Below, in pieces: positions 1-64,000 of a stretch of 64,000 bases of DNA. The translations under genes and the position numbers were made by a program. How positions within the stretch are numbered: position 1 is the first letter of the stretch; the number at the start of each line of letters is the position of its first letter. The notes beneath the pieces were generated by a model. That model was not told the origin of the DNA and ran no database searches. It saw nothing but the letters and a program-made list of their open reading frames with translations. The DNA is from Mesorhizobium sp. J8 (lineage in GTDB: Bacteria > Pseudomonadota > Alphaproteobacteria > Rhizobiales > Rhizobiaceae). The stretch lies in assembly GCF_016591715.1 (NCBI RefSeq), contig NZ_AP024109.1, positions 3,596,001 through 3,660,000 of the forward strand. Reading direction: 5' to 3'.

Positions 1-1
1 G

Positions 2-1417
2 GACGATGCTCCGACGATCGTGAAGCCGTTTGACGGCGACCCCGGCACCGGTGGTATCCAGCACGAGACACTGAACAACGTACTGAGCCCCCCTGCCGCT
101 CCGGCTACCGGGGACTTCAAATACAGCATCGGCGCCGACGGTCGCGCGGTTTATGACGCCACCCATTCCGACTTCGGCGATGCTAACCCCAACGTAGCGG
201 GGGTCCAGCAGCTGGTGCTGACCGGTACGGTCGACAATGCGCAAAACTCGGGCATAACCAACGTACAGACGGCACTCGTTTCGGAGAGCGCCACCAGCGC
301 ACAGTTCTCCTTCTCGTTCCATTACGACAAGGACCCGATCACTGCCGGCGTGCAGGACGCGACGGCGGGTGGCACGTTGACCTTCGACAAGGTTGCGGGC
401 ACGTACTCCATTGCGTTGAATGACGTGATCGACGGATTCAGCTTCAACGTCTTCCACTCTTCGGAGCTGTTGACGAAAGCACCTCTCGGCAACACCGGCC
501 ACCCCCAAATCGTGGTGACGGAGTTGGATCACGCCGATACCGGCCCGAACCCGGCCGATAGTGACGGGTTCTACGTGCAGTACACGGCGAACTCGAATCC
601 CAGCGGCAGCCCCTTCGGGTTTAACGCGACTGGTGACGGTTCGCCAATTGCCGGCGATACCACCTTCAACGCCGGACAGTTCGTCACCAGCAATTTCGAG
701 GACTGGGTTTCAGCCACGCAGTCGACCAACGGTGTGGCCGGCGACACGATCCAGAAGGGCGAACTGCTCACGCTCCGGTTCTTCAACCAGAACATTTTGG
801 GCGATGTGAACCCGGGTGCTCCCGGTGGCGGTACCGAGAAGCTCGTGCCGACTGACAAGGTGGACGCCATCGCCATCAAGTTCGACGGCATCGGGAACAC
901 CGAGAACCTCATCGTGGTTCTCGACCTGATCGACGCCAAAGGCACGGCATCTACCGCCGACGACGTCCACACGACACGGTCGATCGTCGTGGAGAACCAG
1001 GACTTCTTCAAGGGAAACACAGTGCCGTCCCCCTACAGCACCGAGTTCTCGCTCGACAACAATGACGGTCTCGTGATCATCGAGAAGGGTGATTACAACA
1101 ACGCCGCTGCCGGTGAGAACTTCTCGATTCAGGGTATGCAGATCATGCAGTCCAGCAATGGGTTGACGGGATCTGGTATCAACCTGACGAAGGCGACCGA
1201 CGACCCCAATACTGTCGCCGTGGAGGGTAACAGCCCGGTGACCGGCTCGCAATCTTGGGGAGCCACGGATAACGACGTTCTCAAGATCACGGACATTGGC
1301 TTCATCCAGACGACTTCCGGACAGATCGGCGCCAGCCTCGACTTCGCGGTCAACATCCAGGACGCCGACGGCGACGCGACGGGCATCCAGCACCTGGCGG
1401 TTGACGTCATCGCCTGA
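2..1417 (+). CDS. C-terminal part of a large RTX/DUF5801-type secreted protein (partial, runs off left edge)
   Basis: The reading frame is open from the first bases (DDAPTIVKPF...) to a TGA at 1417, so the true start lies upstream and only the last 471 residues are seen. The opening DDAPT and the recurring D-x-D-G-D style acidic turns (for example NIQDADGDATG near the end) resemble the beta-sandwich repeats of large RTX adhesin-like proteins (DUF5801/VCBS type). No GGxGxDxxx nonapeptide row is visible in this part. A type I secretion ATPase and fusion protein follow directly, so I infer this is their substrate and that the C-terminus carries the uncleaved secretion signal. Likely role: surface adhesion or biofilm. 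The domain name is by resemblance only. Confidence 0.75.
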   Translation, partial: DDAPTIVKPFDGDPGTGGIQHETLNNVLSPPAAPATGDFKYSIGADGRAVYDATHSDFGDANPNVAGVQQLVLTGTVDNAQNSGITNVQTALVSESATSAQFSFSFHYDKDPITAGVQDATAGGTLTFDKVAGTYSIALNDVIDGFSFNVFHSSELLTKAPLGNTGHPQIVVTELDHADTGPNPADSDGFYVQYTANSNPSGSPFGFNATGDGSPIAGDTTFNAGQFVTSNFEDWVSATQSTNGVAGDTIQKGELLTLRFFNQNILGDVNPGAPGGGTEKLVPTDKVDAIAIKFDGIGNTENLIVVLDLIDAKGTASTADDVHTTRSIVVENQDFFKGNTVPSPYSTEFSLDNNDGLVIIEKGDYNNAAAGENFSIQGMQIMQSSNGLTGSGINLTKATDDPNTVAVEGNSPVTGSQSWGATDNDVLKITDIGFIQTTSGQIGASLDFAVNIQDADGDATGIQHLAVDVIA

Positions 1418-1427
1418 CACCTGACCA

Positions 1428-1455
1428 AAGGGAGGCGGTTCACACCGCCTCCCTT
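1428..1455 (+). terminator. Perfect 11-bp hairpin after the RTX gene
   Basis: AAGGGAGGCGG, a 6-base loop, then CCGCCTCCCTT form a perfect stem starting 10 bases after the RTX stop codon. There is only a weak T run after it. It may end or attenuate transcription between an abundant secreted protein and its low-copy exporter genes, a common arrangement in type I secretion operons. Confidence 0.6.
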
Positions 1456-1535
1456 CTCCCTGTCGAGATAATCTCGCGCCCCGCGCGAAACCGGCAAAAT
1501 TCGCAGCGTCAACCAGCACACGGGCAGATAAGAGC

Positions 1536-3437
1536 ATGATGAAATCCCCACGCCCCTCTGCCCTGCAGGCGGTGATGAAAGAAGCCAGGCGCGCCATAAG
1601 ACCGCTCATCTGGTTCAGCGCAGGCATCAACATTCTGATGCTGACTGGCGCGTTCTATATGCTCCAGGTCTATCACCGGGTGCTGGGCAGCCACAGCTTG
1701 GAGACATTGGTGACGCTGTCGCTGATGGCGGCGGCGGCGATCACCACGATGGCAGGGCTAGAGGTGGTTCGCGCACGCCTCTTGTCCACCGTCGGGACAT
1801 GGTTGAACGCCCGATTAGCTCCGGTACTTCTGAGCGCATCGGTTGAATACGCCGCCTCGGCGCCGGGCCAGATCAACGCCCGTGCGCTGCGTGACCTCGA
1901 CCAGGTGCGGAATTTCTTCACCAGCCCGAGCATCTACCCCATTCTCGATGCACCTTGGGCACCAATTTTCTTGGGCGCTATCTTCCTCATGCATCCGTTG
2001 TTGGGCTGGCTGGCAACCTGCGGCGGGATCGTGCTGTTTGCGCTGGCGTTGCTGACCGAATATCTGACCCGCAAGCCAATGGCGGAAGCCGCAATCGCCC
2101 AGATGCGGGCCTACATGCAGGCCGAACAGACGATCCGCAACGCCGAGGTCGTCCAGGCCATGGGCATGCTGCCCCCCCTGCTCGAGAGCTGGAAGGCCCA
2201 GCAAGACGAGGCAAATAGAGAACAATCTCTCGCCAGCAACCGATCCAGCACCATCTCGGCCCTCGCGCGTGCTTTTCGACTGGCTCTGCAGATGGCCGTT
2301 CTCGGCCTCGGCGCATATCTGGTGCTCAAAAACGAGGCGTCGCCCGGCATCATGATTTCCGCCTCGATCCTGATGGGTCGCGCATTGGCCCCAGTTGAAC
2401 AGGCGATCGGCACCTGGAAGGCGACGATCGGGGCACGGAACGCTTACAAGCGTCTCGTCGCAGTGGCCGGTCAGCGGGCGGAGGCTACACCAGCACTGCC
2501 GTTGCCGCGCCCAAAGGGAAAGTTTGAGGCCGAGAACATTATGCTCGCCAGGCAGGGTGGCGAACCGATCCTGCGGGGAATCAGCTTCCGGCTGAAACCC
2601 GGTGAAGCCATGGCGTTGATCGGCCCGAGCGCAGCCGGCAAGACGAGTCTGGCGCGCGTGTTGGCCGGGGCTTGGCGTCCGACCAGCGGCCGCGCATTGC
2701 TCGATGGCATGAGCGTTGCCGAATGGGCGGCCGAGGATCGAGGCCGACATGTCGGCTACCTGCCGCAGGATATCGAACTCTTCGCCGGCACCGTTTCCGA
2801 GAACATCTGCCGCTTCGCGCCGCTCAGCCCGGCGGCCTTCAACAACGTGGTCAAGGCCGCGCAATTGGCCGGCGTCCACGACCTGATCAAGGGACTGCCG
2901 AAAGGCTACGCCACCGAGATCGGTGAGGGCGGCGCGGCGCTGTCTGGCGGGCAACGCCAGCGCATTGGGTTGGCGCGGGCGCTCTATGGCGACCCGGCGT
3001 TTCTTATCCTTGACGAGCCCAACTCCAATCTCGACCACGAGGGCGAGCAAGCACTGGCTACGGTCATCGGGGGGCTCAAGGCGGCTGGCGCGACCTTGAT
3101 CTTGATCTCGCACCGGCCAAGCATTTTGGACAAGGTCGACAAGGTTCTGGTGCTTAACCACGGCGCACAGGATCTGTTCGGGCCACGCGACGCCGTGTTC
3201 AGCGAACTCGCCCGGAGGGTCCGCGAGGCGAATCCACTTCCTGCCGTAGCGGCGAACCAAGATAGCGCCCATGATGCGAACCCGCTCCCTGCCGTAGTGG
3301 CGAACCAAGGTAGCGTCCGCAATCCGGCCCGCCGATACGCTGCACGAAAACTTTCGCCTAAGTTCAACCTTGTTTCCGAGACCATCCGCGACGGCGGTGC
3401 AGCCGTCGCGCAACCGTCAGAGCAGGAACAGCCATGA
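1536..3437 (+). CDS. Type I secretion system permease/ATPase (PrtD/HlyB family)
   Basis: Inner-membrane ABC exporter of 633 residues. The N-terminal half is a transmembrane domain with hydrophobic segments at about 28-50, 60-85 and 140-180. The nucleotide-binding domain follows, with Walker A GPSAAGKT at 363-370, an LSGGQRQR signature near 468, Walker B FLILDEP near 490 and the switch histidine in ISHRP near 524. It has no N-terminal C39-like domain, which fits the PrtD branch that exports RTX substrates with C-terminal signals. It would energise export of the upstream protein. The last ~70 residues extend beyond the usual family end and contain a duplicated ANPLPAV unit. Its stop overlaps the next start as ATGA, so translation is coupled. 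Confidence 0.93.
   Translation: MMKSPRPSALQAVMKEARRAIRPLIWFSAGINILMLTGAFYMLQVYHRVLGSHSLETLVTLSLMAAAAITTMAGLEVVRARLLSTVGTWLNARLAPVLLSASVEYAASAPGQINARALRDLDQVRNFFTSPSIYPILDAPWAPIFLGAIFLMHPLLGWLATCGGIVLFALALLTEYLTRKPMAEAAIAQMRAYMQAEQTIRNAEVVQAMGMLPPLLESWKAQQDEANREQSLASNRSSTISALARAFRLALQMAVLGLGAYLVLKNEASPGIMISASILMGRALAPVEQAIGTWKATIGARNAYKRLVAVAGQRAEATPALPLPRPKGKFEAENIMLARQGGEPILRGISFRLKPGEAMALIGPSAAGKTSLARVLAGAWRPTSGRALLDGMSVAEWAAEDRGRHVGYLPQDIELFAGTVSENICRFAPLSPAAFNNVVKAAQLAGVHDLIKGLPKGYATEIGEGGAALSGGQRQRIGLARALYGDPAFLILDEPNSNLDHEGEQALATVIGGLKAAGATLILISHRPSILDKVDKVLVLNHGAQDLFGPRDAVFSELARRVREANPLPAVAANQDSAHDANPLPAVVANQGSVRNPARRYAARKLSPKFNLVSETIRDGGAAVAQPSEQEQP
3228..3314 (+). repeat. Tandem 39-bp coding repeat in the ABC exporter C-terminus
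   Basis: Two 39-base units (3228-3266 and 3276-3314), 48 bases apart start to start, encode ANPLPAVAANQDS and ANPLPAVVANQGS. They differ at five bases, so the tandem duplication is fairly recent. It lies after the conserved ATPase domain, in an otherwise low-complexity tail. Confidence 0.8.
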
Positions 3438-4765
3438 AGGTCGTCCCGCTGCCCCTCCCGCCAGCCTCACGACTGGACCCGGTGCCGCTACGTCTGGCGG
3501 GCGTAACGCTCACCGGGTTTGCAATCATGTTGGTGTTCTTCGGTGTTGGCGGGGGATGGGCCGCGCTCGCGCCGCTGGACAGTGCTGCAGTGGCGCCGGG
3601 CGTTGTCAAGGTCGCCGGCGACCGCAAGCTCATCCAGCACCTCGAGGGCGGCATCATCGCGGAGTTGAATGTCGCCAACGGCGATATCGTCAAGCCGGGC
3701 AAGGTTCTGATCCGACTCGACAAAACCCAGGCGGCGGCGCAGCTTGACCTGATCCAAAACCGGATTGCGATGCGTGAGGCGCTTGCCGCGCGCCTCAGGG
3801 CCGAGCGTGACGGCAAGGCCGAGATCGAATTCGATGCGGCATTGCTCGCAAACTCAGCCAACGCCGCAAGGGACGCGGTGGCCGCCCAACGCGATGTCTT
3901 CGCGGCCAAGCGTCGAAATTTGGACGACGAGCGCGAAATCCTCGGTCAGCGCCGCCGCCAGGCCACGGTGGAAATAACGGGGCTTGAAGAACTGATCGTC
4001 ACCGAAGACAAGCAGATCGAAGCAATCGAGGGTGAAACCAAGGATCTCGATAGTCTTCTCGCGAAGGGGTTGACCACCCGCGAACGAAACCTGTCGCTCA
4101 AACGGCAGCAGCGCGAGATTGAGGGAGACCGCGCGACCCATGTCGCGGGGATTGCTCGCGCCAAAAGCAGCGTGGCTGAGATCGACATGCAGATTTTGAA
4201 CCTCAACACGGCGCGCCTGAACGAGGCTGTCGACGAGCTTAGCAAGGTCGACGCGGAGCTTTTAGATCTCAGACAGCAGGCACGCTCAGCCAGGGATGTG
4301 CTCACGCGTACAGACATCGTCGCGCCGGTCGACGGCATCGTCATGGACCTGAAGGTCCATACGGCAGGCGGTGTCGTAAAACCCGGTGAGACATTGATGA
4401 CGGTCGTGCCACTCGGGCAACAGCTTGTGGTCGAGGTCTTGGTCAAACCGGAGGATGTCGAAACGATCGCCCCCGGGCAAGCCGCGCATGTGAGCTTCCC
4501 GGCCTTCGCCCGTTACAACCTGCCACCACTCGAGGGCGTCGTCGGGGTCGTGTCTGCGGACCGCATGGTGGACGAGCACAGCGGCGCGCCGTATTTCGCG
4601 GCGACCGTGTTGATCGACAAGAGCGAGCTCGCCAAGCTCGACGGCCGCAAGCTTTTGCCCGGCATGTCGAGCGAGGCGATGATCCGGACAGGCGCACGAA
4701 CCATGCTTTCCTATCTCGCCGAGCCGATCACGCAGAATTTCCGGCGGGCCATGCGGGAGAAATAG
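3434..4765 (+). CDS. HlyD-family type I secretion periplasmic adaptor (membrane fusion protein)
   Basis: A 443-residue adaptor linking the inner-membrane ABC exporter to an outer-membrane TolC-type channel. It has a short cytoplasmic N-terminus, one membrane segment at about 22-45 (GFAIMLVFFGVGGGWAALAP), a lipoyl/biotinyl-like half domain (HLEGGIIAELNVANGDIVKPG), a long charged helical hairpin at about 100-290, and a returning beta domain containing TDIVAPVDGIVMDLKVHT. That is the standard order and length for the family. It overlaps the ABC gene by four bases. No TolC gene is in the window, so the outer-membrane partner must be encoded elsewhere. Confidence 0.93.
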   Translation: MKVVPLPLPPASRLDPVPLRLAGVTLTGFAIMLVFFGVGGGWAALAPLDSAAVAPGVVKVAGDRKLIQHLEGGIIAELNVANGDIVKPGKVLIRLDKTQAAAQLDLIQNRIAMREALAARLRAERDGKAEIEFDAALLANSANAARDAVAAQRDVFAAKRRNLDDEREILGQRRRQATVEITGLEELIVTEDKQIEAIEGETKDLDSLLAKGLTTRERNLSLKRQQREIEGDRATHVAGIARAKSSVAEIDMQILNLNTARLNEAVDELSKVDAELLDLRQQARSARDVLTRTDIVAPVDGIVMDLKVHTAGGVVKPGETLMTVVPLGQQLVVEVLVKPEDVETIAPGQAAHVSFPAFARYNLPPLEGVVGVVSADRMVDEHSGAPYFAATVLIDKSELAKLDGRKLLPGMSSEAMIRTGARTMLSYLAEPITQNFRRAMREK

Positions 4766-4799
4766 CCAATCGTGCAAGCACGAAACATTGCATCGCCTC

Positions 4800-4819
4800 C
4801 GTCGGCCATAGGGCCGACG
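4800..4819. terminator. 8-bp hairpin between convergent genes
   Basis: CGTCGGCC, loop ATAG, GGCCGACG, lying between the end of the secretion operon (+) and the end of the DUF982 gene (-). It has no T run on either side, so a terminator role is only suggested by position. Confidence 0.35.
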
Positions 4820-4849
4820 CTCGCACGGCGTCAGGAGCCGCTGGAGATC

Positions 4850-5152
4850 TTACCGCCTCAAGGCGTAGACATTGTCCATCGACGCGCCGCCCAGCGGCAG
4901 CGCCATGTCGTCGTCGAGGAGCCGGGTGATGCGGGCAAAGCCGACAAAGGCTTTCCGCGCTTCCTCCGCCGACATCTTGCCCGACATAGCCGCCGCGCAG
5001 CAATTCAGCGCGCATTGGTAAACCGGGCCGCGCCGTCCCGTGGGCCATTTCCGCAGGAACACCATCGCCTCGGAGACGCTATCGACTTCCTCCACAGGGT
5101 ATCCCTGCCCGCGCGCAATTCGCACTGGGGTAAAGAAATGCAAGCGATCCAT
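4850..5152 (-). CDS. DUF982 domain-containing protein
   Basis: A 100-residue soluble protein of unknown function from a family expanded in rhizobia. The typical core is seen: an opening F-x-P-V-R strand, then RRGPVYQCAL and a C-terminal helix with SAEEARKAFVGFAR. The start at 5152 is well placed because GGGAGGA lies just upstream of the ATG. It is convergent with the type I secretion operon and shares no obvious link with it. No catalytic motif is recognised. Confidence 0.85.
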   Translation of the reverse strand: MDRLHFFTPVRIARGQGYPVEEVDSVSEAMVFLRKWPTGRRGPVYQCALNCCAAAMSGKMSAEEARKAFVGFARITRLLDDDMALPLGGASMDNVYALRR

Positions 5153-5457
5153 GATTATCCTCCCGGTCGGCCGCAGAGCGGTCGAACCTCACTAAACGCA
5201 CGTCTCGCTGATCGGTTCCAAACAAATTTGATTGCCGGTGGAAAAAATCTGGAACCATCAGGCCGCACCGGCCCGCGGAAAACAGCGGGCGACTCGGGCT
5301 TGCTGCAGGCCGGGAGCCATCCGATAACGGCGATTCTCGTTGAATATCTTTAAGGCGAAAGCCGGCAAATGGGTTGCTTGCCGGTTCCCCAGGGTCAGGC
5401 TTGACCTTCCCGGTCAAACGCGTGAGGGCGCGTTTTGGAAAAAGGGGAATACTCGCA
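5153..5457. other. 305-base intergenic region upstream of the NCS1 transporter
   Basis: No gene seen. It holds the divergent control region of the DUF982 gene and the transporter. Visible structure: an inverted repeat GGTTCCA (5214-5220) / TGGAACC (5250-5256), a hairpin GCCGGCAA...TTGCCGGT (5361-5385), and a second small hairpin GGTCA-GGCT-TGACC (5393-5406) about 50 bases before the transporter ATG. I could not match it to a known riboswitch class. Confidence 0.5.
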
Positions 5458-6915
5458 ATGACCATTCAAGGCGCATCGCCCGACCTCTACAACGAGGATC
5501 TGGCTCCCGCAACGGTCAGGAACTGGGGACCGTTTTCGATCTTCAATGTCTGGACCTCGGACGTCCATAGCCTCTGGGGCTACTATCTGGCGGCTAGCCT
5601 GTTTCTGTTCTGCGGCGGCTTTGTCAACTTCATCATCGCCATCGGCATCGGCTCGCTGATCATCTACGGCCTGATGAACCTGGTCGGCTATGCCGGCGTG
5701 AAGACCGGCGTGCCCTACCCCGTGCTTGCTCGCGCCTCCTTCGGCATCTGGGGCGCCAACGTCCCGGCTCTGGTGCGCGCCGTCGTAGCCTGCTTCTGGT
5801 ACGGCGCCCAGACGGCCGCCGCATCAGGCGCGATCGTCGCGCTGCTGACGCGCCTGCAATGGTTCGACGAGTTCAACAAGAGCTCGCATCTTCTCGGACA
5901 TTCGACCCTGGAGGTTATCTGCTTCGTCATCATCTGGGCGCTGCAGCTGCTGATCATCCAGAAGGGCATGGAAACCGTGCGCCGCTTCCAGGATTGGGCC
6001 GGCCCCGCTGTCTGGATCATGATGCTGATCCTGGCCATCTATCTTTGCGTGAAGTCGGGCACTTTCGCCTTCACCAGCGACATCCCGATGGATGTGCTGT
6101 TGGACAAGACCAAGGACGCCGGCGTTCCGGGCGAGCCTGGATCCTGGACCGCCCTGTTCGCGGTGGCGGCGATCTGGGTCACCTATTTCTCGGCGCTCTA
6201 CCTCAACTTCTGCGACTTCGCCCGCTACGCGCCGGACAATGCGGCTTTGCGCAAGGGCAACATCTGGGGACTGCCGGTCAACCTCATCCTGTTCTCGCTG
6301 GTGGCCGGCGTCACCACGATCGCGGCCTATGACGTCTACCACGAGGTGCTTCTGCATCCCGACCAGATCTCGGCCAAGTTCGACAGCTGGTTCCTCGCCG
6401 CGCTTGCCGCGCTGACCTTCGCGGTGGCGACGCTGGGCATCAACGTCGTGGCCAATTTCGTCTCGCCGGCCTTCGACTTCTCCAACGTCTTCCCGCGCCA
6501 GATCGACTTCAAGAAGGGCGGCTACATCGCGGCTTTGATTGCGCTTGTGCTTTATCCCTTCGCGCCTTGGGAAGGCAGCGCCGCTTCCTTCGTCAACATC
6601 ATCGGCGCGACGATGGGACCGATCTTCGGCGTGATGATGGTCGACTACTATCTGATCCGCAAAAGCGAGATCGATGTCGAGGCACTCTACCGCGAGGACG
6701 GCGAGTTCCGTTTCCAGAGCGGCTGGCATGTCAACGCCTTCATCGCCGCCGGCATCGGCGCCATCTTCTCCTCGATCCTGCCCAACTTCACAAATTGGCT
6801 GCCGTCCTGGTGGGGCGTCTATGGCTGGTTCTTCGGCGTAGCGATCGCGGGCGCCGTCTACTACGTGCTGCGCAGCATGGCGCTTGGCGCAGGTGCAAAG
6901 GTGGCGAAGGCCTGA
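5458..6915 (+). CDS. NCS1-family nucleobase/hydantoin-type cation symporter
   Basis: A 485-residue inner-membrane transporter. About 12 hydrophobic segments run through the protein, and the N-terminal NCS1 signature is clear (NEDLAPATVRNWGPFSIFNVW, then GYAGVKTGVPYPVLARASFG and a conserved FWYGAQT). Family members take up cytosine, uracil, allantoin, hydantoins or thiamine with Na+ or H+; the substrate cannot be chosen from the sequence. ATG 5458 is preferred over an upstream in-frame start because it begins at the family's normal N-terminus and has AAAGGGG upstream. No catabolic genes adjoin it. The following region is a GGCAGTA palindrome shared with the convergent DUF1697 gene. Confidence 0.88.
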   Translation: MTIQGASPDLYNEDLAPATVRNWGPFSIFNVWTSDVHSLWGYYLAASLFLFCGGFVNFIIAIGIGSLIIYGLMNLVGYAGVKTGVPYPVLARASFGIWGANVPALVRAVVACFWYGAQTAAASGAIVALLTRLQWFDEFNKSSHLLGHSTLEVICFVIIWALQLLIIQKGMETVRRFQDWAGPAVWIMMLILAIYLCVKSGTFAFTSDIPMDVLLDKTKDAGVPGEPGSWTALFAVAAIWVTYFSALYLNFCDFARYAPDNAALRKGNIWGLPVNLILFSLVAGVTTIAAYDVYHEVLLHPDQISAKFDSWFLAALAALTFAVATLGINVVANFVSPAFDFSNVFPRQIDFKKGGYIAALIALVLYPFAPWEGSAASFVNIIGATMGPIFGVMMVDYYLIRKSEIDVEALYREDGEFRFQSGWHVNAFIAAGIGAIFSSILPNFTNWLPSWWGVYGWFFGVAIAGAVYYVLRSMALGAGAKVAKA

Positions 6916-6920
6916 AACAA

Positions 6921-6992
6921 GGCAGTAGGCAGTAGGGATAAGGCAATAGAAGACGCCACCCTACCGCCCACTGCCTACTGCCTACTGCCTAC
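6921..6992. repeat. GGCAGTA heptamer palindrome, copy 1
   Basis: GGCAGTAGGCAGTAG (6921-6935) is the exact reverse complement of 6975-6989, and further partial heptamers lie between and after. The structure is a large hairpin between the convergent NCS1 transporter (+) and DUF1697 gene (-). The stop codon and last four codons (GSRQ) of the DUF1697 gene lie inside the right arm. A second copy is at 24011-24070. Confidence 0.85.
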
Positions 6993-7520
6993 CATCTCAG
7001 CCAGCCGCCGCACCGTGTTCCAGTTACGCGACGTGCCGACGCCGAAGCGCTTGTGGTTGGCGGCGGCGAGCAGTCGCGAGCTCGGCCGCTCGCGCGAGAA
7101 GACAAGCCAGATATCGCCGTCGACCCAAAGCACCCTCTCGTCGTCTGCGGCATAGGCCTGGAGCGCTTCGACGGCATTCGAGAGGACCGGCTCGCGCATC
7201 ACCCGGACCGCCACCTGGTCGGCCGTAGCGGCGGATTCCGCCGGGAATGGATTACCCGCCGCAAGCTTCAACCAATCCTCGGCGCCCCGTACGATGATGT
7301 CGACATGGCGGCCGAAGGTTTTCTCGAAGGCCTGTTCCAGCCGCTGCTCGAGCTTCGAGATTTCGCCCGCCCGCGCCTCGAACACCAGATTGCCGGTCGC
7401 GACCAGCGTGCGGACGTTCTTCAGCCCCAGTCCCTCGGCCATCGCCTTGAGATCGGCCATGATCACGCGCCGCCCCTCGCCCAGAATGATGCTGTAGAGC
7501 AGCGCGACATAGGTTTGCAT
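6975..7520 (-). CDS. DUF1697 domain-containing protein
   Basis: A 181-residue cytoplasmic protein of unknown function. It matches the DUF1697 layout: an opening YVALLYSIILGEGRRVIMADLKAMAEGLGL segment (split here by eye), then NVRTLVATGNLVFEA and a late NWNTVRRLAEM helix. It starts 22 bases after pyrG on the same strand and may be cotranscribed. Its last residues, VGSRQ, and stop codon are supplied by the GGCAGTA repeat, so the natural C-terminus was probably altered by repeat insertion. Confidence 0.85.
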   Translation of the reverse strand: MQTYVALLYSIILGEGRRVIMADLKAMAEGLGLKNVRTLVATGNLVFEARAGEISKLEQRLEQAFEKTFGRHVDIIVRGAEDWLKLAAGNPFPAESAATADQVAVRVMREPVLSNAVEALQAYAADDERVLWVDGDIWLVFSRERPSSRLLAAANHKRFGVGTSRNWNTVRRLAEMVGSRQ

Positions 7521-7542
7521 GGCCGATGTGCGGGTCGGTCGC

Positions 7543-9183
<1,641 letters not shown>

Positions 9184-9285
9184 TTAACGCGGCCTGATTG
9201 ATTCCGCCAGAGAAAAAACCGCCGCGAAGGCTTTTTCCCAAAATGGCGCTGAGTGCCCGTACCAGGCTTTGATTCGGTCAAAACA

Positions 9286-9310
9286 AAAGGGCCGGCGGTG
9301 CCGGCCCTTT
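9286..9310 (-). terminator. Rho-independent terminator of the L,D-transpeptidase gene
   Basis: A perfect 11-bp stem (AAAGGGCCGGC / GCCGGCCCTTT) with a 3-base loop lies 21 bases after the L,D-transpeptidase stop. Read on the minus strand it is followed by TTTTGTTTTG. It separates the transpeptidase from pyrG. Confidence 0.85.
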
Positions 9311-9330
9311 CGGCAGTTTGATGGAATTCG

Positions 9331-10461
9331 TTAGATAATAACGACCTTGGTGCCGATCTTGACGCGGCTGTAGAGGTCCATGACGTGCTCGTTGATCATG
9401 CGGAAGCAGCCGTTCGAGGCGCTGGTTCCGATCGACTGCGGCGCGATGGTGCCGTGGATGCGCAGATGCGTGTCCTTCTTGCCATCGTAGAGGTAGATGG
9501 CGCGCGCGCCGAGCGGATTCTCGCCGCCGCCGGGCATTCCGTCCTTGTACTGGCCGTAATGCTTCGGTTCGCGCTTCTGCATGTCGAGCGTCGGGATCCA
9601 GCGCGGCCATTCCTGCTTGTCGCCGACAGCCACCGTGCCCTTGAACTGCAGGCCTTCGCGGCCGACGGCGATGGCATAGCGGCGCGCGGTCGAATAGCTC
9701 TCGACCAGATAGAGGCGGCGAGCGCTGGTATCGATGACGATCGTGCCCGGCTCATAGCCGGAGAAGGAGACATCCTGCGGCACGAATTCCGGCTTAACCT
9801 TGAAGGGCCGCTTGGCGTCCTTCTTGGCGAGCGCCGAATCGAGCGCGCGGGTCTCGGGCAGATAGTTGATGGAAGTCGCTTGGGCTCCGCCGAAGAGGCC
9901 GGCGAACAGCCCGCCGCTGCTCGTCTGCTTCTGGCCGGGTTGCTCACTGCGCAATTCGCCGTTGTTGCCGGTGGCGGTGATGTTCATGGCTTCCGCCGGG
10001 ATCGGCTCTTCGGCCTTGACCGGAGCGAGCGGCGCTATCGGCTCCAGCGGCGCAAGGATCTTGGTGGTCTTCTTGGCTGGCTTGGCGTCGGCGACTTCGG
10101 CCGGAGCGGCCGCGCCACCGCTCTTCCTGGCGAGCCATTCCTGGCGCGCGGCGTCCGCCTTGGCCTTGGCCGCCTCGCGCATCGCCATCTTGCGAGCCTC
10201 GAGCGCCTTCTGCTTGGCGGCTTCCCTGTCGGCCGCGATCTTGGCCTCGAGCTTGCTGATCTGCGCGAGATCGTCCGCGGTCGGATTCTTCTTCTTCTTG
10301 AGAAGCCTCAGCTGCGATGCGTCGCTCTTGGCGGCGACAGGAATTGCGTCGGTCTTCTCGACCGACGGGGAAGTGGCCAGATTTGCCGGTCCGGCAAAGG
10401 CCGCGGAACCCATGCCGAGGACGGCACAGAATCCCAGGAGGATGAAGCTGCGAAGCTGCAT
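9331..10461 (-). CDS. L,D-transpeptidase (YkuD domain), exported
   Basis: A periplasmic enzyme that forms 3-3 peptidoglycan crosslinks or attaches proteins to peptidoglycan. 376 residues: a signal peptide (MQLRSFILLGFCAVLGMGSA), a Lys/Ala-rich charged helical stretch with KKKKN at about 30-130, a Pro/Ala linker, then the YkuD domain, which ends with the catalytic His and Cys in IHGT and SNGCFRM. ATG 10461 is chosen because it begins the signal peptide; an upstream in-frame start would bury it. It has its own terminator and lies between secG and pyrG, an unusual place for a cell-wall gene. Confidence 0.9.
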   Translation of the reverse strand: MQLRSFILLGFCAVLGMGSAAFAGPANLATSPSVEKTDAIPVAAKSDASQLRLLKKKKNPTADDLAQISKLEAKIAADREAAKQKALEARKMAMREAAKAKADAARQEWLARKSGGAAAPAEVADAKPAKKTTKILAPLEPIAPLAPVKAEEPIPAEAMNITATGNNGELRSEQPGQKQTSSGGLFAGLFGGAQATSINYLPETRALDSALAKKDAKRPFKVKPEFVPQDVSFSGYEPGTIVIDTSARRLYLVESYSTARRYAIAVGREGLQFKGTVAVGDKQEWPRWIPTLDMQKREPKHYGQYKDGMPGGGENPLGARAIYLYDGKKDTHLRIHGTIAPQSIGTSASNGCFRMINEHVMDLYSRVKIGTKVVII

Positions 10462-10674
10462 GGCGAAGATCCGATTGTTCAGTGCAAGTTGCCCACGGCG
10501 TCGCCCGGCGCCCCCCAAGGACGCCGAAAAGTGCCGCGCGAAATCTATAATCGATTAGCCGTCACCGCCTCAAGCTGAGGCAGGCGCTACGCCCGGTTGA
10601 ATCTTCGTGATCGGGCGCGCATTTGCCGCGACTGTGTTCAAAGAACAACAGATCGCGGCCCGATGCTTGTCCGG

Positions 10675-11178
10675 CTACTGGTTTGGAACCTGCGGGGTGA
10701 CCGGCAGGCTGACGCCATTGTTGGCAGGCGGCGTGGCCGGGTTCGCTGGCGCCGGAGCGGCCGGAGCAGGCGTTGTTGCCGGAGCGGGAGCGGAGTTGCC
10801 GTTGGCGAGCGGCGTGGTGGTGGTCGTTCCGCCGGACGGAGCCGCGGGAGCCGCGGGCTTGGAGGTGCCCACCGGCCCATTGGAACCCGGCAGTTGGTTG
10901 AGCACGCCGTTGCCCTGGCTGGACGTCGCCGGACGGTCGAGGATGTCGATCGGCTTCTCGCCGTAGCGGGCAAGGATCGATAGCGCCAGCGAGGTCACGA
11001 AGAAGGCCGCCGCCAGGATTGCGGTGGCTCGGGTCAGTGCGTTGGCGGCGCCTCGCGCCGTCATGAAGCCGGAACCGCCGCCGATGCCCAGGCCGCCGCC
11101 TTCGGAGCGCTGCAGCAGCACCACGCCGACAAGGGCGAGCACGACCATGAGGTGGATGACGATCAGTACGGTTTCCAT
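10675..11178 (-). CDS. secG: Preprotein translocase subunit SecG
   Basis: Inner-membrane auxiliary subunit of SecYEG. 167 residues: two transmembrane helices (METVLIVIHLMVVLALVGVV and an alanine-rich helix at about 52-72), separated by the diagnostic QRSEGGGLGIGGGSGF loop. The remaining ~90 residues form a Pro/Ala/Thr/Gly-rich tail (ANPATPPANN, PAPAAPAP), longer than the E. coli protein but usual in rhizobia. It follows tpiA on the same strand. Confidence 0.95.
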   Translation of the reverse strand: METVLIVIHLMVVLALVGVVLLQRSEGGGLGIGGGSGFMTARGAANALTRATAILAAAFFVTSLALSILARYGEKPIDILDRPATSSQGNGVLNQLPGSNGPVGTSKPAAPAAPSGGTTTTTPLANGNSAPAPATTPAPAAPAPANPATPPANNGVSLPVTPQVPNQ

Positions 11179-11339
11179 GATTTATCCTGGCGAGGCCAAG
11201 CGCTGCCGCGCATACGACCGGTGTTTTGGAGGCGGCTCCTTACAATGCTTTGGCGGCATTTCCAAGCCCGTGGCCGGGAATATGGGAAGCAATGCGGCCA
11301 ATACAACGATTTATGCCGCGCTAGTCCGGCAGGCGGTCT

Positions 11340-12107
11340 CTAAGCAATGTTCATGTAAGCTTCCGCTATCGCCAGGAAGTCGGCCGCCTTCAGGCTGGCG
11401 CCGCCGACCAGCGCGCCGTCGACATTCTCGACGCCGAGCAGTTCCACCGCATTGGAAGGCTTGACCGAGCCACCGTAAAGAATGCGCATCTTCGCCGCGG
11501 CATCGCCGAGCAACCCGGTCAGCTTGCCGCGGATATGCGCATGCGCCTCGGCGACGTCGGCCGCGGTCGGAGTCAGGCCGGTGCCGATCGCCCAGACCGG
11601 CTCATAGGCGATGATGGTGTTCGCGGCGGTGGCGCTGGTCGGAACCGACCCTTCGAGCTGGCGCGACAGGACGTCGAGCGTGGCGCCGGCCTCGCGCTCG
11701 GCGCGCGTCTCGCCGATGCAGATGATGGCCACCAGCCCCGCCCGCCAGGCGGCCGATGCCTTGGCATGGACCGTCGCGTCATTGTCGCCGAACAGCTCGC
11801 GGCGCTCCGAATGGCCGACGATCACATGGCTTGCGCCGGCGTCCTTGAGCATCTCGGCCGAAATCTCGCCGGTGAAGGCGCCGCTCTCCTTGGGATGACA
11901 ATCTTCTCCGCCGGCCCGCACCGGCGTGCGCGACAGGATCTCGGCGGCGCGCTGGAGCAAGGTCGCCGGCACGCACACCAGGGCCTCGGTCTCCGCGTCG
12001 AGTCCGCTCATGAACCCGTTGCCGATCGACCGCAGCTCGTTGAGCGAGGCGCTGGTGCCGTTCATTTTCCAGTTGCCGGCGACAAGCGGGCGGATTCCAG
12101 GGGTCAT
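11340..12107 (-). CDS. tpiA: Triosephosphate isomerase
   Basis: Interconverts dihydroxyacetone phosphate and glyceraldehyde 3-phosphate. 255 residues, the normal length. [10 protein letters not shown] opens the barrel with the catalytic Lys. The catalytic His lies in [13 protein letters not shown], the catalytic Glu in [11 protein letters not shown], and the phosphate loop is [11 protein letters not shown] 12107 is chosen over a start 21 codons upstream because it begins at the family N-terminus. It is divergent from ppiD and upstream of secG. Confidence 0.97.
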
Positions 12108-12250
12108 GGGGCGCGTTCTCCGAGCGACATTAAGCAGCGCCCTCACTACCAAAATCAGGTCACAAAGCAATCGACAGTGGACCGGAAGGGCGCTATTGCG
12201 CTTGTTTCAGACTCGGCGCATGCGAAAATGCGCAAAAATCGGAAGTATGC

Positions 12251-14146
12251 ATGCTTGGTATATTGAGAAGCGCGGCGGGCACCTGGGTCGCGAAGGCGTT
12301 GCTGTCCTTGCTGGTGGTGAGCTTCCTCGCCTGGGGCGCGACCACGCGCATGGTGGGTGGCGTTCTCGGCGGTCATCACGCGGTGATCACGGCCGGCGGC
12401 ACCGAGGTCTCGATCAACGAGTACCGCCTCGCTTACGACCGCCAGCTCAGCCTTCTGTCGCAGCAATATGGCCAGCGCGTCACCCAGGAGCAGGCCAAGC
12501 TGCTCGGCGTCGACAACCAGGTACTGGCGCAGCTCGTTTCGGGCGCCGTGCTCGACGAGCAGGCGCGCAAGCTCGGCCTCGGCCTTTCCAAGGACCGGCT
12601 GGCGGAACTGACGCGCGAGGATCCGGCTTTCAAGGGTCCCAGCGGCCAGTTCGATCGCCGGACCTTCGAATATCTCCTGCGCCAGCTCGGCATGCGGCCT
12701 GAGGACTATCTCAAGAACCGCGCGCAGGTGGCCGTGCGCCAGCAGATCGTCGAGGCGATTTCCGATGGCCTGAAGGTGCCGCAGACGTTCCTGAAGGCGG
12801 TCTCGCTCTATCGCGGCGAGGATCGCACGATCGACTATCTCGTCCTGCCGAAGACCCTCGTGCAGCCGATCGAGGCGCCGTCCGACAGCTCCATCAACGC
12901 CTATTTCGACGCCAACAAGAAGACCTATGCCGCGCCGGAATACCGCAAATTCTCCTATGTGCGACTGGAGCCGCAGGATATCGCGGATCCCTCCGCGGTA
13001 ACCGACCAACAGGTCAGCGAGGACTACAACAAGAATATCGCGCGCTACACGATGCCCGAGATGCGCACCATCGAGCAGCTGGTGTTCAAGACGCCGGATG
13101 CGGCCAAGGCGGCTTATGATTCGCTTAAGGCAGGCGCCACTTTCGACAAGCTCATCACCGCCGAGGGCAAGACGCCGGCCGACACGCTGCTGGGCACGCT
13201 GTCGAAGGACAAGATCGCCGACAAGGCGGTCGCCGACGCGGCCTTCTCGCTCAATGCCAACGAGGTCAGCCCGGTCATCCAGGGCGCCTTCGGTCCCGTG
13301 CTCTTGCGCGTCACCGAGATCAAGCCGCAGGTGGTGAAGCCGCTTTCGGAAGTGTCCGCCCAGATCCGCAAGGACCTCGCGCTCACGGAAGCAAACCGCA
13401 TCCTGCTCGACGTCCATGACAGCTATGAGGACACCCGCGCCTCGGGCGCCTCGCTTGCCCAGGCCGCCGAGAAGCTGAAGCTCAAGGTCGTCACCATCGA
13501 TGCCATCGACCGTACCGGCCAGCGGCCGGACGGCACGGTCGTCAACGACCTGCCGGAATCGGCCGCGCTGATCAAAGCGGTGTTCGCCGCGGAACCCAAC
13601 ACCGAGAATGAAGGCCTGACCACCGCGGACAATGGCTTCGTCTTCTACGAGGTGCAGTCGGTCACGCCGGCGCGCGACCGCACGCTGGACGAGGTCCGCA
13701 AGAAGGTCGTCGCCGACTGGACGGAGGCCGAGACCGACAAGCGGCTCGACGCGAAGGCCAAGGAGCTGGAGAAGCGCCTCAAGGCCGGCACCACGCTCGA
13801 CGTCATCGCCGGCGAACTCAAGCTCGAAAAACAGACCAAGCGCGGGCTGAAGCGCGAAGCCGACGATGCCGATTTCGGCAAGGAGGGCGCTGCCGCCATG
13901 TTCAGCGTCGGCGAAGGCGGCACCGGCTTGATCCCCTCGCCCACCGGCGACGGCCAGATTCTGTTCAAGGTCGCCGAGGTTTTCGAGCCGGCGGGCGCCG
14001 ACGGCAGCGCGGTGCCGGAAGACGCGCAGAAATCCTTCGGCGCCGGCATGTCCGACGACCTGCTCGACCAGCTGGTGGCGCAGCTGCAATCGCAATACAA
14101 CGTCCGCGTCGACCCGAACGCCGTTTCGCAAGCACAGACACGATGA
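12251..14146 (+). CDS. ppiD: PpiD/SurA-type membrane-anchored peptidyl-prolyl isomerase
   Basis: A periplasmic folding factor at the Sec exit, 631 residues. One N-terminal membrane anchor at about 13-32 ([17 protein letters not shown]), a SurA_N-like chaperone region, a parvulin-type PPIC domain at about 265-365 ([19 protein letters not shown] to [13 protein letters not shown]), and a second chaperone-like region. GGAAG lies five bases before the ATG. Its stop overlaps the trpD start as ATGA, the alphaproteobacterial ppiD-trpD order. Confidence 0.92.
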
Positions 14147-15153
14147 GCGCGCTGAAGACACACATAGCCAAGGTCGCCGCGGGCACCGCGCTTTCCTTCG
14201 AGGAGGCCCGCGAGGCTTTCGACATCATCATGTCGGGCGATGCGACGCCCGGGCAGATCGGCGGCTTCCTGATGGCGCTGCGCGTGCGCGGCGAGACGGT
14301 GAGCGAGATATCCGGCGCGGTCGCCACGATGCGCGCCAAGATGCTGCGCGTCGAGGCGCCGCACGGCGCCATCGACATCGTCGGCACCGGCGGCGACAAT
14401 TCGCACTCGGTCAACATCTCGACCGCTTCGGCCTTCGTCATCGCCGCCGCCGGCGTGCCCGTCGCCAAACATGGCAATCGCGGCCTGTCCTCGCTGACCG
14501 GCTCCGCCGACGTGCTGACGGCGCTTGGCGTCAAGATCGATATCTCGCCGGAGATGATCGGCCGCTGCATCCACGAGGCCGGCGTCGGCTTCATGTTCGC
14601 GCCGGCGCATCATCCGGCGATGAAGCATGTCGGGCCGACCCGCGTCGAGCTTGGCACCCGCACCATCTTCAACCTGCTCGGACCGCTGTCGAACCCAGCC
14701 GGCGTCAGCCGCCAGATGGTCGGCGTTTTCCTGCCGGAATGGATCATGCCGGTGGCGGAGACGCTGAAGGCGCTGGGCGCCGAGCACGCCTGGGTCGTCC
14801 ATGGCGATGGCTATGACGAGATCACCACCACGGGCGAGACCCAGGTGGCGGAGCTTGCCGGCGGCGAGATCCGCAGCTTCACCCTGACGCCGGAAGCCGT
14901 CGGGTTGAAGCGGCACACCAAGGAAGAGCTGCGCGGCGGCGACGCGGCCTACAACGCCAAGGAATTGCGCGATATGCTGTGCGGCGCCGCCGGTGCTTAC
15001 CGCGACACGGTGCTGATGAATGCCGGCGCCGGGCTGGTCGTAGCCGGCAAGGCGACGACTTTGGCCGACGGCATCGCGGCGGCGGCACAAGCGATCGACA
15101 GCGGCCGCGCGCTTGGTGTGCTGGACAAGCTGGTCGAGATTTCGAACGGATAA
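14143..15153 (+). CDS. trpD: Anthranilate phosphoribosyltransferase
   Basis: Second step of tryptophan synthesis: anthranilate plus PRPP gives phosphoribosylanthranilate. 336 residues. The PRPP-binding glycine loop GTGGDN, the KHGNR motif and the [13 protein letters not shown] segment are all present. It overlaps ppiD by four bases and is followed four bases later by trpC. No trp leader or attenuator was seen before it. Confidence 0.97.
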
Positions 15154-15157
15154 GGCC

Positions 15158-15970
15158 TTGTCGGATATCCTGCGCAAGATCGAAGCCTACAAGCGCGACG
15201 AGATCGCTGCGGCGAAAGCGAAAGTACCGCTGGCCGAGATCAAGGCGCGGGCAAAGGATGCCGGTGCGACGCGCGGTTTTTTAGCGGCGCTTGAGGCGAA
15301 GCACAGAGCGGGAAGCTTCGGCCTGATCGCCGAAATCAAGAAGGCCAGCCCTTCCAAGGGTTTGATCCGTGCCGATTTCGATCCACCGGCGCTGGCCAAG
15401 GCATACCAGCAAGGTGGCGCCGCCTGCCTTTCGGTACTTACTGACGCCCCTTCTTTCCAGGGCGCTCCGGAATTTCTCACCAATGCGCGCCAGGCGGTGT
15501 CCCTGCCCGCGTTGCGTAAGGATTTCCTGTTCGACCCTTACCAGGTCTACGAAGCACGCGCCTGGGGCGCAGACGCCATCCTGATCATCATGGCAAGCGT
15601 GGACGATGCCCTGGCGGGCGAATTGGAAGCGACCGCATTCGAACTCGGGATGGACGCGCTGATCGAGGTGCATGACGAGGCCGAAACGGAGCGCGCGCTG
15701 AAATTGTCGTCGCGGCTGATCGGCATCAACAATCGCAATTTGCGAACCTTCGAGACCAGCCTTGAGACCTCCGAGCGGTTGGCGCCTATGGTGCCGGGCG
15801 GCTACCTGCTGGTCGGCGAGAGCGGCATCTTCACCCACGGCGACTGCCTCAGGTTGCAGAAGACCGGCATCAGCACCTTTCTCGTCGGCGAGAGCCTGAT
15901 GCGGCAGGCGGACGTGGCCGCGGCGACCAAGCTTCTGCTGACAGGCAAGCCACCGGCCGAGGCCATCTGA
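15158..15970 (+). CDS. trpC: Indole-3-glycerol phosphate synthase (TTG start)
   Basis: Fourth step of tryptophan synthesis. 270 residues of a TIM barrel with [15 protein letters not shown], the catalytic Lys in LRKDFLFD, and [10 protein letters not shown]. The family N-terminus [14 protein letters not shown] is reached with a TTG codon at 15158, four bases after the trpD stop, with AAGG just upstream. An upstream GTG/ATG start would read into trpD in another frame and add residues foreign to the family. It is one base from moaC. Confidence 0.95.
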
Positions 15971-15971
15971 G

Positions 15972-16448
15972 ATGGCCCTCACCCATCTCGGCGCCAAGGG
16001 CGAAGCCAACATGGTCGATGTCGGCGACAAGGCCGAGACCACACGCACGGCAATCGCCGAAGGTTTTGTCACCATGCGGCCTGAAACGCTGGAGATGATT
16101 CTGGCCGGCGACGCCAAGAAGGGCGATGTGCTGGGCACGGCGCGCATCGCCGGCATCATGGCGGCGAAGAAGACGCATGAGCTGATCCCGCTTTGCCATC
16201 CGCTGCTTCTCACCAAAGTGGCCGTCGACATCGAGCCGGACCGCACACTGCCTGGCCTCAGGGTCACCGCGCTTGCCCGCGTCACTGGCAAGACCGGCGT
16301 GGAAATGGAGGCGCTGACCGCCGCTTCGGTCGCGTGCCTCACCATCTATGACATGGCCAAGGCGGCGGACCGCGGCATGGTCATTTCCGGTATTCGGCTG
16401 GTCGAGAAGACCGGCGGCAAGTCCGGCGACTATAAGGCGGATGCCTGA
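15972..16448 (+). CDS. moaC: Cyclic pyranopterin monophosphate synthase
   Basis: Acts with MoaA in the first step of molybdenum cofactor synthesis. 158 residues, the full family length, with [14 protein letters not shown], the LIPLCHPL active-site segment and [12 protein letters not shown]. It starts one base after trpC and ends in a TGATG overlap with moeA, so trp and moco genes share one operon. Confidence 0.97.
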
Positions 16449-17653
16449 TGGCCCTGGTTCCGGTCGCCGAAGCGCTCGAACGCCTGCTCGACAGCGTGGC
16501 GCCTTTACCGGGCGAAAGCATTCCGCTGGCGGACGCGGCCGGGCGGGTCCTGGCGGAACCGGTTGTGGCGCTGCGCACGCAGCCGCCCTTCAACGCCTCG
16601 GCGATGGACGGCTACGCTGCGCGCTCCGCCGATGTTGCCGCTGCGCCGGCGTGGCTTGAAGTCATCGGCATGGCGCCGGCCGGGCGCGGCTTTTCCGGGA
16701 CCGTCGGCGACGGCCAGGCCGTGCGCATCTTCACCGGCGCGCCGCTGCCTGAAGGCGCCGACACCATCGTCATCCAGGAAAACGTCCGTGATCTCGGCAG
16801 TGGCCGGATCGAGGTGACGGAACCGACCGCGCAAGCACGCAATGTGCGCCGCCGCGGGCTCGACTTCGTCGAAGGCGACGTGCTGCTCGAAAAGGGCCGT
16901 GTGCTCGATGCCGCAGCCCTCTCGCTGGCAGCCTCGGCCAACCATCCCGCCTTGAATGTCGTACGCCGGCCGCTGGTCGCGATCATCGCCACCGGCGACG
17001 AATTGCTGCCGCCGGGCAGCACGCTCGGCCCCGACCAGATCATCTCGTCCAACGCCTATGGCGTTGCCGCCGCCGCCCAGTCGGTCGGCGCGCGTGCGCT
17101 CGATCTCGGCATCGCGGCGGACCGTAAGGAGGCTATCGCCGCGCTGGTCAGGAAAGCGGTCGAGGCTAACGCCGATGTCATCGTCACGCTCGGCGGCGCC
17201 TCGGTGGGCGATCACGACCTGATCCACGACGTGCTGACCGGCGAAGGCATGAAGCTCGACTTCTGGAAGATCGCCATGCGCCCGGGCAAACCGCTGATGT
17301 TCGGCCGGCTTGGCAATGTCCGCTGCATCGGCCTGCCCGGCAACCCGGTGGCCAGCATCGTCTGCTCGCAGCTGTTCCTCAAGCCGCTGCTTGCCCGGCT
17401 AGGCGGCCGCGACCATAAGCAGGACGTGCGGACGGCCCGGCTGGGCGCAGCGATGCAGGCCAACGATCTCAGGCAGGACTATGTGCGCGCCGTGGTGCGC
17501 GACAATGATGGCACGCTCGTTGCTACCCCTTTCGGCATCCAGGACTCCTCGATGCTGAGGATGCTCGCCGATGCCAACGGCCTGATCGTGCGCGAGCCCT
17601 TCGCGCCGGCCGCCGAGACCGGCGCCGAATGCCGCGTCCTGATGTTACGCTGA
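16448..17653 (+). CDS. moeA: Molybdopterin molybdenumtransferase
   Basis: Inserts molybdate into adenylylated molybdopterin. 401 residues with the MoeA N-terminal domains ([26 protein letters not shown]), the central molybdopterin-binding domain marked by [12 protein letters not shown] and GGASVGDHD, and the C-terminal beta domain. It overlaps moaC by one base (TGATG). The lexA promoter begins ~35 bases past its stop. Confidence 0.97.
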
Positions 17654-17688
17654 ACAAAACGTCAACAAATTCACTAAACTTTAAACGG

Positions 17689-17717
17689 TTGCGGAACACA
17701 ACTGGAACAGATAGTGT
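17689..17717 (+). promoter_or_regulatory. Putative lexA promoter
   Basis: TTGCGG (17689-17694), 17 bases, TAGTGT (17712-17717), 53 bases before the lexA ATG. The -10 element is weak. The SOS box lies in the spacer, as expected for autorepression. Confidence 0.5.
17694..17708 (+). promoter_or_regulatory. Alphaproteobacterial SOS box (LexA operator) of lexA
   Basis: GAAC-ACAACTG-GAAC is an exact GAAC-N7-GAAC direct repeat, which is the LexA-binding motif (GTTC-N7-GTTC on the other strand) of alphaproteobacteria. A second near match, GTTC-N7-GTTT, lies at 17720-17734. Confidence 0.85.
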
Positions 17718-17769
17718 TTGTTCTGGGTTTGTTTTTCTGATTCTGGTTTCAGAACCCGTGGGGGCCGCC

Positions 17770-18510
17770 ATGCTGACGCGCAAACAACATGAACTTCTGA
17801 TGTTCATCCACGAAAGGCTGAAGGAAAGCGGGATTCCGCCGTCTTTCGACGAGATGAAGGAAGCGCTCGATCTCGCCTCCAAATCCGGCATCCACCGGCT
17901 GATCACGGCGCTGGAGGAACGCGGCTTCATTCGCCGGCTGCCGAACCGGGCGCGCGCGCTGGAAGTGCTGCGCCTGCCCGACTCGATCGCCCCCGGCCTC
18001 AATGCGGCGAAGAAGTTTTCGCCGAGCGTCATCCAGGGCAGCCTGGGTCAGAACAATCTCAGCCGTCAGGTGAAGCCCGCTACCGCATCGCGCACCCCGA
18101 CGCCAAGCAATGACGACGATGCCGGCTCGGCAGTGTCCATCCCGGTGATGGGCCGCATTGCCGCCGGCGTGCCGATCGACGCCATTCAGCATCAGACGCA
18201 TTCGATCACCGTTCCGCCGGACATGATCGCCGGCGGGGAGCATTACGCGCTGGAGGTCAAGGGCGACTCGATGATCGAGGCCGGCATCTTCGATGGCGAC
18301 ACTGTCATCATCCGCAACGCCAACACGGCAAGCCCGGGCGAGATCGTGGTGGCACTAGTCGACGACGAGGAAGCGACGCTCAAGCGCTTCCGCCGCAAGG
18401 GAGCCTCGATCGCGCTGGAGGCGGCCAACCCGGCCTACGAGACCCGCATCTTCGGGCCGGACCGAGTGAAGGTGCAGGGTAAGCTTGTCGGGTTGATCCG
18501 CCGCTACTGA
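17770..18510 (+). CDS. lexA: LexA repressor of the SOS response
   Basis: 246 residues. N-terminal winged helix ([40 protein letters not shown]), a linker of the longer alphaproteobacterial type, then the S24 self-cleavage domain. The Ala132-Gly133 cleavage site (RIAAGVPID), catalytic Ser167 (KGDSMIEAG) and Lys205 ([10 protein letters not shown]) are intact. ATG 17770 is chosen; an upstream in-frame start would run through the SOS box. Its 3' end overlaps convergent comEC by seven bases. Confidence 0.97.
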
Positions 18511-20924
18511 TCCGGTTGTGAAGATTTCGCATCCGTCCGCTCAGGCTTTTGATAGGGCGGCAATCCTCTCGCTTCGCGCGTATATTTCCGCTGCTCGTGC
18601 CAGGGCCGATATGGCTCTTCCACCGCATAACGAACGGCCGGCCGCGCGGTTGCCGATTGCGGATCGAAGAAGACGGCGGCGCTGCCGTCAAGCGCCAGTT
18701 GCCGCTTGGTGACGACAAGCACGCGCGGATCCCAGCAGGGATTGTAGGCCGTGGCGTCATTGATGACGATGAGGTCGGCGAAGCCGCAGGCCGGCCGGGC
18801 GTTGTCGCGGTTCTCCACGAGGGCGACGATGGCGCCGGACGGATGCCGGCCGATGCAGAGATCGCCCGTGCAGTAGAAAGGCGACCCCGGCGGCAGATCG
18901 ACGGGGTCGGCGATGTCGAGAGCGTCCTTGGCGAATGTCTCTGGCGGCACGATTGTCTCGGCTTTCAGCGCACGTTTCCAGTTGTCAGTCGTGAACTCGT
19001 TGGAGCGTTCGCGATTGACGGCAAGCTCCCCGCCGCCGATCGGCATCGCGACCAGATGCGCGTCTTCCGAGATCAGCACGTCCGGCGTGCGCACATGCGG
19101 AATGGCCAGCAGCGCGGCGAGCGCGAAGGGAACGGCGGCAAGCCTCAGCCAGGTAGTGGCCATGGTCGCGATGACCAGCGCGATCGTCGCCAGCAGCACC
19201 GACTGGATCGAGATCAGCCCGACGGCGTCGACCGGCGAGCGCTCGGATATCCACGCCGAAATGGCGATCATCACCGTCAACCCCTTGCCCATGACAAAGA
19301 GGAACGGACCGTCAAAGCCGAAGGGCATGGCCAGCGCGCTCAACACGGCAAATGGCATGACGATCAGCGAGACGATCGGCATCACCGCCAGATTGGCGAG
19401 CAGGCTGAGCGGCGACACGCGCTGGAAGTGCCAGATCGCAAACAGCAACGTCGCGCTGCCCGCGATGAGCGAGGTCACGGCGGCGCCACCCACGCCAACC
19501 GCCAGTTTTCGCGACAGGAACCTCACGAACGAACGCTTTGCCGGCGGCACGGTCGCTTTGCCAGCGCGATAGTCGGCAAAGCCAGCATAGGCGCCGACCA
19601 GGGCCGCGGTGGCGGCGAAGGACATCTGGAAGCTCGGGCCGACCACTTCGTGCGGCGACACAAGGATGACGGCAATCGCCGAGATCGCCAGGTTGCGCAT
19701 GGTGAGCGCCGCGCGGTCGAAGAGCATCGCGGCGAGCATCACGGCGAGCATGATGAAGCTTCGCTCGGCCGCCACCACGATGCCGGAGATGACGAGATAG
19801 GCAGCGATCGAGAGGAGCGCGATCCCGGCCGCGTATTTCTTTACCGGCCGCCGCGACGAGAAATCGGGAAACAGCGCGAAGGCGCCGCGCAAAAGCACCA
19901 TGATCGTGCCGGCGACCAGCGCCATGTGCAGGCCGGAAATCGAGATGATGTGATAGATCCCGGTGCGGCGCATCGACTCGTTGATTTCTTCCGGAATGCC
20001 GGCGCGCACGCCGACGATTAGCGCCGCCGCGATCTCGCCCTCGGACCCTCCGATGCTGCTCCTGATGTGATCGGCGATCCCTTCGCGCGCGTTCTCGATT
20101 GCCGATGCCACACGCGCGCCAAAAGGCGCCTCCACCGGCGCGACAAGTTTCGGATCGCCCAGGAAGAAACCGCTGCCGCCGATGCCGGCAAAGTAGCTGT
20201 CGAAGGAAAAGTCGTAGCTGTCCGGCCGAACCGGACCGGTCGGCGGCAGCAGCTTCGCATGGCCCGTCAGCATCGATCCGGCCGTCATGCCGGGCGGGAT
20301 CCTGCGCGCCGACAGCCTGACGCGGTCCGGCGCGTAGCGCAGCTTCGGATGCTCCGTGGAGATCAGATCGATGGTCAGCCGCACACGGCCATTGGCCATC
20401 GCCTCGGCGATGACGAGGCGGCCCGTCAGCCGCGTCTGGATTTCGGAGCCCAGCATCGGCGTCGCCATCCGCCAGGTCTCAACCTTGGCCGCCAGAAAGC
20501 CGAGCGCGCAGAAGAGCGATGCCATGAAGACAAGATGCGTTCTCTGCCAGGAGCGCGACACCGCCGCGCAGACAGCCATCAGAGCCACCGCTGCAAGCGG
20601 CCTGTAGAGATCCGGCTCGGTGCTCAGCGAAAAGTAATAGATCACGCCGGCGGCCAGGAACACCGGCACCAGCAGGAAGCCGACGCCGCGATCGAGCTCG
20701 ATGGTGGCGGCGACCGCAACGCTTCGGCGCAGCGCTGGCAGCGAAAGGCGGCCAAGCTTTTTGCGGATCCTGCCGACGATCCCTGTTGGCAAGACTGGCT
20801 GCAGCGCGCCGCCACCGGGCGGCGGTGGTTCGGCGGGTGGACGGAGTTCCGGAAGCGAAAGCGGCGCTTCCGCGGTGGGCTCGGCATGGGCAAACATCAG
20901 GCGCTCGCTAACGCCTGCTGTCAT
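18504..20924 (-). CDS. comEC: ComEC/Rec2-family DNA uptake channel protein
   Basis: Inner-membrane protein of about 806 residues. The N-terminal half has membrane segments and a DUF4131-like OB region; the competence domain carries [35 protein letters not shown] (described here in overlapping parts) and many helices. The last ~200 residues, where a metallo-beta-lactamase domain sits in Gram-positive ComEC, show no HxHxDH motif; a short degenerate remnant ([25 protein letters not shown]) may be present. ATG 20924 is chosen because GGAGGAGGGCGGGGG precedes it; ATG 20963 is an alternative. It overlaps lexA tail to tail. Confidence 0.88.
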
Positions 20925-21063
20925 TCCCCCGCCCTCCTCCGCGCCCCGGCCACGTCCAGCCATCGGGTCTGCCCCTTGCGCCCCAGACCGCCTATGCTAC
21001 ATGAACGCCGGTCGCGTGGAAGTCTGCGCGAAACTGCATTTTTCAGTGCTTCTCGAGAGTTTC

Positions 21064-22488
21064 ATGTCCGACAAGGTCGTCACACGTTTTGCCCCCTCGC
21101 CCACAGGCTATCTACATATCGGCGGGGCGCGCACGGCGCTGTTCAACTGGCTGTACGCCAAGCACACCGGCGGCACGATGCTTTTGCGCATCGAGGACAC
21201 CGATCGCGAGCGCTCAACCGAAGCCGCCACGGCCGCCATTCTCGACGGTCTGACCTGGCTTGGCCTTTCCTGGGACGGCGATGCCGTCTCGCAGTTCGAG
21301 CGCGCGCCGCGCCATCGCGAGGTGGCCGAGGAGCTCGTGCGCATGGGCAAGGCCTATTACAGCTATGAGACGCCGGCGGAGCTGGAAGCGATGCGCGAGG
21401 CGGCCCGCGCCAAGGGCCTGCCGCCGCGTTACAACGGCCAGTGGCGCGACCGCGATCCGTCCGAGGCCCCGGCAGGCGTCAAGGGCGCCATCCGCATCAA
21501 GGCGCCGACCGAAGGCGAGACGGTCGTTCAGGACCGCGTGCAGGGCGAGGTGCGCTTTCCCAACAAGGATCTCGACGACTTCATCATCCTGCGTTCGGAC
21601 GGCAACCCGACCTATATGCACGCCGTCGTCGTCGACGATCACGACATGGGTGTCACGCATATCATCCGCGGCGACGATCACCTGACCAACGCCGCGCGCC
21701 AGACGGTGATCTACAACGCCATGGGCTGGGCGGTGCCGTCGATGTCGCACATACCGCTGATCCACGGCGCCGACGGCGCCAAGCTGTCGAAGCGGCATGG
21801 CGCGCTGGGCGTCGAGGCCTATCGCGCCATGGGCTACCTGCCCGAGGCCTTGCTCAACTATCTGGCGCGACTCGGCTGGAGCCATGGCGATGACGAGGTG
21901 ATGTCGATCAAGGACATGATAGCCTGGTTCGATATCGGCGACGTCAACAAGGGCGCGGCCCGCTTCGATTTCGCCAAGCTCGAGGCGCTGAACGGCGTGC
22001 ATATGCGCAGGATGGACGATCGCGCGCTGTTCGACATCTTCGTCGCCACTCTGCCTTATCTCGAGGGGGGCCCGGCGCTTGCCGCGAGGCTCGATGACAA
22101 GCGCAAGGCGCAGCTGCTCGCCGCCATGCCCGGCCTCAAGGAGCGGGCCAAGACCCTGGTCGAGCTGGTCGACGGCGCTGGTTTCCTGTTCGCGGAGCGG
22201 CCTTTGCCGCTCGACGAGAAGGCGGCGGGCTTGCTCAGCGCGGATGCGCGCGCGATTCTGCGCGGCGCGCATGGCGCATTGTCTTCCATCCATGGTGACT
22301 GGAGCGCCGCTTCGGCGGAGGCCGCGATCCGGGAGTTCGCGCAGGCTGGCGGACACAAGCTCGGCGCCGTGGCCCAGCCGCTCAGAGCCGCGCTGACCGG
22401 TCGCAGCACCTCGCCCGGCGTGTTCGACGTGCTGGCCGTTCTGGGCCGCCAGGAAAGCCTGGCTCGCATTGGCGATCAAATCGATTAG
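21064..22488 (+). CDS. gltX: Glutamyl-tRNA synthetase
   Basis: Charges tRNA-Glu (in bacteria with GatCAB often tRNA-Gln too; gatC and gatA are in this window). 474 residues. Class I signature HIGG in [17 protein letters not shown] at about 10-26 and a KLSKRHG loop near 240 are intact. ATG 21064 begins the standard [16 protein letters not shown]-terminus; in-frame starts further upstream would overlap the comEC leader. It is divergent from comEC with ~140 bases between. Confidence 0.97.
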
Positions 22489-22671
22489 GAGCGAACTGGC
22501 CCAAGAAGATTGGCATTGAAAGGTGTGTTTCGCAGTGCAACATTAGGCCTTGGCCCAATCTGGCACGCACCTCCTAAAATGCGATTGGCAAGTTCGCGCA
22601 TTCCGGTGATTTCGACGTGTCGTTTGCAGGAATTGCCTTGCCGGCATGAGGAAACATAAAGGAGTTTGGGA

Positions 22672-24000
22672 ATGAGCGAAGCTGCGACAAAACTGGAACC
22701 GGGCGGCAAGGCGCACGAATCGACCGCCAGGCTCGAACTCGCCGGCAAGACGCATGAATTCAAGGTGCGAAGCGGGTCGACGGGGCCTGACGTGATCGAC
22801 ATCGGCGCCCTCTACAGCACCACCGGCGCCTTCACCTACGACCCCGGCTTCACGTCGACGGCAAGCTGCGAGTCGGCGATCACCTTCATCGACGGCGATG
22901 CCGGCATCCTCTTGCATCGCGGCTATCCGATCGACCAGCTCGCCGAACATGGCGACTTCCTCGAGGTCTGCTACCTCTTGCTCTACGGCGAGCTTCCGAC
23001 CAAGGCGCAGAAGGAGGACTTCGACTATCGCGTGACGCGCCACACCATGGTGCACGAGCAGATGTCGCGCTTCTTCACCGGCTTCCGCCGCGACGCGCAC
23101 CCGATGGCCGTGATGTGCGGCGTGGTCGGCGCGCTGTCGGCCTTCTACCACGACTCGACCGACATCTCGGACCCGTATCAGCGCATGGTCGCCTCGATGC
23201 GCCTGATCGCCAAGATGCCGACGATCGCGGCGATGGCCTACAAGTACCACATCGGCCAGCCCTTCATCTATCCGAAGAACGATCTCGGCTTCGCGGCCAA
23301 CTTCCTGCACATGTGCTTCGCCGTGCCGTGCGAGGAGTACAAGATCAACCCGGTGCTGGCGCGCGCGATGGAGCGCATCTTCATCCTCCACGCCGACCAC
23401 GAGCAGAATGCCTCGACCTCGACGGTGCGCCTCGCCGGCTCATCCGGCGCCAATCCCTTCGCCTGCATCGCCGCCGGCATCGCTTGCCTGTGGGGTCCGG
23501 CGCATGGCGGCGCCAACGAAGCGGCGCTGAACATGCTGGGCGAGATCGGCCATGTCGATCACATTCCGGAGTTCATTGCCCGCGCCAAGGACAAGAACGA
23601 CCCGTTCCGGCTGATGGGCTTTGGCCATCGCGTCTACAAGAACTACGATCCGCGCGCCAAGATCATGCAGAAGACCGCGCATGAGGTGCTGGGCGAGCTC
23701 GGCATCAAGGACGATCCGCTGCTCGACATCGCGATGGAGCTCGAGAAGATCGCGCTGACCGACGAATATTTCATCGCCAAGAAGCTCTATCCGAATGTCG
23801 ATTTCTATTCCGGCATCACGCTGAAGGCGCTCGGCTTCCCCACCACCATGTTCACCGTGCTGTTCGCGGTCGCGCGAACCGTCGGTTGGATCGCCCAGTG
23901 GAAGGAAATGATCGAGGATCCGCACCAGAAGATCGGCCGCCCGCGCCAGCTCTACACCGGCGCCACGGAGCGCGATTACGTGCCGATTGCGAAACGATAG
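22672..24000 (+). CDS. gltA: Citrate synthase (type II)
   Basis: First step of the TCA cycle. 442 residues, the hexameric Gram-negative type with an N-terminal beta extension ([18 protein letters not shown]). Catalytic segments HGGANEA (His), [12 protein letters not shown] (His) and a late catalytic Asp region (NVDFYSG) are present. ATG 22672 has AAAGGAG seven bases upstream. The 183-base region before it is its control region; no clear -35/-10 pair was picked. A GGCAGTA palindrome follows the stop. Confidence 0.97.
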
Positions 24001-24010
24001 GGAATAGTGA

Positions 24011-24070
24011 GTAGGCAATAGGCAGTAGAACGAGAGCTCGTACTGCCTACTGCCTACTGCCTACTGCCTT
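24011..24070. repeat. GGCAGTA heptamer palindrome, copy 2
   Basis: GTAGGCAATAGGCAGTA (24011-24027) pairs with TACTGCCTACTGCCTAC (24041-24057) with one mismatch; the right arm continues with two more heptamers. A small CGAG-AG-CTCG lies at the tip. It sits between convergent gltA (+) and lpxB (-), and the lpxB stop TAG (24047-24049) and its GSRQ codons are inside it. Confidence 0.85.
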
Positions 24071-25234
24071 CCTGATAGATCCCATCACCACTTCCGCGGC
24101 GATCTCGCCCGAGGGCCGTTCGGTTGCCATGCGCCGGGCGATCTCGGCAAAGCCTGCCTTTTGCCAGGCGCGCATGCCGGTGTCGGCGAACAGGGCTTCC
24201 AACTGCCGGGCGAGATTTTCCGGACGGACATACTGGTCATAAAATTCCGGAACCAGCGCGCGGTCGGAAATGAGGTTGGGCAGCAGCGCCGACCATGTCG
24301 TCACCATATGCTGCAGAAGCTGGCGCGCGATCGGGTCGAGCTTGTAGCACGACACCATCGGAACGCCGGCAAGCGCGAGCTCCAGCGACACCGTTCCAGA
24401 CGCGATCAATGCCGCATCGGCCTTGCCGAAGGCCTGCCATTTGCGCTCCGGCTCGGTGATGATTTCCGGCTTGTCGTCCCAGCTCGCGACCGAGGCCTTC
24501 ACCAGCTCGGCGACATGCGGCACCGTCGGTAGGAGCAAGCGCAGAGTATGGCCGCGTTGGCGCAGCGCCGACATCGCCTTGCCGAAGGGTTCCATCAGCC
24601 GGCGCACCTCGCCGCGGCGCGAGCCGGGCAGCACCAGCACCGTCTTGACGCGGTCGTCGGTGAGATCGCGCGGCTGGCTCTGCGCCTTGGCGGCGGCGAG
24701 CACGCCGGGATCCTGCGTCAACCGGTGGCCGACATAAGTGCCCGGCGGTCCGCCGAGACGTGCAAGCGCCTTCACCTCGAACGGCAGGATGCACAGGATA
24801 TGGTCGACATACGGCTTCATCGCCACCGCCCTGCCCGGCCGCCACGCCCACACGCTCGGGCAGACATAGTGGACGATCGGGATGGCCGGTGCTGCCGCGC
24901 GGACCTTCTTCGCGACGCGCAGCGAAAAGTCCGGACTGTCGATGGTGACGAGGCAATCGGGCCGCTCGGCCGCGATCGTCGCCGCCGTCTGGCTGATGCG
25001 GCGCATCAGCCGCGGCAGGTCGCGCAGCACCGCGCTGAAACCCATCAGCGCGATCTCGCTGCCGTCGAAGAGCGGCGTCAGCCCCAGCTGCTGAAGATGC
25101 CGGCCGCCAATGCCCACAAGCTGCACCTTGCGGCCGGTCGTGCGCTCGAGCGCCCGCACGATGTCGGCGCCCAGCAGATCGCCGGATTCCTCGCCGGCGA
25201 CGATCGCGAGCTTGAGCGGCTTGTCAGCGACCAT
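24047..25234 (-). CDS. lpxB: Lipid-A-disaccharide synthase
   Basis: Condenses UDP-diacylglucosamine with lipid X in lipid A synthesis; peripheral inner-membrane GT19 enzyme. 395 residues with AIVAGEESGDLLGADIV at the N-terminus, MGFSAVLRDLPRLM, and the donor-binding segments LLPGSRRGEVRRL and SGTVSLELALAGVPMV. ATG 25234 overlaps the lpxI stop by 11 bases and has GGAAAG upstream; ATG 25249 is possible. The protein ends in VGSRQ encoded by the GGCAGTA repeat. Confidence 0.96.
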   Translation of the reverse strand: MVADKPLKLAIVAGEESGDLLGADIVRALERTTGRKVQLVGIGGRHLQQLGLTPLFDGSEIALMGFSAVLRDLPRLMRRISQTAATIAAERPDCLVTIDSPDFSLRVAKKVRAAAPAIPIVHYVCPSVWAWRPGRAVAMKPYVDHILCILPFEVKALARLGGPPGTYVGHRLTQDPGVLAAAKAQSQPRDLTDDRVKTVLVLPGSRRGEVRRLMEPFGKAMSALRQRGHTLRLLLPTVPHVAELVKASVASWDDKPEIITEPERKWQAFGKADAALIASGTVSLELALAGVPMVSCYKLDPIARQLLQHMVTTWSALLPNLISDRALVPEFYDQYVRPENLARQLEALFADTGMRAWQKAGFAEIARRMATERPSGEIAAEVVMGSIRKAVGSRQ

Positions 25235-26141
25235 TAGCCGGCTTTCCATTGGCCTGATCCACTGCGGGCAAGCCGACGATGAACAGCCCAAGCGCGTTGG
25301 CGCGCGCGAGCGTCTCCGGGCCTTCGAGAATAAGCGAGCGGCCAGCTTCCAGCGCAATGCCGGCCAGCCCGGCGGCATGCGCCGCCTCGACCGTCTGCGG
25401 GCCGATGGAGGGGAGGTCCGCACGCAATTCCTGCCCGGGCTTGGCGCATTTGACAAGGACGCCGCGCGTCTTGCCGGCAAGCCTGCCGTGCCCGCGCAAT
25501 TCCCTTGTCCGCTCAAGCAGCGCGGCGGTGCCTTCCACCCCCTCGAGCGCTATCGCACGCCCGCCGATCGCGATCGCCGCCTGTCCGATGTCCAGCGCGC
25601 CGATGGCCTTGGCCGCCGCTCGGCCGGCCTCGATGTCACGCCAATCCGATTGCTTCGGCGCCGTGACCGTCAGCGTGCCCTCTCCGGCCGCCAGTTCCGG
25701 CACGACTTCGTGCGCACCGACGACCTTGATGCCGCGCTTCTCCAATCCACGCGTGACAACCTTCAAAAGGCCATCGTCGCCGCGCGCCAGCGCCATGACC
25801 ACGGAAGGGATTATCGCCAGCAGGCCAAGGGTCGGGCGGATCCTGGCCAGCCGTGGCCTGCGCCTGATCTCGCCGGCCAGAACCAGATGGCTGATATCCC
25901 GGCGTTTCAGCAACGGGACCAGCGAGCCGACATCTTCCAGCGCGAGCGTCGCCTGCTCGTACCTTGCAAAATCCGCCGCGCGATCGACCTCGCCTTCGGC
26001 CATGATGATGAAAGGCGGGTGTCCTTGCCGAGCAAGGCCCTCGGCCACTTCGACCGGCAAGCTGCCGCCGCCGGCGATGATGCCGACCCTGGAGCCGGGC
26101 GCAAGTACGAGCCGTGTCTCGGCGGGCTCAGCCCTCGTCAT
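25224..26141 (-). CDS. lpxI: UDP-2,3-diacylglucosamine pyrophosphatase LpxI
   Basis: Makes lipid X from UDP-2,3-diacylglucosamine; LpxI replaces LpxH in most alphaproteobacteria. 305 residues with the N-terminal VGIIAGGGSLPVEVA and the C-terminal DUF1009 catalytic core (VLVKCAKPGQELRADLPSIG, then TVEAAHAAGLAGIALEAG). ATG 26141 overlaps the lpxA stop by 14 bases and lies at the family N-terminus. Position between lpxA and lpxB supports the assignment. Confidence 0.95.
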   Translation of the reverse strand: MTRAEPAETRLVLAPGSRVGIIAGGGSLPVEVAEGLARQGHPPFIIMAEGEVDRAADFARYEQATLALEDVGSLVPLLKRRDISHLVLAGEIRRRPRLARIRPTLGLLAIIPSVVMALARGDDGLLKVVTRGLEKRGIKVVGAHEVVPELAAGEGTLTVTAPKQSDWRDIEAGRAAAKAIGALDIGQAAIAIGGRAIALEGVEGTAALLERTRELRGHGRLAGKTRGVLVKCAKPGQELRADLPSIGPQTVEAAHAAGLAGIALEAGRSLILEGPETLARANALGLFIVGLPAVDQANGKPANGR

Positions 26142-26970
26142 CGCCATCATTGTCGTCGCCGCCACCGCCCTTCAGCGGCGGCATGACATAGTGCCGCTTG
26201 CCGCCGCTGGCCAGGAAGTCGATCATCTTCATGGCGGCGGGAGACGAGGAGGCGAATTCCGCCCTGGCGAGTTCGACGTTCTCGGCGACGCTGCGGGAAC
26301 GGTCGAAAATCGACCGATAAACCTTGCGCAGCAGATAGATTTCCGAGCGCGGCATCCCGGAGCGCTTGAGCCCTATGATGTTGAGGCCGCGCAAATTGGC
26401 GCGATTGCCGGCGGCGATCGCGTAGGGAATGATATCGCCGACGACGGCCGAGCAACCGCCGATAAAGGCGTTGTCGCCGACGCGTACGAACTGGTGAAGA
26501 GCGGTCAGGCCGCCGATATAGACGTTGTCGCCGATCTCGCAATGGCCGCCGAGCGTCGCGCCATTGGCGAAGGTGGCGTTCTTGCCGACGACGCAGTCAT
26601 GGGCGATGTGGGCGTAGGCGAGGAAATTGCCGTTGTCGCCGACACTCGTCTCGCCACGGCTGGAATCGGTGCCGACATGCATCGTCACGCCTTCGCGGAT
26701 GGTGCAGTTCTCGCCGATGACGAGCGTGGTGCGCCCGCCCTTGTGCTTGGTGTTCTGCGGCGGCGCGCCGAGCGTCGCCATCGGATAGACCTTCGTCCCT
26801 GCCCCGATGGTGGTGGCGCCCATCACCGACACATGGCTGACCAGTTCGACGCGGTCGGAAAGAATTGCATCGGCGCTGACATGACAGAAGGGTCCGATGC
26901 GGACGCCTTTGCCGAGCCGGGCACCTTCTTCGACGACCGAGGAAGGATGAATGGATGTCTCGACTTTCAT
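26128..26970 (-). CDS. lpxA: UDP-N-acetylglucosamine O-acyltransferase
   Basis: First acylation of lipid A synthesis. 280 residues, a left-handed beta helix of hexapeptide repeats (IGPFCHV, VIGENCTIREGVTMH) with the catalytic His in AHIAHDCVVG and a helical C-terminal domain. ATG 26970 is chosen for the MKVETSIHPSSVV N-terminus; ATG 26976 two codons upstream is also possible. It begins 15 bases after fabZ. Confidence 0.96.
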   Translation of the reverse strand: MKVETSIHPSSVVEEGARLGKGVRIGPFCHVSADAILSDRVELVSHVSVMGATTIGAGTKVYPMATLGAPPQNTKHKGGRTTLVIGENCTIREGVTMHVGTDSSRGETSVGDNGNFLAYAHIAHDCVVGKNATFANGATLGGHCEIGDNVYIGGLTALHQFVRVGDNAFIGGCSAVVGDIIPYAIAAGNRANLRGLNIIGLKRSGMPRSEIYLLRKVYRSIFDRSRSVAENVELARAEFASSSPAAMKMIDFLASGGKRHYVMPPLKGGGGDDNDGDDEG

Positions 26971-26985
26971 GAGCATTTCAAATCG

Positions 26986-27447
26986 TCAGTCAGTGATCAT
27001 CATGGCCGAAACCTCGGCTTCGGCGGCCTTCGCGCCATCGACCATCGCCTCGCAGGCGAATTTCAGCAGATTGCCGCGCTTCTTGATCTTTTTGACGTGG
27101 ATCCTGAGTTGATCGCCCGGAACCACCGGTTTGCGGAACTTCGCATTGTCGATGGTCATGAAATAAACCAGCGACGGCTTTTCCGTATTGAGGCTGCGAA
27201 TGCAGATCGCGCCAGCGGTCTGCGCCATGGCCTCGATGATGAGCACGCCGGGCATGACCGGTTGCTGGGGAAAATGGCCTTGGAAATGCGGCTCGTTGAT
27301 GGTCACGTTCTTGATGCCGACGGCGGAATCGTCGCCGTCGATATCGACGATGCGGTCGATCAGCAGGAACGGATAGCGGTGCGGCAGGAGCTTCATGAGC
27401 CCCATGATGTCGACCGCCTCGAGTGTCGTTGCCACCATGTCAGCCAT
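26986..27447 (-). CDS. fabZ: 3-hydroxyacyl-ACP dehydratase FabZ
   Basis: Dehydrates 3-hydroxyacyl-ACP in fatty acid synthesis and competes with LpxA/LpxD for hydroxyacyl chains. 153 residues with the hot-dog fold motifs [14 protein letters not shown], catalytic His in [12 protein letters not shown] and catalytic Glu in LIIEAMAQ. It overlaps lpxD by eight bases. Confidence 0.97.
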
Positions 27448-28495
27448 TTCCGTCGCCTTGCTTGCGCGTCCTGGCCATCTTGCGCAGCATCGCTATCTCG
27501 CGCATGGCTTCCGCCATGGGCTGCGCCGGGTAACCTCCCCAGACCTCGCCTGCCGGCACGTTGTTCATGAATCCACTTCTCGCAGCAAGCTTGGCTCCGG
27601 GCCCGATGGTCAGATGATCGGCGAGGCCGACACCGCCACCCATGGTGACGTTGTCGCCGACGACGACGGAACCGGAAATACCCGAAAGCCCGGCTATAAT
27701 GCAATTGCGGCCGATGCGAACATTGTGGGCGATCTGCACCAGATTGTCGATCTTGGTGCCTTGGCCGATGATGGTGTCGGACATCGCGCCGCGGTCGACG
27801 GTCGAATTGGAGCCGATCTCGACATCGTCCTGAATGATGACGCGGCCGATCTGCGGCACGCGTTCAGGCCCCTTGGCGCCGCCGACGAAGCCGAATCCAT
27901 CCTGGCCGATCCGGGCCCCGCCATGGATGATGACGCGATTGCCGACAAGCGCATATTGAATGCTGGCGCCGGGGCCGATGTAGCCGTCGCGACCGATCTG
28001 GCAGGACCGGCCGACAACGGCGTGTGGCGCAACGACCGTGCCGCTACCGATGGACACGCCGGGTCCGATCACGGCGCCGGCCTCCACGATCGCCCCCTCC
28101 TCGATATGCGCTGATGGGTCGATGAACGCATGCGCCGATATGCCGGTTTCTCCGGTCATAGGCCCCGGAGTCGCCGCTTGCGGAAATAACAGGCGCCCGA
28201 CCATCGCGAAAGCCTGTTGCGGACGCGGATGCATGAGCACGGCGATGCCCGGCGGCGCCTTGCTGGCAAAATCGGCAGGACACAGAACCGCGGCCGCCCT
28301 GAGCGATGGCATAAGCGCGAAATTGCGCTTGCCGTCGACAAAGACGAGCGCGCCGTTGCCACCCTCATTTGCTGGAGCCAGCGCCTCGATGGCAATCTCG
28401 GCCTGAGCGGAATCGAGCAGGCTGGCGCCGGTCAGATTCGCGACCTCGCCAGCCGTATACCGGCGTGAAGGCGCGAAGAACACCGGATCGGTCAT
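27440..28495 (-). CDS. lpxD: UDP-3-O-(3-hydroxyacyl)glucosamine N-acyltransferase
   Basis: Third step of lipid A synthesis. 351 residues: an N-terminal uridine-binding domain ([19 protein letters not shown]), then a hexapeptide-repeat beta helix with the catalytic His in [10 protein letters not shown], and a short C-terminal helix. ATG 28495 gives the family N-terminus; a longer in-frame extension upstream is not family-like. No strong ribosome site is visible, so the start has moderate certainty. Confidence 0.95.
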
Positions 28496-28532
28496 TCCAG
28501 AAGCAATATCCAGCTGGGTCGGATCAGTCCAC

Positions 28533-28555
28533 TCCGGGCCGTCAGTCGGCCCGGA
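28533..28555 (-). terminator. Intercistronic hairpin between bamA and lpxD
   Basis: TCCGGGCC, a 7-base loop, GGCCCGGA lies 18 bases past the bamA stop. It has no T run, so it may act as an mRNA-stabilising or partial attenuating hairpin rather than a full terminator. Confidence 0.5.
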
Positions 28556-28572
28556 ACCGTCGCAACCACAAA

Positions 28573-30933
28573 TCAGAAGCGGGTCGCGATACCGAAGTTG
28601 AATTCCTGCGTTTTGTCGGTCGGCTCTTTCTTGACCGGGATCGCATAGTCGATGCGGATCGGACCGAACGGCGAAGCCCACATCAGGCCGACACCGACCG
28701 AGGCGCGCCACTTCATGCCGACTGAACCCTGATCGACATCTTCAAGCTTGTTGCCATAGAGCGTTGCAGCATCGGCAAACACAGCACCGCGCAAGCCAAA
28801 GCTTTCCGGAATGACCGGCAGCGGGAACTGGGCCTCCGCGGAGGCATTGAAATAAGTCGTGCCGCCAAGGTGATCGTCGGCGTCAGCGGCCACAGGGCCG
28901 ATGCCGCCATACTCGAAGCCGCGGATCATGCGATCATTGCTCTGGAAGAGGTCGAAGATACGCAGATCGCCATTGCCGTAACCTGCAAGGTAGCCTGCGC
29001 CGCCGGAAACCAGGCCAACGATATCAAGCTGCTCGGACAAAGTCTGGTAGACGCTTGCGCGCCCCGTAACCTTGACCCACTTGGCGTCGCCGCCCAAGCC
29101 GGCGAACTCGGTCGTACCGGTGACATAAAGGCCCTCATGCGGGTTCTTCATGTCGTCGATCGTGTTATAGACCAAACCAAGGCTGACCGACGACTTGAGC
29201 CAGGGGCTCTCTTCGACACCATCCCGAATCGCCTGGGAGATGGTGCACTTGAGCGGGTCATAGGCGCCATCGGTGGTGCAGTTGTCCGAGAGCGAGTACT
29301 TCTCTTGCGAGATATTGTACGCCAGCTGCGTCGAAATATTGTCCGTGATCGGCAGGCCGAAGCGAACGGTCGCACCGGTGGTGTCCGTATCGTAGTGATC
29401 GTATTCGCGAGTCGACTTGTAGATGTCGAAGCCCGCCGCGATGCGCCGGCCGAGGAAGTAAGGCTCGGTGAAGGAAAGAGCGAAGTCGCGCGAATGCTTG
29501 CCGCCGCCGGCTGACAGCTTGATGTACTGGCCACGGCCGAGGAAGTTGCGCTCCGTGATCGAGCCCTCGATCGAAGGTCCGGGCGTGTCGCCGCCGGTCG
29601 AATAGCCGGCACCGACCGAGAATTCGCCGGTCGACTTTTCGACCACGGTGACCACCAGCACGACCTGATCAGGGGCCGAGCCCGGAACGGTCGAAATTTC
29701 GACGGACTGGAAGTAATCAAGGTTTTCCAGCCGCTTCTTCGCGCGCTGGATGAGAACCTGGTTGAAGGCATCGCCCTCGCTGACATCGAATTCGCGACGG
29801 ATGACATAGTCGCGCGTGCGGTCGTTGCCGCGGATTTCGATGCGCTCGATATAGGCCTTGGTGCCTTGGTCGATGGTGTAGACGACCGAGATGGTGTGGT
29901 TCTCGAAATTGCGGTCGCCGCGCGGCGTCACCTGGGCGAAGGCATAGCCCGAGCCCGCGACCTTCTCGGTCAAAGCGACGATCGAATCCTCGACGTCCTT
30001 GGCGTTGTAGACGTCGCCCTTATGGGTTTCGACGACCGATTCCAGCGACTTCGAATCGACTTCGGGGATGGTGCTTTCCACGCTGACGTCGCCGAACGTG
30101 TAGCGATCGCCTTCCTGCACGGTGATGGTGACCGTGTATTTGTTGGTCGTATCGTCAAGCTCGCCGACGGCCGAGACGACCTGGAAGTCGGCATAGCCGT
30201 GATTGTAGTAGAAGCGGCGCAGCAGCTCCTGGTCGGCGCGCAGCTTGTCCTCGTCATAGACGTCGTCGCGCAGCACGAAGGACAGCCAGGACGAGCGCTT
30301 GGTGTTGATGACGTCCGACAGGCGGCGGCTGGAATAAGCGTGGTTGCCGACGAAATTGATCGCCGCGATCTGGGTGCGGCCGCCTTCAGTGATGTTGAAG
30401 ACCACGTTCACGCGGTTGTCGCCGAGATCCATGATCTGCGTCGTCACCGCGGCGTCGTCGCGGCCGATGCGCTTGTAGGCCGCCTTGACCGCCTCGACAT
30501 CGGCGTCCAGCGCCTGCTGCGAGAAGGTCGCGCGCGGCTTCAGCTGGATAGCGGCCTGGAGCGCGTTGTCCTTGAGCTTCTTGTTGCCCTGGAATAGGAC
30601 CTGGTTGACGACCTTGTATTCGGAAACCTTGACGACCAGGCTCGATCCGACCTGGTTGATCTGGACGTCCGAGAACAGCCCGGTGCCGAACAGCGCCTTG
30701 ACGGCGTCGTCGATATCGGAGCTGGAGAAAGGCTTGCCCGGCTTGATCGAGATGTAATTGCGGATCGTTTCAGCGTCGACGCGCTGGTTGCCGCTGACCT
30801 CGACCCGCGAAATGACCGCAGCCTCGGCCACGGATGTGGCGGCCAACTGCACTGCGAGCGCGCCTGGCACGACCAGAGCGGCGGACAAAGCCGCCGCGGA
30901 AGCGGCGCTCAGAAACTTGGATGCTGCCTTCAT
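28573..30933 (-). CDS. bamA: Outer membrane protein assembly factor BamA
   Basis: Core of the BAM complex that folds outer-membrane beta-barrel proteins. 786 residues: a signal peptide, five POTRA domains through about residue 430 (first near [18 protein letters not shown]), then the Omp85 beta barrel, ending in a terminal Phe (FGIATRF), the usual outer-membrane signal. ATG 30933 begins the signal peptide. It has its own upstream promoter candidate at 31003-31031 and is followed by lpxD. Confidence 0.97.
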
Positions 30934-31002
30934 CGGGCTTTTGTACCTTTTTCTCGTAGTCCCCACGGCGAGAAAACCGGACGTGCGGTATTTTCCCTTA
31001 CC

Positions 31003-31031
31003 GTATTAACCGGATTTTCCCTACACGCAAG
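31003..31031 (-). promoter_or_regulatory. Sigma-70-type promoter of bamA
   Basis: On the minus strand CTTGCG (31031-31026), 17 bases, TAATAC (31008-31003), about 70 bases before the bamA ATG. The elements and spacing fit the rhizobial housekeeping consensus. An inverted repeat TTAACCGG (31006-31013) / CCGGTTAA (31036-31043) overlaps it. Confidence 0.6.
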
Positions 31032-31151
31032 GCTCCCGGTTAATTTGTATTTACTTAACCGTACCGCGTGGCTTTCGCGTCACGCATATCCCCACGCATG
31101 GTAAACGGCATCTCAATATGACCGGCGCTGAAGCCAAATTTCTTCATGATT

Positions 31152-32294
31152 TCAGCACCCAAACAGATCGTTCCAAAACACGAAGCCCATAAATCCAAGC
31201 ACCAGGAACAGCCCGGTCCGGTAGGCCATCTCCATCATGCGCTCCGAAACGGGCCGCCTTATGACGGCCTCCACGCCGTAGAACAACAGGTGGCCGCCGT
31301 CGAGAGGGGGAATCGGCAGGAGATTGAGAAATCCTATTCCGACTGACAGAAATGCAACAAGCTGCACCAGCCATTCGAAGCCGAGCTTGGCTGCCTGGCC
31401 CGACATCTTCGCGATCTTGATCGGACCGCCCAGCTGGCATTTGTCCTCGCGCCCGAGCGCAAAGCGCTGCAGGAACTGGCCGGTGCGTTCGATCACGTGC
31501 CCGGTTTCCTCGACCGCCGCCACCACGGCGCCCGCCGGCGTGTAGGAGATCAGGCGAGGCTGGCCGAGCTCGGCATTGTTGACCACACCGATCACCGCGA
31601 GCTTGACCTTATTGCCCAGCGCATCCTGCTGCTCCATGGGCTCCGGCGTCGCCGTAACGTCGATTTCCTTGCCGTCGCGCAGCATGGTGAAGGTGATGGC
31701 GTCGCCTGCCCTGCCCGAAACCAGCCGCTGCACATCGGCGAAGGTCTCCACCTTGGAGCCGTCGACTTTGACGAATCGGTCGCCTGGCTGGATTCCGGCT
31801 TTCTGCGCCGGGCTGCCGGCGGTGACTTCGGCCACCGTCGGCTCCAGGACCGGGCGGCCGTAGAGAGAAAACAGCACCGCGAACACCGCAATCGTCAGCA
31901 GGAAATTGAACAACGGCCCCGCCACGACGGTGGCAGCGCGCTTCCAGATCGGTTGCGCGTGAAAGGCGACCTCGCGCTCGGCTTCCGTCAGCGATTCGAG
32001 CTCTTCCGTGCTCGGCTGGCTCGATGTCGCATTCATGTCGCCGACGAACTTGACGTAGCCGCCAAGCGGAATGGCGCAAAGCTTCCAGCGCGTGCCGCGG
32101 CGGTCGTAAAACCCAAAGAGCTCTGGGCCGAAGCCGATGGAAAAAGCCTTGACGCCGATCCCGCACCAGCGGCCGATCAGATAGTGGCCCATCTCGTGGA
32201 CGAACACGACCACGGTCAGCACGAACAGAAACGGCACGAGCGTGCCAAGGACGAAGCCTTGTGTGCTGAACACCGTGTGAAAGATGTCGTTCAA
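31152..32294 (-). CDS. rseP: Site-2 RIP metalloprotease RseP (TTG start)
   Basis: An intramembrane zinc protease that releases anti-sigma factors and removes signal-peptide remnants. 380 residues: membrane segments at both ends, zinc motif HEMGH at about 34-38, one PDZ domain (GSPAQKAGIQPGDRFVKVDG), and the LDG motif in LLPIPPLDGGHL. No ATG lies in frame upstream; TTG 32294 has GAGGG seven bases before it. dxr, often found between cdsA and rseP in other bacteria, is absent here. Confidence 0.94.
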   Translation of the reverse strand: MNDIFHTVFSTQGFVLGTLVPFLFVLTVVVFVHEMGHYLIGRWCGIGVKAFSIGFGPELFGFYDRRGTRWKLCAIPLGGYVKFVGDMNATSSQPSTEELESLTEAEREVAFHAQPIWKRAATVVAGPLFNFLLTIAVFAVLFSLYGRPVLEPTVAEVTAGSPAQKAGIQPGDRFVKVDGSKVETFADVQRLVSGRAGDAITFTMLRDGKEIDVTATPEPMEQQDALGNKVKLAVIGVVNNAELGQPRLISYTPAGAVVAAVEETGHVIERTGQFLQRFALGREDKCQLGGPIKIAKMSGQAAKLGFEWLVQLVAFLSVGIGFLNLLPIPPLDGGHLLFYGVEAVIRRPVSERMMEMAYRTGLFLVLGFMGFVFWNDLFGC

Positions 32295-32399
32295 GTCATG
32301 CCCTCAAATTCGCCCGCACGCGACATTCCACCGCGACTGTGGCATCAATCCGGGCGAATCCGCGGGCGCGTGCCACTTTTCGCCTGACTGCTGCGTCGT

Positions 32400-33215
32400 T
32401 CAGTTCGGAAACAGCCCCAGTGCCGGATGTTCGACGCCCGCCGCGACCCAGCCCATGACGTACAGCGCCAATGCGGCCGCGACAAGTCCGTCCACCCTGT
32501 CCATGACGCCGCCATGGCCGGGAATGAGATTGCTCGAATCCTTGGCGCCGTGCCGGCGCTTGACCCATGATTCGAACAGGTCGCCGATCTGCGAAACGAC
32601 CGAGAGCGCCAGCGCGACGAGGCCAAGCTGGACCAGATTGCCGGCGCCGGCGACGATTGCGAGTAAAACGCCGGCGATAACGCCGCCGACCGCGCCGCCC
32701 AGCGCGCCGCTCTGCGTCTTGCCGGGCGAGATCGACGGCGCGAGCTTCGGGCCGCCGACGGCTCGGCCGACGAAATAGGCCGCTATGTCGGTCGCCCAGA
32801 CCACGGCGAACAGGAAGAGGATCGCAATCAGCCCGGAGTGATTGTCGTCACGGAGATAGGCGAGCGAGAAGCCGGATAGTGCCGCATAGGCGACCCCGGG
32901 GGGTTCCCAAGGCGCCGCCCCTCTGACCCGGGCGGCGATGGCCGCGACCGCCACAAGGATCGCGACCAGCAAGAGCAGCCACAAGGCCGGCAGCCCCGCG
33001 ATCAGCGCGGCGACGAAGATCAGAATCAGCGCTTCAGGCAGGAGGCCGAGCGCCGCGCCGCTGCCGGTGCGCGCCATGCGCGTCCATTCATAGAAGATCA
33101 GCGCCGCAATTGCCGCGCAGAACAGCCGGAACGGCAATCCGCCGAGCCAGGTGAGCCCAAGCGTCAGAGCCGCCATAACGATTGCCGAGATGACGCGCTG
33201 TTGAAGGTTGCTCAT
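32400..33215 (-). CDS. cdsA: Phosphatidate cytidylyltransferase
   Basis: Makes CDP-diacylglycerol, the precursor of all phospholipids, in the inner membrane. 271 residues, mostly hydrophobic helices, with the C-terminal CDS signature (FESWVKRRHGAKDSSNLIPG followed by HGGVMDRVDGL). It starts 12 bases after uppS. Confidence 0.95.
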   Translation of the reverse strand: MSNLQQRVISAIVMAALTLGLTWLGGLPFRLFCAAIAALIFYEWTRMARTGSGAALGLLPEALILIFVAALIAGLPALWLLLLVAILVAVAAIAARVRGAAPWEPPGVAYAALSGFSLAYLRDDNHSGLIAILFLFAVVWATDIAAYFVGRAVGGPKLAPSISPGKTQSGALGGAVGGVIAGVLLAIVAGAGNLVQLGLVALALSVVSQIGDLFESWVKRRHGAKDSSNLIPGHGGVMDRVDGLVAAALALYVMGWVAAGVEHPALGLFPN

Positions 33216-33227
33216 GCGTGGCGGCGC

Positions 33228-33947
33228 CTAAAGCGCGACATCGCGGGCGGCGAGTCCGCCGAAGCGTCGTTCACGGCCGGCAAAGTCGCGCAAGGCGTCT
33301 GCCAGATGCTCGCGGCTGAAGTCCGGCCAATAGCAAGGCAGGAAGACAAGCTCGCTGTAGGCGGCCTGCCAGAGAAGGAAGTTCGACAGCCTGAGTTCGC
33401 CGCTGGTCCGGATCACCAGTTCGGGATCGGGGATGCCCCTCGTGTCGAGCGATGCAGCGAAGCTTTCGGCGGTGATCGCCTCGCTCGCCATGTCGCCCCG
33501 CGCGACGGCTTCCGCCAGCTTGCGGGCGGTGCGCACGATCTCGTCGCGGCCGCCATAGTTGAAGGCGATCACAAGCGTCAGCGCCTCGTTGCCGGCGGTC
33601 AGCGATTCGGCCTCCTGCAGCAGGCCCCTGATATCGGGTTGCAGCCCCTCCTTGTCGCCGATCACCCTCACCCGCACTCCGTTCTGGTGCAGCTCGGCGA
33701 GATCGCGGCGGATGAACAGCTTCAAGAGACCCATGAGGTCGCTGACCTCGGATTTCGGCCGCGACCAGTTTTCCGAGGAGAAAGCGTAGACGGTCAGATA
33801 GGAGATGCCGAGTTCAGGCGCCGCGCGAACGGTCTTGCGCAGAGCCTCGACACCGGCGCGATGCCCGGCAAGACGCGGCAGGCCGCGCGCCTTGGCCCAG
33901 CGTCCGTTTCCATCCATGATGATCGCGACATGCGCGGGCGTTGCCAT
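33228..33947 (-). CDS. uppS: Undecaprenyl diphosphate synthase
   Basis: Cis-prenyltransferase giving the lipid carrier for peptidoglycan and O-antigen. 239 residues with the catalytic Asp in [27 protein letters not shown], the [13 protein letters not shown] segment and the final [15 protein letters not shown] motif. It lies in the conserved frr-uppS-cdsA order. Confidence 0.97.
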
Positions 33948-33977
33948 AATCTCGCTTTCGAGCCGGAAAACCCGACC

Positions 33978-34532
33978 CTAAACCTGCATGATTTCAGCTT
34001 CCTTATCGGAAAGCAGGTGATCGATCGTGCTGATCATCTCGTCGGTCAGCTTCTGGACCTGGTCGGACCGCTTGCGCTGGTCGTCCTCGCTGATGGTGCC
34101 ATCCTTCTCGGCCTTCTTGAGGAAGTCCATGCCGTCGCGGCGGACATGGCGGACCGCGACGCGCGCGTTCTCGGCATAGCCGTGCGAGATCTTGACCAGT
34201 TCCTTGCGGCGCTGCTCGTTGAGCTCGGGAAGCGGAATCCTCAGCGTGGTGCCGTCGACGATCGGGTTGAAGCCGAGATTGGCTTCCCGGATCGCGCGGT
34301 CGACCGCGCTGACCATCGACTTGTCCCAGACCGACACCGAAATCATGCGCGGCTCCGGCACCGAAACGTTGGCGACCTGGTTGATCGGCATCGCGGTGCC
34401 GTAGGCCTGCACCTGGACAGCGTCGAGCAGGTTGCTGGAGGCCCGGCCGGTGCGCAGCGAAGCCAGGTCATGCTTGAATGCGGCGATCGCCCCGTCCATG
34501 CGTCGCTTCAGGTCTTCGTACTCGCCACTCAT
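33978..34532 (-). CDS. frr: Ribosome recycling factor
   Basis: Splits post-termination ribosomes with EF-G. 184 residues, full length, with the three-helix-bundle segments [40 protein letters not shown] and [22 protein letters not shown] 34532 is chosen because GAGGAG lies six bases upstream; ATG 34538 is two codons earlier. Confidence 0.97.
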
Positions 34533-34622
34533 GATCATCTCCTCGACCCGTTCGCCGGGTTCACTGCTTCTATCGTTATTCGGTCGGCGGTTCCGTGATC
34601 GTTTGACGGATCCCGGCGCCTG

Positions 34623-35345
34623 TTACTTGTCCGTGACGACCGTGCAATGGCCGCCGCCCCTCAGAATATCGCCGAAACCACCTTTTTCGTGGATCGAGTA
34701 GACGATTATCGGAATGTTGTTTTCGCGCGCAAGTGCAATCGCTGCCGTATCCATGATGGCAAGCCCGCGTTTGATGACTTCGGCGTGGCTGATGCGGTCG
34801 AAACGGACAGCGCTCGGGTCTTTCTTGGGATCGGCCGAATAGACCCCGTCGACCTGCGTCCCCTTGAACAGCGCATCGGCGCCGATCTCGGCGGCGCGAA
34901 GGGCCGCGGCCGAATCGGTGGTGAAGAACGGATTGCCGGTGCCGCCGGCAAAGATGACCACCTTGCCCTGGTTCATATAGGCCGTCGCCTGGCGCTGCGA
35001 AAAACTCTCGCAGAGCTCCGGCATGGCGATCGCCGAAAGCACGACGGCGTCGACGCCGATCTTGTTGAGCGAGGTGCGCAGCGCCAGCGAATTGATGACG
35101 GTGGCGAGCATGCCCATGTGGTCGCCGGTGACGCGGTCGCCACCCTTCGAAGCGACGGCCACGCCGCGGAAGATATTGCCGCCGCCGATGACGACGCCGA
35201 CTTCCACGCCCAGCGCGCGCGCCTCGGCGATATCGGCGGCGATGCGGTCGACGACCGAGACGTCGATGCCGAAATGCTGCTCGCCCATCAACGCTTCGCC
35301 GGAAGCCTTCAGCACGACACGTCGATAGAGGGGCTTCACCGTCAT
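34623..35345 (-). CDS. pyrH: UMP kinase
   Basis: Phosphorylates UMP to UDP and feeds pyrG (also in this window). 240 residues with the N-terminal RRVVLKASGEALMG, the VVIGGGNIFRG glycine loop and the acceptor-site region NPFFTTDSAAALRAAE. ATG 35345 has GAGGAATGAG upstream and begins the family N-terminus. In most bacteria it directly follows tsf; here about 2.9 kb separates them. Confidence 0.97.
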   Translation of the reverse strand: MTVKPLYRRVVLKASGEALMGEQHFGIDVSVVDRIAADIAEARALGVEVGVVIGGGNIFRGVAVASKGGDRVTGDHMGMLATVINSLALRTSLNKIGVDAVVLSAIAMPELCESFSQRQATAYMNQGKVVIFAGGTGNPFFTTDSAAALRAAEIGADALFKGTQVDGVYSADPKKDPSAVRFDRISHAEVIKRGLAIMDTAAIALARENNIPIIVYSIHEKGGFGDILRGGGHCTVVTDK

Positions 35346-35434
35346 CTCATTCCTCGAAATCTCGGCGCGGCAAATTTGGAGGCGAACCGCCCCCGCTTCA
35401 TCCGGCGGTGCTGTCATGACGGGTTGACCCGATA

Positions 35435-35471
35435 CACGAAGGGCGCGGCGATGTCACGCCGCGCCCTCGTG
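35435..35471 (-). terminator. Strong hairpin after the aldo-keto reductase gene
   Basis: GGGCGCGGCG, 6-base loop, CGCCGCGCCC forms a perfect 10-bp stem (35441-35466), extended by CACG / CGTG with a one-base bulge. It lies between the aldo-keto reductase stop and the pyrH start, and no T run follows. It marks the edge of the inserted module. Confidence 0.6.
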
Positions 35472-35501
35472 CAAAATTCCAGGCTTTTTCGGTCTTTCCG
35501 A

Positions 35502-36611
35502 TCAGTTGCTTGAGATGCTGACCGCCTCGCCCTCGATCACGACGGGAGGCGAATAGCCGGCCGGCTTGTCGCCGGTGACCGCGCCACCCGTCACCCGGAC
35601 CTGGATCTCGGAGCCGAAATAGGGATGCGGGAACGGCGCCGGCGTGGCGCTGACCTTCTCTAGCCGCGCACGAAGCTCGGCGGGAATCGAAAAATCGAGC
35701 GCGCCAAGATTATCCTCGAGCTGGTTGAGCTTCGTCGCTCCGAGGATGACGGTGGCGATGCCGGGCTGCGTCGCCACCCAGTTGAGCGCGACCTGCGCCA
35801 TGCTGCGGCCAAGCTCGACCGCCACCTTCTCGAGCTCCGCCACGATCACCCAGTTGCGGTCGCTGAACTTCTGGAAACCGGGATGTGTGGTGTTGCGGAA
35901 GCCGTCGAGCCGCCCGGCATTTCCGGCTTGCGCCGGCCTGTATTTGCCGCTGAGCAGGCCGCTGGCCAAAGGGCTCCACACCATGATGCCCGCGCCATGG
36001 CGGGTGGCGAAAGGCACATATTCATGTTCGATGGCGCGCTCGGCGAGCGAATATTCGAGCTGCAGCGCCGAGACCGGCTCATAGCCGCGCAGCTCGGCGA
36101 CCGCCTGGGCGCGGCCGGCATACCAGGCAGGCACGTCGGAAAGGCCGATATGGCGCACCTTGCCCGCACGGACGAGGTCGTCCAGCGTGCGCAGCACCTC
36201 CTCTGCCGGGGTGATCCTGTCCCAGACATGCAGAAGGTAAAGGTCGATATAGTCGGTGCCGAGCCGTTTCAGTGAGGCCTCCACGGCCCGCATGATGTTC
36301 TTGCGGCCGTTGCCGCCGGCATTCGGATTGCCGGCTTCGGTATTCATGGTGAATTTGGTGGCGATCACCGCCTTGTCGCGCAGGCCGCGCTCGGTGACGA
36401 ACTCGCCGAGCCAGGTCTCGGCTGTGCCGCCGGTATAGAGGTCGGCGGTGTCGAAGAAGTTTCCGCCGGCTTCCACATAGGCATCGAACATAGCGCGCGC
36501 GGTCTCACGGTCCGCGCCCCAGCCCCATTCCGTGCCGAAGGTCATGGTGCCGAGCGCCAGCCGGCTGACGCGCAACCCGCTGTTGCCGAGCGTGTAATAG
36601 GTCATGGTCAT
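35502..36611 (-). CDS. Aldo/keto reductase
   Basis: NADPH-dependent oxidoreductase of the AKR superfamily, substrate unknown. 369 residues in a TIM barrel. The catalytic tetrad can be placed as Asp and Tyr in FFDTADLYTGG, Lys in VIATKF and His in YLLHVWD; the cofactor region is GIATVILGATKLNQLEDNL. A ~35-residue tail after the barrel (VTGDKPAGYSPPVVIEG) is unusual. ATG 36611 is chosen because GGAAG lies just upstream; a GTG at 36650 would overlap the previous stop. Likely cotranscribed with the SnoaL-like gene. Confidence 0.9.
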   Translation of the reverse strand: MTMTYYTLGNSGLRVSRLALGTMTFGTEWGWGADRETARAMFDAYVEAGGNFFDTADLYTGGTAETWLGEFVTERGLRDKAVIATKFTMNTEAGNPNAGGNGRKNIMRAVEASLKRLGTDYIDLYLLHVWDRITPAEEVLRTLDDLVRAGKVRHIGLSDVPAWYAGRAQAVAELRGYEPVSALQLEYSLAERAIEHEYVPFATRHGAGIMVWSPLASGLLSGKYRPAQAGNAGRLDGFRNTTHPGFQKFSDRNWVIVAELEKVAVELGRSMAQVALNWVATQPGIATVILGATKLNQLEDNLGALDFSIPAELRARLEKVSATPAPFPHPYFGSEIQVRVTGGAVTGDKPAGYSPPVVIEGEAVSISSN

Positions 36612-36646
36612 GGTGGTCTTCCGATTCTGAACTGATTTGCTGCCGG

Positions 36647-37171
36647 TCACTGGCCGGGGGTCGCCTTGACCCAGGGATTGCCGCGCTCATGCGTCATGCG
36701 GAAGGTGAAGCCGTCGACCTTCCAGCCGGCAGCCGAGCGCGTCAGATGATGCTCGTAGGTGCCCCAGACTTCCCAAAGCGGGTCGCCATTGCCTTCCATC
36801 CGGTTCCACGCATAGCCGTTGGAACGGACGGTCGCGGCATCAGCCTCGAGCACGACCTGATGGTTGGTGCGCAGATGCAGGCTGGTCTTGCTGCCCTTGA
36901 GATTGCCCGCCCAGGCGCCGATCAGCTCGTCGGAGGCGATGTTGGCCGCGGGTTGCCCCGACAGGCTGCTGAAATCGGCGGTGACGCGATCGGCGAAATA
37001 GCTGCGCGCAAGCGTCCAATCCTGCGCATCCACCGCCCGGTCGATGGCGTCGACGATGCGGATCACCGCGCGCTCGTCGGCAAGCGCCTGCCAGCCGGTT
37101 GCTTCTGCGCCCGCGTCGACCGGCGCCAGCGCCATGCCTGCGGCAAAAGTTACATGTCTCAACGCGTTCAT
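36647..37171 (-). CDS. Exported nuclear-transport-factor-2/SnoaL-like protein
   Basis: 174 residues with an N-terminal signal-like stretch (MNALRHVTFAAGMALAPVDAG) and an NTF2-like cone fold marked by ERAVIRIVDAIDRAVDAQDW, YFADRVTADFSSLSG and a late W-KVDGFTFRM segment. Such proteins are often small isomerases or hydratases, or just ligand-binding; no function can be assigned. It is divergent from the LysR gene and upstream of the aldo-keto reductase, so LysR control is likely. Confidence 0.8.
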   Translation of the reverse strand: MNALRHVTFAAGMALAPVDAGAEATGWQALADERAVIRIVDAIDRAVDAQDWTLARSYFADRVTADFSSLSGQPAANIASDELIGAWAGNLKGSKTSLHLRTNHQVVLEADAATVRSNGYAWNRMEGNGDPLWEVWGTYEHHLTRSAAGWKVDGFTFRMTHERGNPWVKATPGQ

Positions 37172-37247
37172 TTCGTCTCTCCTTGAGCATCAGCCCGCCG
37201 CCGATGTTTCGAGGAGAATGTGGACCAGGCTGCAGGCATCGATAAGG

Positions 37248-37262
37248 TTGCATTGTTCGCAA
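37248..37262. promoter_or_regulatory. LysR-type operator candidate
   Basis: TTGC-ATTGTTC-GCAA is a perfect inverted repeat containing the T-N11-A LysR box. It lies in the 114-base divergent region, 24 bases before the LysR start and 77 bases before the SnoaL-like start. Confidence 0.65.
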
Positions 37263-37285
37263 AGACTGTGCGATATCGTTCATGA

Positions 37286-38212
37286 ATGGATCGCGATCTG
37301 CTTACACATTTGCCGGTCATTGTCGCCGTCGCGCGGCGCGGCGGCTTCGCGCTTGCCGCGGCAGAGCTCGGCATGAGCCCGTCCGCCGTCAGCCATGCTG
37401 TACGGCTGGTGGAAGAGCGCATCGGCCAGCCGCTCTTTGCCCGCACGACGCGCAGCGTCTCGCTGACCGAAGCCGGCAAGGCCCTGGTGGAAACGGCGGC
37501 CCCAGCCCTCCAGGACATCGCCGAGCGGATGGATCGAATCCGTGGCGTGAAGGGAAGGCCGGCCGGCCTGCTCAGGATCAACGCCTCCAACATAGCGATC
37601 CCCCTGGCGGTGACGCCGGTGGTCGCGGCGATGGCCGAACGCTATCCCGATGTGACGGTCGAGATCGTTGCCGACCAGGGACTTATCGATATCGTCGGCG
37701 AAGGTTTTGACGCCGGCATCCGGCTCGGTGAAATGATCGCGCAGGACATGGTCACCGTCAGGATGACGCCGCCGTTCAAAGCCGTGATCGTCGCCTCTCC
37801 CGCCTATGTCGGCAAGCACGGCCGTCCGCGCGACGTGGCCGATCTCGCCAATCACAACTGCATCGGCTACCGGCTGGTTCGGTCCGGCGCGCTCTACCGC
37901 TGGGACCTGAACGACAACGGCAAGGATGTCGTCGTCGAAACGCGCGGAACGGCCATCGTCACGGATTCGCTTGGCGCCATCGACCTGGCGCTGGCCGGCG
38001 TCGGGCTCGCCTACGTCTTCGAGCCGCTGGTCCGCGCCGACCTTGCCGCCGGCCGCCTCGTCCAGATCCTGCCGCAGACGGCGATCGGGGAACCCGGCCT
38101 CTTCCTCTATTTCCCGCGCCGCGCGTCGATGGCGCCGAAGCTCAGGGCCTTTATCGACACCGCACAAGAAATCGGCCGGGCATCCATGCGGACACCCGGC
38201 CGAGTTGCCTGA
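37286..38212 (+). CDS. LysR-family transcriptional regulator
   Basis: 308 residues. The N-terminal winged helix-turn-helix reads FALAAAELGMSPSAVSHAVRLVEERIG, followed by the LysR motif FARTTRSVSLTEAGKALV, then a periplasmic-binding-like effector domain from about residue 90 to 295. Family members usually control the divergently transcribed neighbour, here the SnoaL-like and aldo-keto reductase genes. The effector is not known. It is convergent with tsf. Confidence 0.94.
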   Translation: MDRDLLTHLPVIVAVARRGGFALAAAELGMSPSAVSHAVRLVEERIGQPLFARTTRSVSLTEAGKALVETAAPALQDIAERMDRIRGVKGRPAGLLRINASNIAIPLAVTPVVAAMAERYPDVTVEIVADQGLIDIVGEGFDAGIRLGEMIAQDMVTVRMTPPFKAVIVASPAYVGKHGRPRDVADLANHNCIGYRLVRSGALYRWDLNDNGKDVVVETRGTAIVTDSLGAIDLALAGVGLAYVFEPLVRADLAAGRLVQILPQTAIGEPGLFLYFPRRASMAPKLRAFIDTAQEIGRASMRTPGRVA

Positions 38213-38241
38213 GCTCGTGAGCTCTTCACCTTGAGGGAACG

Positions 38242-38262
38242 CCGAGCGCTCCCCTGGCTCGG
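38242..38262 (-). terminator. Hairpin after tsf
   Basis: CCGAGC, 9-base loop, GCTCGG lies three bases beyond the tsf stop in the short gap to the convergent LysR gene. It has no T run, so a terminator role is only suggested. Confidence 0.4.
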
Positions 38263-38264
38263 AG

Positions 38265-39185
38265 CTATTTCTTGACAGCAGCCGCAACTTCCGCGGCGAA
38301 ATCGGTCGTTTCCTTCTCGATGCCCTCGCCCAGCGCGTAACGCAGATAGGCGACGATCTTCGCCGGAGCGCCGATTTCCTTCTCGGCATCCTTCAGCGCC
38401 TTCTCGACGGTGATGTCGGGATTGAGCACGAAGGCCTGCTTCAAAAGCACCACCTCTTCATAGAACTTGCGCAACCGGCCCTCGACCATCTTCTCGATGA
38501 TCGCTTCCGGCTTGCCCGACTGGCGCGCCTGATCGGAGAAGATCGCCTTCTCGCGCTCGACCAGCGCCGGGTCGACTTCCTCGGCGGTCAGCGCGACTGG
38601 GTTGCTGGCGGCGACATGCATCGCCACCTGGCGGGCAAAGGCGTTGGCCGCATGCTCGTTGCCGGTGGTCTCGATCGCCACCAGCACGCCAAGCTTGCCG
38701 AGGCCGTCGGCAACCGCGTTGTGCACATAGGTCGCCACCACGCCATGCGGGACGGTGAGCTTGGCCGAACGGCGGAAATTGATGTTCTCGCCGATGGTGC
38801 CGACGGCGTCCTTGATGGTCTCGGTGACCGTCTTGTCGGAGCCCGGATACTTGGCTGTGGCAACCGCCTCGGTCGTGCCGTAGGCGAGCGCGACCTTCGC
38901 GATGTTGCGCACCAGTTCCTGGAACTGCTCGTTGCGGGCGACGAAGTCGGTCTCGGAGTTGACCTCGACAATGGCGGCTTCACGCAGGCCGGCATCGACG
39001 CCGATCAGGCCCTCGGCGGCGGTGCGCCCGGCCTTCTTGTCGGCCTTGGAGATACCCTTCTTGCGCAGCCAGTCGACGGCCGCTTCCATGTCGCCGTTGG
39101 TCTCGTTCAACGCCGCCTTGCAGTCCATCATGCCCGCGCCGGTCAAGTCGCGGAGTTCTTTGACCTGTGCAGCCGAAATCGTCAT
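38265..39185 (-). CDS. tsf: Translation elongation factor Ts
   Basis: Nucleotide exchange factor for EF-Tu. 306 residues, usual length. UBA-like N-terminus ([20 protein letters not shown]), core with the [10 protein letters not shown] motif, dimerisation region, and a C-terminal module ending [10 protein letters not shown]. It follows rpsB after 122 bases containing an attenuator-like hairpin. Confidence 0.97.
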
Positions 39186-39282
39186 TGTCGCCTCTTTGTT
39201 TCAAATGCGCCGACGCACCAACCGGAACTCGGATGATGCGCTCGGCAAAAGCGCTTTAGCGCGCCAACTTATTGGAAAGATG

Positions 39283-39302
39283 AAGGCCGGGATTCCGGCC
39301 TT
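39283..39302 (-). terminator. Attenuator-like hairpin between rpsB and tsf
   Basis: AAGGCCGG, loop GATT, CCGGCCTT, directly after the rpsB stop. On the minus strand CATCTTTCC follows. A partial terminator here would let S2 be made in excess of EF-Ts. Confidence 0.6.
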
Positions 39303-39307
39303 CCTTA

Positions 39308-40087
39308 TCAAGCTTCCGGAGCTTCGGCGGCCGGGGTGTCGAGCGCCGGCTCGACCGGAGCCTCGGCTGAAGCGCCGATGTCGACGCCGAGCGCGCCCTG
39401 CTGGCGGGCGATGCCGTCAATGGCCGCCTTGGCGATCAGGTCGCAATAGAGCTGGATGGCGCGGGCCGCGTCGTCATTGCCGGGGATCGGGAAGTCGATC
39501 TTGTCCGGGTCGCAGTTCGAATCGATGATGGCCACGACCGGAATGCCGAGGCGCTTGGCCTCGAGGATGGCGATCGCTTCCTTGTTGGTGTCGATGACGA
39601 ACATCAGGTCCGGCGTCGAGCCCATGTCCTTGATGCCGCCGAGAGCCTTGTTGAGCTTCTCGCGCTCGCGGTCGAGGTTCAGGCGCTCCTTCTTGGTGAG
39701 GCCCTGGGCCTCGCCGGCCAGCGTCTCGTCGAGCTTGCGCAGGCGCTGGATCGAGTTCGAGATCGTCTTCCAGTTGGTGAGCATGCCGCCCAGCCAGCGC
39801 GAGTTGACATAATACTGGGCCGAACGCTGCGCGGCGTCCGCGACGATGTCGGAGGCCTGGCGCTTGGTGCCGACGAACAGCACGCGGCCGCCCTTGGCGA
39901 CGGTGTCGGACACCTGCTTCAGCGCCTGGTGCAGCAGCGGCACAGTCTGCGACAGGTCGATGATGTGGATGTTGTTGCGGGCGCCATAGATGTAGGGCGC
40001 CATCTTCGGGTTCCAGCGGTGGGTCTGGTGGCCGAAGTGAACACCAGCTTCCAAAAGCTGGCGCATGCTGAAATCTGGCAGAGCCAT
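39308..40087 (-). CDS. rpsB: 30S ribosomal protein S2
   Basis: 259 residues. Signatures include [22 protein letters not shown] (two overlapping parts), [26 protein letters not shown] and [22 protein letters not shown] in the usual order. A Glu/Ala/Pro-rich tail ends AAEAPEA. It is the first gene of the translation/envelope cluster and has a clear promoter at 40216-40244. Confidence 0.98.
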
Positions 40088-40215
40088 TCTTTAGTTCCTT
40101 TCCGGTTGGCCTCCACGGACACAGGCATTTCGGACGGGATGTCCTGATGCCACCGGAGGTTTCAGCCGGATTTCTCCCGGGCAGACACCAAAGTCCGTGT
40201 GTGGAATGAGCGCGC

Positions 40216-40244
40216 ATATAGAGGGGAAGTCCGTCAAACGCAAG
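40216..40244 (-). promoter_or_regulatory. Sigma-70-type promoter of rpsB
   Basis: On the minus strand CTTGCG (40244-40239), 17 bases, CTATAT (40221-40216), close to the rhizobial consensus CTTGAC-N17-CTATAT. It predicts a leader of about 120 bases before the rpsB ATG. Confidence 0.65.
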
Positions 40245-40289
40245 CCGGGTGCCGGAAAACGCCCAGACCTGCGGCGATCCGCCCAATCC

Positions 40290-40568
40290 TCAGCGTTTCA
40301 CCTTGCCGTTCGGCACCCTGACGCGGCGAAAGATCGCGACGATCTCCTCGCGGCTGCATTCGATCGCGCCGAGCCGGACCGCGCGGTCGCGCTCGAAGCC
40401 GGTGATGTCGTAATGCGGCGCCGAGGTCTTGGGCGGTCCCTGATAGGAGGAAAGCTTGAGGCCGAGCTCGGCGGCGAAACGATGCAGCTCGTCCGTGTCG
40501 TCGGCAAGGAGGTGGCACCAGCGGTGGCCGGCCCATTTCCAGATCGCCGCATCGACATAGACCGCCAT
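40290..40568 (-). CDS. DUF4031 domain-containing protein
   Basis: A 92-residue small cytoplasmic protein: MAVYVDAAIWKWAGHRWCHL, ADDTDELHRFAAELGL, then HYDITGFERDRAVRLGA. This matches DUF4031, a family of unknown function with several conserved His, Trp and Asp residues. It lies upstream of rpsB on the same strand, separated by the rpsB promoter. Confidence 0.85.
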   Translation of the reverse strand: MAVYVDAAIWKWAGHRWCHLLADDTDELHRFAAELGLKLSSYQGPPKTSAPHYDITGFERDRAVRLGAIECSREEIVAIFRRVRVPNGKVKR

Positions 40569-40651
40569 CAGGCCCGCCGCATTTGGTAAGCCTCACACAT
40601 GGCGTTTGAGGGCCAGGCCTGCAAGCCGGGTCGGCTGCCGTCGGGAAATCG

Positions 40652-41482
40652 CTATTTGGAAGCCGGACAAGGCTTGGTCTGGTCGAACAGCGACAGGTTC
40701 ACCAGCTTGCCGGTCATCGAGAAGTCGCCATAGTCCATGACGAGGTCTCGGGTGATGCCGTTCTCGTGCAGCTTGAAGCTGATCCGGTATTCCGGCACCT
40801 CCTCGCCGCCTTTGTCGGTGTCGTCGAAATAGGCGATGTCGACGGGCCAGTATTTGTCGGAGGCGAGCTTGGCCAGCGCCGGCGCTTCCGGATCCGTCTT
40901 GTCGGATTCGGTCTTCTTGCCGACGATGACGGTGGTGGTCATCACCTTGTTGGCGTCTTCGGAGCCGTCGAACAGGTTGGTCTGGTAGAAATTCTCGCCC
41001 TTCTCTGCCTTGCCGATCAGCTCGACCAGATGCTGGGTCGGAAACTGCGTGGCCGCGAGCTCGAGGCTGCTCTTCTCCGGCTTGTCGATATCGACCTTGA
41101 GGCCCTTCGCCTCCCTGGTGGCCGTGCCTCTGACCTCCTTGTCGAGGTTCTGGTCGACAAAGGATTTCGTCACGAAGGAAAAGGTCTTGCCCTCGGCATC
41201 CTCGAAAGTCGTGGTCTGCTGGTCGGTCAGCCTGGTGTTGTCGTTCGTGACGATCTGGGTGACGAAGCGGAACTTGACCGTGTAGCCCTCACAGGCGGAG
41301 CCGTTGAACTCGTAGACCATGCGGCCGGTGATGCCGGTTATCCCCGAACGGTCGGAGGCCTTGTTGAGCGTCAGATCGTAGACGGCGCGATGCGCCTGCA
41401 GCGCGGGAACCGCAAAGGCCGGCGCCATTGGGAACGCGGCCGAAAGACAGGCGGCGGCAAGAAAAAGGCGCGTTGCGCGCAT
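40652..41482 (-). CDS. eipB: Cell envelope integrity protein EipB (DUF1849)
   Basis: A periplasmic beta-spiral protein needed for envelope integrity in Brucella. 276 residues with a signal peptide (MRATRLFLAAACLSAAFPMA), the opening LQAHRAVYDLTL, and two Cys outside the signal, in GSACEGYTV and in the last residues TKPCPASK, matching the conserved disulfide pair. ATG 41482 begins the signal peptide. It is divergent from the RidA gene. Confidence 0.9.
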   Translation of the reverse strand: MRATRLFLAAACLSAAFPMAPAFAVPALQAHRAVYDLTLNKASDRSGITGITGRMVYEFNGSACEGYTVKFRFVTQIVTNDNTRLTDQQTTTFEDAEGKTFSFVTKSFVDQNLDKEVRGTATREAKGLKVDIDKPEKSSLELAATQFPTQHLVELIGKAEKGENFYQTNLFDGSEDANKVMTTTVIVGKKTESDKTDPEAPALAKLASDKYWPVDIAYFDDTDKGGEEVPEYRISFKLHENGITRDLVMDYGDFSMTGKLVNLSLFDQTKPCPASK

Positions 41483-41621
41483 GCGTTGCTCCGATCGTCG
41501 CGGCCGCGGGACAGGCCGCAGGGAAAGATGGTCCAGCTTAAAAAAAGTCGTGGCGGAAGCGAGGCAAAAATAGCAATTTCGGCCCGGCCAACGCGGCGTC
41601 TTCCAGCAATAGGGAAAACCA

Positions 41622-42086
41622 ATGAGCGAAACAATCGAAAAGCGGCTAAGCGATCTTGGCGTCACCATCCCGGCCGCCGCCGCGCCCGCCGCGAATTACG
41701 TGCCCTATTGCCGCACCGGCAACACGCTGTTCACCGCCGGCCAGCTGCCGCTGAAGGACGGCAAGCTGCAGGCAAGCGGTCTGCTCGGCCGCGACATCGA
41801 CACCGCCGCCGGCAAGGAAGGGGCGAAATTCTGCGCCATCAACATCCTGGCCCAGGCCAAGGCGGCGCTCGGCGATCTCGAAAAGATCCGCCGCCTGGTC
41901 AAGATCACGGTCTTCGTGGCTTCGGCGCCTGATTTCGTCGAGCAGCATCTGGTTGCAAACGGCGCCTCCGACTTCCTGGTCGCGGCACTCGGCGAGCGCG
42001 GCAAGCACGCCCGCTCCGCCGTCGGCACCGCCTCGCTGCCGCTCAACGCCGCGGTCGAGATCGAAGCGATCTTCGAAGTCGAGTGA
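41622..42086 (+). CDS. RidA family protein
   Basis: A 154-residue RidA/YjgF-like protein of the longer subgroup (VPYCRTGNTLFTAGQLPLKDG, RRLVKITVFVASAPDF, and RSAVGTASLPLNAAVEIEAI). Classic RidA hydrolyses reactive enamines; the Arg of the active site is likely that in ARSAVGTASL. It overlaps the next gene as TGATG. Confidence 0.92.
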   Translation: MSETIEKRLSDLGVTIPAAAAPAANYVPYCRTGNTLFTAGQLPLKDGKLQASGLLGRDIDTAAGKEGAKFCAINILAQAKAALGDLEKIRRLVKITVFVASAPDFVEQHLVANGASDFLVAALGERGKHARSAVGTASLPLNAAVEIEAIFEVE

Positions 42087-42823
42087 TGCCCAACATGACC
42101 GATCTCTCCTGGCTGATTGCCCGCCCTGTCGCGCATCGCGGCTTCCACGACATGAACAAAACCCGCTGGGAGAACACGCTGTCGGCCTTCGCCGCGGCGG
42201 CCGAGCGAGGCTACGCCATCGAATGCGACGTGCATATCTCATCCGATGGCGTCCCGGTCATCATCCATGACGGCGACCTGAAACGCCTTACCGGCGAGGA
42301 CGGGTTCGTCTGGCAGCGCACCGCGGCCGAACTGGCGACGCTCAGGATCGGCGGCACCATGGACCACGTGCCGACGCTCGAGGAAGCGCTCGAGCTGATC
42401 GACGGCCGCGTGCCGCTGGTGGTCGAGTTGAAGGGCGTTCCCGGCCACGACGCCGGGCTGGTGGCAAGCGTCGGCCGGCTGCTCAAGCGCTACAAGGGCA
42501 AGGTGGCGATCATGTCGTTCGACCACTGGCTGATCCGCGACTTCGCCAAGGACGCGCCGGGCATTCCCGGCGGGTTGACAGCCTATGGCAGGGACAACCA
42601 GCTGATCGAGGCGCATTTCGCCATGCTCGCGCACGACCTCGCCTTCACCTCCTACGCCGCAGGCGACCTGCCGAACCCCTTCGTCAGCTTCGTGCGCGAA
42701 AAGCTGAAAATGCCCGTCATAACCTGGACCGTGCATGACCAGCCGGCGGTCGACCTCACCTTCAAATATGCCGACCAGATGACCTTCGAGGGCTTCGAAC
42801 CCGATCTGGTCAACGTTGCCTAG
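42086..42823 (+). CDS. Glycerophosphodiester phosphodiesterase family protein
   Basis: Hydrolyses glycerophosphodiesters to glycerol 3-phosphate. 245 residues of a TIM barrel with the GDPD signature: catalytic His in VAHRGFHD, ENTLSAF, ECDVHISSDGVPVIIHD, and the VVELKG strand. No signal peptide, so cytoplasmic. ATG 42086 overlaps the RidA stop by one base; ATG 42095 is possible. Its stop codon TAG is part of the palindrome at 42821-42868. Confidence 0.93.
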   Translation: MPNMTDLSWLIARPVAHRGFHDMNKTRWENTLSAFAAAAERGYAIECDVHISSDGVPVIIHDGDLKRLTGEDGFVWQRTAAELATLRIGGTMDHVPTLEEALELIDGRVPLVVELKGVPGHDAGLVASVGRLLKRYKGKVAIMSFDHWLIRDFAKDAPGIPGGLTAYGRDNQLIEAHFAMLAHDLAFTSYAAGDLPNPFVSFVREKLKMPVITWTVHDQPAVDLTFKYADQMTFEGFEPDLVNVA

Positions 42824-42868
42824 AGCCGGATGATTTCAGGTCAAACGACCTGAAATCATCCGGCTCTA
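42821..42868. repeat. 22-bp perfect palindrome (intergenic repeat, part A)
   Basis: The arm starting TAGAGCCGGATGATTTCAGG (42821-42842) is matched exactly by 42847-42868, with loop AAAC. The GDPD stop codon is its first three bases. The form is like the mobile intergenic palindromes frequent in rhizobial genomes. Confidence 0.9.
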
Positions 42869-42883
42869 AACAATCTAAGAGAG

Positions 42884-42935
42884 AGAGCATGATGTCGTCC
42901 GAAAAACCGTTTCACACTTTTCGGCATCATGCTCT
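42884..42935. repeat. Imperfect palindrome GAGCATGATG...CATCATGCTC (part B)
   Basis: AGAGCATGATG (42884-42894) pairs with CATCATGCTCT (42925-42935); inside, CCGAAAA (42899-42905) pairs with TTTTCGG (42918-42924). A four-base bulge, TCGT, is on one side. It shares the GAGCATGA / CCGAA core with the element at 62464-62531. Confidence 0.88.
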
Positions 42936-42991
42936 GAGGCGGTGCCTGAAACGTGACTTGTAGCAGCCTTGAGGACGCTTAAATAAGCCGC

Positions 42992-44206
42992 ATGGATCAA
43001 GGCGACGACGACGATGGACGGGCAGCGACCGCGGATTATGCGATCCGCATAGCTGCGGGCATCGGCGCTTTCACCTGCGAGGAATGGGACGGCTTTGCCG
43101 GGACCACGCGCGGCGATAAAGAAAACGGCTACAACCCGCTGGTTTCGTTCGCTTTTCTAAGCGCCTTGGAGGACTCTGGCTGCGCTGTCCGGCGCACCGG
43201 CTGGCAGGGCCATCACCTGCGGCTGGAAACCGCGCAAGGCAGGCTTCTCGGCGCCGTCCCTTGCTATCTCAAGTCGCACAGCCAAGGCGAATATGTCTTC
43301 GACCATGGCTGGTCCGACGCCTTCGAGCGCGCCGGTGGCCGCTATTATCCCAAGCTGCAATGCTCGGTGCCGTTCACGCCGGTCACCGGTCCTCGCCTGC
43401 TGGTCGGCAAAGGCGAGAACGCGGGCGCCGTGAAGGCCGGATTGGCGGAGGGCCTGAAGCTCGTGACAGACAAGCTCGGCGTCTCTTCCGCGCATGTCAC
43501 CTTCGCCACCGAGCCCGATATCGCGACGCTGGAAGCGGCCGGTTTTCTTCACCGCACCGACCAGCAGTTCCATTTCTTCAATGACGGCTTTTCGACCTAT
43601 GACGACTTCCTCGCCACGCTCGCCTCGCGCAAGCGCAAGGCGATGAAGAAGGAGCGCCGCGAGGCGCTGGTCGACGGCATCTCGATCGACTGGCTGACCG
43701 GCAGGGACATCACCGAAAGCGCCTGGGACGATTTCTTCGCTTTCTACATGGATACCGGAGGCCGCAAATGGGGGCGGCCCTACCTCAACCGGCAGTTCTT
43801 CTCACTGATCGGCGAGCGCATGGCCGACGACATTCTTCTGGTGATGGCCAAGCGCAACGGCCGCTATATCGCCGGCGCCATCAACTTCATCGGCTCCGAC
43901 GCGCTCTACGGCCGCAACTGGGGCTGCATCGAAGACCACCCCTTCCTGCACTTCGAGGTCTGCTACCACCAAGCGATCGATTTCGCCATCGAGCGCAAGC
44001 TCAAGGTGGTGGAGGCAGGCGCGCAGGGCGAGCACAAGCTGGCGCGCGGCTACCGGCCGGTGACCATGCATTCGGCGCACTACATCTCGCATCCCGGTTT
44101 GCGCAATGCCGTCGCCGACTATCTCAGGCGCGAACGGCGCGAGGTCGAGCGCATGGGCGCATATCTCGAAGAGCATACGCCCTTCCGCAAGGACCTGGAG
44201 GAATAG
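42992..44206 (+). CDS. COG3146 (FemAB-like, former DUF482) GNAT-fold acyltransferase
   Basis: 404 residues, probably cytoplasmic. Conserved segments of the family are clear: NPLVSFAFLSALEDSG, YLKSHSQGEYVFDHGW, YYPKLQCSVPFTPVTG, then the C-terminal Fem-like domain (YMDTGGRKWGRPYLNR, GAQGEHKLARGY). FemAB-type enzymes transfer aminoacyl groups to peptidoglycan precursors or other acceptors; the substrate of this family is unknown. It is preceded by the double palindrome. Confidence 0.9.
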   Translation: MDQGDDDDGRAATADYAIRIAAGIGAFTCEEWDGFAGTTRGDKENGYNPLVSFAFLSALEDSGCAVRRTGWQGHHLRLETAQGRLLGAVPCYLKSHSQGEYVFDHGWSDAFERAGGRYYPKLQCSVPFTPVTGPRLLVGKGENAGAVKAGLAEGLKLVTDKLGVSSAHVTFATEPDIATLEAAGFLHRTDQQFHFFNDGFSTYDDFLATLASRKRKAMKKERREALVDGISIDWLTGRDITESAWDDFFAFYMDTGGRKWGRPYLNRQFFSLIGERMADDILLVMAKRNGRYIAGAINFIGSDALYGRNWGCIEDHPFLHFEVCYHQAIDFAIERKLKVVEAGAQGEHKLARGYRPVTMHSAHYISHPGLRNAVADYLRRERREVERMGAYLEEHTPFRKDLEE

Positions 44207-44218
44207 CCGGTCTGCCGG

Positions 44219-44383
44219 TCAGTGCGGCTTTCCGGCGGCGATCGGAACCAGGAACGAGAAGCAGGCGACCAGGAACAGCACGGCGCCGGCAAGCGCCAGC
44301 AGATCGCCCGCGCGCCATGCGGCGGCGATGAAAAACAGCGCCGAGACAATGAACAGCAGCCAGCCTGCGACGACCCACTTCAT
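44219..44383 (-). CDS. Small membrane protein (54 residues), unknown function
   Basis: Two hydrophobic helices (WVVAGWLLFIVSALFFIAAAW and LALAGAVLFLVACFSFLVPI), separated by RAGDL. GGAG lies six bases before ATG 44383, which supports translation. Convergent with the COG3146 gene. No family recognised. Confidence 0.6.
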   Translation of the reverse strand: MKWVVAGWLLFIVSALFFIAAAWRAGDLLALAGAVLFLVACFSFLVPIAAGKPH

Positions 44384-44577
44384 GATTGCTCCGTCCCGAT
44401 GTCGACGCATCAGACGACAAACATCGGCGCTTGTGCAATAGCGGAGCGCGCTATCAAGAGCTTTCTACAATATCGGCCAAGCAACGAAGCCGGCTTAGCG
44501 CCTGCTGTTTACCGGATCGCTGGAATCCGTTAAGTCACCGCCCAGGGGTATTGGTGCGCAAGCACCGCGGGGTTGGC

Positions 44578-46250
44578 ATGCTGTCTTTGGCATCTTGGGG
44601 CGTCGAGCAATGGCTCGGTGTGGCGGGGCTCGTGGCCGCGCCGCTCTTGACCGCCCGGCTCGAAGGCAAGCCGGGAACATGGCCGATCGGCTTTTCCACC
44701 TTCTTCCTTCTGTTTGCTTTCCTGCATCTGCTTTTCCCGGGCACGGTCGTCGCGCTCTGGATGACGCTCATGCTGACGGCCATCATCGGCATCGCGTCAA
44801 AGCTCAAATATCGCTATCTCGGCTTCAATCTTCTGGCCGGAGATCTCTATCATCTGGCCGCGAGCAGCTGGCGCAGCGTCCTTGTCGACCATGCCCGCAT
44901 GGCGATCCCTGCCCTCTTTGCCGCCGCCGCGATCGTTGCGGCCGCCGTGCTTGTCGACATGACCGTGGTGGAAGAGGCGACGCCGCTCTCGCTGCGCCTT
45001 GTTTTGTTCGCCGCGGCGGTCCTGATCTACATCGTGGTCTACCGGCTGAGTGGCGGAGCGCCTCGTTTCCGCTTCGACCTGCTCACCAGGAATCGCGCGC
45101 ATCTTTCGGCTTTCGTGGCTTCATGGCTCGGCGCGGGACCTTCGCGACGGCCGGGTTTCGTCGACATCACGCCCGATCCGCTGCCGCTTCTGCCGCCTGT
45201 GCCGGCAAAGCGGGGGAACGGCGAGGCCCGGCCGCACATCTTCATGATCCTGCAGGAGTCGACATTCGATCCGAGGCATCATGGGGTGCCGATCGACCGG
45301 TCCTTCGAACAGTTCTTCTCGCCCGCGAACGGCCTGTCGGGGGCTTTGCATGTCGATGTTTTCGGCGGCAGCACGCTGCAGACCGAATTTTCGGTGCTGA
45401 CCGGCCTGTCCTCGCTCTCCTTTGGGAACGACAGCCGCTTCGTCTTTCATCTGCTGGCCGGGCGGGTGCGCCACTCCTTGCCGTCGGTGCTTTCAGGCAT
45501 GGGGTATCACGTGTCGCATGTCAGCTGTGACCGTCCCAACTTCGTCAACTGCGATCGTTTCTATAAATCGGTCGGCTTCGAGGAGGTCACCTACGCCCCG
45601 ACCCTGCCGCCGCCCTTCGATCTGGAGCGCTGGCGTCGGGAGCGTCATGACGAACAGCTTTACAACCATGCGCTGGGCCGGATCGCGGACCGCCTGGAGA
45701 GCGAGAAGCCCTGTTTTCTTTCGATCATGACGCTGATGAACCACGGCGATCATCGTCGCCGCATTTTTCCTCCCGCGCTTCAAGCCGATGTCCGCCGTGA
45801 AGCCGTCGCGCTGACGGGCGACGAGAATTACGGCGAATATGCCGTTCGGCTGGCTGAGAGCGTCGAGGCCTATGCCGCGTTTCGCGAGAAACTCAAAACC
45901 GCGCTGAAGGGCCGGCCCGCCATCATCGTGCGTTACGGCGATCACCAGCCGTCATTCACGACGGCCTCACCGGCCTGCCGCCTTCCGACAGGGCTTTGTA
46001 CAAGACCTTCTACGCGATCGAGATGGTCAACGGCGCGTTGCCCGGCGATCTGACGGCTCCGGCCATGCTCGACGCGGCATTCCTGTCGACATTGACCATG
46101 TCCGCAGCAGGTCTGCCGCTCGATCCGGTATTCGCGACCAGGGCCACCCTTCTGGCGGACTGTGCCGCGCCCTATTTCGCGAGCGAGTCCGTGCGCAAGA
46201 AACGCTTCCACCGGGCTCTTGTCGAAGCAGGCATCGTCGATCTCGCCTGA
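44578..46250 (+). pseudogene. LTA-synthase-like sulfatase/phosphoethanolamine-type transferase, frameshifted
   Basis: A membrane enzyme of the alkaline phosphatase superfamily. About five N-terminal membrane segments are followed by a periplasmic catalytic domain: metal-binding Glu in FMILQESTFDP, catalytic Thr in GGSTLQTEFSVLTG, MNHGDH and RYGDHQPSF. After that motif the frame runs 30 foreign residues to a stop at 46053, while the next frame continues naturally (DGLTGLPPSDRALYKTFYAIE to a stop at 46250). The shift is one base lost near 45955-45960. Either a real mutation (the truncated product would keep all the catalytic motifs but lose ~95 residues) or a sequencing error. Start ATG 44578; GTG 44554 is an alternative. 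Confidence 0.75.
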
Positions 46251-46314
46251 GCGCCTTGCCGCCTACCGGCAGCTTCGCTACACCGGACGGCGAGTGCAAT
46301 TGGGAGTGTCCCCC

Positions 46315-46743
46315 ATGGCCGAAGCCTATGATCCCGGCAACATCTTCGCCAAAATCCTGCGCGGCGAGATCCCCTCGCATCGCGTCTACGAGGACGACGC
46401 GGTCGTCGCCTTCATGGATGTGATGCCGCAAGGCACTGGCCACACGCTGGTGGTGCCCAAGGCGCCGTCGCGCAACATGCTCGACGCCGATCCGGCAACA
46501 TTCGGACCATTGTTCGGCGTCGTGCAGAAAGTTGCGGTCGCGGTGAAAAAAGCCTTCAACGCCGACGGCGTCACCATCATGCAGTTCAACGAGCCGGCTT
46601 CCGGGCAGACCGTCTACCACCTTCATGTCCATGTCCTCCCGCGCTTCGAGGGCGTGCCCTTGAAGCCGCATTCCGGTCAGATGGAGAAGCCCGAGGTACT
46701 GGCCGAGAATGCCGACAAGATCCGCGCGGCGCTGGCGAACTGA
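46315..46743 (+). CDS. HIT family nucleotide hydrolase/transferase
   Basis: 142 residues with the histidine triad HLHVHVLPR near residue 103, FAKILRGEIPSHRVYED at the N-terminus and the HTLVVPK strand. Family members hydrolyse dinucleoside polyphosphates or AMP-lysine adducts. GGGAG precedes ATG 46315. It follows the frameshifted sulfatase gene and is convergent with azlD. Confidence 0.94.
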   Translation: MAEAYDPGNIFAKILRGEIPSHRVYEDDAVVAFMDVMPQGTGHTLVVPKAPSRNMLDADPATFGPLFGVVQKVAVAVKKAFNADGVTIMQFNEPASGQTVYHLHVHVLPRFEGVPLKPHSGQMEKPEVLAENADKIRAALAN

Positions 46744-46755
46744 GATGGGGAGAAA

Positions 46756-47106
46756 TCAAAAGTTCAGATAAAGCCCCGCCAGCAGCAGGAACTCGGCTGT
46801 GGCGATGCCGACGACCATGCGCCGTCCCGACATCAGATAGGCGACGAAACCCAGGGCGGCCGCCCCCGTCCTCAAGCCAAACGAAGTGTGCGCAAGCGCG
46901 CCGCCCGGAAAGACAATCAGGTTGCCGATGACGGCGGCAACGAGCGCGGTCGCCATAGTGCGAACCAATACCAACAGGTCTGAATCTTCGGAAAGCTTCC
47001 CGCCAAGATAGACACCGAGGAAGCGCCAGATATCCGTCGCGGCGAAACCGGCGACGAGAATGAACACGTATGGCCACCACCAGGCGCCGCTGGAAAAGTA
47101 ACTCAC
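46756..47106 (-). CDS. azlD: AzlD-type branched-chain amino acid export subunit (GTG start)
   Basis: 116 residues with four hydrophobic segments, including YVFILVAGFAATDIWRFLGV and MVVGIATAEFLLLAGLYLNF. It is the small partner of AzlC in exporting branched-chain amino acids. The start GTG (47106) overlaps the azlC stop as GTGA, which fixes it; the in-frame region upstream lies inside azlC. Confidence 0.88.
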   Translation of the reverse strand: MSYFSSGAWWWPYVFILVAGFAATDIWRFLGVYLGGKLSEDSDLLVLVRTMATALVAAVIGNLIVFPGGALAHTSFGLRTGAAALGFVAYLMSGRRMVVGIATAEFLLLAGLYLNF

Positions 47107-47840
47107 GCCGCGCGCACCTTGCGCCGCCACAATCGCGAGCCATAGGCGACCGTGCCGCCGATCAGTCCGGCAACCAGCAGATCGATCTGCGGCAACACCA
47201 TATGGAAGACCGGTCCGAGGACGATGCCCAGAACCATTGCCACGTGCCCTGCCCGCTCGCGCGCCGACCCCCACAACGAGGTCAGGAAATACATCGGCGT
47301 CAACATCAGCAACGCCGCCGAAGCGGCGGACGGCAGCGCGTCCGCCACTGCATAGACGACGGTCACGACGATGACATTCGTCGTCACCAGCGTGCCGCCG
47401 AGGCCGGCATAGTAAGTCGTACGCATGTCAGGCGGGACGCGCTTGAGGCGCTCCATGGCCAACACCCAGGAGGTCACGGCCACGAAATGCGCCAGGAGAT
47501 AGAGCACGCATTGCCGGGTTTTCCCGGCGCGCATCTCGGGTGCTAGCGCCATCACCATCGGCATCAGACGTATGGCGGACAACGTGACGGCGAACATCGC
47601 CGCCGGCAGCGCCGCTCCCGATGCGATCGCGCCCACCAGCACGACCATCGATGGCAGAGCCCACACCGTTCCGGTCATGAAAGCGGCCTGTGCCGCCGTG
47701 ACCCCGGCGTCTTTCGCCAAGGCGGCAAAGCCAATGAACGAGCTGACGAGGATCAGGCCAGGCAGGGAAAAGGCCGCGCGGACACCACGCAGGAACCACG
47801 TGGAACGAGGCGCTGTGGCGTCCGAGGTCCAAGTCGACAT
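47103..47840 (-). CDS. azlC: AzlC family branched-chain amino acid exporter subunit
   Basis: 245 residues, mostly membrane segments: FSLPGLILVSSFIGFAALAK, VWALPSMVVLVGAIASGAAL, a conserved AVTLSAIRLMPMVMALAP and further helices. The AzlCD pair exports branched-chain amino acids or analogues. ATG 47840 begins the natural N-terminus; a longer reading frame upstream is out of character. Coupled to azlD by a four-base overlap. Confidence 0.9.
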   Translation of the reverse strand: MSTWTSDATAPRSTWFLRGVRAAFSLPGLILVSSFIGFAALAKDAGVTAAQAAFMTGTVWALPSMVVLVGAIASGAALPAAMFAVTLSAIRLMPMVMALAPEMRAGKTRQCVLYLLAHFVAVTSWVLAMERLKRVPPDMRTTYYAGLGGTLVTTNVIVVTVVYAVADALPSAASAALLMLTPMYFLTSLWGSARERAGHVAMVLGIVLGPVFHMVLPQIDLLVAGLIGGTVAYGSRLWRRKVRAA

Positions 47841-48025
47841 GTGCCGGCCATAGCATGCGCGGCCACAGGATGCGACCGCTCCGAAAGCGGCGCATCGTCT
47901 TTCCATTGATCCAGGAAAATCTGTTGGCGGTTGGAGGACATCGGCCGCGCGGGCAGCCGCGAACCCTGCCCGCAAACGCCGGCAAGATACGGGCGGCATT
48001 TCCACGTTTTTCCTTGCAACAAAAA

Positions 48026-48043
48026 AGCCCCGTTGCCGGGGCT
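48026..48043 (-). terminator. Rho-independent terminator of clpA
   Basis: AGCCCCG, loop TTGC, CGGGGCT; on the minus strand it is followed by TTTTTTG. It lies 25 bases after the clpA stop, in the 228-base gap to azlC, where nothing else is seen. Confidence 0.88.
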
Positions 48044-48068
48044 CTTTTGCGTTTCACATGAAGGCCGA

Positions 48069-50534
<2,466 letters not shown>

Positions 50535-50540
50535 GTTACC

Positions 50541-50867
50541 TCACTTCTTCTCCATCACGCATTGCAGCGGATGCTGATTCTGTCGGGCGAAATCCATGAC
50601 CTGAGACACTTTGGTCTCGGCCACCTCGAATGTGTAGACGCCGCACTCGCCCACTCCATGATTGTGAACATGAAGCATGATGCGTGTGGCGGCTTCGCGG
50701 TCCTTTTGGAAAAACCGCTCCAGGACGTGAACGACGAACTCCATCGGAGTGTAGTCGTCGTTCAAAATGAGGACCCGGTAGAGGCTGGGCTTCTTGGTCT
50801 TGGTTTTGGTGCGCGTGATGACGGCGGTGCCGCGACCGGGATCGTTGCGGTCTCCATCACTTTGCAT
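50541..50867 (-). CDS. clpS: ClpS adaptor for N-end rule degradation
   Basis: 108 residues. The core has the N-degron pocket signature [20 protein letters not shown] and the ClpA-contact segment [13 protein letters not shown]. The N-terminal ~25 residues are polar and flexible, as usual. ATG 50867 begins MQSDGDRND; an in-frame start at 50945 would add 26 residues. Directly upstream of clpA in one operon. Confidence 0.93.
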
Positions 50868-51071
50868 TCGCACCACGTCCGCCGTGGCAGTCAAACCGAT
50901 CGTCACGTAGTCCAGCCTTTTCGAATCCTCATGCGAGTTCAACATGTAGGTTCTCGATGGACGATTTTAAGCCCTTCTGTTTAGCTGACAATATGGCTAG
51001 GTGGGCAAACCTCAGCGAATTTCTCAATCGTGAATGCAGCAAGGCGCATCGGGTTGCGGTCGCGCATGAAA

Positions 51072-51097
51072 AAACCCGGCCGCGTCACCGCGACCGG
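51072..51097 (-). terminator. Rho-independent terminator of the phasin gene
   Basis: ACCCGG-C-CGCG, loop TCAC, CGCG-A-CCGGGT; on the minus strand a run of six T follows. It lies 48 bases after the phasin stop. Confidence 0.85.
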
Positions 51098-51144
51098 GTC
51101 CTTTCCGCAGGCCGGCTGGCCGTATCGGGTGTGATGGGACGAAA

Positions 51145-51474
51145 TTACTTCGCCTTGGCGACCACCGATTCGAAGGGCTTGTAGGCTTCCTTGGCGAGCT
51201 CGGCGTAGAGATTGCCGATCTTGCTGGCCTCGGCCACGAAGCTCTCATAGCTCTGCTTGGCGTAATCGGTCTGGATCTCGATGGCCTTCTCGATCGACTT
51301 GGCCGAGAACAGCTTCTCGAAGGCGGCGCTGCCGGCCTCGAAGCTCTTCTTGGTGTATTCGCCGGCCTCGGTGGCGATCGCCTGCGCGCCCTTGGTGAGC
51401 GAGGCAAAGCTCTTCAGCCCGGTGTCGGCAAACTCCTTGCCGTATTTCGTGAAGTCCTCATAGGTCTGGGTCAT
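51145..51474 (-). CDS. Phasin family protein
   Basis: Coats polyhydroxyalkanoate granules. 109 residues, almost all amphipathic helix with no Cys or Trp: MTQTYEDFTKYGKEF, GAQAIATEAGEYTKKSFEAG, then FEKLFSAKSIEKAIEIQTDYAKQSYESFV (in two parts). This is the rhizobial Phasin_2 pattern. ATG 51474 has AGGGAAG eight bases upstream. A near-consensus promoter with two inverted repeats controls it, suggesting PhaR-type repression. Confidence 0.9.
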   Translation of the reverse strand: MTQTYEDFTKYGKEFADTGLKSFASLTKGAQAIATEAGEYTKKSFEAGSAAFEKLFSAKSIEKAIEIQTDYAKQSYESFVAEASKIGNLYAELAKEAYKPFESVVAKAK

Positions 51475-51522
51475 TTCATGCTTCCCTTTGGTTGAAACGC
51501 CCTTTTGGCCCCGGGCGCCCTT

Positions 51523-51533
51523 GTGCAATGCAC
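51523..51533. promoter_or_regulatory. GTGC-N3-GCAC operator, proximal site
   Basis: GTGC-AAT-GCAC, 49-59 bases before the phasin ATG and just downstream of the -10 element, over the expected transcription start. TGC..GCA inverted repeats are the kind of site described for the phasin repressor PhaR. Confidence 0.7.
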
Positions 51534-51536
51534 CTC

Positions 51537-51565
51537 AATATATTGTGCGCTGCACAAAAGTCAAG
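51537..51565 (-). promoter_or_regulatory. Near-consensus sigma-70 promoter of the phasin gene
   Basis: On the minus strand CTTGAC (51565-51560), exactly 17 bases, TATATT (51542-51537). This is the best promoter seen in the window and predicts a transcript starting near 51530. Confidence 0.8.
51545..51555. promoter_or_regulatory. GTGC-N3-GCAC operator, distal site
   Basis: GTGC-GCT-GCAC, wholly inside the -35/-10 spacer of the phasin promoter. Its centre is 22 bases, two helical turns, from the proximal site, so both can be bound on one face. Confidence 0.7.
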
Positions 51566-51762
51566 AATCCCTTGTGGCACAGGGCTCCTGCGGCGCCGGC
51601 AGGTAAAATTCGATTAAAGAGAAACTCGATTTGCCGAAAAATGGTGAACGCGGCGGTTACCATAAACGGATTGGTAACGCTGCGCGCGATAGCTTGGCCG
51701 GAAGCGAGGCAGGCGCTCCCTTGGCCGCCTCCGGGGCAATGAAAATTCAGGGTAAGTAAACG

Positions 51763-53178
51763 GTGCGTCAGGCGTTGTCGGGCTTCGTCTCCAAATCTTC
51801 CTTCTCCTTCAAGGCGATCATGGTTGCCGCGCTCGCGGTGACGATTGTCGCCGCCGATGTCGCGTCGGCTCTTGCCGCGAAGTCCGCGGCCATCGTCGTC
51901 GATGCCAAGACCGGCAAGGTGCTCTATTCCGCCGACGCCAACGGCCGGCGCTATCCGGCATCGCTCACCAAGATGATGACGCTCTACCTCACCTTCGAGG
52001 CTTTGGCGAAAGGCAGGATCAGCAAGAACACGCCGGTGCCGTATTCGGCGCATGCCGCGGCTCAGCCGCCGACCAAGCTTGGCGTGCGCGCCGGCGGCTC
52101 GGTTTCGGTCGAGACGGCGATCCTGTCGATGGTGACGAAATCGGCCAACGACTCGGCCACTGCGCTCGGCGAACTGCTCGGCGGCAGCGAGGACAATTTT
52201 GCCCGCATGATGACGGCCAAGGCGCGCCAGATCGGCATGAACGGCACCGTCTTCCGCAACGCCAACGGCCTGCCCGACCCGGGCCAGTTCACAACGGCGC
52301 ACGACATGGCGATGCTGGGCATCGCGCTGCGCGAGCATTTCCCGCAATATTACGGCTATTTCTCGCAGCGCTCGTTCCTGTATGGCCGCCAGCGCATCAA
52401 CGGCCACAACCGCCTGCTCGGCCGCATCAAGGGCGTCGACGGCATCAAGACCGGTTATACCCGCGCCTCGGGCTACAATCTCGTCTCCTCCGTCGCCGAC
52501 GGCGACCGCCGCCTCGTCGCGGTGGTGATGGGCGGCGCTTCCGGCCGCAGCCGCGACAACCAGATGGCCGCGCTGATCAACACCTATCTGCCGCGCGCCT
52601 CGACGCGCGGCAGCGGCGATCTCATCGCCAAGGCCAACGACAATCCGGTCAAGACGCTGGCCAAGGTCTTCCTGCCCAAGCAGGACGCGCCGACGCCGGA
52701 CGCCAAGCCGGCAGCGGACGACACCGTCGTTGCCGCGGCTGACGACGTTAAGGACGATACCCAGCAGGTCGCCGAAGAGACCAAGCCGGTGCTCAAGGCC
52801 CGCAAGGTAAAGACGGTCGCGATAGCAGCCATGGCGCCGGCTCCCAAAGCCGAGGACACCAGCGTCGCCGCCTATGCCGAGCCGGCGCCTGCCGCGCCCT
52901 CGATCGATCCGGTCAAGACGTCGTCGGTGCCGTCCGGCTGGGTGGTTCAGGTTGCCTCTTCGCCCACGAAGTCGGGCGCCCAGAGCCTGCTCGACCAAGC
53001 AGCCAAGCAGGCACCGAAGATCCTGGCCGACGCTTCCGGCTTCACCGTCGCCTTCGACAAGGGGGGCACCACCTACTATCGCGCCCGCTTCGGCGGCTTC
53101 GGCTCGAAGGATGCCGCCTGGAAGGCCTGCGATGCGCTGAAGCGCAAGAAAATCTCGTGCTACGCCGTCGAACAATAG
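51763..53178 (+). CDS. D-alanyl-D-alanine carboxypeptidase (PBP5/S11) with SPOR domain, GTG start
   Basis: Periplasmic enzyme trimming peptidoglycan pentapeptides. 471 residues: signal peptide at about 15-40, S11 domain with SLTK (near 67), SAN (near 128) and KTGYT, then a Pro/Ala/Lys linker and a C-terminal SPOR domain (GWVVQVASSPTKSGAQSLL) that binds denuded septal glycan. GTG 51763 is the first usable start. An ATG at 51739 in the same frame reads only MKIQGK before a stop. A GTTACC-N11-GGTAAC inverted repeat lies at 51656-51678. Confidence 0.93.
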   Translation: MRQALSGFVSKSSFSFKAIMVAALAVTIVAADVASALAAKSAAIVVDAKTGKVLYSADANGRRYPASLTKMMTLYLTFEALAKGRISKNTPVPYSAHAAAQPPTKLGVRAGGSVSVETAILSMVTKSANDSATALGELLGGSEDNFARMMTAKARQIGMNGTVFRNANGLPDPGQFTTAHDMAMLGIALREHFPQYYGYFSQRSFLYGRQRINGHNRLLGRIKGVDGIKTGYTRASGYNLVSSVADGDRRLVAVVMGGASGRSRDNQMAALINTYLPRASTRGSGDLIAKANDNPVKTLAKVFLPKQDAPTPDAKPAADDTVVAAADDVKDDTQQVAEETKPVLKARKVKTVAIAAMAPAPKAEDTSVAAYAEPAPAAPSIDPVKTSSVPSGWVVQVASSPTKSGAQSLLDQAAKQAPKILADASGFTVAFDKGGTTYYRARFGGFGSKDAAWKACDALKRKKISCYAVEQ

Positions 53179-53219
53179 GCGGCATCTGAAACTCCCGGAA
53201 AGTGCAGCGTCGAAGGAGA

Positions 53220-53918
53220 CTAGTCGTGATTGGAGAGCAAGACGTCCTTGGCTTCATTGATTCTCGCCGCCAGGACAGACGTGCCGCCGACGTCGGCGTT
53301 CAGGCGCTGCATCAGGCGGCGGTGCGCCTTGCGGATATCCGCCGCGGCAGCCCCCGCTTCAAGACCAAGGATCTTGTAGGCCTCCTCCTTAGTCATGGCG
53401 CCCGCACCTGGCGCAACACCCAGCCCTTCGCCACCGTGCGGCTGCGCGTCCTTGCGCCAGATGGGAAAACGGCCGTCAAGATACGTCTCTAGAAGCTGGC
53501 GGCTCTCCAGGTCGGGACTGAGTTCGCCATGGAGCCGGCGCAGGTCGGTGAGCCCCATGGCCCCAAGCATCTTGCCCTCATAGCGCCCGGCCAGAACGAG
53601 CCCCTCGAGCCTGCCGCTGTCATGGTCGAGGTCCATCTCCAGCGCTGCAGTGCGCACCGTCGAGTGCTTGGATGCCGCCGCCCTGGCCATCGGCCGCCTC
53701 GTCCGTATCCAGCCGACCCAGGCCAGCGCCGCGAGCAGCAGCAGTCCGCCGATAAGGCTGCGACCGAAGATCAGCATGGGCGCGCCGACCAGCCCAAGGA
53801 AGGCCGGCCCGAGTGATCTAAGACCGTCGGCCATCCTTGCCGCGTCTGCGCGCACAAAGAGCAGCGCGGCGCCGAAAAGCACCACGAGCACCGCTGCCAA
53901 AGCGAGGATCACACCCAT
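53220..53918 (-). CDS. Membrane-anchored J-domain-like protein lacking HPD
   Basis: 232 residues: two N-terminal membrane segments (VILALAAVLVVLFGAALLF and LIGGLLLLAALAWVGWI), a central charged region and a short C-terminal J-like domain (EEAYKILGLEAGAAAADIRKAHRRLM). Where J proteins have HPD, needed to stimulate Hsp70, this one has NAD (RLNADVGGT). The overall order resembles TIM14/Pam18-like membrane J proteins. Without HPD it may act as a regulator, like Pam16, rather than a co-chaperone. Confidence 0.85.
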   Translation of the reverse strand: MGVILALAAVLVVLFGAALLFVRADAARMADGLRSLGPAFLGLVGAPMLIFGRSLIGGLLLLAALAWVGWIRTRRPMARAAASKHSTVRTAALEMDLDHDSGRLEGLVLAGRYEGKMLGAMGLTDLRRLHGELSPDLESRQLLETYLDGRFPIWRKDAQPHGGEGLGVAPGAGAMTKEEAYKILGLEAGAAAADIRKAHRRLMQRLNADVGGTSVLAARINEAKDVLLSNHD

Positions 53919-54054
53919 CGACTAGCACCGCCACAGAGATGACCGAGCATGCAAATAGGATGGGACCTAGGTCTGGCGCTTGCAAGTCCCACGTCAGGCG
54001 AGCCGAAGGGCCAGCGCAGAGGAGGATCCGCAAAGCCGCGCCGGGTGTGTCGAT

Positions 54055-54082
54055 ATTCAGGTCAGGCCGTCATCACCTGAAT
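54055..54082 (-). terminator. Hairpin after the DUF1489 gene
   Basis: ATTCAGGT, 12-base loop, ACCTGAAT; 12 bases beyond the DUF1489 stop. Probable transcript end, but without a clear T run. Confidence 0.45.
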
Positions 54083-54093
54083 GTCAACGCAGC

Positions 54094-54531
54094 CTAGAGT
54101 AGGCCGAGTTCGGCAAGTTCCAGTCTGAGCTTCGGCGGCATCTCGGCGAGCGCCGCCCTGCCCTTGCCGATATCGGACGGCGCATCGGCGGGCTTGAGGT
54201 AACGCCAGCCCTGGAAAGCGCGGCGCGGCTGCCACTCGGTGCGCACGACCTCGGGATCGAGCACAAGATGACAGCGGCCGATGCCTTCATCGTCGGTGAA
54301 GGGCCTGATCTCGGTGATCAGTTGCCGGCACTGCACGCTGCCCTTGATCACCCAATAGAGCGACCCGCCATCCGTGATCTCGCTACCGCGCGTCGGCACC
54401 ATGCGGGTGGTGTGCCAATGCTCGGCCGGCTCGCCGGCGCGGCGCCGCTCGTCGAGGCGGAAGGCGATCCACTCTTCGAGGTCCTCGACACTGTCGCAGC
54501 CGACGCAGAGTTTGATGAGATTGAGTGACAT
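54094..54531 (-). CDS. DUF1489 family protein
   Basis: 145 residues, soluble. It shows the family pattern: NLIKLCVGCDSVEDLEEW, HTTRMVPTRGSEITDGGSLYWVIKG (in two parts), GRCHLVLDPEVVRTEWQPRRAFQGWRYL. The family is widespread in alphaproteobacteria with unknown function. It lies 84 bases downstream of sdaA on the same strand. Confidence 0.88.
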   Translation of the reverse strand: MSLNLIKLCVGCDSVEDLEEWIAFRLDERRRAGEPAEHWHTTRMVPTRGSEITDGGSLYWVIKGSVQCRQLITEIRPFTDDEGIGRCHLVLDPEVVRTEWQPRRAFQGWRYLKPADAPSDIGKGRAALAEMPPKLRLELAELGLL

Positions 54532-54615
54532 GCCCCAAGATTTAGCCGCAAGGGTTGACGCGTCAACGCCTTGAGGGACTTCTCCACAGGGCCGGGCGCG
54601 AGTCTCGATAAGACC

Positions 54616-56019
54616 TCAACACTCCACCACGTTGACCGCCAACCCGCCCAGGCTGGTTTCCTTGTACTTCTCGTTCATGTCGAGGCCGGTCTGGCGCATG
54701 GTCTCGATCGCGGCGTCGAGCGGCACGAAATGCGTGCCGTCGCCCTTGATGGCCAAGGAGGCGGCGGTCACGGCCTTGACCGCGCCCAGCGCATTGCGCT
54801 CGATGCAGGGCACCTGCACAAGGCCGCCAACGGGATCGCAGGTCATGCCGAGATGATGCTCGAGCGCGATCTCGGCGGCGTTCTCCACTTGCTCGGGGCT
54901 GCCGCCCATCACCGCGCAAAGGCCGGCGGCGGCCATCGCCGAAGCGGAACCCACCTCGCCCTGGCAACCGACCTCGGCGCCCGAAATCGAGGCGTTCGAT
55001 TTGATGATGCCGCCGACAGCGGCGGCCGTCAGCAGGAAGTCGCGGATGCTCGGCTGATCGGCTTCGGGATGGAAATGCAGCCAATAGCGCAGCACCGCCG
55101 GCAGCGTGCCGGCAGCACCGTTGGTCGGCGCCGTCACCACGCGCCCGCCGGCGGCGTTCTCCTCGTTGACCGCCATGGCGTAGATCGACAGCCAGTCATT
55201 GGCGAGCAAGGGATTGGGCCGGTTCTGCTGCCACTGTTCCTGCAGCTTGTCGTGCAGTTGCCGCGCGCGGCGGCGCACCTTCAGCCCGCCCGGCATGATG
55301 CCGTCCTGCGACAGGCCGCGGTCGATGCAGCCTTTCATGGCACCCCAGATCGCGTCGAGGCCGGCATCGAGCTCCTCGCGCGACATATGCTTTTCCTCGT
55401 TGGCGCGCTTCATCTCTGCGATAGAGAGCCCGCTCTTTGCCGCCATCGCCAGCATCTCGACGGCATTCTTGAACGGATACGGCACCTTCTTGCCCTCGGT
55501 CGTCACCGAGCCCTTAGCCTTCATGCGCTGCAGCTCTTCCTCGGAAACGACGAAGCCGCCGCCGATCGAATAATAGATGCGCTTGAGCAGCAGCCGGTCG
55601 GATGCGTCATAGGCATAGAAGGCCATGCCGTTGGCGTGGCCGGTCAGCGGCGTCTTGCGGTCGAGCACGAGGTCCTTTGCGGGATCGAAGCGATATGCCG
55701 GATGCCCGGGCGGGGAAATCCGCTTCTCCGTGCCGATGCGGGCGACGATACCGTCGGCCTCGTCAGGATCCACCGTCTGCGGTGTCTGGCCGGCCAGGCC
55801 GAGGATCACGGCGCGATCTGAGCCGTGGCCGATGCCGGTATAGGCGAGCGAGCCATGCAGGCTGGCGCCGATGCGGTCGACTTTCACACCCGCCGGCCGC
55901 GGCCAGTCCCCGGCCAGTATCTCGTCGAGGAAACGGCGCGCCGCCGTCATCGGCCCCATCGTGTGCGAGCTCGATGGGCCGATGCCGATCTTGAACAGGT
56001 CGAAAACCGAAAGGAACAC
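54616..56019 (-). CDS. sdaA: L-serine ammonia-lyase (GTG start)
   Basis: Iron-sulfur L-serine dehydratase giving pyruvate and ammonia. 467 residues, single-chain form with the beta domain ([20 protein letters not shown]) followed by the alpha domain. Cys residues suited to the [4Fe-4S] cluster are in [24 protein letters not shown] and [11 protein letters not shown] 56019 is chosen because it gives the family N-terminus FLSVFDLFK; a GGAG lies about 12 bases upstream. Confidence 0.95.
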
Positions 56020-56198
56020 GGGGCCGTTGTCTCCTGGAGGCCGATCAAGACTACATATAGGAATTCCCGCGATGTTTCCGCTGTTTTGCAAATCGCGGCG
56101 CGGCGGCTGCCGACCTTGTTTGCTCCGCCAGCGACATCGCAATGCCGGCGCATCGAGCACCTGTCGAAGCGCCGGCCCGGCCCGTGTTACAAGAAGTC

Positions 56199-56918
56199 AT
56201 GGGCGACTCACTCCACCTTTCAATGGCAGATCTGGCGGCTTTGACCTTCTTCCTGGCGGTCTGGGTGCTGCACACGCTCGCCTCGGACGGCAGGCTGATC
56301 AGCCGCGTCTCGCTGACGACCGCCATGAACGCGCAGCGCGAAGCCTGGATGCGCAATATGGCCGAGCGCGAGATCCGCATCGTCGACACCGCGATCATGG
56401 GCGGCCTGCAGCAAGGCACCGCCTTCTTTGCCTCGAGCTCGCTGATCGCGCTCGGCGGCTGCTTTGCCCTGCTCGGCGCCTCCGACCGCGTGCTCCAGGT
56501 GCTGGCCGACCTGCCCTTCGGCGCGGCCACGTCACGCGAAGCCTTCCAGATCAAGGTGTTCGGCCTGGTGCTGATTCTCGCCTTCGCCTTCTTCAAATTC
56601 GGCTGGGCCTACCGCCTGTTCAACTATTGCTCGATCCTGATAGGCGCTGTGCCGACCCCGCATGGCCCGGCCTCGCGCAATCCGGTCAGCGAAACGGCGG
56701 TGTGGCGGGCAACGCGCATGAACGTGCTTGCCGGCAAGCACTTCAACTCCGGCCTGCGCGCCGTCTTCTTCTCGATCGGCTATCTCGGTTGGTTCGTCGA
56801 CCCGGTAGTCTTCGTCATGTCGACACTGGTCTTGCTGGGGGTGCTGGTGCGCCGTCAATTCTTCTCGGCGGCGCGGCAGGCGGTGCTCGGTCAGCCGCCC
56901 GGTCCGGGAAAGAACTGA
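56199..56918 (+). CDS. DUF599 family inner-membrane protein
   Basis: 239 residues with about four membrane segments: LAALTFFLAVWVLHTLASDG, TAFFASSSLIALGGCFALLG, IKVFGLVLILAFAFFKFGWAY and VVFVMSTLVLLGVLV. The RLFNYCSILIGAVP stretch and AVWRATRMNVLAGKHFN are family features. Unknown function. ATG 56199 is preferred over the longer frame from 56142. It overlaps convergent ydcF by 28 bases. Confidence 0.85.
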   Translation: MGDSLHLSMADLAALTFFLAVWVLHTLASDGRLISRVSLTTAMNAQREAWMRNMAEREIRIVDTAIMGGLQQGTAFFASSSLIALGGCFALLGASDRVLQVLADLPFGAATSREAFQIKVFGLVLILAFAFFKFGWAYRLFNYCSILIGAVPTPHGPASRNPVSETAVWRATRMNVLAGKHFNSGLRAVFFSIGYLGWFVDPVVFVMSTLVLLGVLVRRQFFSAARQAVLGQPPGPGKN

Positions 56919-57688
56919 TCGATCTTGCCCGAGAGCCGGTAGGCGAAAAGCCCGATCCACTCGCGCACCGCGATGGTGGTCGCCTGCACCGAGTCGACGG
57001 GATTGTCGCGATAGAAGCCGACGCCTTCCTTACCCGATGTGCGGTAGTCGACCGGCCACGGAATGGTTGCAAAACCCGCCTTGTCGAACAGCGCCTTGGC
57101 GCGCGGCATGTGGAAAGCCGAGGTTACCAGAAGCCAGGTCTCGCCCGGTTTCGGCTCGACAAGCTTTCGCGAGAAGACCGCGTTCTCGTAAGTGTTGCGC
57201 GATTTGTCCTCTAGGATCAGGCGATCGGCTGATACGCCGAGCGCGCCAAGCAGGCGCGGCGCCGTATCGGCATCGCCCTCGCCGTCGAGGAAAAGCGAAC
57301 CGTTGCCACCGGACACGACGATCTTCGCTTGGGGAAAGCGTCTCGCCAGGATCGCCGTCTCCACCATGCGGTCGCCGCTGCTGTTCAGCTCATAACCGCC
57401 GCGCGCAAGGTTGATGGCGCCCTCGAAGCCGCCGCCAAGCACGACGATGCCGTCGACCTTCTCGGGCAATGGCGGCTTGGGAAAGCGTTCTTCCAACGGC
57501 GTCAGCATCATCGCGCCGACCGACGTCCAGGCCGAAAGAACCAGGATGGCGATGCCGAGCACGCTGCCCGTCGCTGCCAGCCGGCGGCGCCGGAACAGCG
57601 CTGTCAGCAGGCCGGCGAGCAACAGGAAGATCGCCAGGTTGATCGGTTGGCCGAAGAACCAGAAGATTTTCGACAGGTAGTAGAACAT
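56891..57688 (-). CDS. YdcF family (DUF218) membrane protein
   Basis: 265 residues with two N-terminal membrane helices and a DUF218 domain: DGIVVLGGGFEGAINLARGG, QAKIVVSGGNGSLF, SRNTYENAVFSRKLVEPKPG and LLVTSAFHMPRAKALFDKAG. Family members (YdcF, SanA, ElyC) act in envelope or lipid-carrier homeostasis. AGGG sits directly before the ATG. It lies 29 bases after gatA and may be its last operon gene. Confidence 0.9.
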   Translation of the reverse strand: MFYYLSKIFWFFGQPINLAIFLLLAGLLTALFRRRRLAATGSVLGIAILVLSAWTSVGAMMLTPLEERFPKPPLPEKVDGIVVLGGGFEGAINLARGGYELNSSGDRMVETAILARRFPQAKIVVSGGNGSLFLDGEGDADTAPRLLGALGVSADRLILEDKSRNTYENAVFSRKLVEPKPGETWLLVTSAFHMPRAKALFDKAGFATIPWPVDYRTSGKEGVGFYRDNPVDSVQATTIAVREWIGLFAYRLSGKIDQFFPGPGG

Positions 57689-57717
57689 CCCTCACTCTCT
57701 CGTCGGAGGGGACGACG

Positions 57718-59283
57718 CTACCACCACTTTTCCGGCTGAAATTTGCCCGCCGCCTGCTCGATGACGTTGGCCGTCTGGAACAGCGTCTCCTCGTCGAACG
57801 GGCGGCCGATCAGCTGCAGGCCGAGCGGCAGGCCCTTGCCGTCAAGGCCGGCCGGGACGGAAATGCCGGGAAGGCCTGCCATGTTCACCGTCACGGTGAA
57901 GATGTCGTTGAGATACATCTTGACCGGATCGGAGGCCATGTCCTCGTCGGCGATGCCGAAGGCCGCCGACGGGGTCGCCGGCGTCAGGATGACGTCGACG
58001 CCGGCGGCGAAGACATTCTCGAAGTCGCGCTTGATCAGCGTGCGCACCTTCTGCGCCTGCAGGTAGTAGGCGTCGTAGTAGCCCGCCGACAGCACATAGG
58101 TGCCGATCATGATGCGCCGCTTGACCTCGCGGCCGAAACCGGCGGCGCGGGTCTTCTCGTACATGTCGACGATGTCCTTGCCGGGCACGCGCAGGCCGTA
58201 GCGCACGCCGTCATAGCGGGCGAGGTTCGACGAGGCCTCGGCAGGGGCCACGATATAATAGGCCGGCAAGGCATATTTGGTATGCGGCAGCGAGATGTCG
58301 ACGATCTCGGCGCCGGCATCCTTCAGCCAGGCGATGCCCTGCTGCCAGAGCGCCTCGATGTCTTCGGGCATACCCTCGACGCGATACTCCTTCGGAATGC
58401 CGACCTTCATGCCCTTGATCGGCTTGCCGATCGCCGCTTCATAGTCCGGCACCGGGCGGTCGACCGAGGTCGTGTCCTTCGGATCGACGGAGGCCATCGA
58501 CTTCAGCAGGATCGCGGCGTCGCGCACGTCGCGCGCGATCGGTCCGGCCTGGTCGAGCGAGGAGGCGAAGGCGACGATGCCCCAGCGCGAGCAGCGACCG
58601 TAAGTCGGCTTGATGCCGACCGTGCCGGTCAGGGCGGCGGGCTGGCGGATCGAGCCGCCGGTGTCGGTCGCGGTCGCGCCGGCGCACAGGAATGCGGCCA
58701 CCGACGATGCCGAGCCGCCCGACGAGCCGCCCGGCACTAGCTGGGCGTTGTCCAGGGTCCGCGCCGTCTTGGTGCCGCCGGCTGAAACAAAGCCGCCATC
58801 GCCCTGATGCGTCGTCGGCATGACAACCGTATCGACACGCGAGCGGCGCCATGGATTGATCACCGGGCCGTAATAAGAGGTCTCGTTCGACGAGCCCATG
58901 GCGAACTCGTCCATGTTGAGCTTGCCGAGCATCACCGCGCCGTCGGCCCAAAGATTGCTGGTGACGGTGGATTCGTAACGCGGCTTGAAGCCGTCCAGCA
59001 CGTGGCTGCAGGCCTGGGTATGGATGCCTTCGGTGGCGAATAGGTCCTTGATGCCGAGCGGAATGCCTTCTAGCGCGCCGCCCTCGCCCTTGGCGAGCTT
59101 GGCATCGGAGGTCTTTGCCATGTCGCGCGCCTTGTCGGCGGTGACAGCCACATAGGCGTTGAGCACCGGATTCGCGCGATCGATGGCCGCGAGATAGGCC
59201 TCGGTGATTTCCGTCGCGGAGATCTCCTTGCCGCGCAGCTTGGCGCGAGCCTCGGAAATGGTGAGATGTGTGAGATCGCTCAT
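57718..59283 (-). CDS. gatA: Glutamyl/aspartyl-tRNA amidotransferase subunit A
   Basis: Releases ammonia from glutamine for amidation of Glu-tRNA-Gln or Asp-tRNA-Asn. 521 residues, the usual rhizobial length. Amidase signature with catalytic Lys in [11 protein letters not shown] and the Ser pair in [15 protein letters not shown]. Its ATG overlaps the stop of the upstream acetyltransferase as TGATG. gatB is not in the window. Confidence 0.96.
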
Positions 59284-59741
59284 CAGGCAAGGCTCTTTTC
59301 GTAAAACACCGACCACTCGGAGTCGGGATAATCCAGCACCGGTCCGCAACGCGTGAATCCGGCGCGCTCATAAACGGTCCAGGCGGCGGGGTGGCGATCG
59401 CCGGTTTCAAGCACCAGGCGCGTCAGCCCTTCCTGCCGGGCAAGCGCCTCGACCCGTCCGACGATCGCGGCGCCGATCTTGCGGCCGCGATGCGAAGGCC
59501 GGGTGTACATGCGCTTGACCTCGCCGGTGGCATTGTCATGGCGCTTGAGCGCGCCGCAGCCGACGGCAAGGCCGTTGTCACGCGCGATGAACACCGTCGT
59601 GTCCGGGCCTGCCATCTGCTCAACGGTGAGATGATAGCAATGCTCGGGCGGGGTCAGTTCGAGCAGCGCGGCATTGAGCTCGGCGACCAGCGCGCGCATG
59701 TCGTCCTGCAAAGGCGTCTCGACGGCGATCTCGACAGCCAC
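59283..59741 (-). CDS. GNAT acetyltransferase between gatC and gatA (GTG start)
   Basis: 152 residues of a single GNAT domain: the AcCoA motif [42 protein letters not shown] and a final [10 protein letters not shown]. Substrate unknown. The GTG start lies four bases after the gatC stop and the stop overlaps gatA, so all three genes are translated as a unit. Confidence 0.88.
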
Positions 59742-59745
59742 GGGC

Positions 59746-60033
59746 CTACTCCACCACCTTCGGAACGAGGAAGAAGTTCTCTTCCGTCGCCGGTGCGTTG
59801 GCGACGATGTCGGCGGGCTTGTTGCCGTCGGTGACGACATCCTGGCGCTTCTTCATCTCCATCGGCGTGACGGAGGTCATCGGCTCGACGCCCGAAACAT
59901 CGACCTCGTTCAATTGTTCGACGAAGCCGAGGATGGCGTTCAATTCGCCTGTCATGCGCTCGGCGTCCTCCTCGCTCACCGCGATACGGGCAAGGCGCGC
60001 GACGCGCTTCACGGTCTGAAGATCAACGGACAT
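59746..60033 (-). CDS. gatC: Glutamyl/aspartyl-tRNA amidotransferase subunit C
   Basis: 95 residues. The small belt subunit of Gat[45 protein letters not shown] and a final FFLVPKVVE. Full family length. First gene of gatC-GNAT-gatA. Confidence 0.96.
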
Positions 60034-60177
60034 GTTCTTTTCGCCTCGGGAAAACCAGTGCGGGCTATAGCGGCGCGGCGCTCAGCGTGCAACATGGATC
60101 ATGCCGGCCGATCGGCCTTGAGATGCTTAGGGGAGCGCCCAAGGCAGCGCGACCCCGTCGCAGAGGAGCGAAGCGCT

Positions 60178-60885
60178 TTAGACCGTGATCGCCTTGCCGA
60201 TTTCCGGCAGCGCCACCTTAACGCCCGAGCCTTCCATGCCGGCGACGAACTTGTCGGCCGTTTGGTCAATCATCGAGAACGTGCCGAAATGGCAGGGAAC
60301 GACGGTCTCGAAGCCGAAGAAGCGACGGCAGGCAAGGGCCGCCACCGCACCGCCCATGGTGAAGCGGTCGCCGATCGGCACGATGCCGATCTTCGGTTCG
60401 TGCAGTTCGTTGATCAGGCCCATGTCCGAGAAGATGTCGGTGTCGCCCATGTGGTAGAGCGTCTTGTCCTCGGGAAAATGCAGGACCAGCCCGCCCGGAT
60501 TGCCGAGATAGGTGTTGGTGCCGCCTTCGCCGCCGAAGGAAGACGAGTGCAGCGCCTGGACGAAGGTGGTGGTGAACGGCCCGCAATCGACCGTGCCGCC
60601 GATATTGCCCGGATTGATCTTGTCGCCGCTGACGCCCTGGCCGACGAGATACATGCATATCTCGAAATTGGCGACCAGCATGGCGCCGCTCTTCTTCAGC
60701 ACCTCGACCGCGCCGCTGACATGGTCGTTGTGGCCGTGGGTCAGGAGAACATGGGTCACGCCTTCCGCCGGCTCTTCCCAGCCGCCTGTCCAGGACGGAT
60801 TGCCGACCAGATAGGGGTCGATGAGAATGGTGGCGTCCTTGGTCTCGACGCGGAATGCCGAATGTCCGTACCAGGTCAGTTTCAT
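60178..60885 (-). CDS. UPF0173 metallo-beta-lactamase-fold hydrolase
   Basis: 235 residues. Zinc motif THGHNDH near residue 67, further ligands in HMGDTDIF and PCHFGTF, and the opening [14 protein letters not shown], all typical of the YtkL/UPF0173 group. Substrate unknown. ATG 60885 is chosen for the conserved N-terminus. It is divergent from ruvX. Confidence 0.92.
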
Positions 60886-61004
60886 GAATGCCTTCCTCGA
60901 TTTTTCCGTTGCCGAAGGATAGAACGCTGGCGGCAAATTGAAAGTAGCGCGGCGCTCTCCATCGTCAAAAGGATGTGTGACGCCTGGATGTCAGAGGAAG
61001 CCGT

Positions 61005-61487
61005 TTGGGCATCATTTCAATCGAGGAAGTACCGGACCGTCTTGCCGATGGCAAGACGCTCGCCGGACTCGATCTCGGCGACAAGACGATCGGCGTGGCG
61101 GTCTCCGATCGCGGGCTGTCCTTCGCCCATCCGCGCCCGGTTATCCTGCGCAGGAAATTTTCGCTGGATGCCGCCCAACTGCTCGCTCAGTTCGAAAAGG
61201 ACAATGTCGGCGCCGTCGTCCTCGGCCTCCCGGTCAACATGGACGGCTCGGAAGGCCCTCGTGCGCAAAAATCGCGCGCTTTCGTCCGCAACATGGCGCC
61301 GCTTTCCGACCTGCCCTTCGTGCTGTGGGACGAGCGGCTGTCGACGGTCGCGGCCGAGCGGACGCTGATCGAGATGGATTTCTCGCGCAAGAAGCGCGCC
61401 GGCAAGATCGATTCGGCGGCCGCCGCCTTTATTCTGCAGGGAGCGTTGGACCGGCTTCAGTCGCTCGGCCGAGCCGATCGGAACTGA
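61005..61487 (+). CDS. ruvX: Holliday-junction resolvase-like RuvX/YqgF (TTG start)
   Basis: 160 residues of an RNase-H-like fold: catalytic Asp in [34 protein letters not shown], and [14 protein letters not shown]. The family acts in pre-16S rRNA 5' processing and possibly junction resolution. TTG 61005 has GAGGAAG four bases upstream. Its last 59 bases overlap the convergent DUF6105-like gene. Confidence 0.93.
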
Positions 61488-61770
61488 TATCGCCCTGCCG
61501 GCGCTGCCTGATCCATTCGGCGATGTTGCGCCGGCGCCGGAACGCCCAAAGCCCCATGAGCAGGAAAAAGTCGAAAACGCAGGTCCGCGCCACCATCCCC
61601 GGAATGATGGCCGGATCGACGCCAAGCATCTGGCCGTAGAGCTGGAAAGCGAAATCGTGCACCTGCCGGCTCAGCATCGCATAGCCGAAATTCATGTCGT
61701 TGGCCGACAGGAAGAACCATCCCCAGAAGATGGCCATCGGAGCAGCCCAGAGCGTGAATATCGTGCGCAT
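61429..61770 (-). CDS. DUF6105-like small membrane protein
   Basis: 113 residues with two membrane helices: [20 protein letters not shown] and [18 protein letters not shown], then RRRRNIAEW and a polar tail. It resembles the rhizobial DUF6105 family; function unknown. Its ATG overlaps the preceding gene's stop by one base (TGATG), and its 3' end overlaps ruvX, so the tail may be an extension into ruvX sequence. Confidence 0.75.
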
Positions 61771-62360
61771 CAGCGCCTGCCTCCAGGCTTGTTTTCCGGG
61801 CGGCCGGATATGCGGGAAAGAAGCGAGCTGTGCGCGGCGCCCATCGCCATGCGCGCGGCGGCGCGGACATCGCCCTCGGGCAAATGCATTGCGGCAAAGC
61901 CGGAGCGGCGTTCAGCCAGCACCGCGACATAGGAGGCAAGCAGCGCCGTCATCTGGATGGCGACGATCATGAACAGGCCGTTTATGCCTTGCGCCACGCC
62001 GCCGACGAGGATCAGCGAAAGCAGGAGCGATGCCGCGACGAAGGCGGTCCGCGCCACGCTCTCGCCCGCGTCCGGCCTTGCCGCCGTGTTCAGCAGCGTT
62101 TCGACGAAGGCCCAGCAGAACAACACCGCGACGGTCAGGAGCGCGATGGAAAGCGGCGCCAGAACGGCGACATTTTCCAGCCCGGCAAGCCCGTTGGCCT
62201 GGACTGAGAGGCCAAGCACGCCAAGCGCCGTCGCTATGCCGCGGCTGCCGTCCATGCAGATATAGGCGAGCAGAGCGAAAACCACCGCCCAATGCAAGGC
62301 CAGAACTGAGCTCAACACGTGCCGCATACGCTTCCCGCTGACGGAGCTCGGGGAGGTCAT
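61770..62360 (-). CDS. Membrane protein of unknown function
   Basis: 196 residues with about four helices (VLALHWAVVFALLAYICMDG, LAPLSIALLTVAVLFCWAFV, TAFVAASLLLSLILVGGVAQ, LFMIVAIQMTALLASYVAVL) and a basic, Arg-rich cytoplasmic tail. GGGAAAGG lies before ATG 62360. Translationally coupled to the DUF6105-like gene. No family recognised. Confidence 0.7.
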   Translation of the reverse strand: MTSPSSVSGKRMRHVLSSVLALHWAVVFALLAYICMDGSRGIATALGVLGLSVQANGLAGLENVAVLAPLSIALLTVAVLFCWAFVETLLNTAARPDAGESVARTAFVAASLLLSLILVGGVAQGINGLFMIVAIQMTALLASYVAVLAERRSGFAAMHLPEGDVRAAARMAMGAAHSSLLSRISGRPENKPGGRR

Positions 62361-62463
62361 GGTTAACCTTTCCCTACTCCAGCGAACGAAGATTGGGCTT
62401 TGCAACGGCTCACCGCAACGGAAACCATTTGTTAAGGTTAACAGCTATCCACAGATGGACAAT

Positions 62464-62531
62464 CCGCCCTGGAGCATGAAGCCGAAGAGCGCGAAGCGGT
62501 CTTCGGCTTCATGCTCCTCGATTTAGGGCGG
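62464..62531. repeat. 18-bp perfect palindrome with outer arm, GAGCATGA family
   Basis: GGAGCATGAAGCCGAAGA (62471-62488), 11-base loop, and its exact complement (62500-62517). An outer arm CCGCCCT (62464-62470) pairs with AGGGCGG (62525-62531) across a 7-base bulge. It lies just after the acyl-CoA dehydrogenase stop (minus strand) and shares its GAGCATGA / CCGAA core with 42884-42935. Confidence 0.88.
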
Positions 62532-62533
62532 GA

Positions 62534-64000
62534 TCAGGTCACTGGCGGATAAAGCGTGTCGATGATCATGCGCGCGTCGTGGCGCGAATCGAGCATGCCG
62601 TAGGTGGTGCGCCATTGTCCGCCCAGCCGCGTTTCGACGAAGGCGTCGGCGATCCGCCCTGCTCCCAGCCGGCGCAGCTCCGCCGCGGCAGCCGACAGCG
62701 CGAGCTGTTCGGTGAGCAGGCGCGCCGAGCCCTGGTCTGTCGCGGCGACCTGCATGGCCGCCTTCAGCACGCCGATGGTGCCGCGCCCGCCGGTGCCGAG
62801 ATCGCGGTCGATGCCGGCGAGCACTTCCTCGAACAGGCCGGGCGCGCGGCCGAGCACGCGCAGCACGTCGAGCGCCATGACATTGCCCGATCCTTCCCAG
62901 ATCGCATTGACCGGCGCCTCCCGATAATAGCGGGCAAGCGGCGCTTCCTCGACATAGCCGTTGCCGCCGAGGCATTCCATCGCCTCGTAAAGCAGCGCCG
63001 GCGCGATCTTGCAGACCCAGTATTTGACCACCGGCGTCATGGCGCGGGCAAAGGCCGCCTCGCCACGGTCGCTTGCCGCCTCGTCGAAAGAACGCGCCAG
63101 CCGGAACGACAGCGCCGTTGCCGCGGCGACATCGAGTGCCATGTCGGCCAGAACCCGCTGCATCAGCGGCTGGTCGATCAGGTTCGATCCGAACACCTGG
63201 CGATGGCGCGTGTGATGCACGGCCTCCGCAAGGCCCGCCCGCATCAGCGCCGACGAAGCGACCGCGCAGTCGAGCCGGGTCAGCGTCACCATATCCATGA
63301 TCGTCTTCACGCCGGCGCCGGGGTCGCCGACCATCTCGCCGATGGCATTGACGAACTCCACCTCCGACGAGGCGTTTGAGCGATTGCCGAGCTTGTCCTT
63401 CAGCCGCTGGAAGCGGAAGCCGTTGCCGGAACCATCGCCCAGGATGCGCGGAACGAGGAAGCAGGACAGTCCCTCCGACGCCTGGGCAAGCACCAGGAAG
63501 GCATCCGACATCGGCGCCGACATGAACCATTTGTGGCCGGACAGTCGGTAAAAACCGCTGCCGGTGCGCTCCGCCCTCGTGGTGTTGGCGCGCACATCGG
63601 TGCCGCCCTGCTTCTCGGTCATGCCCATGCCGAGCGTCAGCCCGGTCTTCTGCACCGGCGGCTTCTGCGTCTGGTCGTATTTGCGCGTCGTCACGCGCGG
63701 CGCCCATTCGCGGAAAAGTTTCGGGCTCGCCATCAGCGCCGCCAGCGAGGCGCTGGTCATGGTGATGGGGCACAGATGCCCCGTCTCGAGCTCGGCGGTC
63801 AGGTAGAAGCGCGCCGCCCTCACCTGATGGCGGCGGCCGATCTCGGCGTCGCCGTTTTCCCACACCGAAGAATGCAGGCCGCCGGCAATCGAGCGGCGCA
63901 TCAAGGCGTGATAGGCCGGGTGGTATTCGACCAGGTCGAGGCGCCGGCCCTGCCGGTCATGGGTGCGCAATTTCGGCGTGTCGGTATTGGCGAGGCGGGC
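62534..64000 (-). CDS. AidB-type acyl-CoA dehydrogenase (partial, runs off right edge)
   Basis: 488 residues visible, with the 5' end beyond the window; the frame stays open to base 64000. Acyl-CoA dehydrogenase features: LTLGMGMTEKQGGTDVRAN (FAD/substrate site), SGHKWFMSAPMSDAFLVLAQ, ECLGGNGYVEEAPLARYYRE and NAIWEGSGNVMALDVLR. The opening LDLVEYHPAYHALM matches the DNA-alkylation-response protein AidB/isovaleryl-CoA dehydrogenase subgroup. AidB binds DNA and flavin; an enzymatic role in leucine breakdown is the alternative. Confidence 0.88.
   Translation of the reverse strand, partial: ARLANTDTPKLRTHDRQGRRLDLVEYHPAYHALMRRSIAGGLHSSVWENGDAEIGRRHQVRAARFYLTAELETGHLCPITMTSASLAALMASPKLFREWAPRVTTRKYDQTQKPPVQKTGLTLGMGMTEKQGGTDVRANTTRAERTGSGFYRLSGHKWFMSAPMSDAFLVLAQASEGLSCFLVPRILGDGSGNGFRFQRLKDKLGNRSNASSEVEFVNAIGEMVGDPGAGVKTIMDMVTLTRLDCAVASSALMRAGLAEAVHHTRHRQVFGSNLIDQPLMQRVLADMALDVAAATALSFRLARSFDEAASDRGEAAFARAMTPVVKYWVCKIAPALLYEAMECLGGNGYVEEAPLARYYREAPVNAIWEGSGNVMALDVLRVLGRAPGLFEEVLAGIDRDLGTGGRGTIGVLKAAMQVAATDQGSARLLTEQLALSAAAAELRRLGAGRIADAFVETRLGGQWRTTYGMLDSRHDARMIIDTLYPPVT

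Follow-up and report, generated by a model that had tools for sequence, protein, structure and literature searches.

A gene for a 109-aa phasin of the Phasin_2 family lies at 51474-51145 on the minus strand of the window, as we call the whole 64,000-nucleotide stretch of Mesorhizobium sp. J8 DNA analysed here. Its product scores 85.6 bits against a Pfam cut-off of 24.9 (PF09361, E 2.9e-24). The gene shares an intergenic region with a divergent gene for a D-Ala-D-Ala carboxypeptidase and is followed by clpS (Table 1). Upstream of it, between 51565 and 51521 of the minus strand, we find the promoter arrangement TTGACT-N16-TATATT. A sigma-70-like scan of 1 kb returned two matches, this promoter and one at 50991, each agreeing at 10 of 12 positions (shuffle mean 0.3). 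The first-pass annotation of this DNA had reported a near-consensus minus-strand promoter before the phasin, which the 10/12 match bears out, although the register it gave, CTTGAC-N17, is one base off the standard TTGACT-N16. Rfam returned no element at gathering score at the phasin promoter; elsewhere in the window, at 40087-40203 of the minus strand, an rpsB sRNA match barely reaches the gathering score (40.2 vs 40).

Table 1. Features of the phasin locus, in window coordinates.
Feature	Position	Strand	Source and remarks
-35 hexamer TTGACT	51559..51564	(-)	promoter scan
-10 hexamer TATATT	51537..51542	(-)	promoter scan; hexamer differs in some orthologous strains
Operator O2, TTGTGCAGCGCACAA, within the -35/-10 spacer	51543..51557 (core 51545-51555)	(-)	sequence; candidate site
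Operator O3, AGGTGCATTGCACAA, covering the expected transcript start	51521..51535 (core 51523-51533)	(-)	sequence; candidate site
Expected transcript start, about 7 nt past the -10	51529..51531	(-)	inferred from promoter geometry only
Phasin gene, 109 aa, PF09361 Phasin_2	51145..51474	(-)	Pfam scan
D-Ala-D-Ala carboxypeptidase gene with SPOR domain, divergent; intergenic region common to the phasin	51763..53178	(+)	Pfam scan
clpS, the gene that follows the phasin; given for context only	50541..50945	(-)	Pfam scan

Two inverted repeats of the form GTGC-N3-GCAC, which the same annotation had placed in the spacer and over the expected start, can be read directly from the sequence. On the minus strand GTGCAGCGCAC occupies the -35/-10 spacer (candidate operator O2) and GTGCATTGCAC covers the expected start (candidate operator O3), with 22 bp from centre to centre; the plus-strand readings are GTGCGCTGCAC at 51545-51555 and GTGCAATGCAC at 51523-51533. 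The 15-bp palindrome TTGTGCRNYGCACAA is matched perfectly at the spacer site and with two mismatches at the start site. Lone GTGCN3GCAC sites are frequent and carry little weight: the window holds four against a shuffled mean of 2.02 (at least that count in 16 of 100 shuffles), and the genome 175 against 67 for a reversed-pattern control. The pair at 22-bp spacing has a single occurrence in the 6.69 Mb genome, and its control has none.

The genome encodes one PhaR, a protein of 197 aa with PF07879 (PHB_acc_N, E 1.6e-29) and PF05233 (PHB_acc, E 5.2e-17) both over the cut-off. Its gene is divergent from neighbours that look by eye like phaA (thiolase) and phaB (reductase), and one PhaC_N gene is present as well; taken together, these make a PHB pathway likely. 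A scan of this genome for further pairs, which the annotation had suggested, was only partly rewarded. In addition to the unique 22-bp pair, a second phasin gene (Phasin_2; L009/L005, genome 1282098-1282130) has the pair GGTGCGGTGCAACA and TTGCAATGCACAA, 19 bp apart. We found no pair upstream of phaR, which has one weak site (CGCAGTGCACAA), and neither a pair nor a convincing site upstream of phaC; in the 400 bp before the third phasin TGC-N3-GCA is absent and only CGCATCGCG occurs. We accordingly rejected strong sites at all three of these genes. At the second phasin, the second site of the pair overlaps a -35-like TTGCAA, and its kin elsewhere show several pair layouts.

The two window sites resemble sites at which PhaR has been studied in other rhizobia. 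In the account given in PMC6201568, B. diazoefficiens PhaR leaves footprints at phaP1 (TGCGACGCACAA, TGCGTCGCACAA) and phaP4 (TGCGCTGCACAA), and these sites, with six more promoters, yielded the PhaR consensus TGCRNYGCASMA, which both O2 and O3 fit. That account also describes loss of DNA binding by PhaR as PHB is added in vitro. Like B. diazoefficiens phaP1, the window promoter carries two sites of the same consensus, footprinted there and predicted here. The layouts differ, however, in that the phaP1 sites are described as lying 6 bp from the -35, one on its upstream and one on its downstream side (PMC6201568), whereas those of the window lie in the spacer and over the start, 22 bp apart. 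With 6 bp on either side of a 6-bp hexamer the phaP1 spacing would be about 30 bp, as between O2 and the slot upstream of the -35 that we call O1 below.

For S. meliloti, PMC12542648 describes YGCRNYGCR, with EMSA support, as the core of the palindrome of PhaR (AniA), and O2 and O3 fit this core too. Phasin repression in that species is reported to be lost upon PhaR removal or PHB binding, and its phaP1 and phaP2 promoters resemble ours in having two palindromes of the same core, EMSA-tested there and predicted here (PMC12542648). The pairs are described as flanking the -35, unlike the pair in the window; the phaP2 spacing of 28 bp fits O1-O2 but the phaP1 spacing of 18 bp does not. In that paper's table the nearer 21-mer stands 47 bp ahead of the start, further upstream than O2 here, so that equating the tabulated sites with O1+O2 depends on the authors' phrase 'flanking the -35'. 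The words 'Mesorhizobium' and 'spacer' are absent from its main text. What the annotation had called a textbook double operator keeps its two sites on one promoter, but published rhizobial phasin pairs are described around the -35 and not in the spacer and over the start; one site on either side of the -35 is not what the window promoter has. PhaR sites of Paracoccus denitrificans and Rhodobacter, TGC-rich or CTGCN3GCAG as cited in PMC10888616 and PMC12542648, differ from those of the window in their outer bases (CTGC/GCAG). In M. loti, phasins and a presumed PHA regulator are reported to rise together, in passages that give no operators (PMC11511026).

Conservation upstream of orthologous phasins had been proposed as a check on the double-operator reading, and the reading survived it. 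We used the best 80 of 223 loci encoding a relative of the phasin; these near orthologues are Mesorhizobium records (for L091 and L109 the genus is not given). In all 80, O2 and O3 are both filled at a score of at least 10/14, at the same places behind TTGACY, and TTGACYTTT(T)GTGC is present; GTGC-N3-GCAC in its strict form stands at both sites in 58. At O2 the arms are TGC-GCA in 80/80, while the centre occurs as any of 13 triplets, each of them R-N-Y. Invariant arms around a drifting R-N-Y centre are what a palindrome-binding protein would leave at O2. The O3 arms are TGC-GCA in 75 and CGC-GCA in five. The centres of O2 and O3 are mostly 22 bp apart (n=63), otherwise 21 (n=12), 23 (n=4) or 20 bp (n=1). 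The O3 centre, ATT in 78/80, is nearly invariant where that of O2 is variable, and may also be held by something else, such as transcript initiation; it varies in more distant genera of the family.

Wider sampling revealed where sites can stand on such promoters. Of 199 genomes from the window's family, 141 contain a match to the phasin at E 1e-3. The family set consists of 90 promoters from 74 genera (three from Mesorhizobium), chosen by protein: the 30 best loci as returned, and 60, mostly one per genus, fetched before their promoters were viewed. Relative to the first base of the -35, sites on promoters of the window's type fall into three slots, O1 at about -14, O2 at about +15 and O3 at about +36, which at a threshold of at least 10/14 are occupied in 28, 81 and 42 of the 90 promoters, respectively. 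The slots are discrete: among 26 consecutive 7-bp windows, those that overlap no slot hold 0-3/90. The -35 positions behind these counts were picked by a simple consensus score and a few are probably wrong; at L273, L278, L280 and L299 the site spacings would by eye fit the slots with another -35, and these were counted as scored. O1 and O3 occur together in one promoter, with O1 without O3 in 27, O3 without O1 in 41 and neither in 21, and kinship among the 90 would inflate any P value on this exclusion. The genus of the single three-site promoter is also the sole genus on both the O1 and the O3 lists. O1 and O2 are 28-32 bp apart (about three turns), O2 and O3 mostly 20-23 bp, with four at 18-19 (about two turns). 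The annotation's description of the operators as 'in phase' thus holds approximately, at 22 bp here, and exact helical phase as a rule is rejected, given spacings of 20-23 bp in near orthologues, 28-32 bp for O1-O2 and 19 bp at the second phasin. At a score of at least 9/14, neither the 80 near orthologues nor the window's own promoter (row L245) showed an O1 site. We also considered that Mesorhizobium might retain a relic of O1 and rejected this, as a relaxed scan of the 80 promoters gave no excess.

At the level of the order we searched 397 genomes with the pattern TGCRNYGCACAA-N3..20-YGCRNYGCAC, using the reversed pattern as control. The pair pattern occurs in 106 genomes and the control in three. 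PhaR (PF07879) was detected in 329 of the 397, and the pair is present in 104 of these vs two of the 68 without PhaR (Fisher P 4.7e-8, kinship ignored); those two genomes are 56% and 64% complete. The search pattern is strict, and the remaining 225 PhaR genomes have no pair that matches it, so PhaR control does not need this form. Merging overlapping hits left 121 pair loci. A phasin is directly downstream at 92 of them, although the pattern search itself was blind to phasins; at 28 no phasin was detected, and at one it is 660 bp off. These phasin calls came from a profile seeded with the genome's three phasins and rebuilt from same-set hits, not from Pfam. By type, 69 of the 92 belong with the window's phasin (six of them from the window's genus) and 22 with the second phasin, and one is unassigned.

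These results support PhaR as the regulator well, as the annotation had proposed by inference: the sites fit the consensus, the genome encodes PhaR, 80/80 near orthologues have both slots occupied, and pairs co-occur with PhaR (104/329 vs 2/68). We put at about 0.92 the probability that the element is the promoter of the short Mesorhizobium phasin gene, repressed by PhaR at O2 and O3 and freed by PHB granules, with the partner site at O3 where orthologous promoters have O1. PhaR control of the phasin promoter is very likely, with binding predicted from the sites. What we observe directly is promoter-like sequence, conserved operators, PhaR in the genome and the co-occurrence of pairs with PhaR and with phasins; binding, repression and release by PHB are carried over from work in other species. 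When PHB is absent, PhaR would sit on both O2 and O3 and exclude RNA polymerase: at O2 it should clash with the polymerase in the spacer, and its occupancy of O3 would mask the stretch past the -10 and the expected start. As PHB granules form, PhaR would be titrated onto their surface and vacate the operators, whereupon phasin would be made and coat the granules.

Some results count against the PhaR explanation: the 225/329 PhaR genomes without a strict pair, the 28/121 pair loci without a phasin, the third phasin and phaC without convincing sites, and phaR with only a weak one. The first two of these, and the generic nature of TGC-GCA half sites, could equally speak for another repressor of TGC-GCA palindromes acting here in place of PhaR. 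We nevertheless regard such a repressor as very unlikely, because the window sites fit PhaR sites described as footprinted at phasin genes, pairs are almost confined to PhaR genomes (104/106), and phasin, the classic PhaR target, lies downstream at 92/121 pair loci.

A possible objection is that the operators chiefly serve the divergent carboxypeptidase gene, with the phasin a bystander, since palindromes are directionless and a carboxypeptidase relative stands beside the phasin in 80/80 near and 63/69 order-level loci. Both sites sit on the phasin's own -35/-10, however; the six order-level loci (one genus, g37) that have no carboxypeptidase in the fetched stretch have their pair at O1+O2 before the phasin, and second-type phasins also carry pairs (22 loci). 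We think it slighter still in probability than another repressor. Nor do we give more than the very smallest credence to the inverted repeats being chance or RNA-level features and not operators: single GTGCN3GCAC sites are indeed near chance level in the window, but the pair is unique in the genome, its arms stay fixed while the O2 centre drifts, and the slots are discrete, with only 0-3/90 in non-overlapping 7-bp windows.

PhaR control being the preferred explanation, how its operators came to lie in the spacer and over the start is a question for the phasin tree. This tree has 111 sequences and 109 columns, with weak deep forks and a bootstrap that had not settled; L273 and L230 are not included. 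One branch (support 97/87) holds the window and comprises 32 rows, 27 with O2+O3 and five with O2 only, and the adjacent branch (96/82) has 12 rows, all O1+O2; the join of the two is weak (86/77). The window's branch contains 27 of the 28 O2+O3 rows, the exception (L354) lying outside. The O2+O3 state needs six changes on the tree vs a shuffled value of 25.2. At least four changes are forced by starred branches, so that a strictly single O2+O3 origin without loss is not shown; the simplest reading of the mapped sites is one main O1-to-O3 swap plus some O3 losses. Among the 62 order-level tree rows, labelled at a threshold of at least 9/14 and, like all order-level promoters, preselected by the presence of a pair (a bias from which the family set alone is free), 53 are O1+O2, seven have all three slots, one has O1 only and one none. 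In other families, the phasin promoters L165, L183-L186, L133 and L164 each bear three PhaR-like sites, one upstream, one in the spacer and one at the start.

The window locus looks orthologous to promoters that have their partner site upstream of the -35, at O1; in the clade on the Mesorhizobium side this partner stands at O3. A relative of the carboxypeptidase is within the fetched stretch not only at the near and order-level loci counted above but also at 30/30 of the best family loci. Since it was kept beside the phasin, the change of operators seems to have happened in place; the phasin/carboxypeptidase locus looks old. A clpS relative is present at 79/80 near orthologues and 40/69 order-level loci. 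We incline, by a little, towards a picture in which the order's phasin promoters follow a three-slot grammar, with a near-fixed O2 in the spacer and a partner either at O1, about three turns upstream, or at O3, about two turns downstream. On this view the partner would have moved from O1 to O3, mainly once, in the common ancestor of Mesorhizobium and the genera near it, perhaps via a three-site promoter like those of other families; a clamp on the -35 would have become a block at the -10 and start, with no change of regulator or target.

Already known are PhaR, the site it binds and the presence of double operators at phasin promoters. Our comparison suggests that the spacer-plus-start layout, its clustering in the part of the family around Mesorhizobium and the model of three slots are new; among the matches listed, we found no report of Mesorhizobium PhaR operators or of slot shifts in the openly accessible literature. 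The PhaR-phasin switch would thereby extend to Mesorhizobium, with exact candidate operators, and bears on PHB, a bioplastic and a rhizobial carbon store. The locus also offers a natural case of an apparent change in operator layout under the same regulator, with the same target gene and neighbour. With regulator and target kept, the role of the second operator (cooperativity, tightness, response to PHB) becomes testable by moving sites between slots.

Beyond the phasins, TGCRNYGCACAA is enriched genome-wide, with 36 strand-hits (31 places) vs three in the reversed control. Neighbouring genes were called with a crude ORF picker, and Pfam was run on 29 ORFs by 22 of the 31 places plus one further site. 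Candidate PhaR-like sites lie upstream of or at the start of genes for an Acyl_transf_3 protein (L007), a PQQ dehydrogenase (L032) and a 3-hydroxyacyl-CoA dehydrogenase (L117). B. diazoefficiens PhaR is likewise described as touching the exoZ operon and exaA (PMC6201568). The remaining TGCRNYGCACAA neighbours have no obvious PHB connection and some sites fall within ORFs; all are candidates only. At L118 (genome near 6110060) a PhaR-like site lies between genes for a short-chain dehydrogenase and an acetoacetate decarboxylase, a possible link to PHB breakdown.
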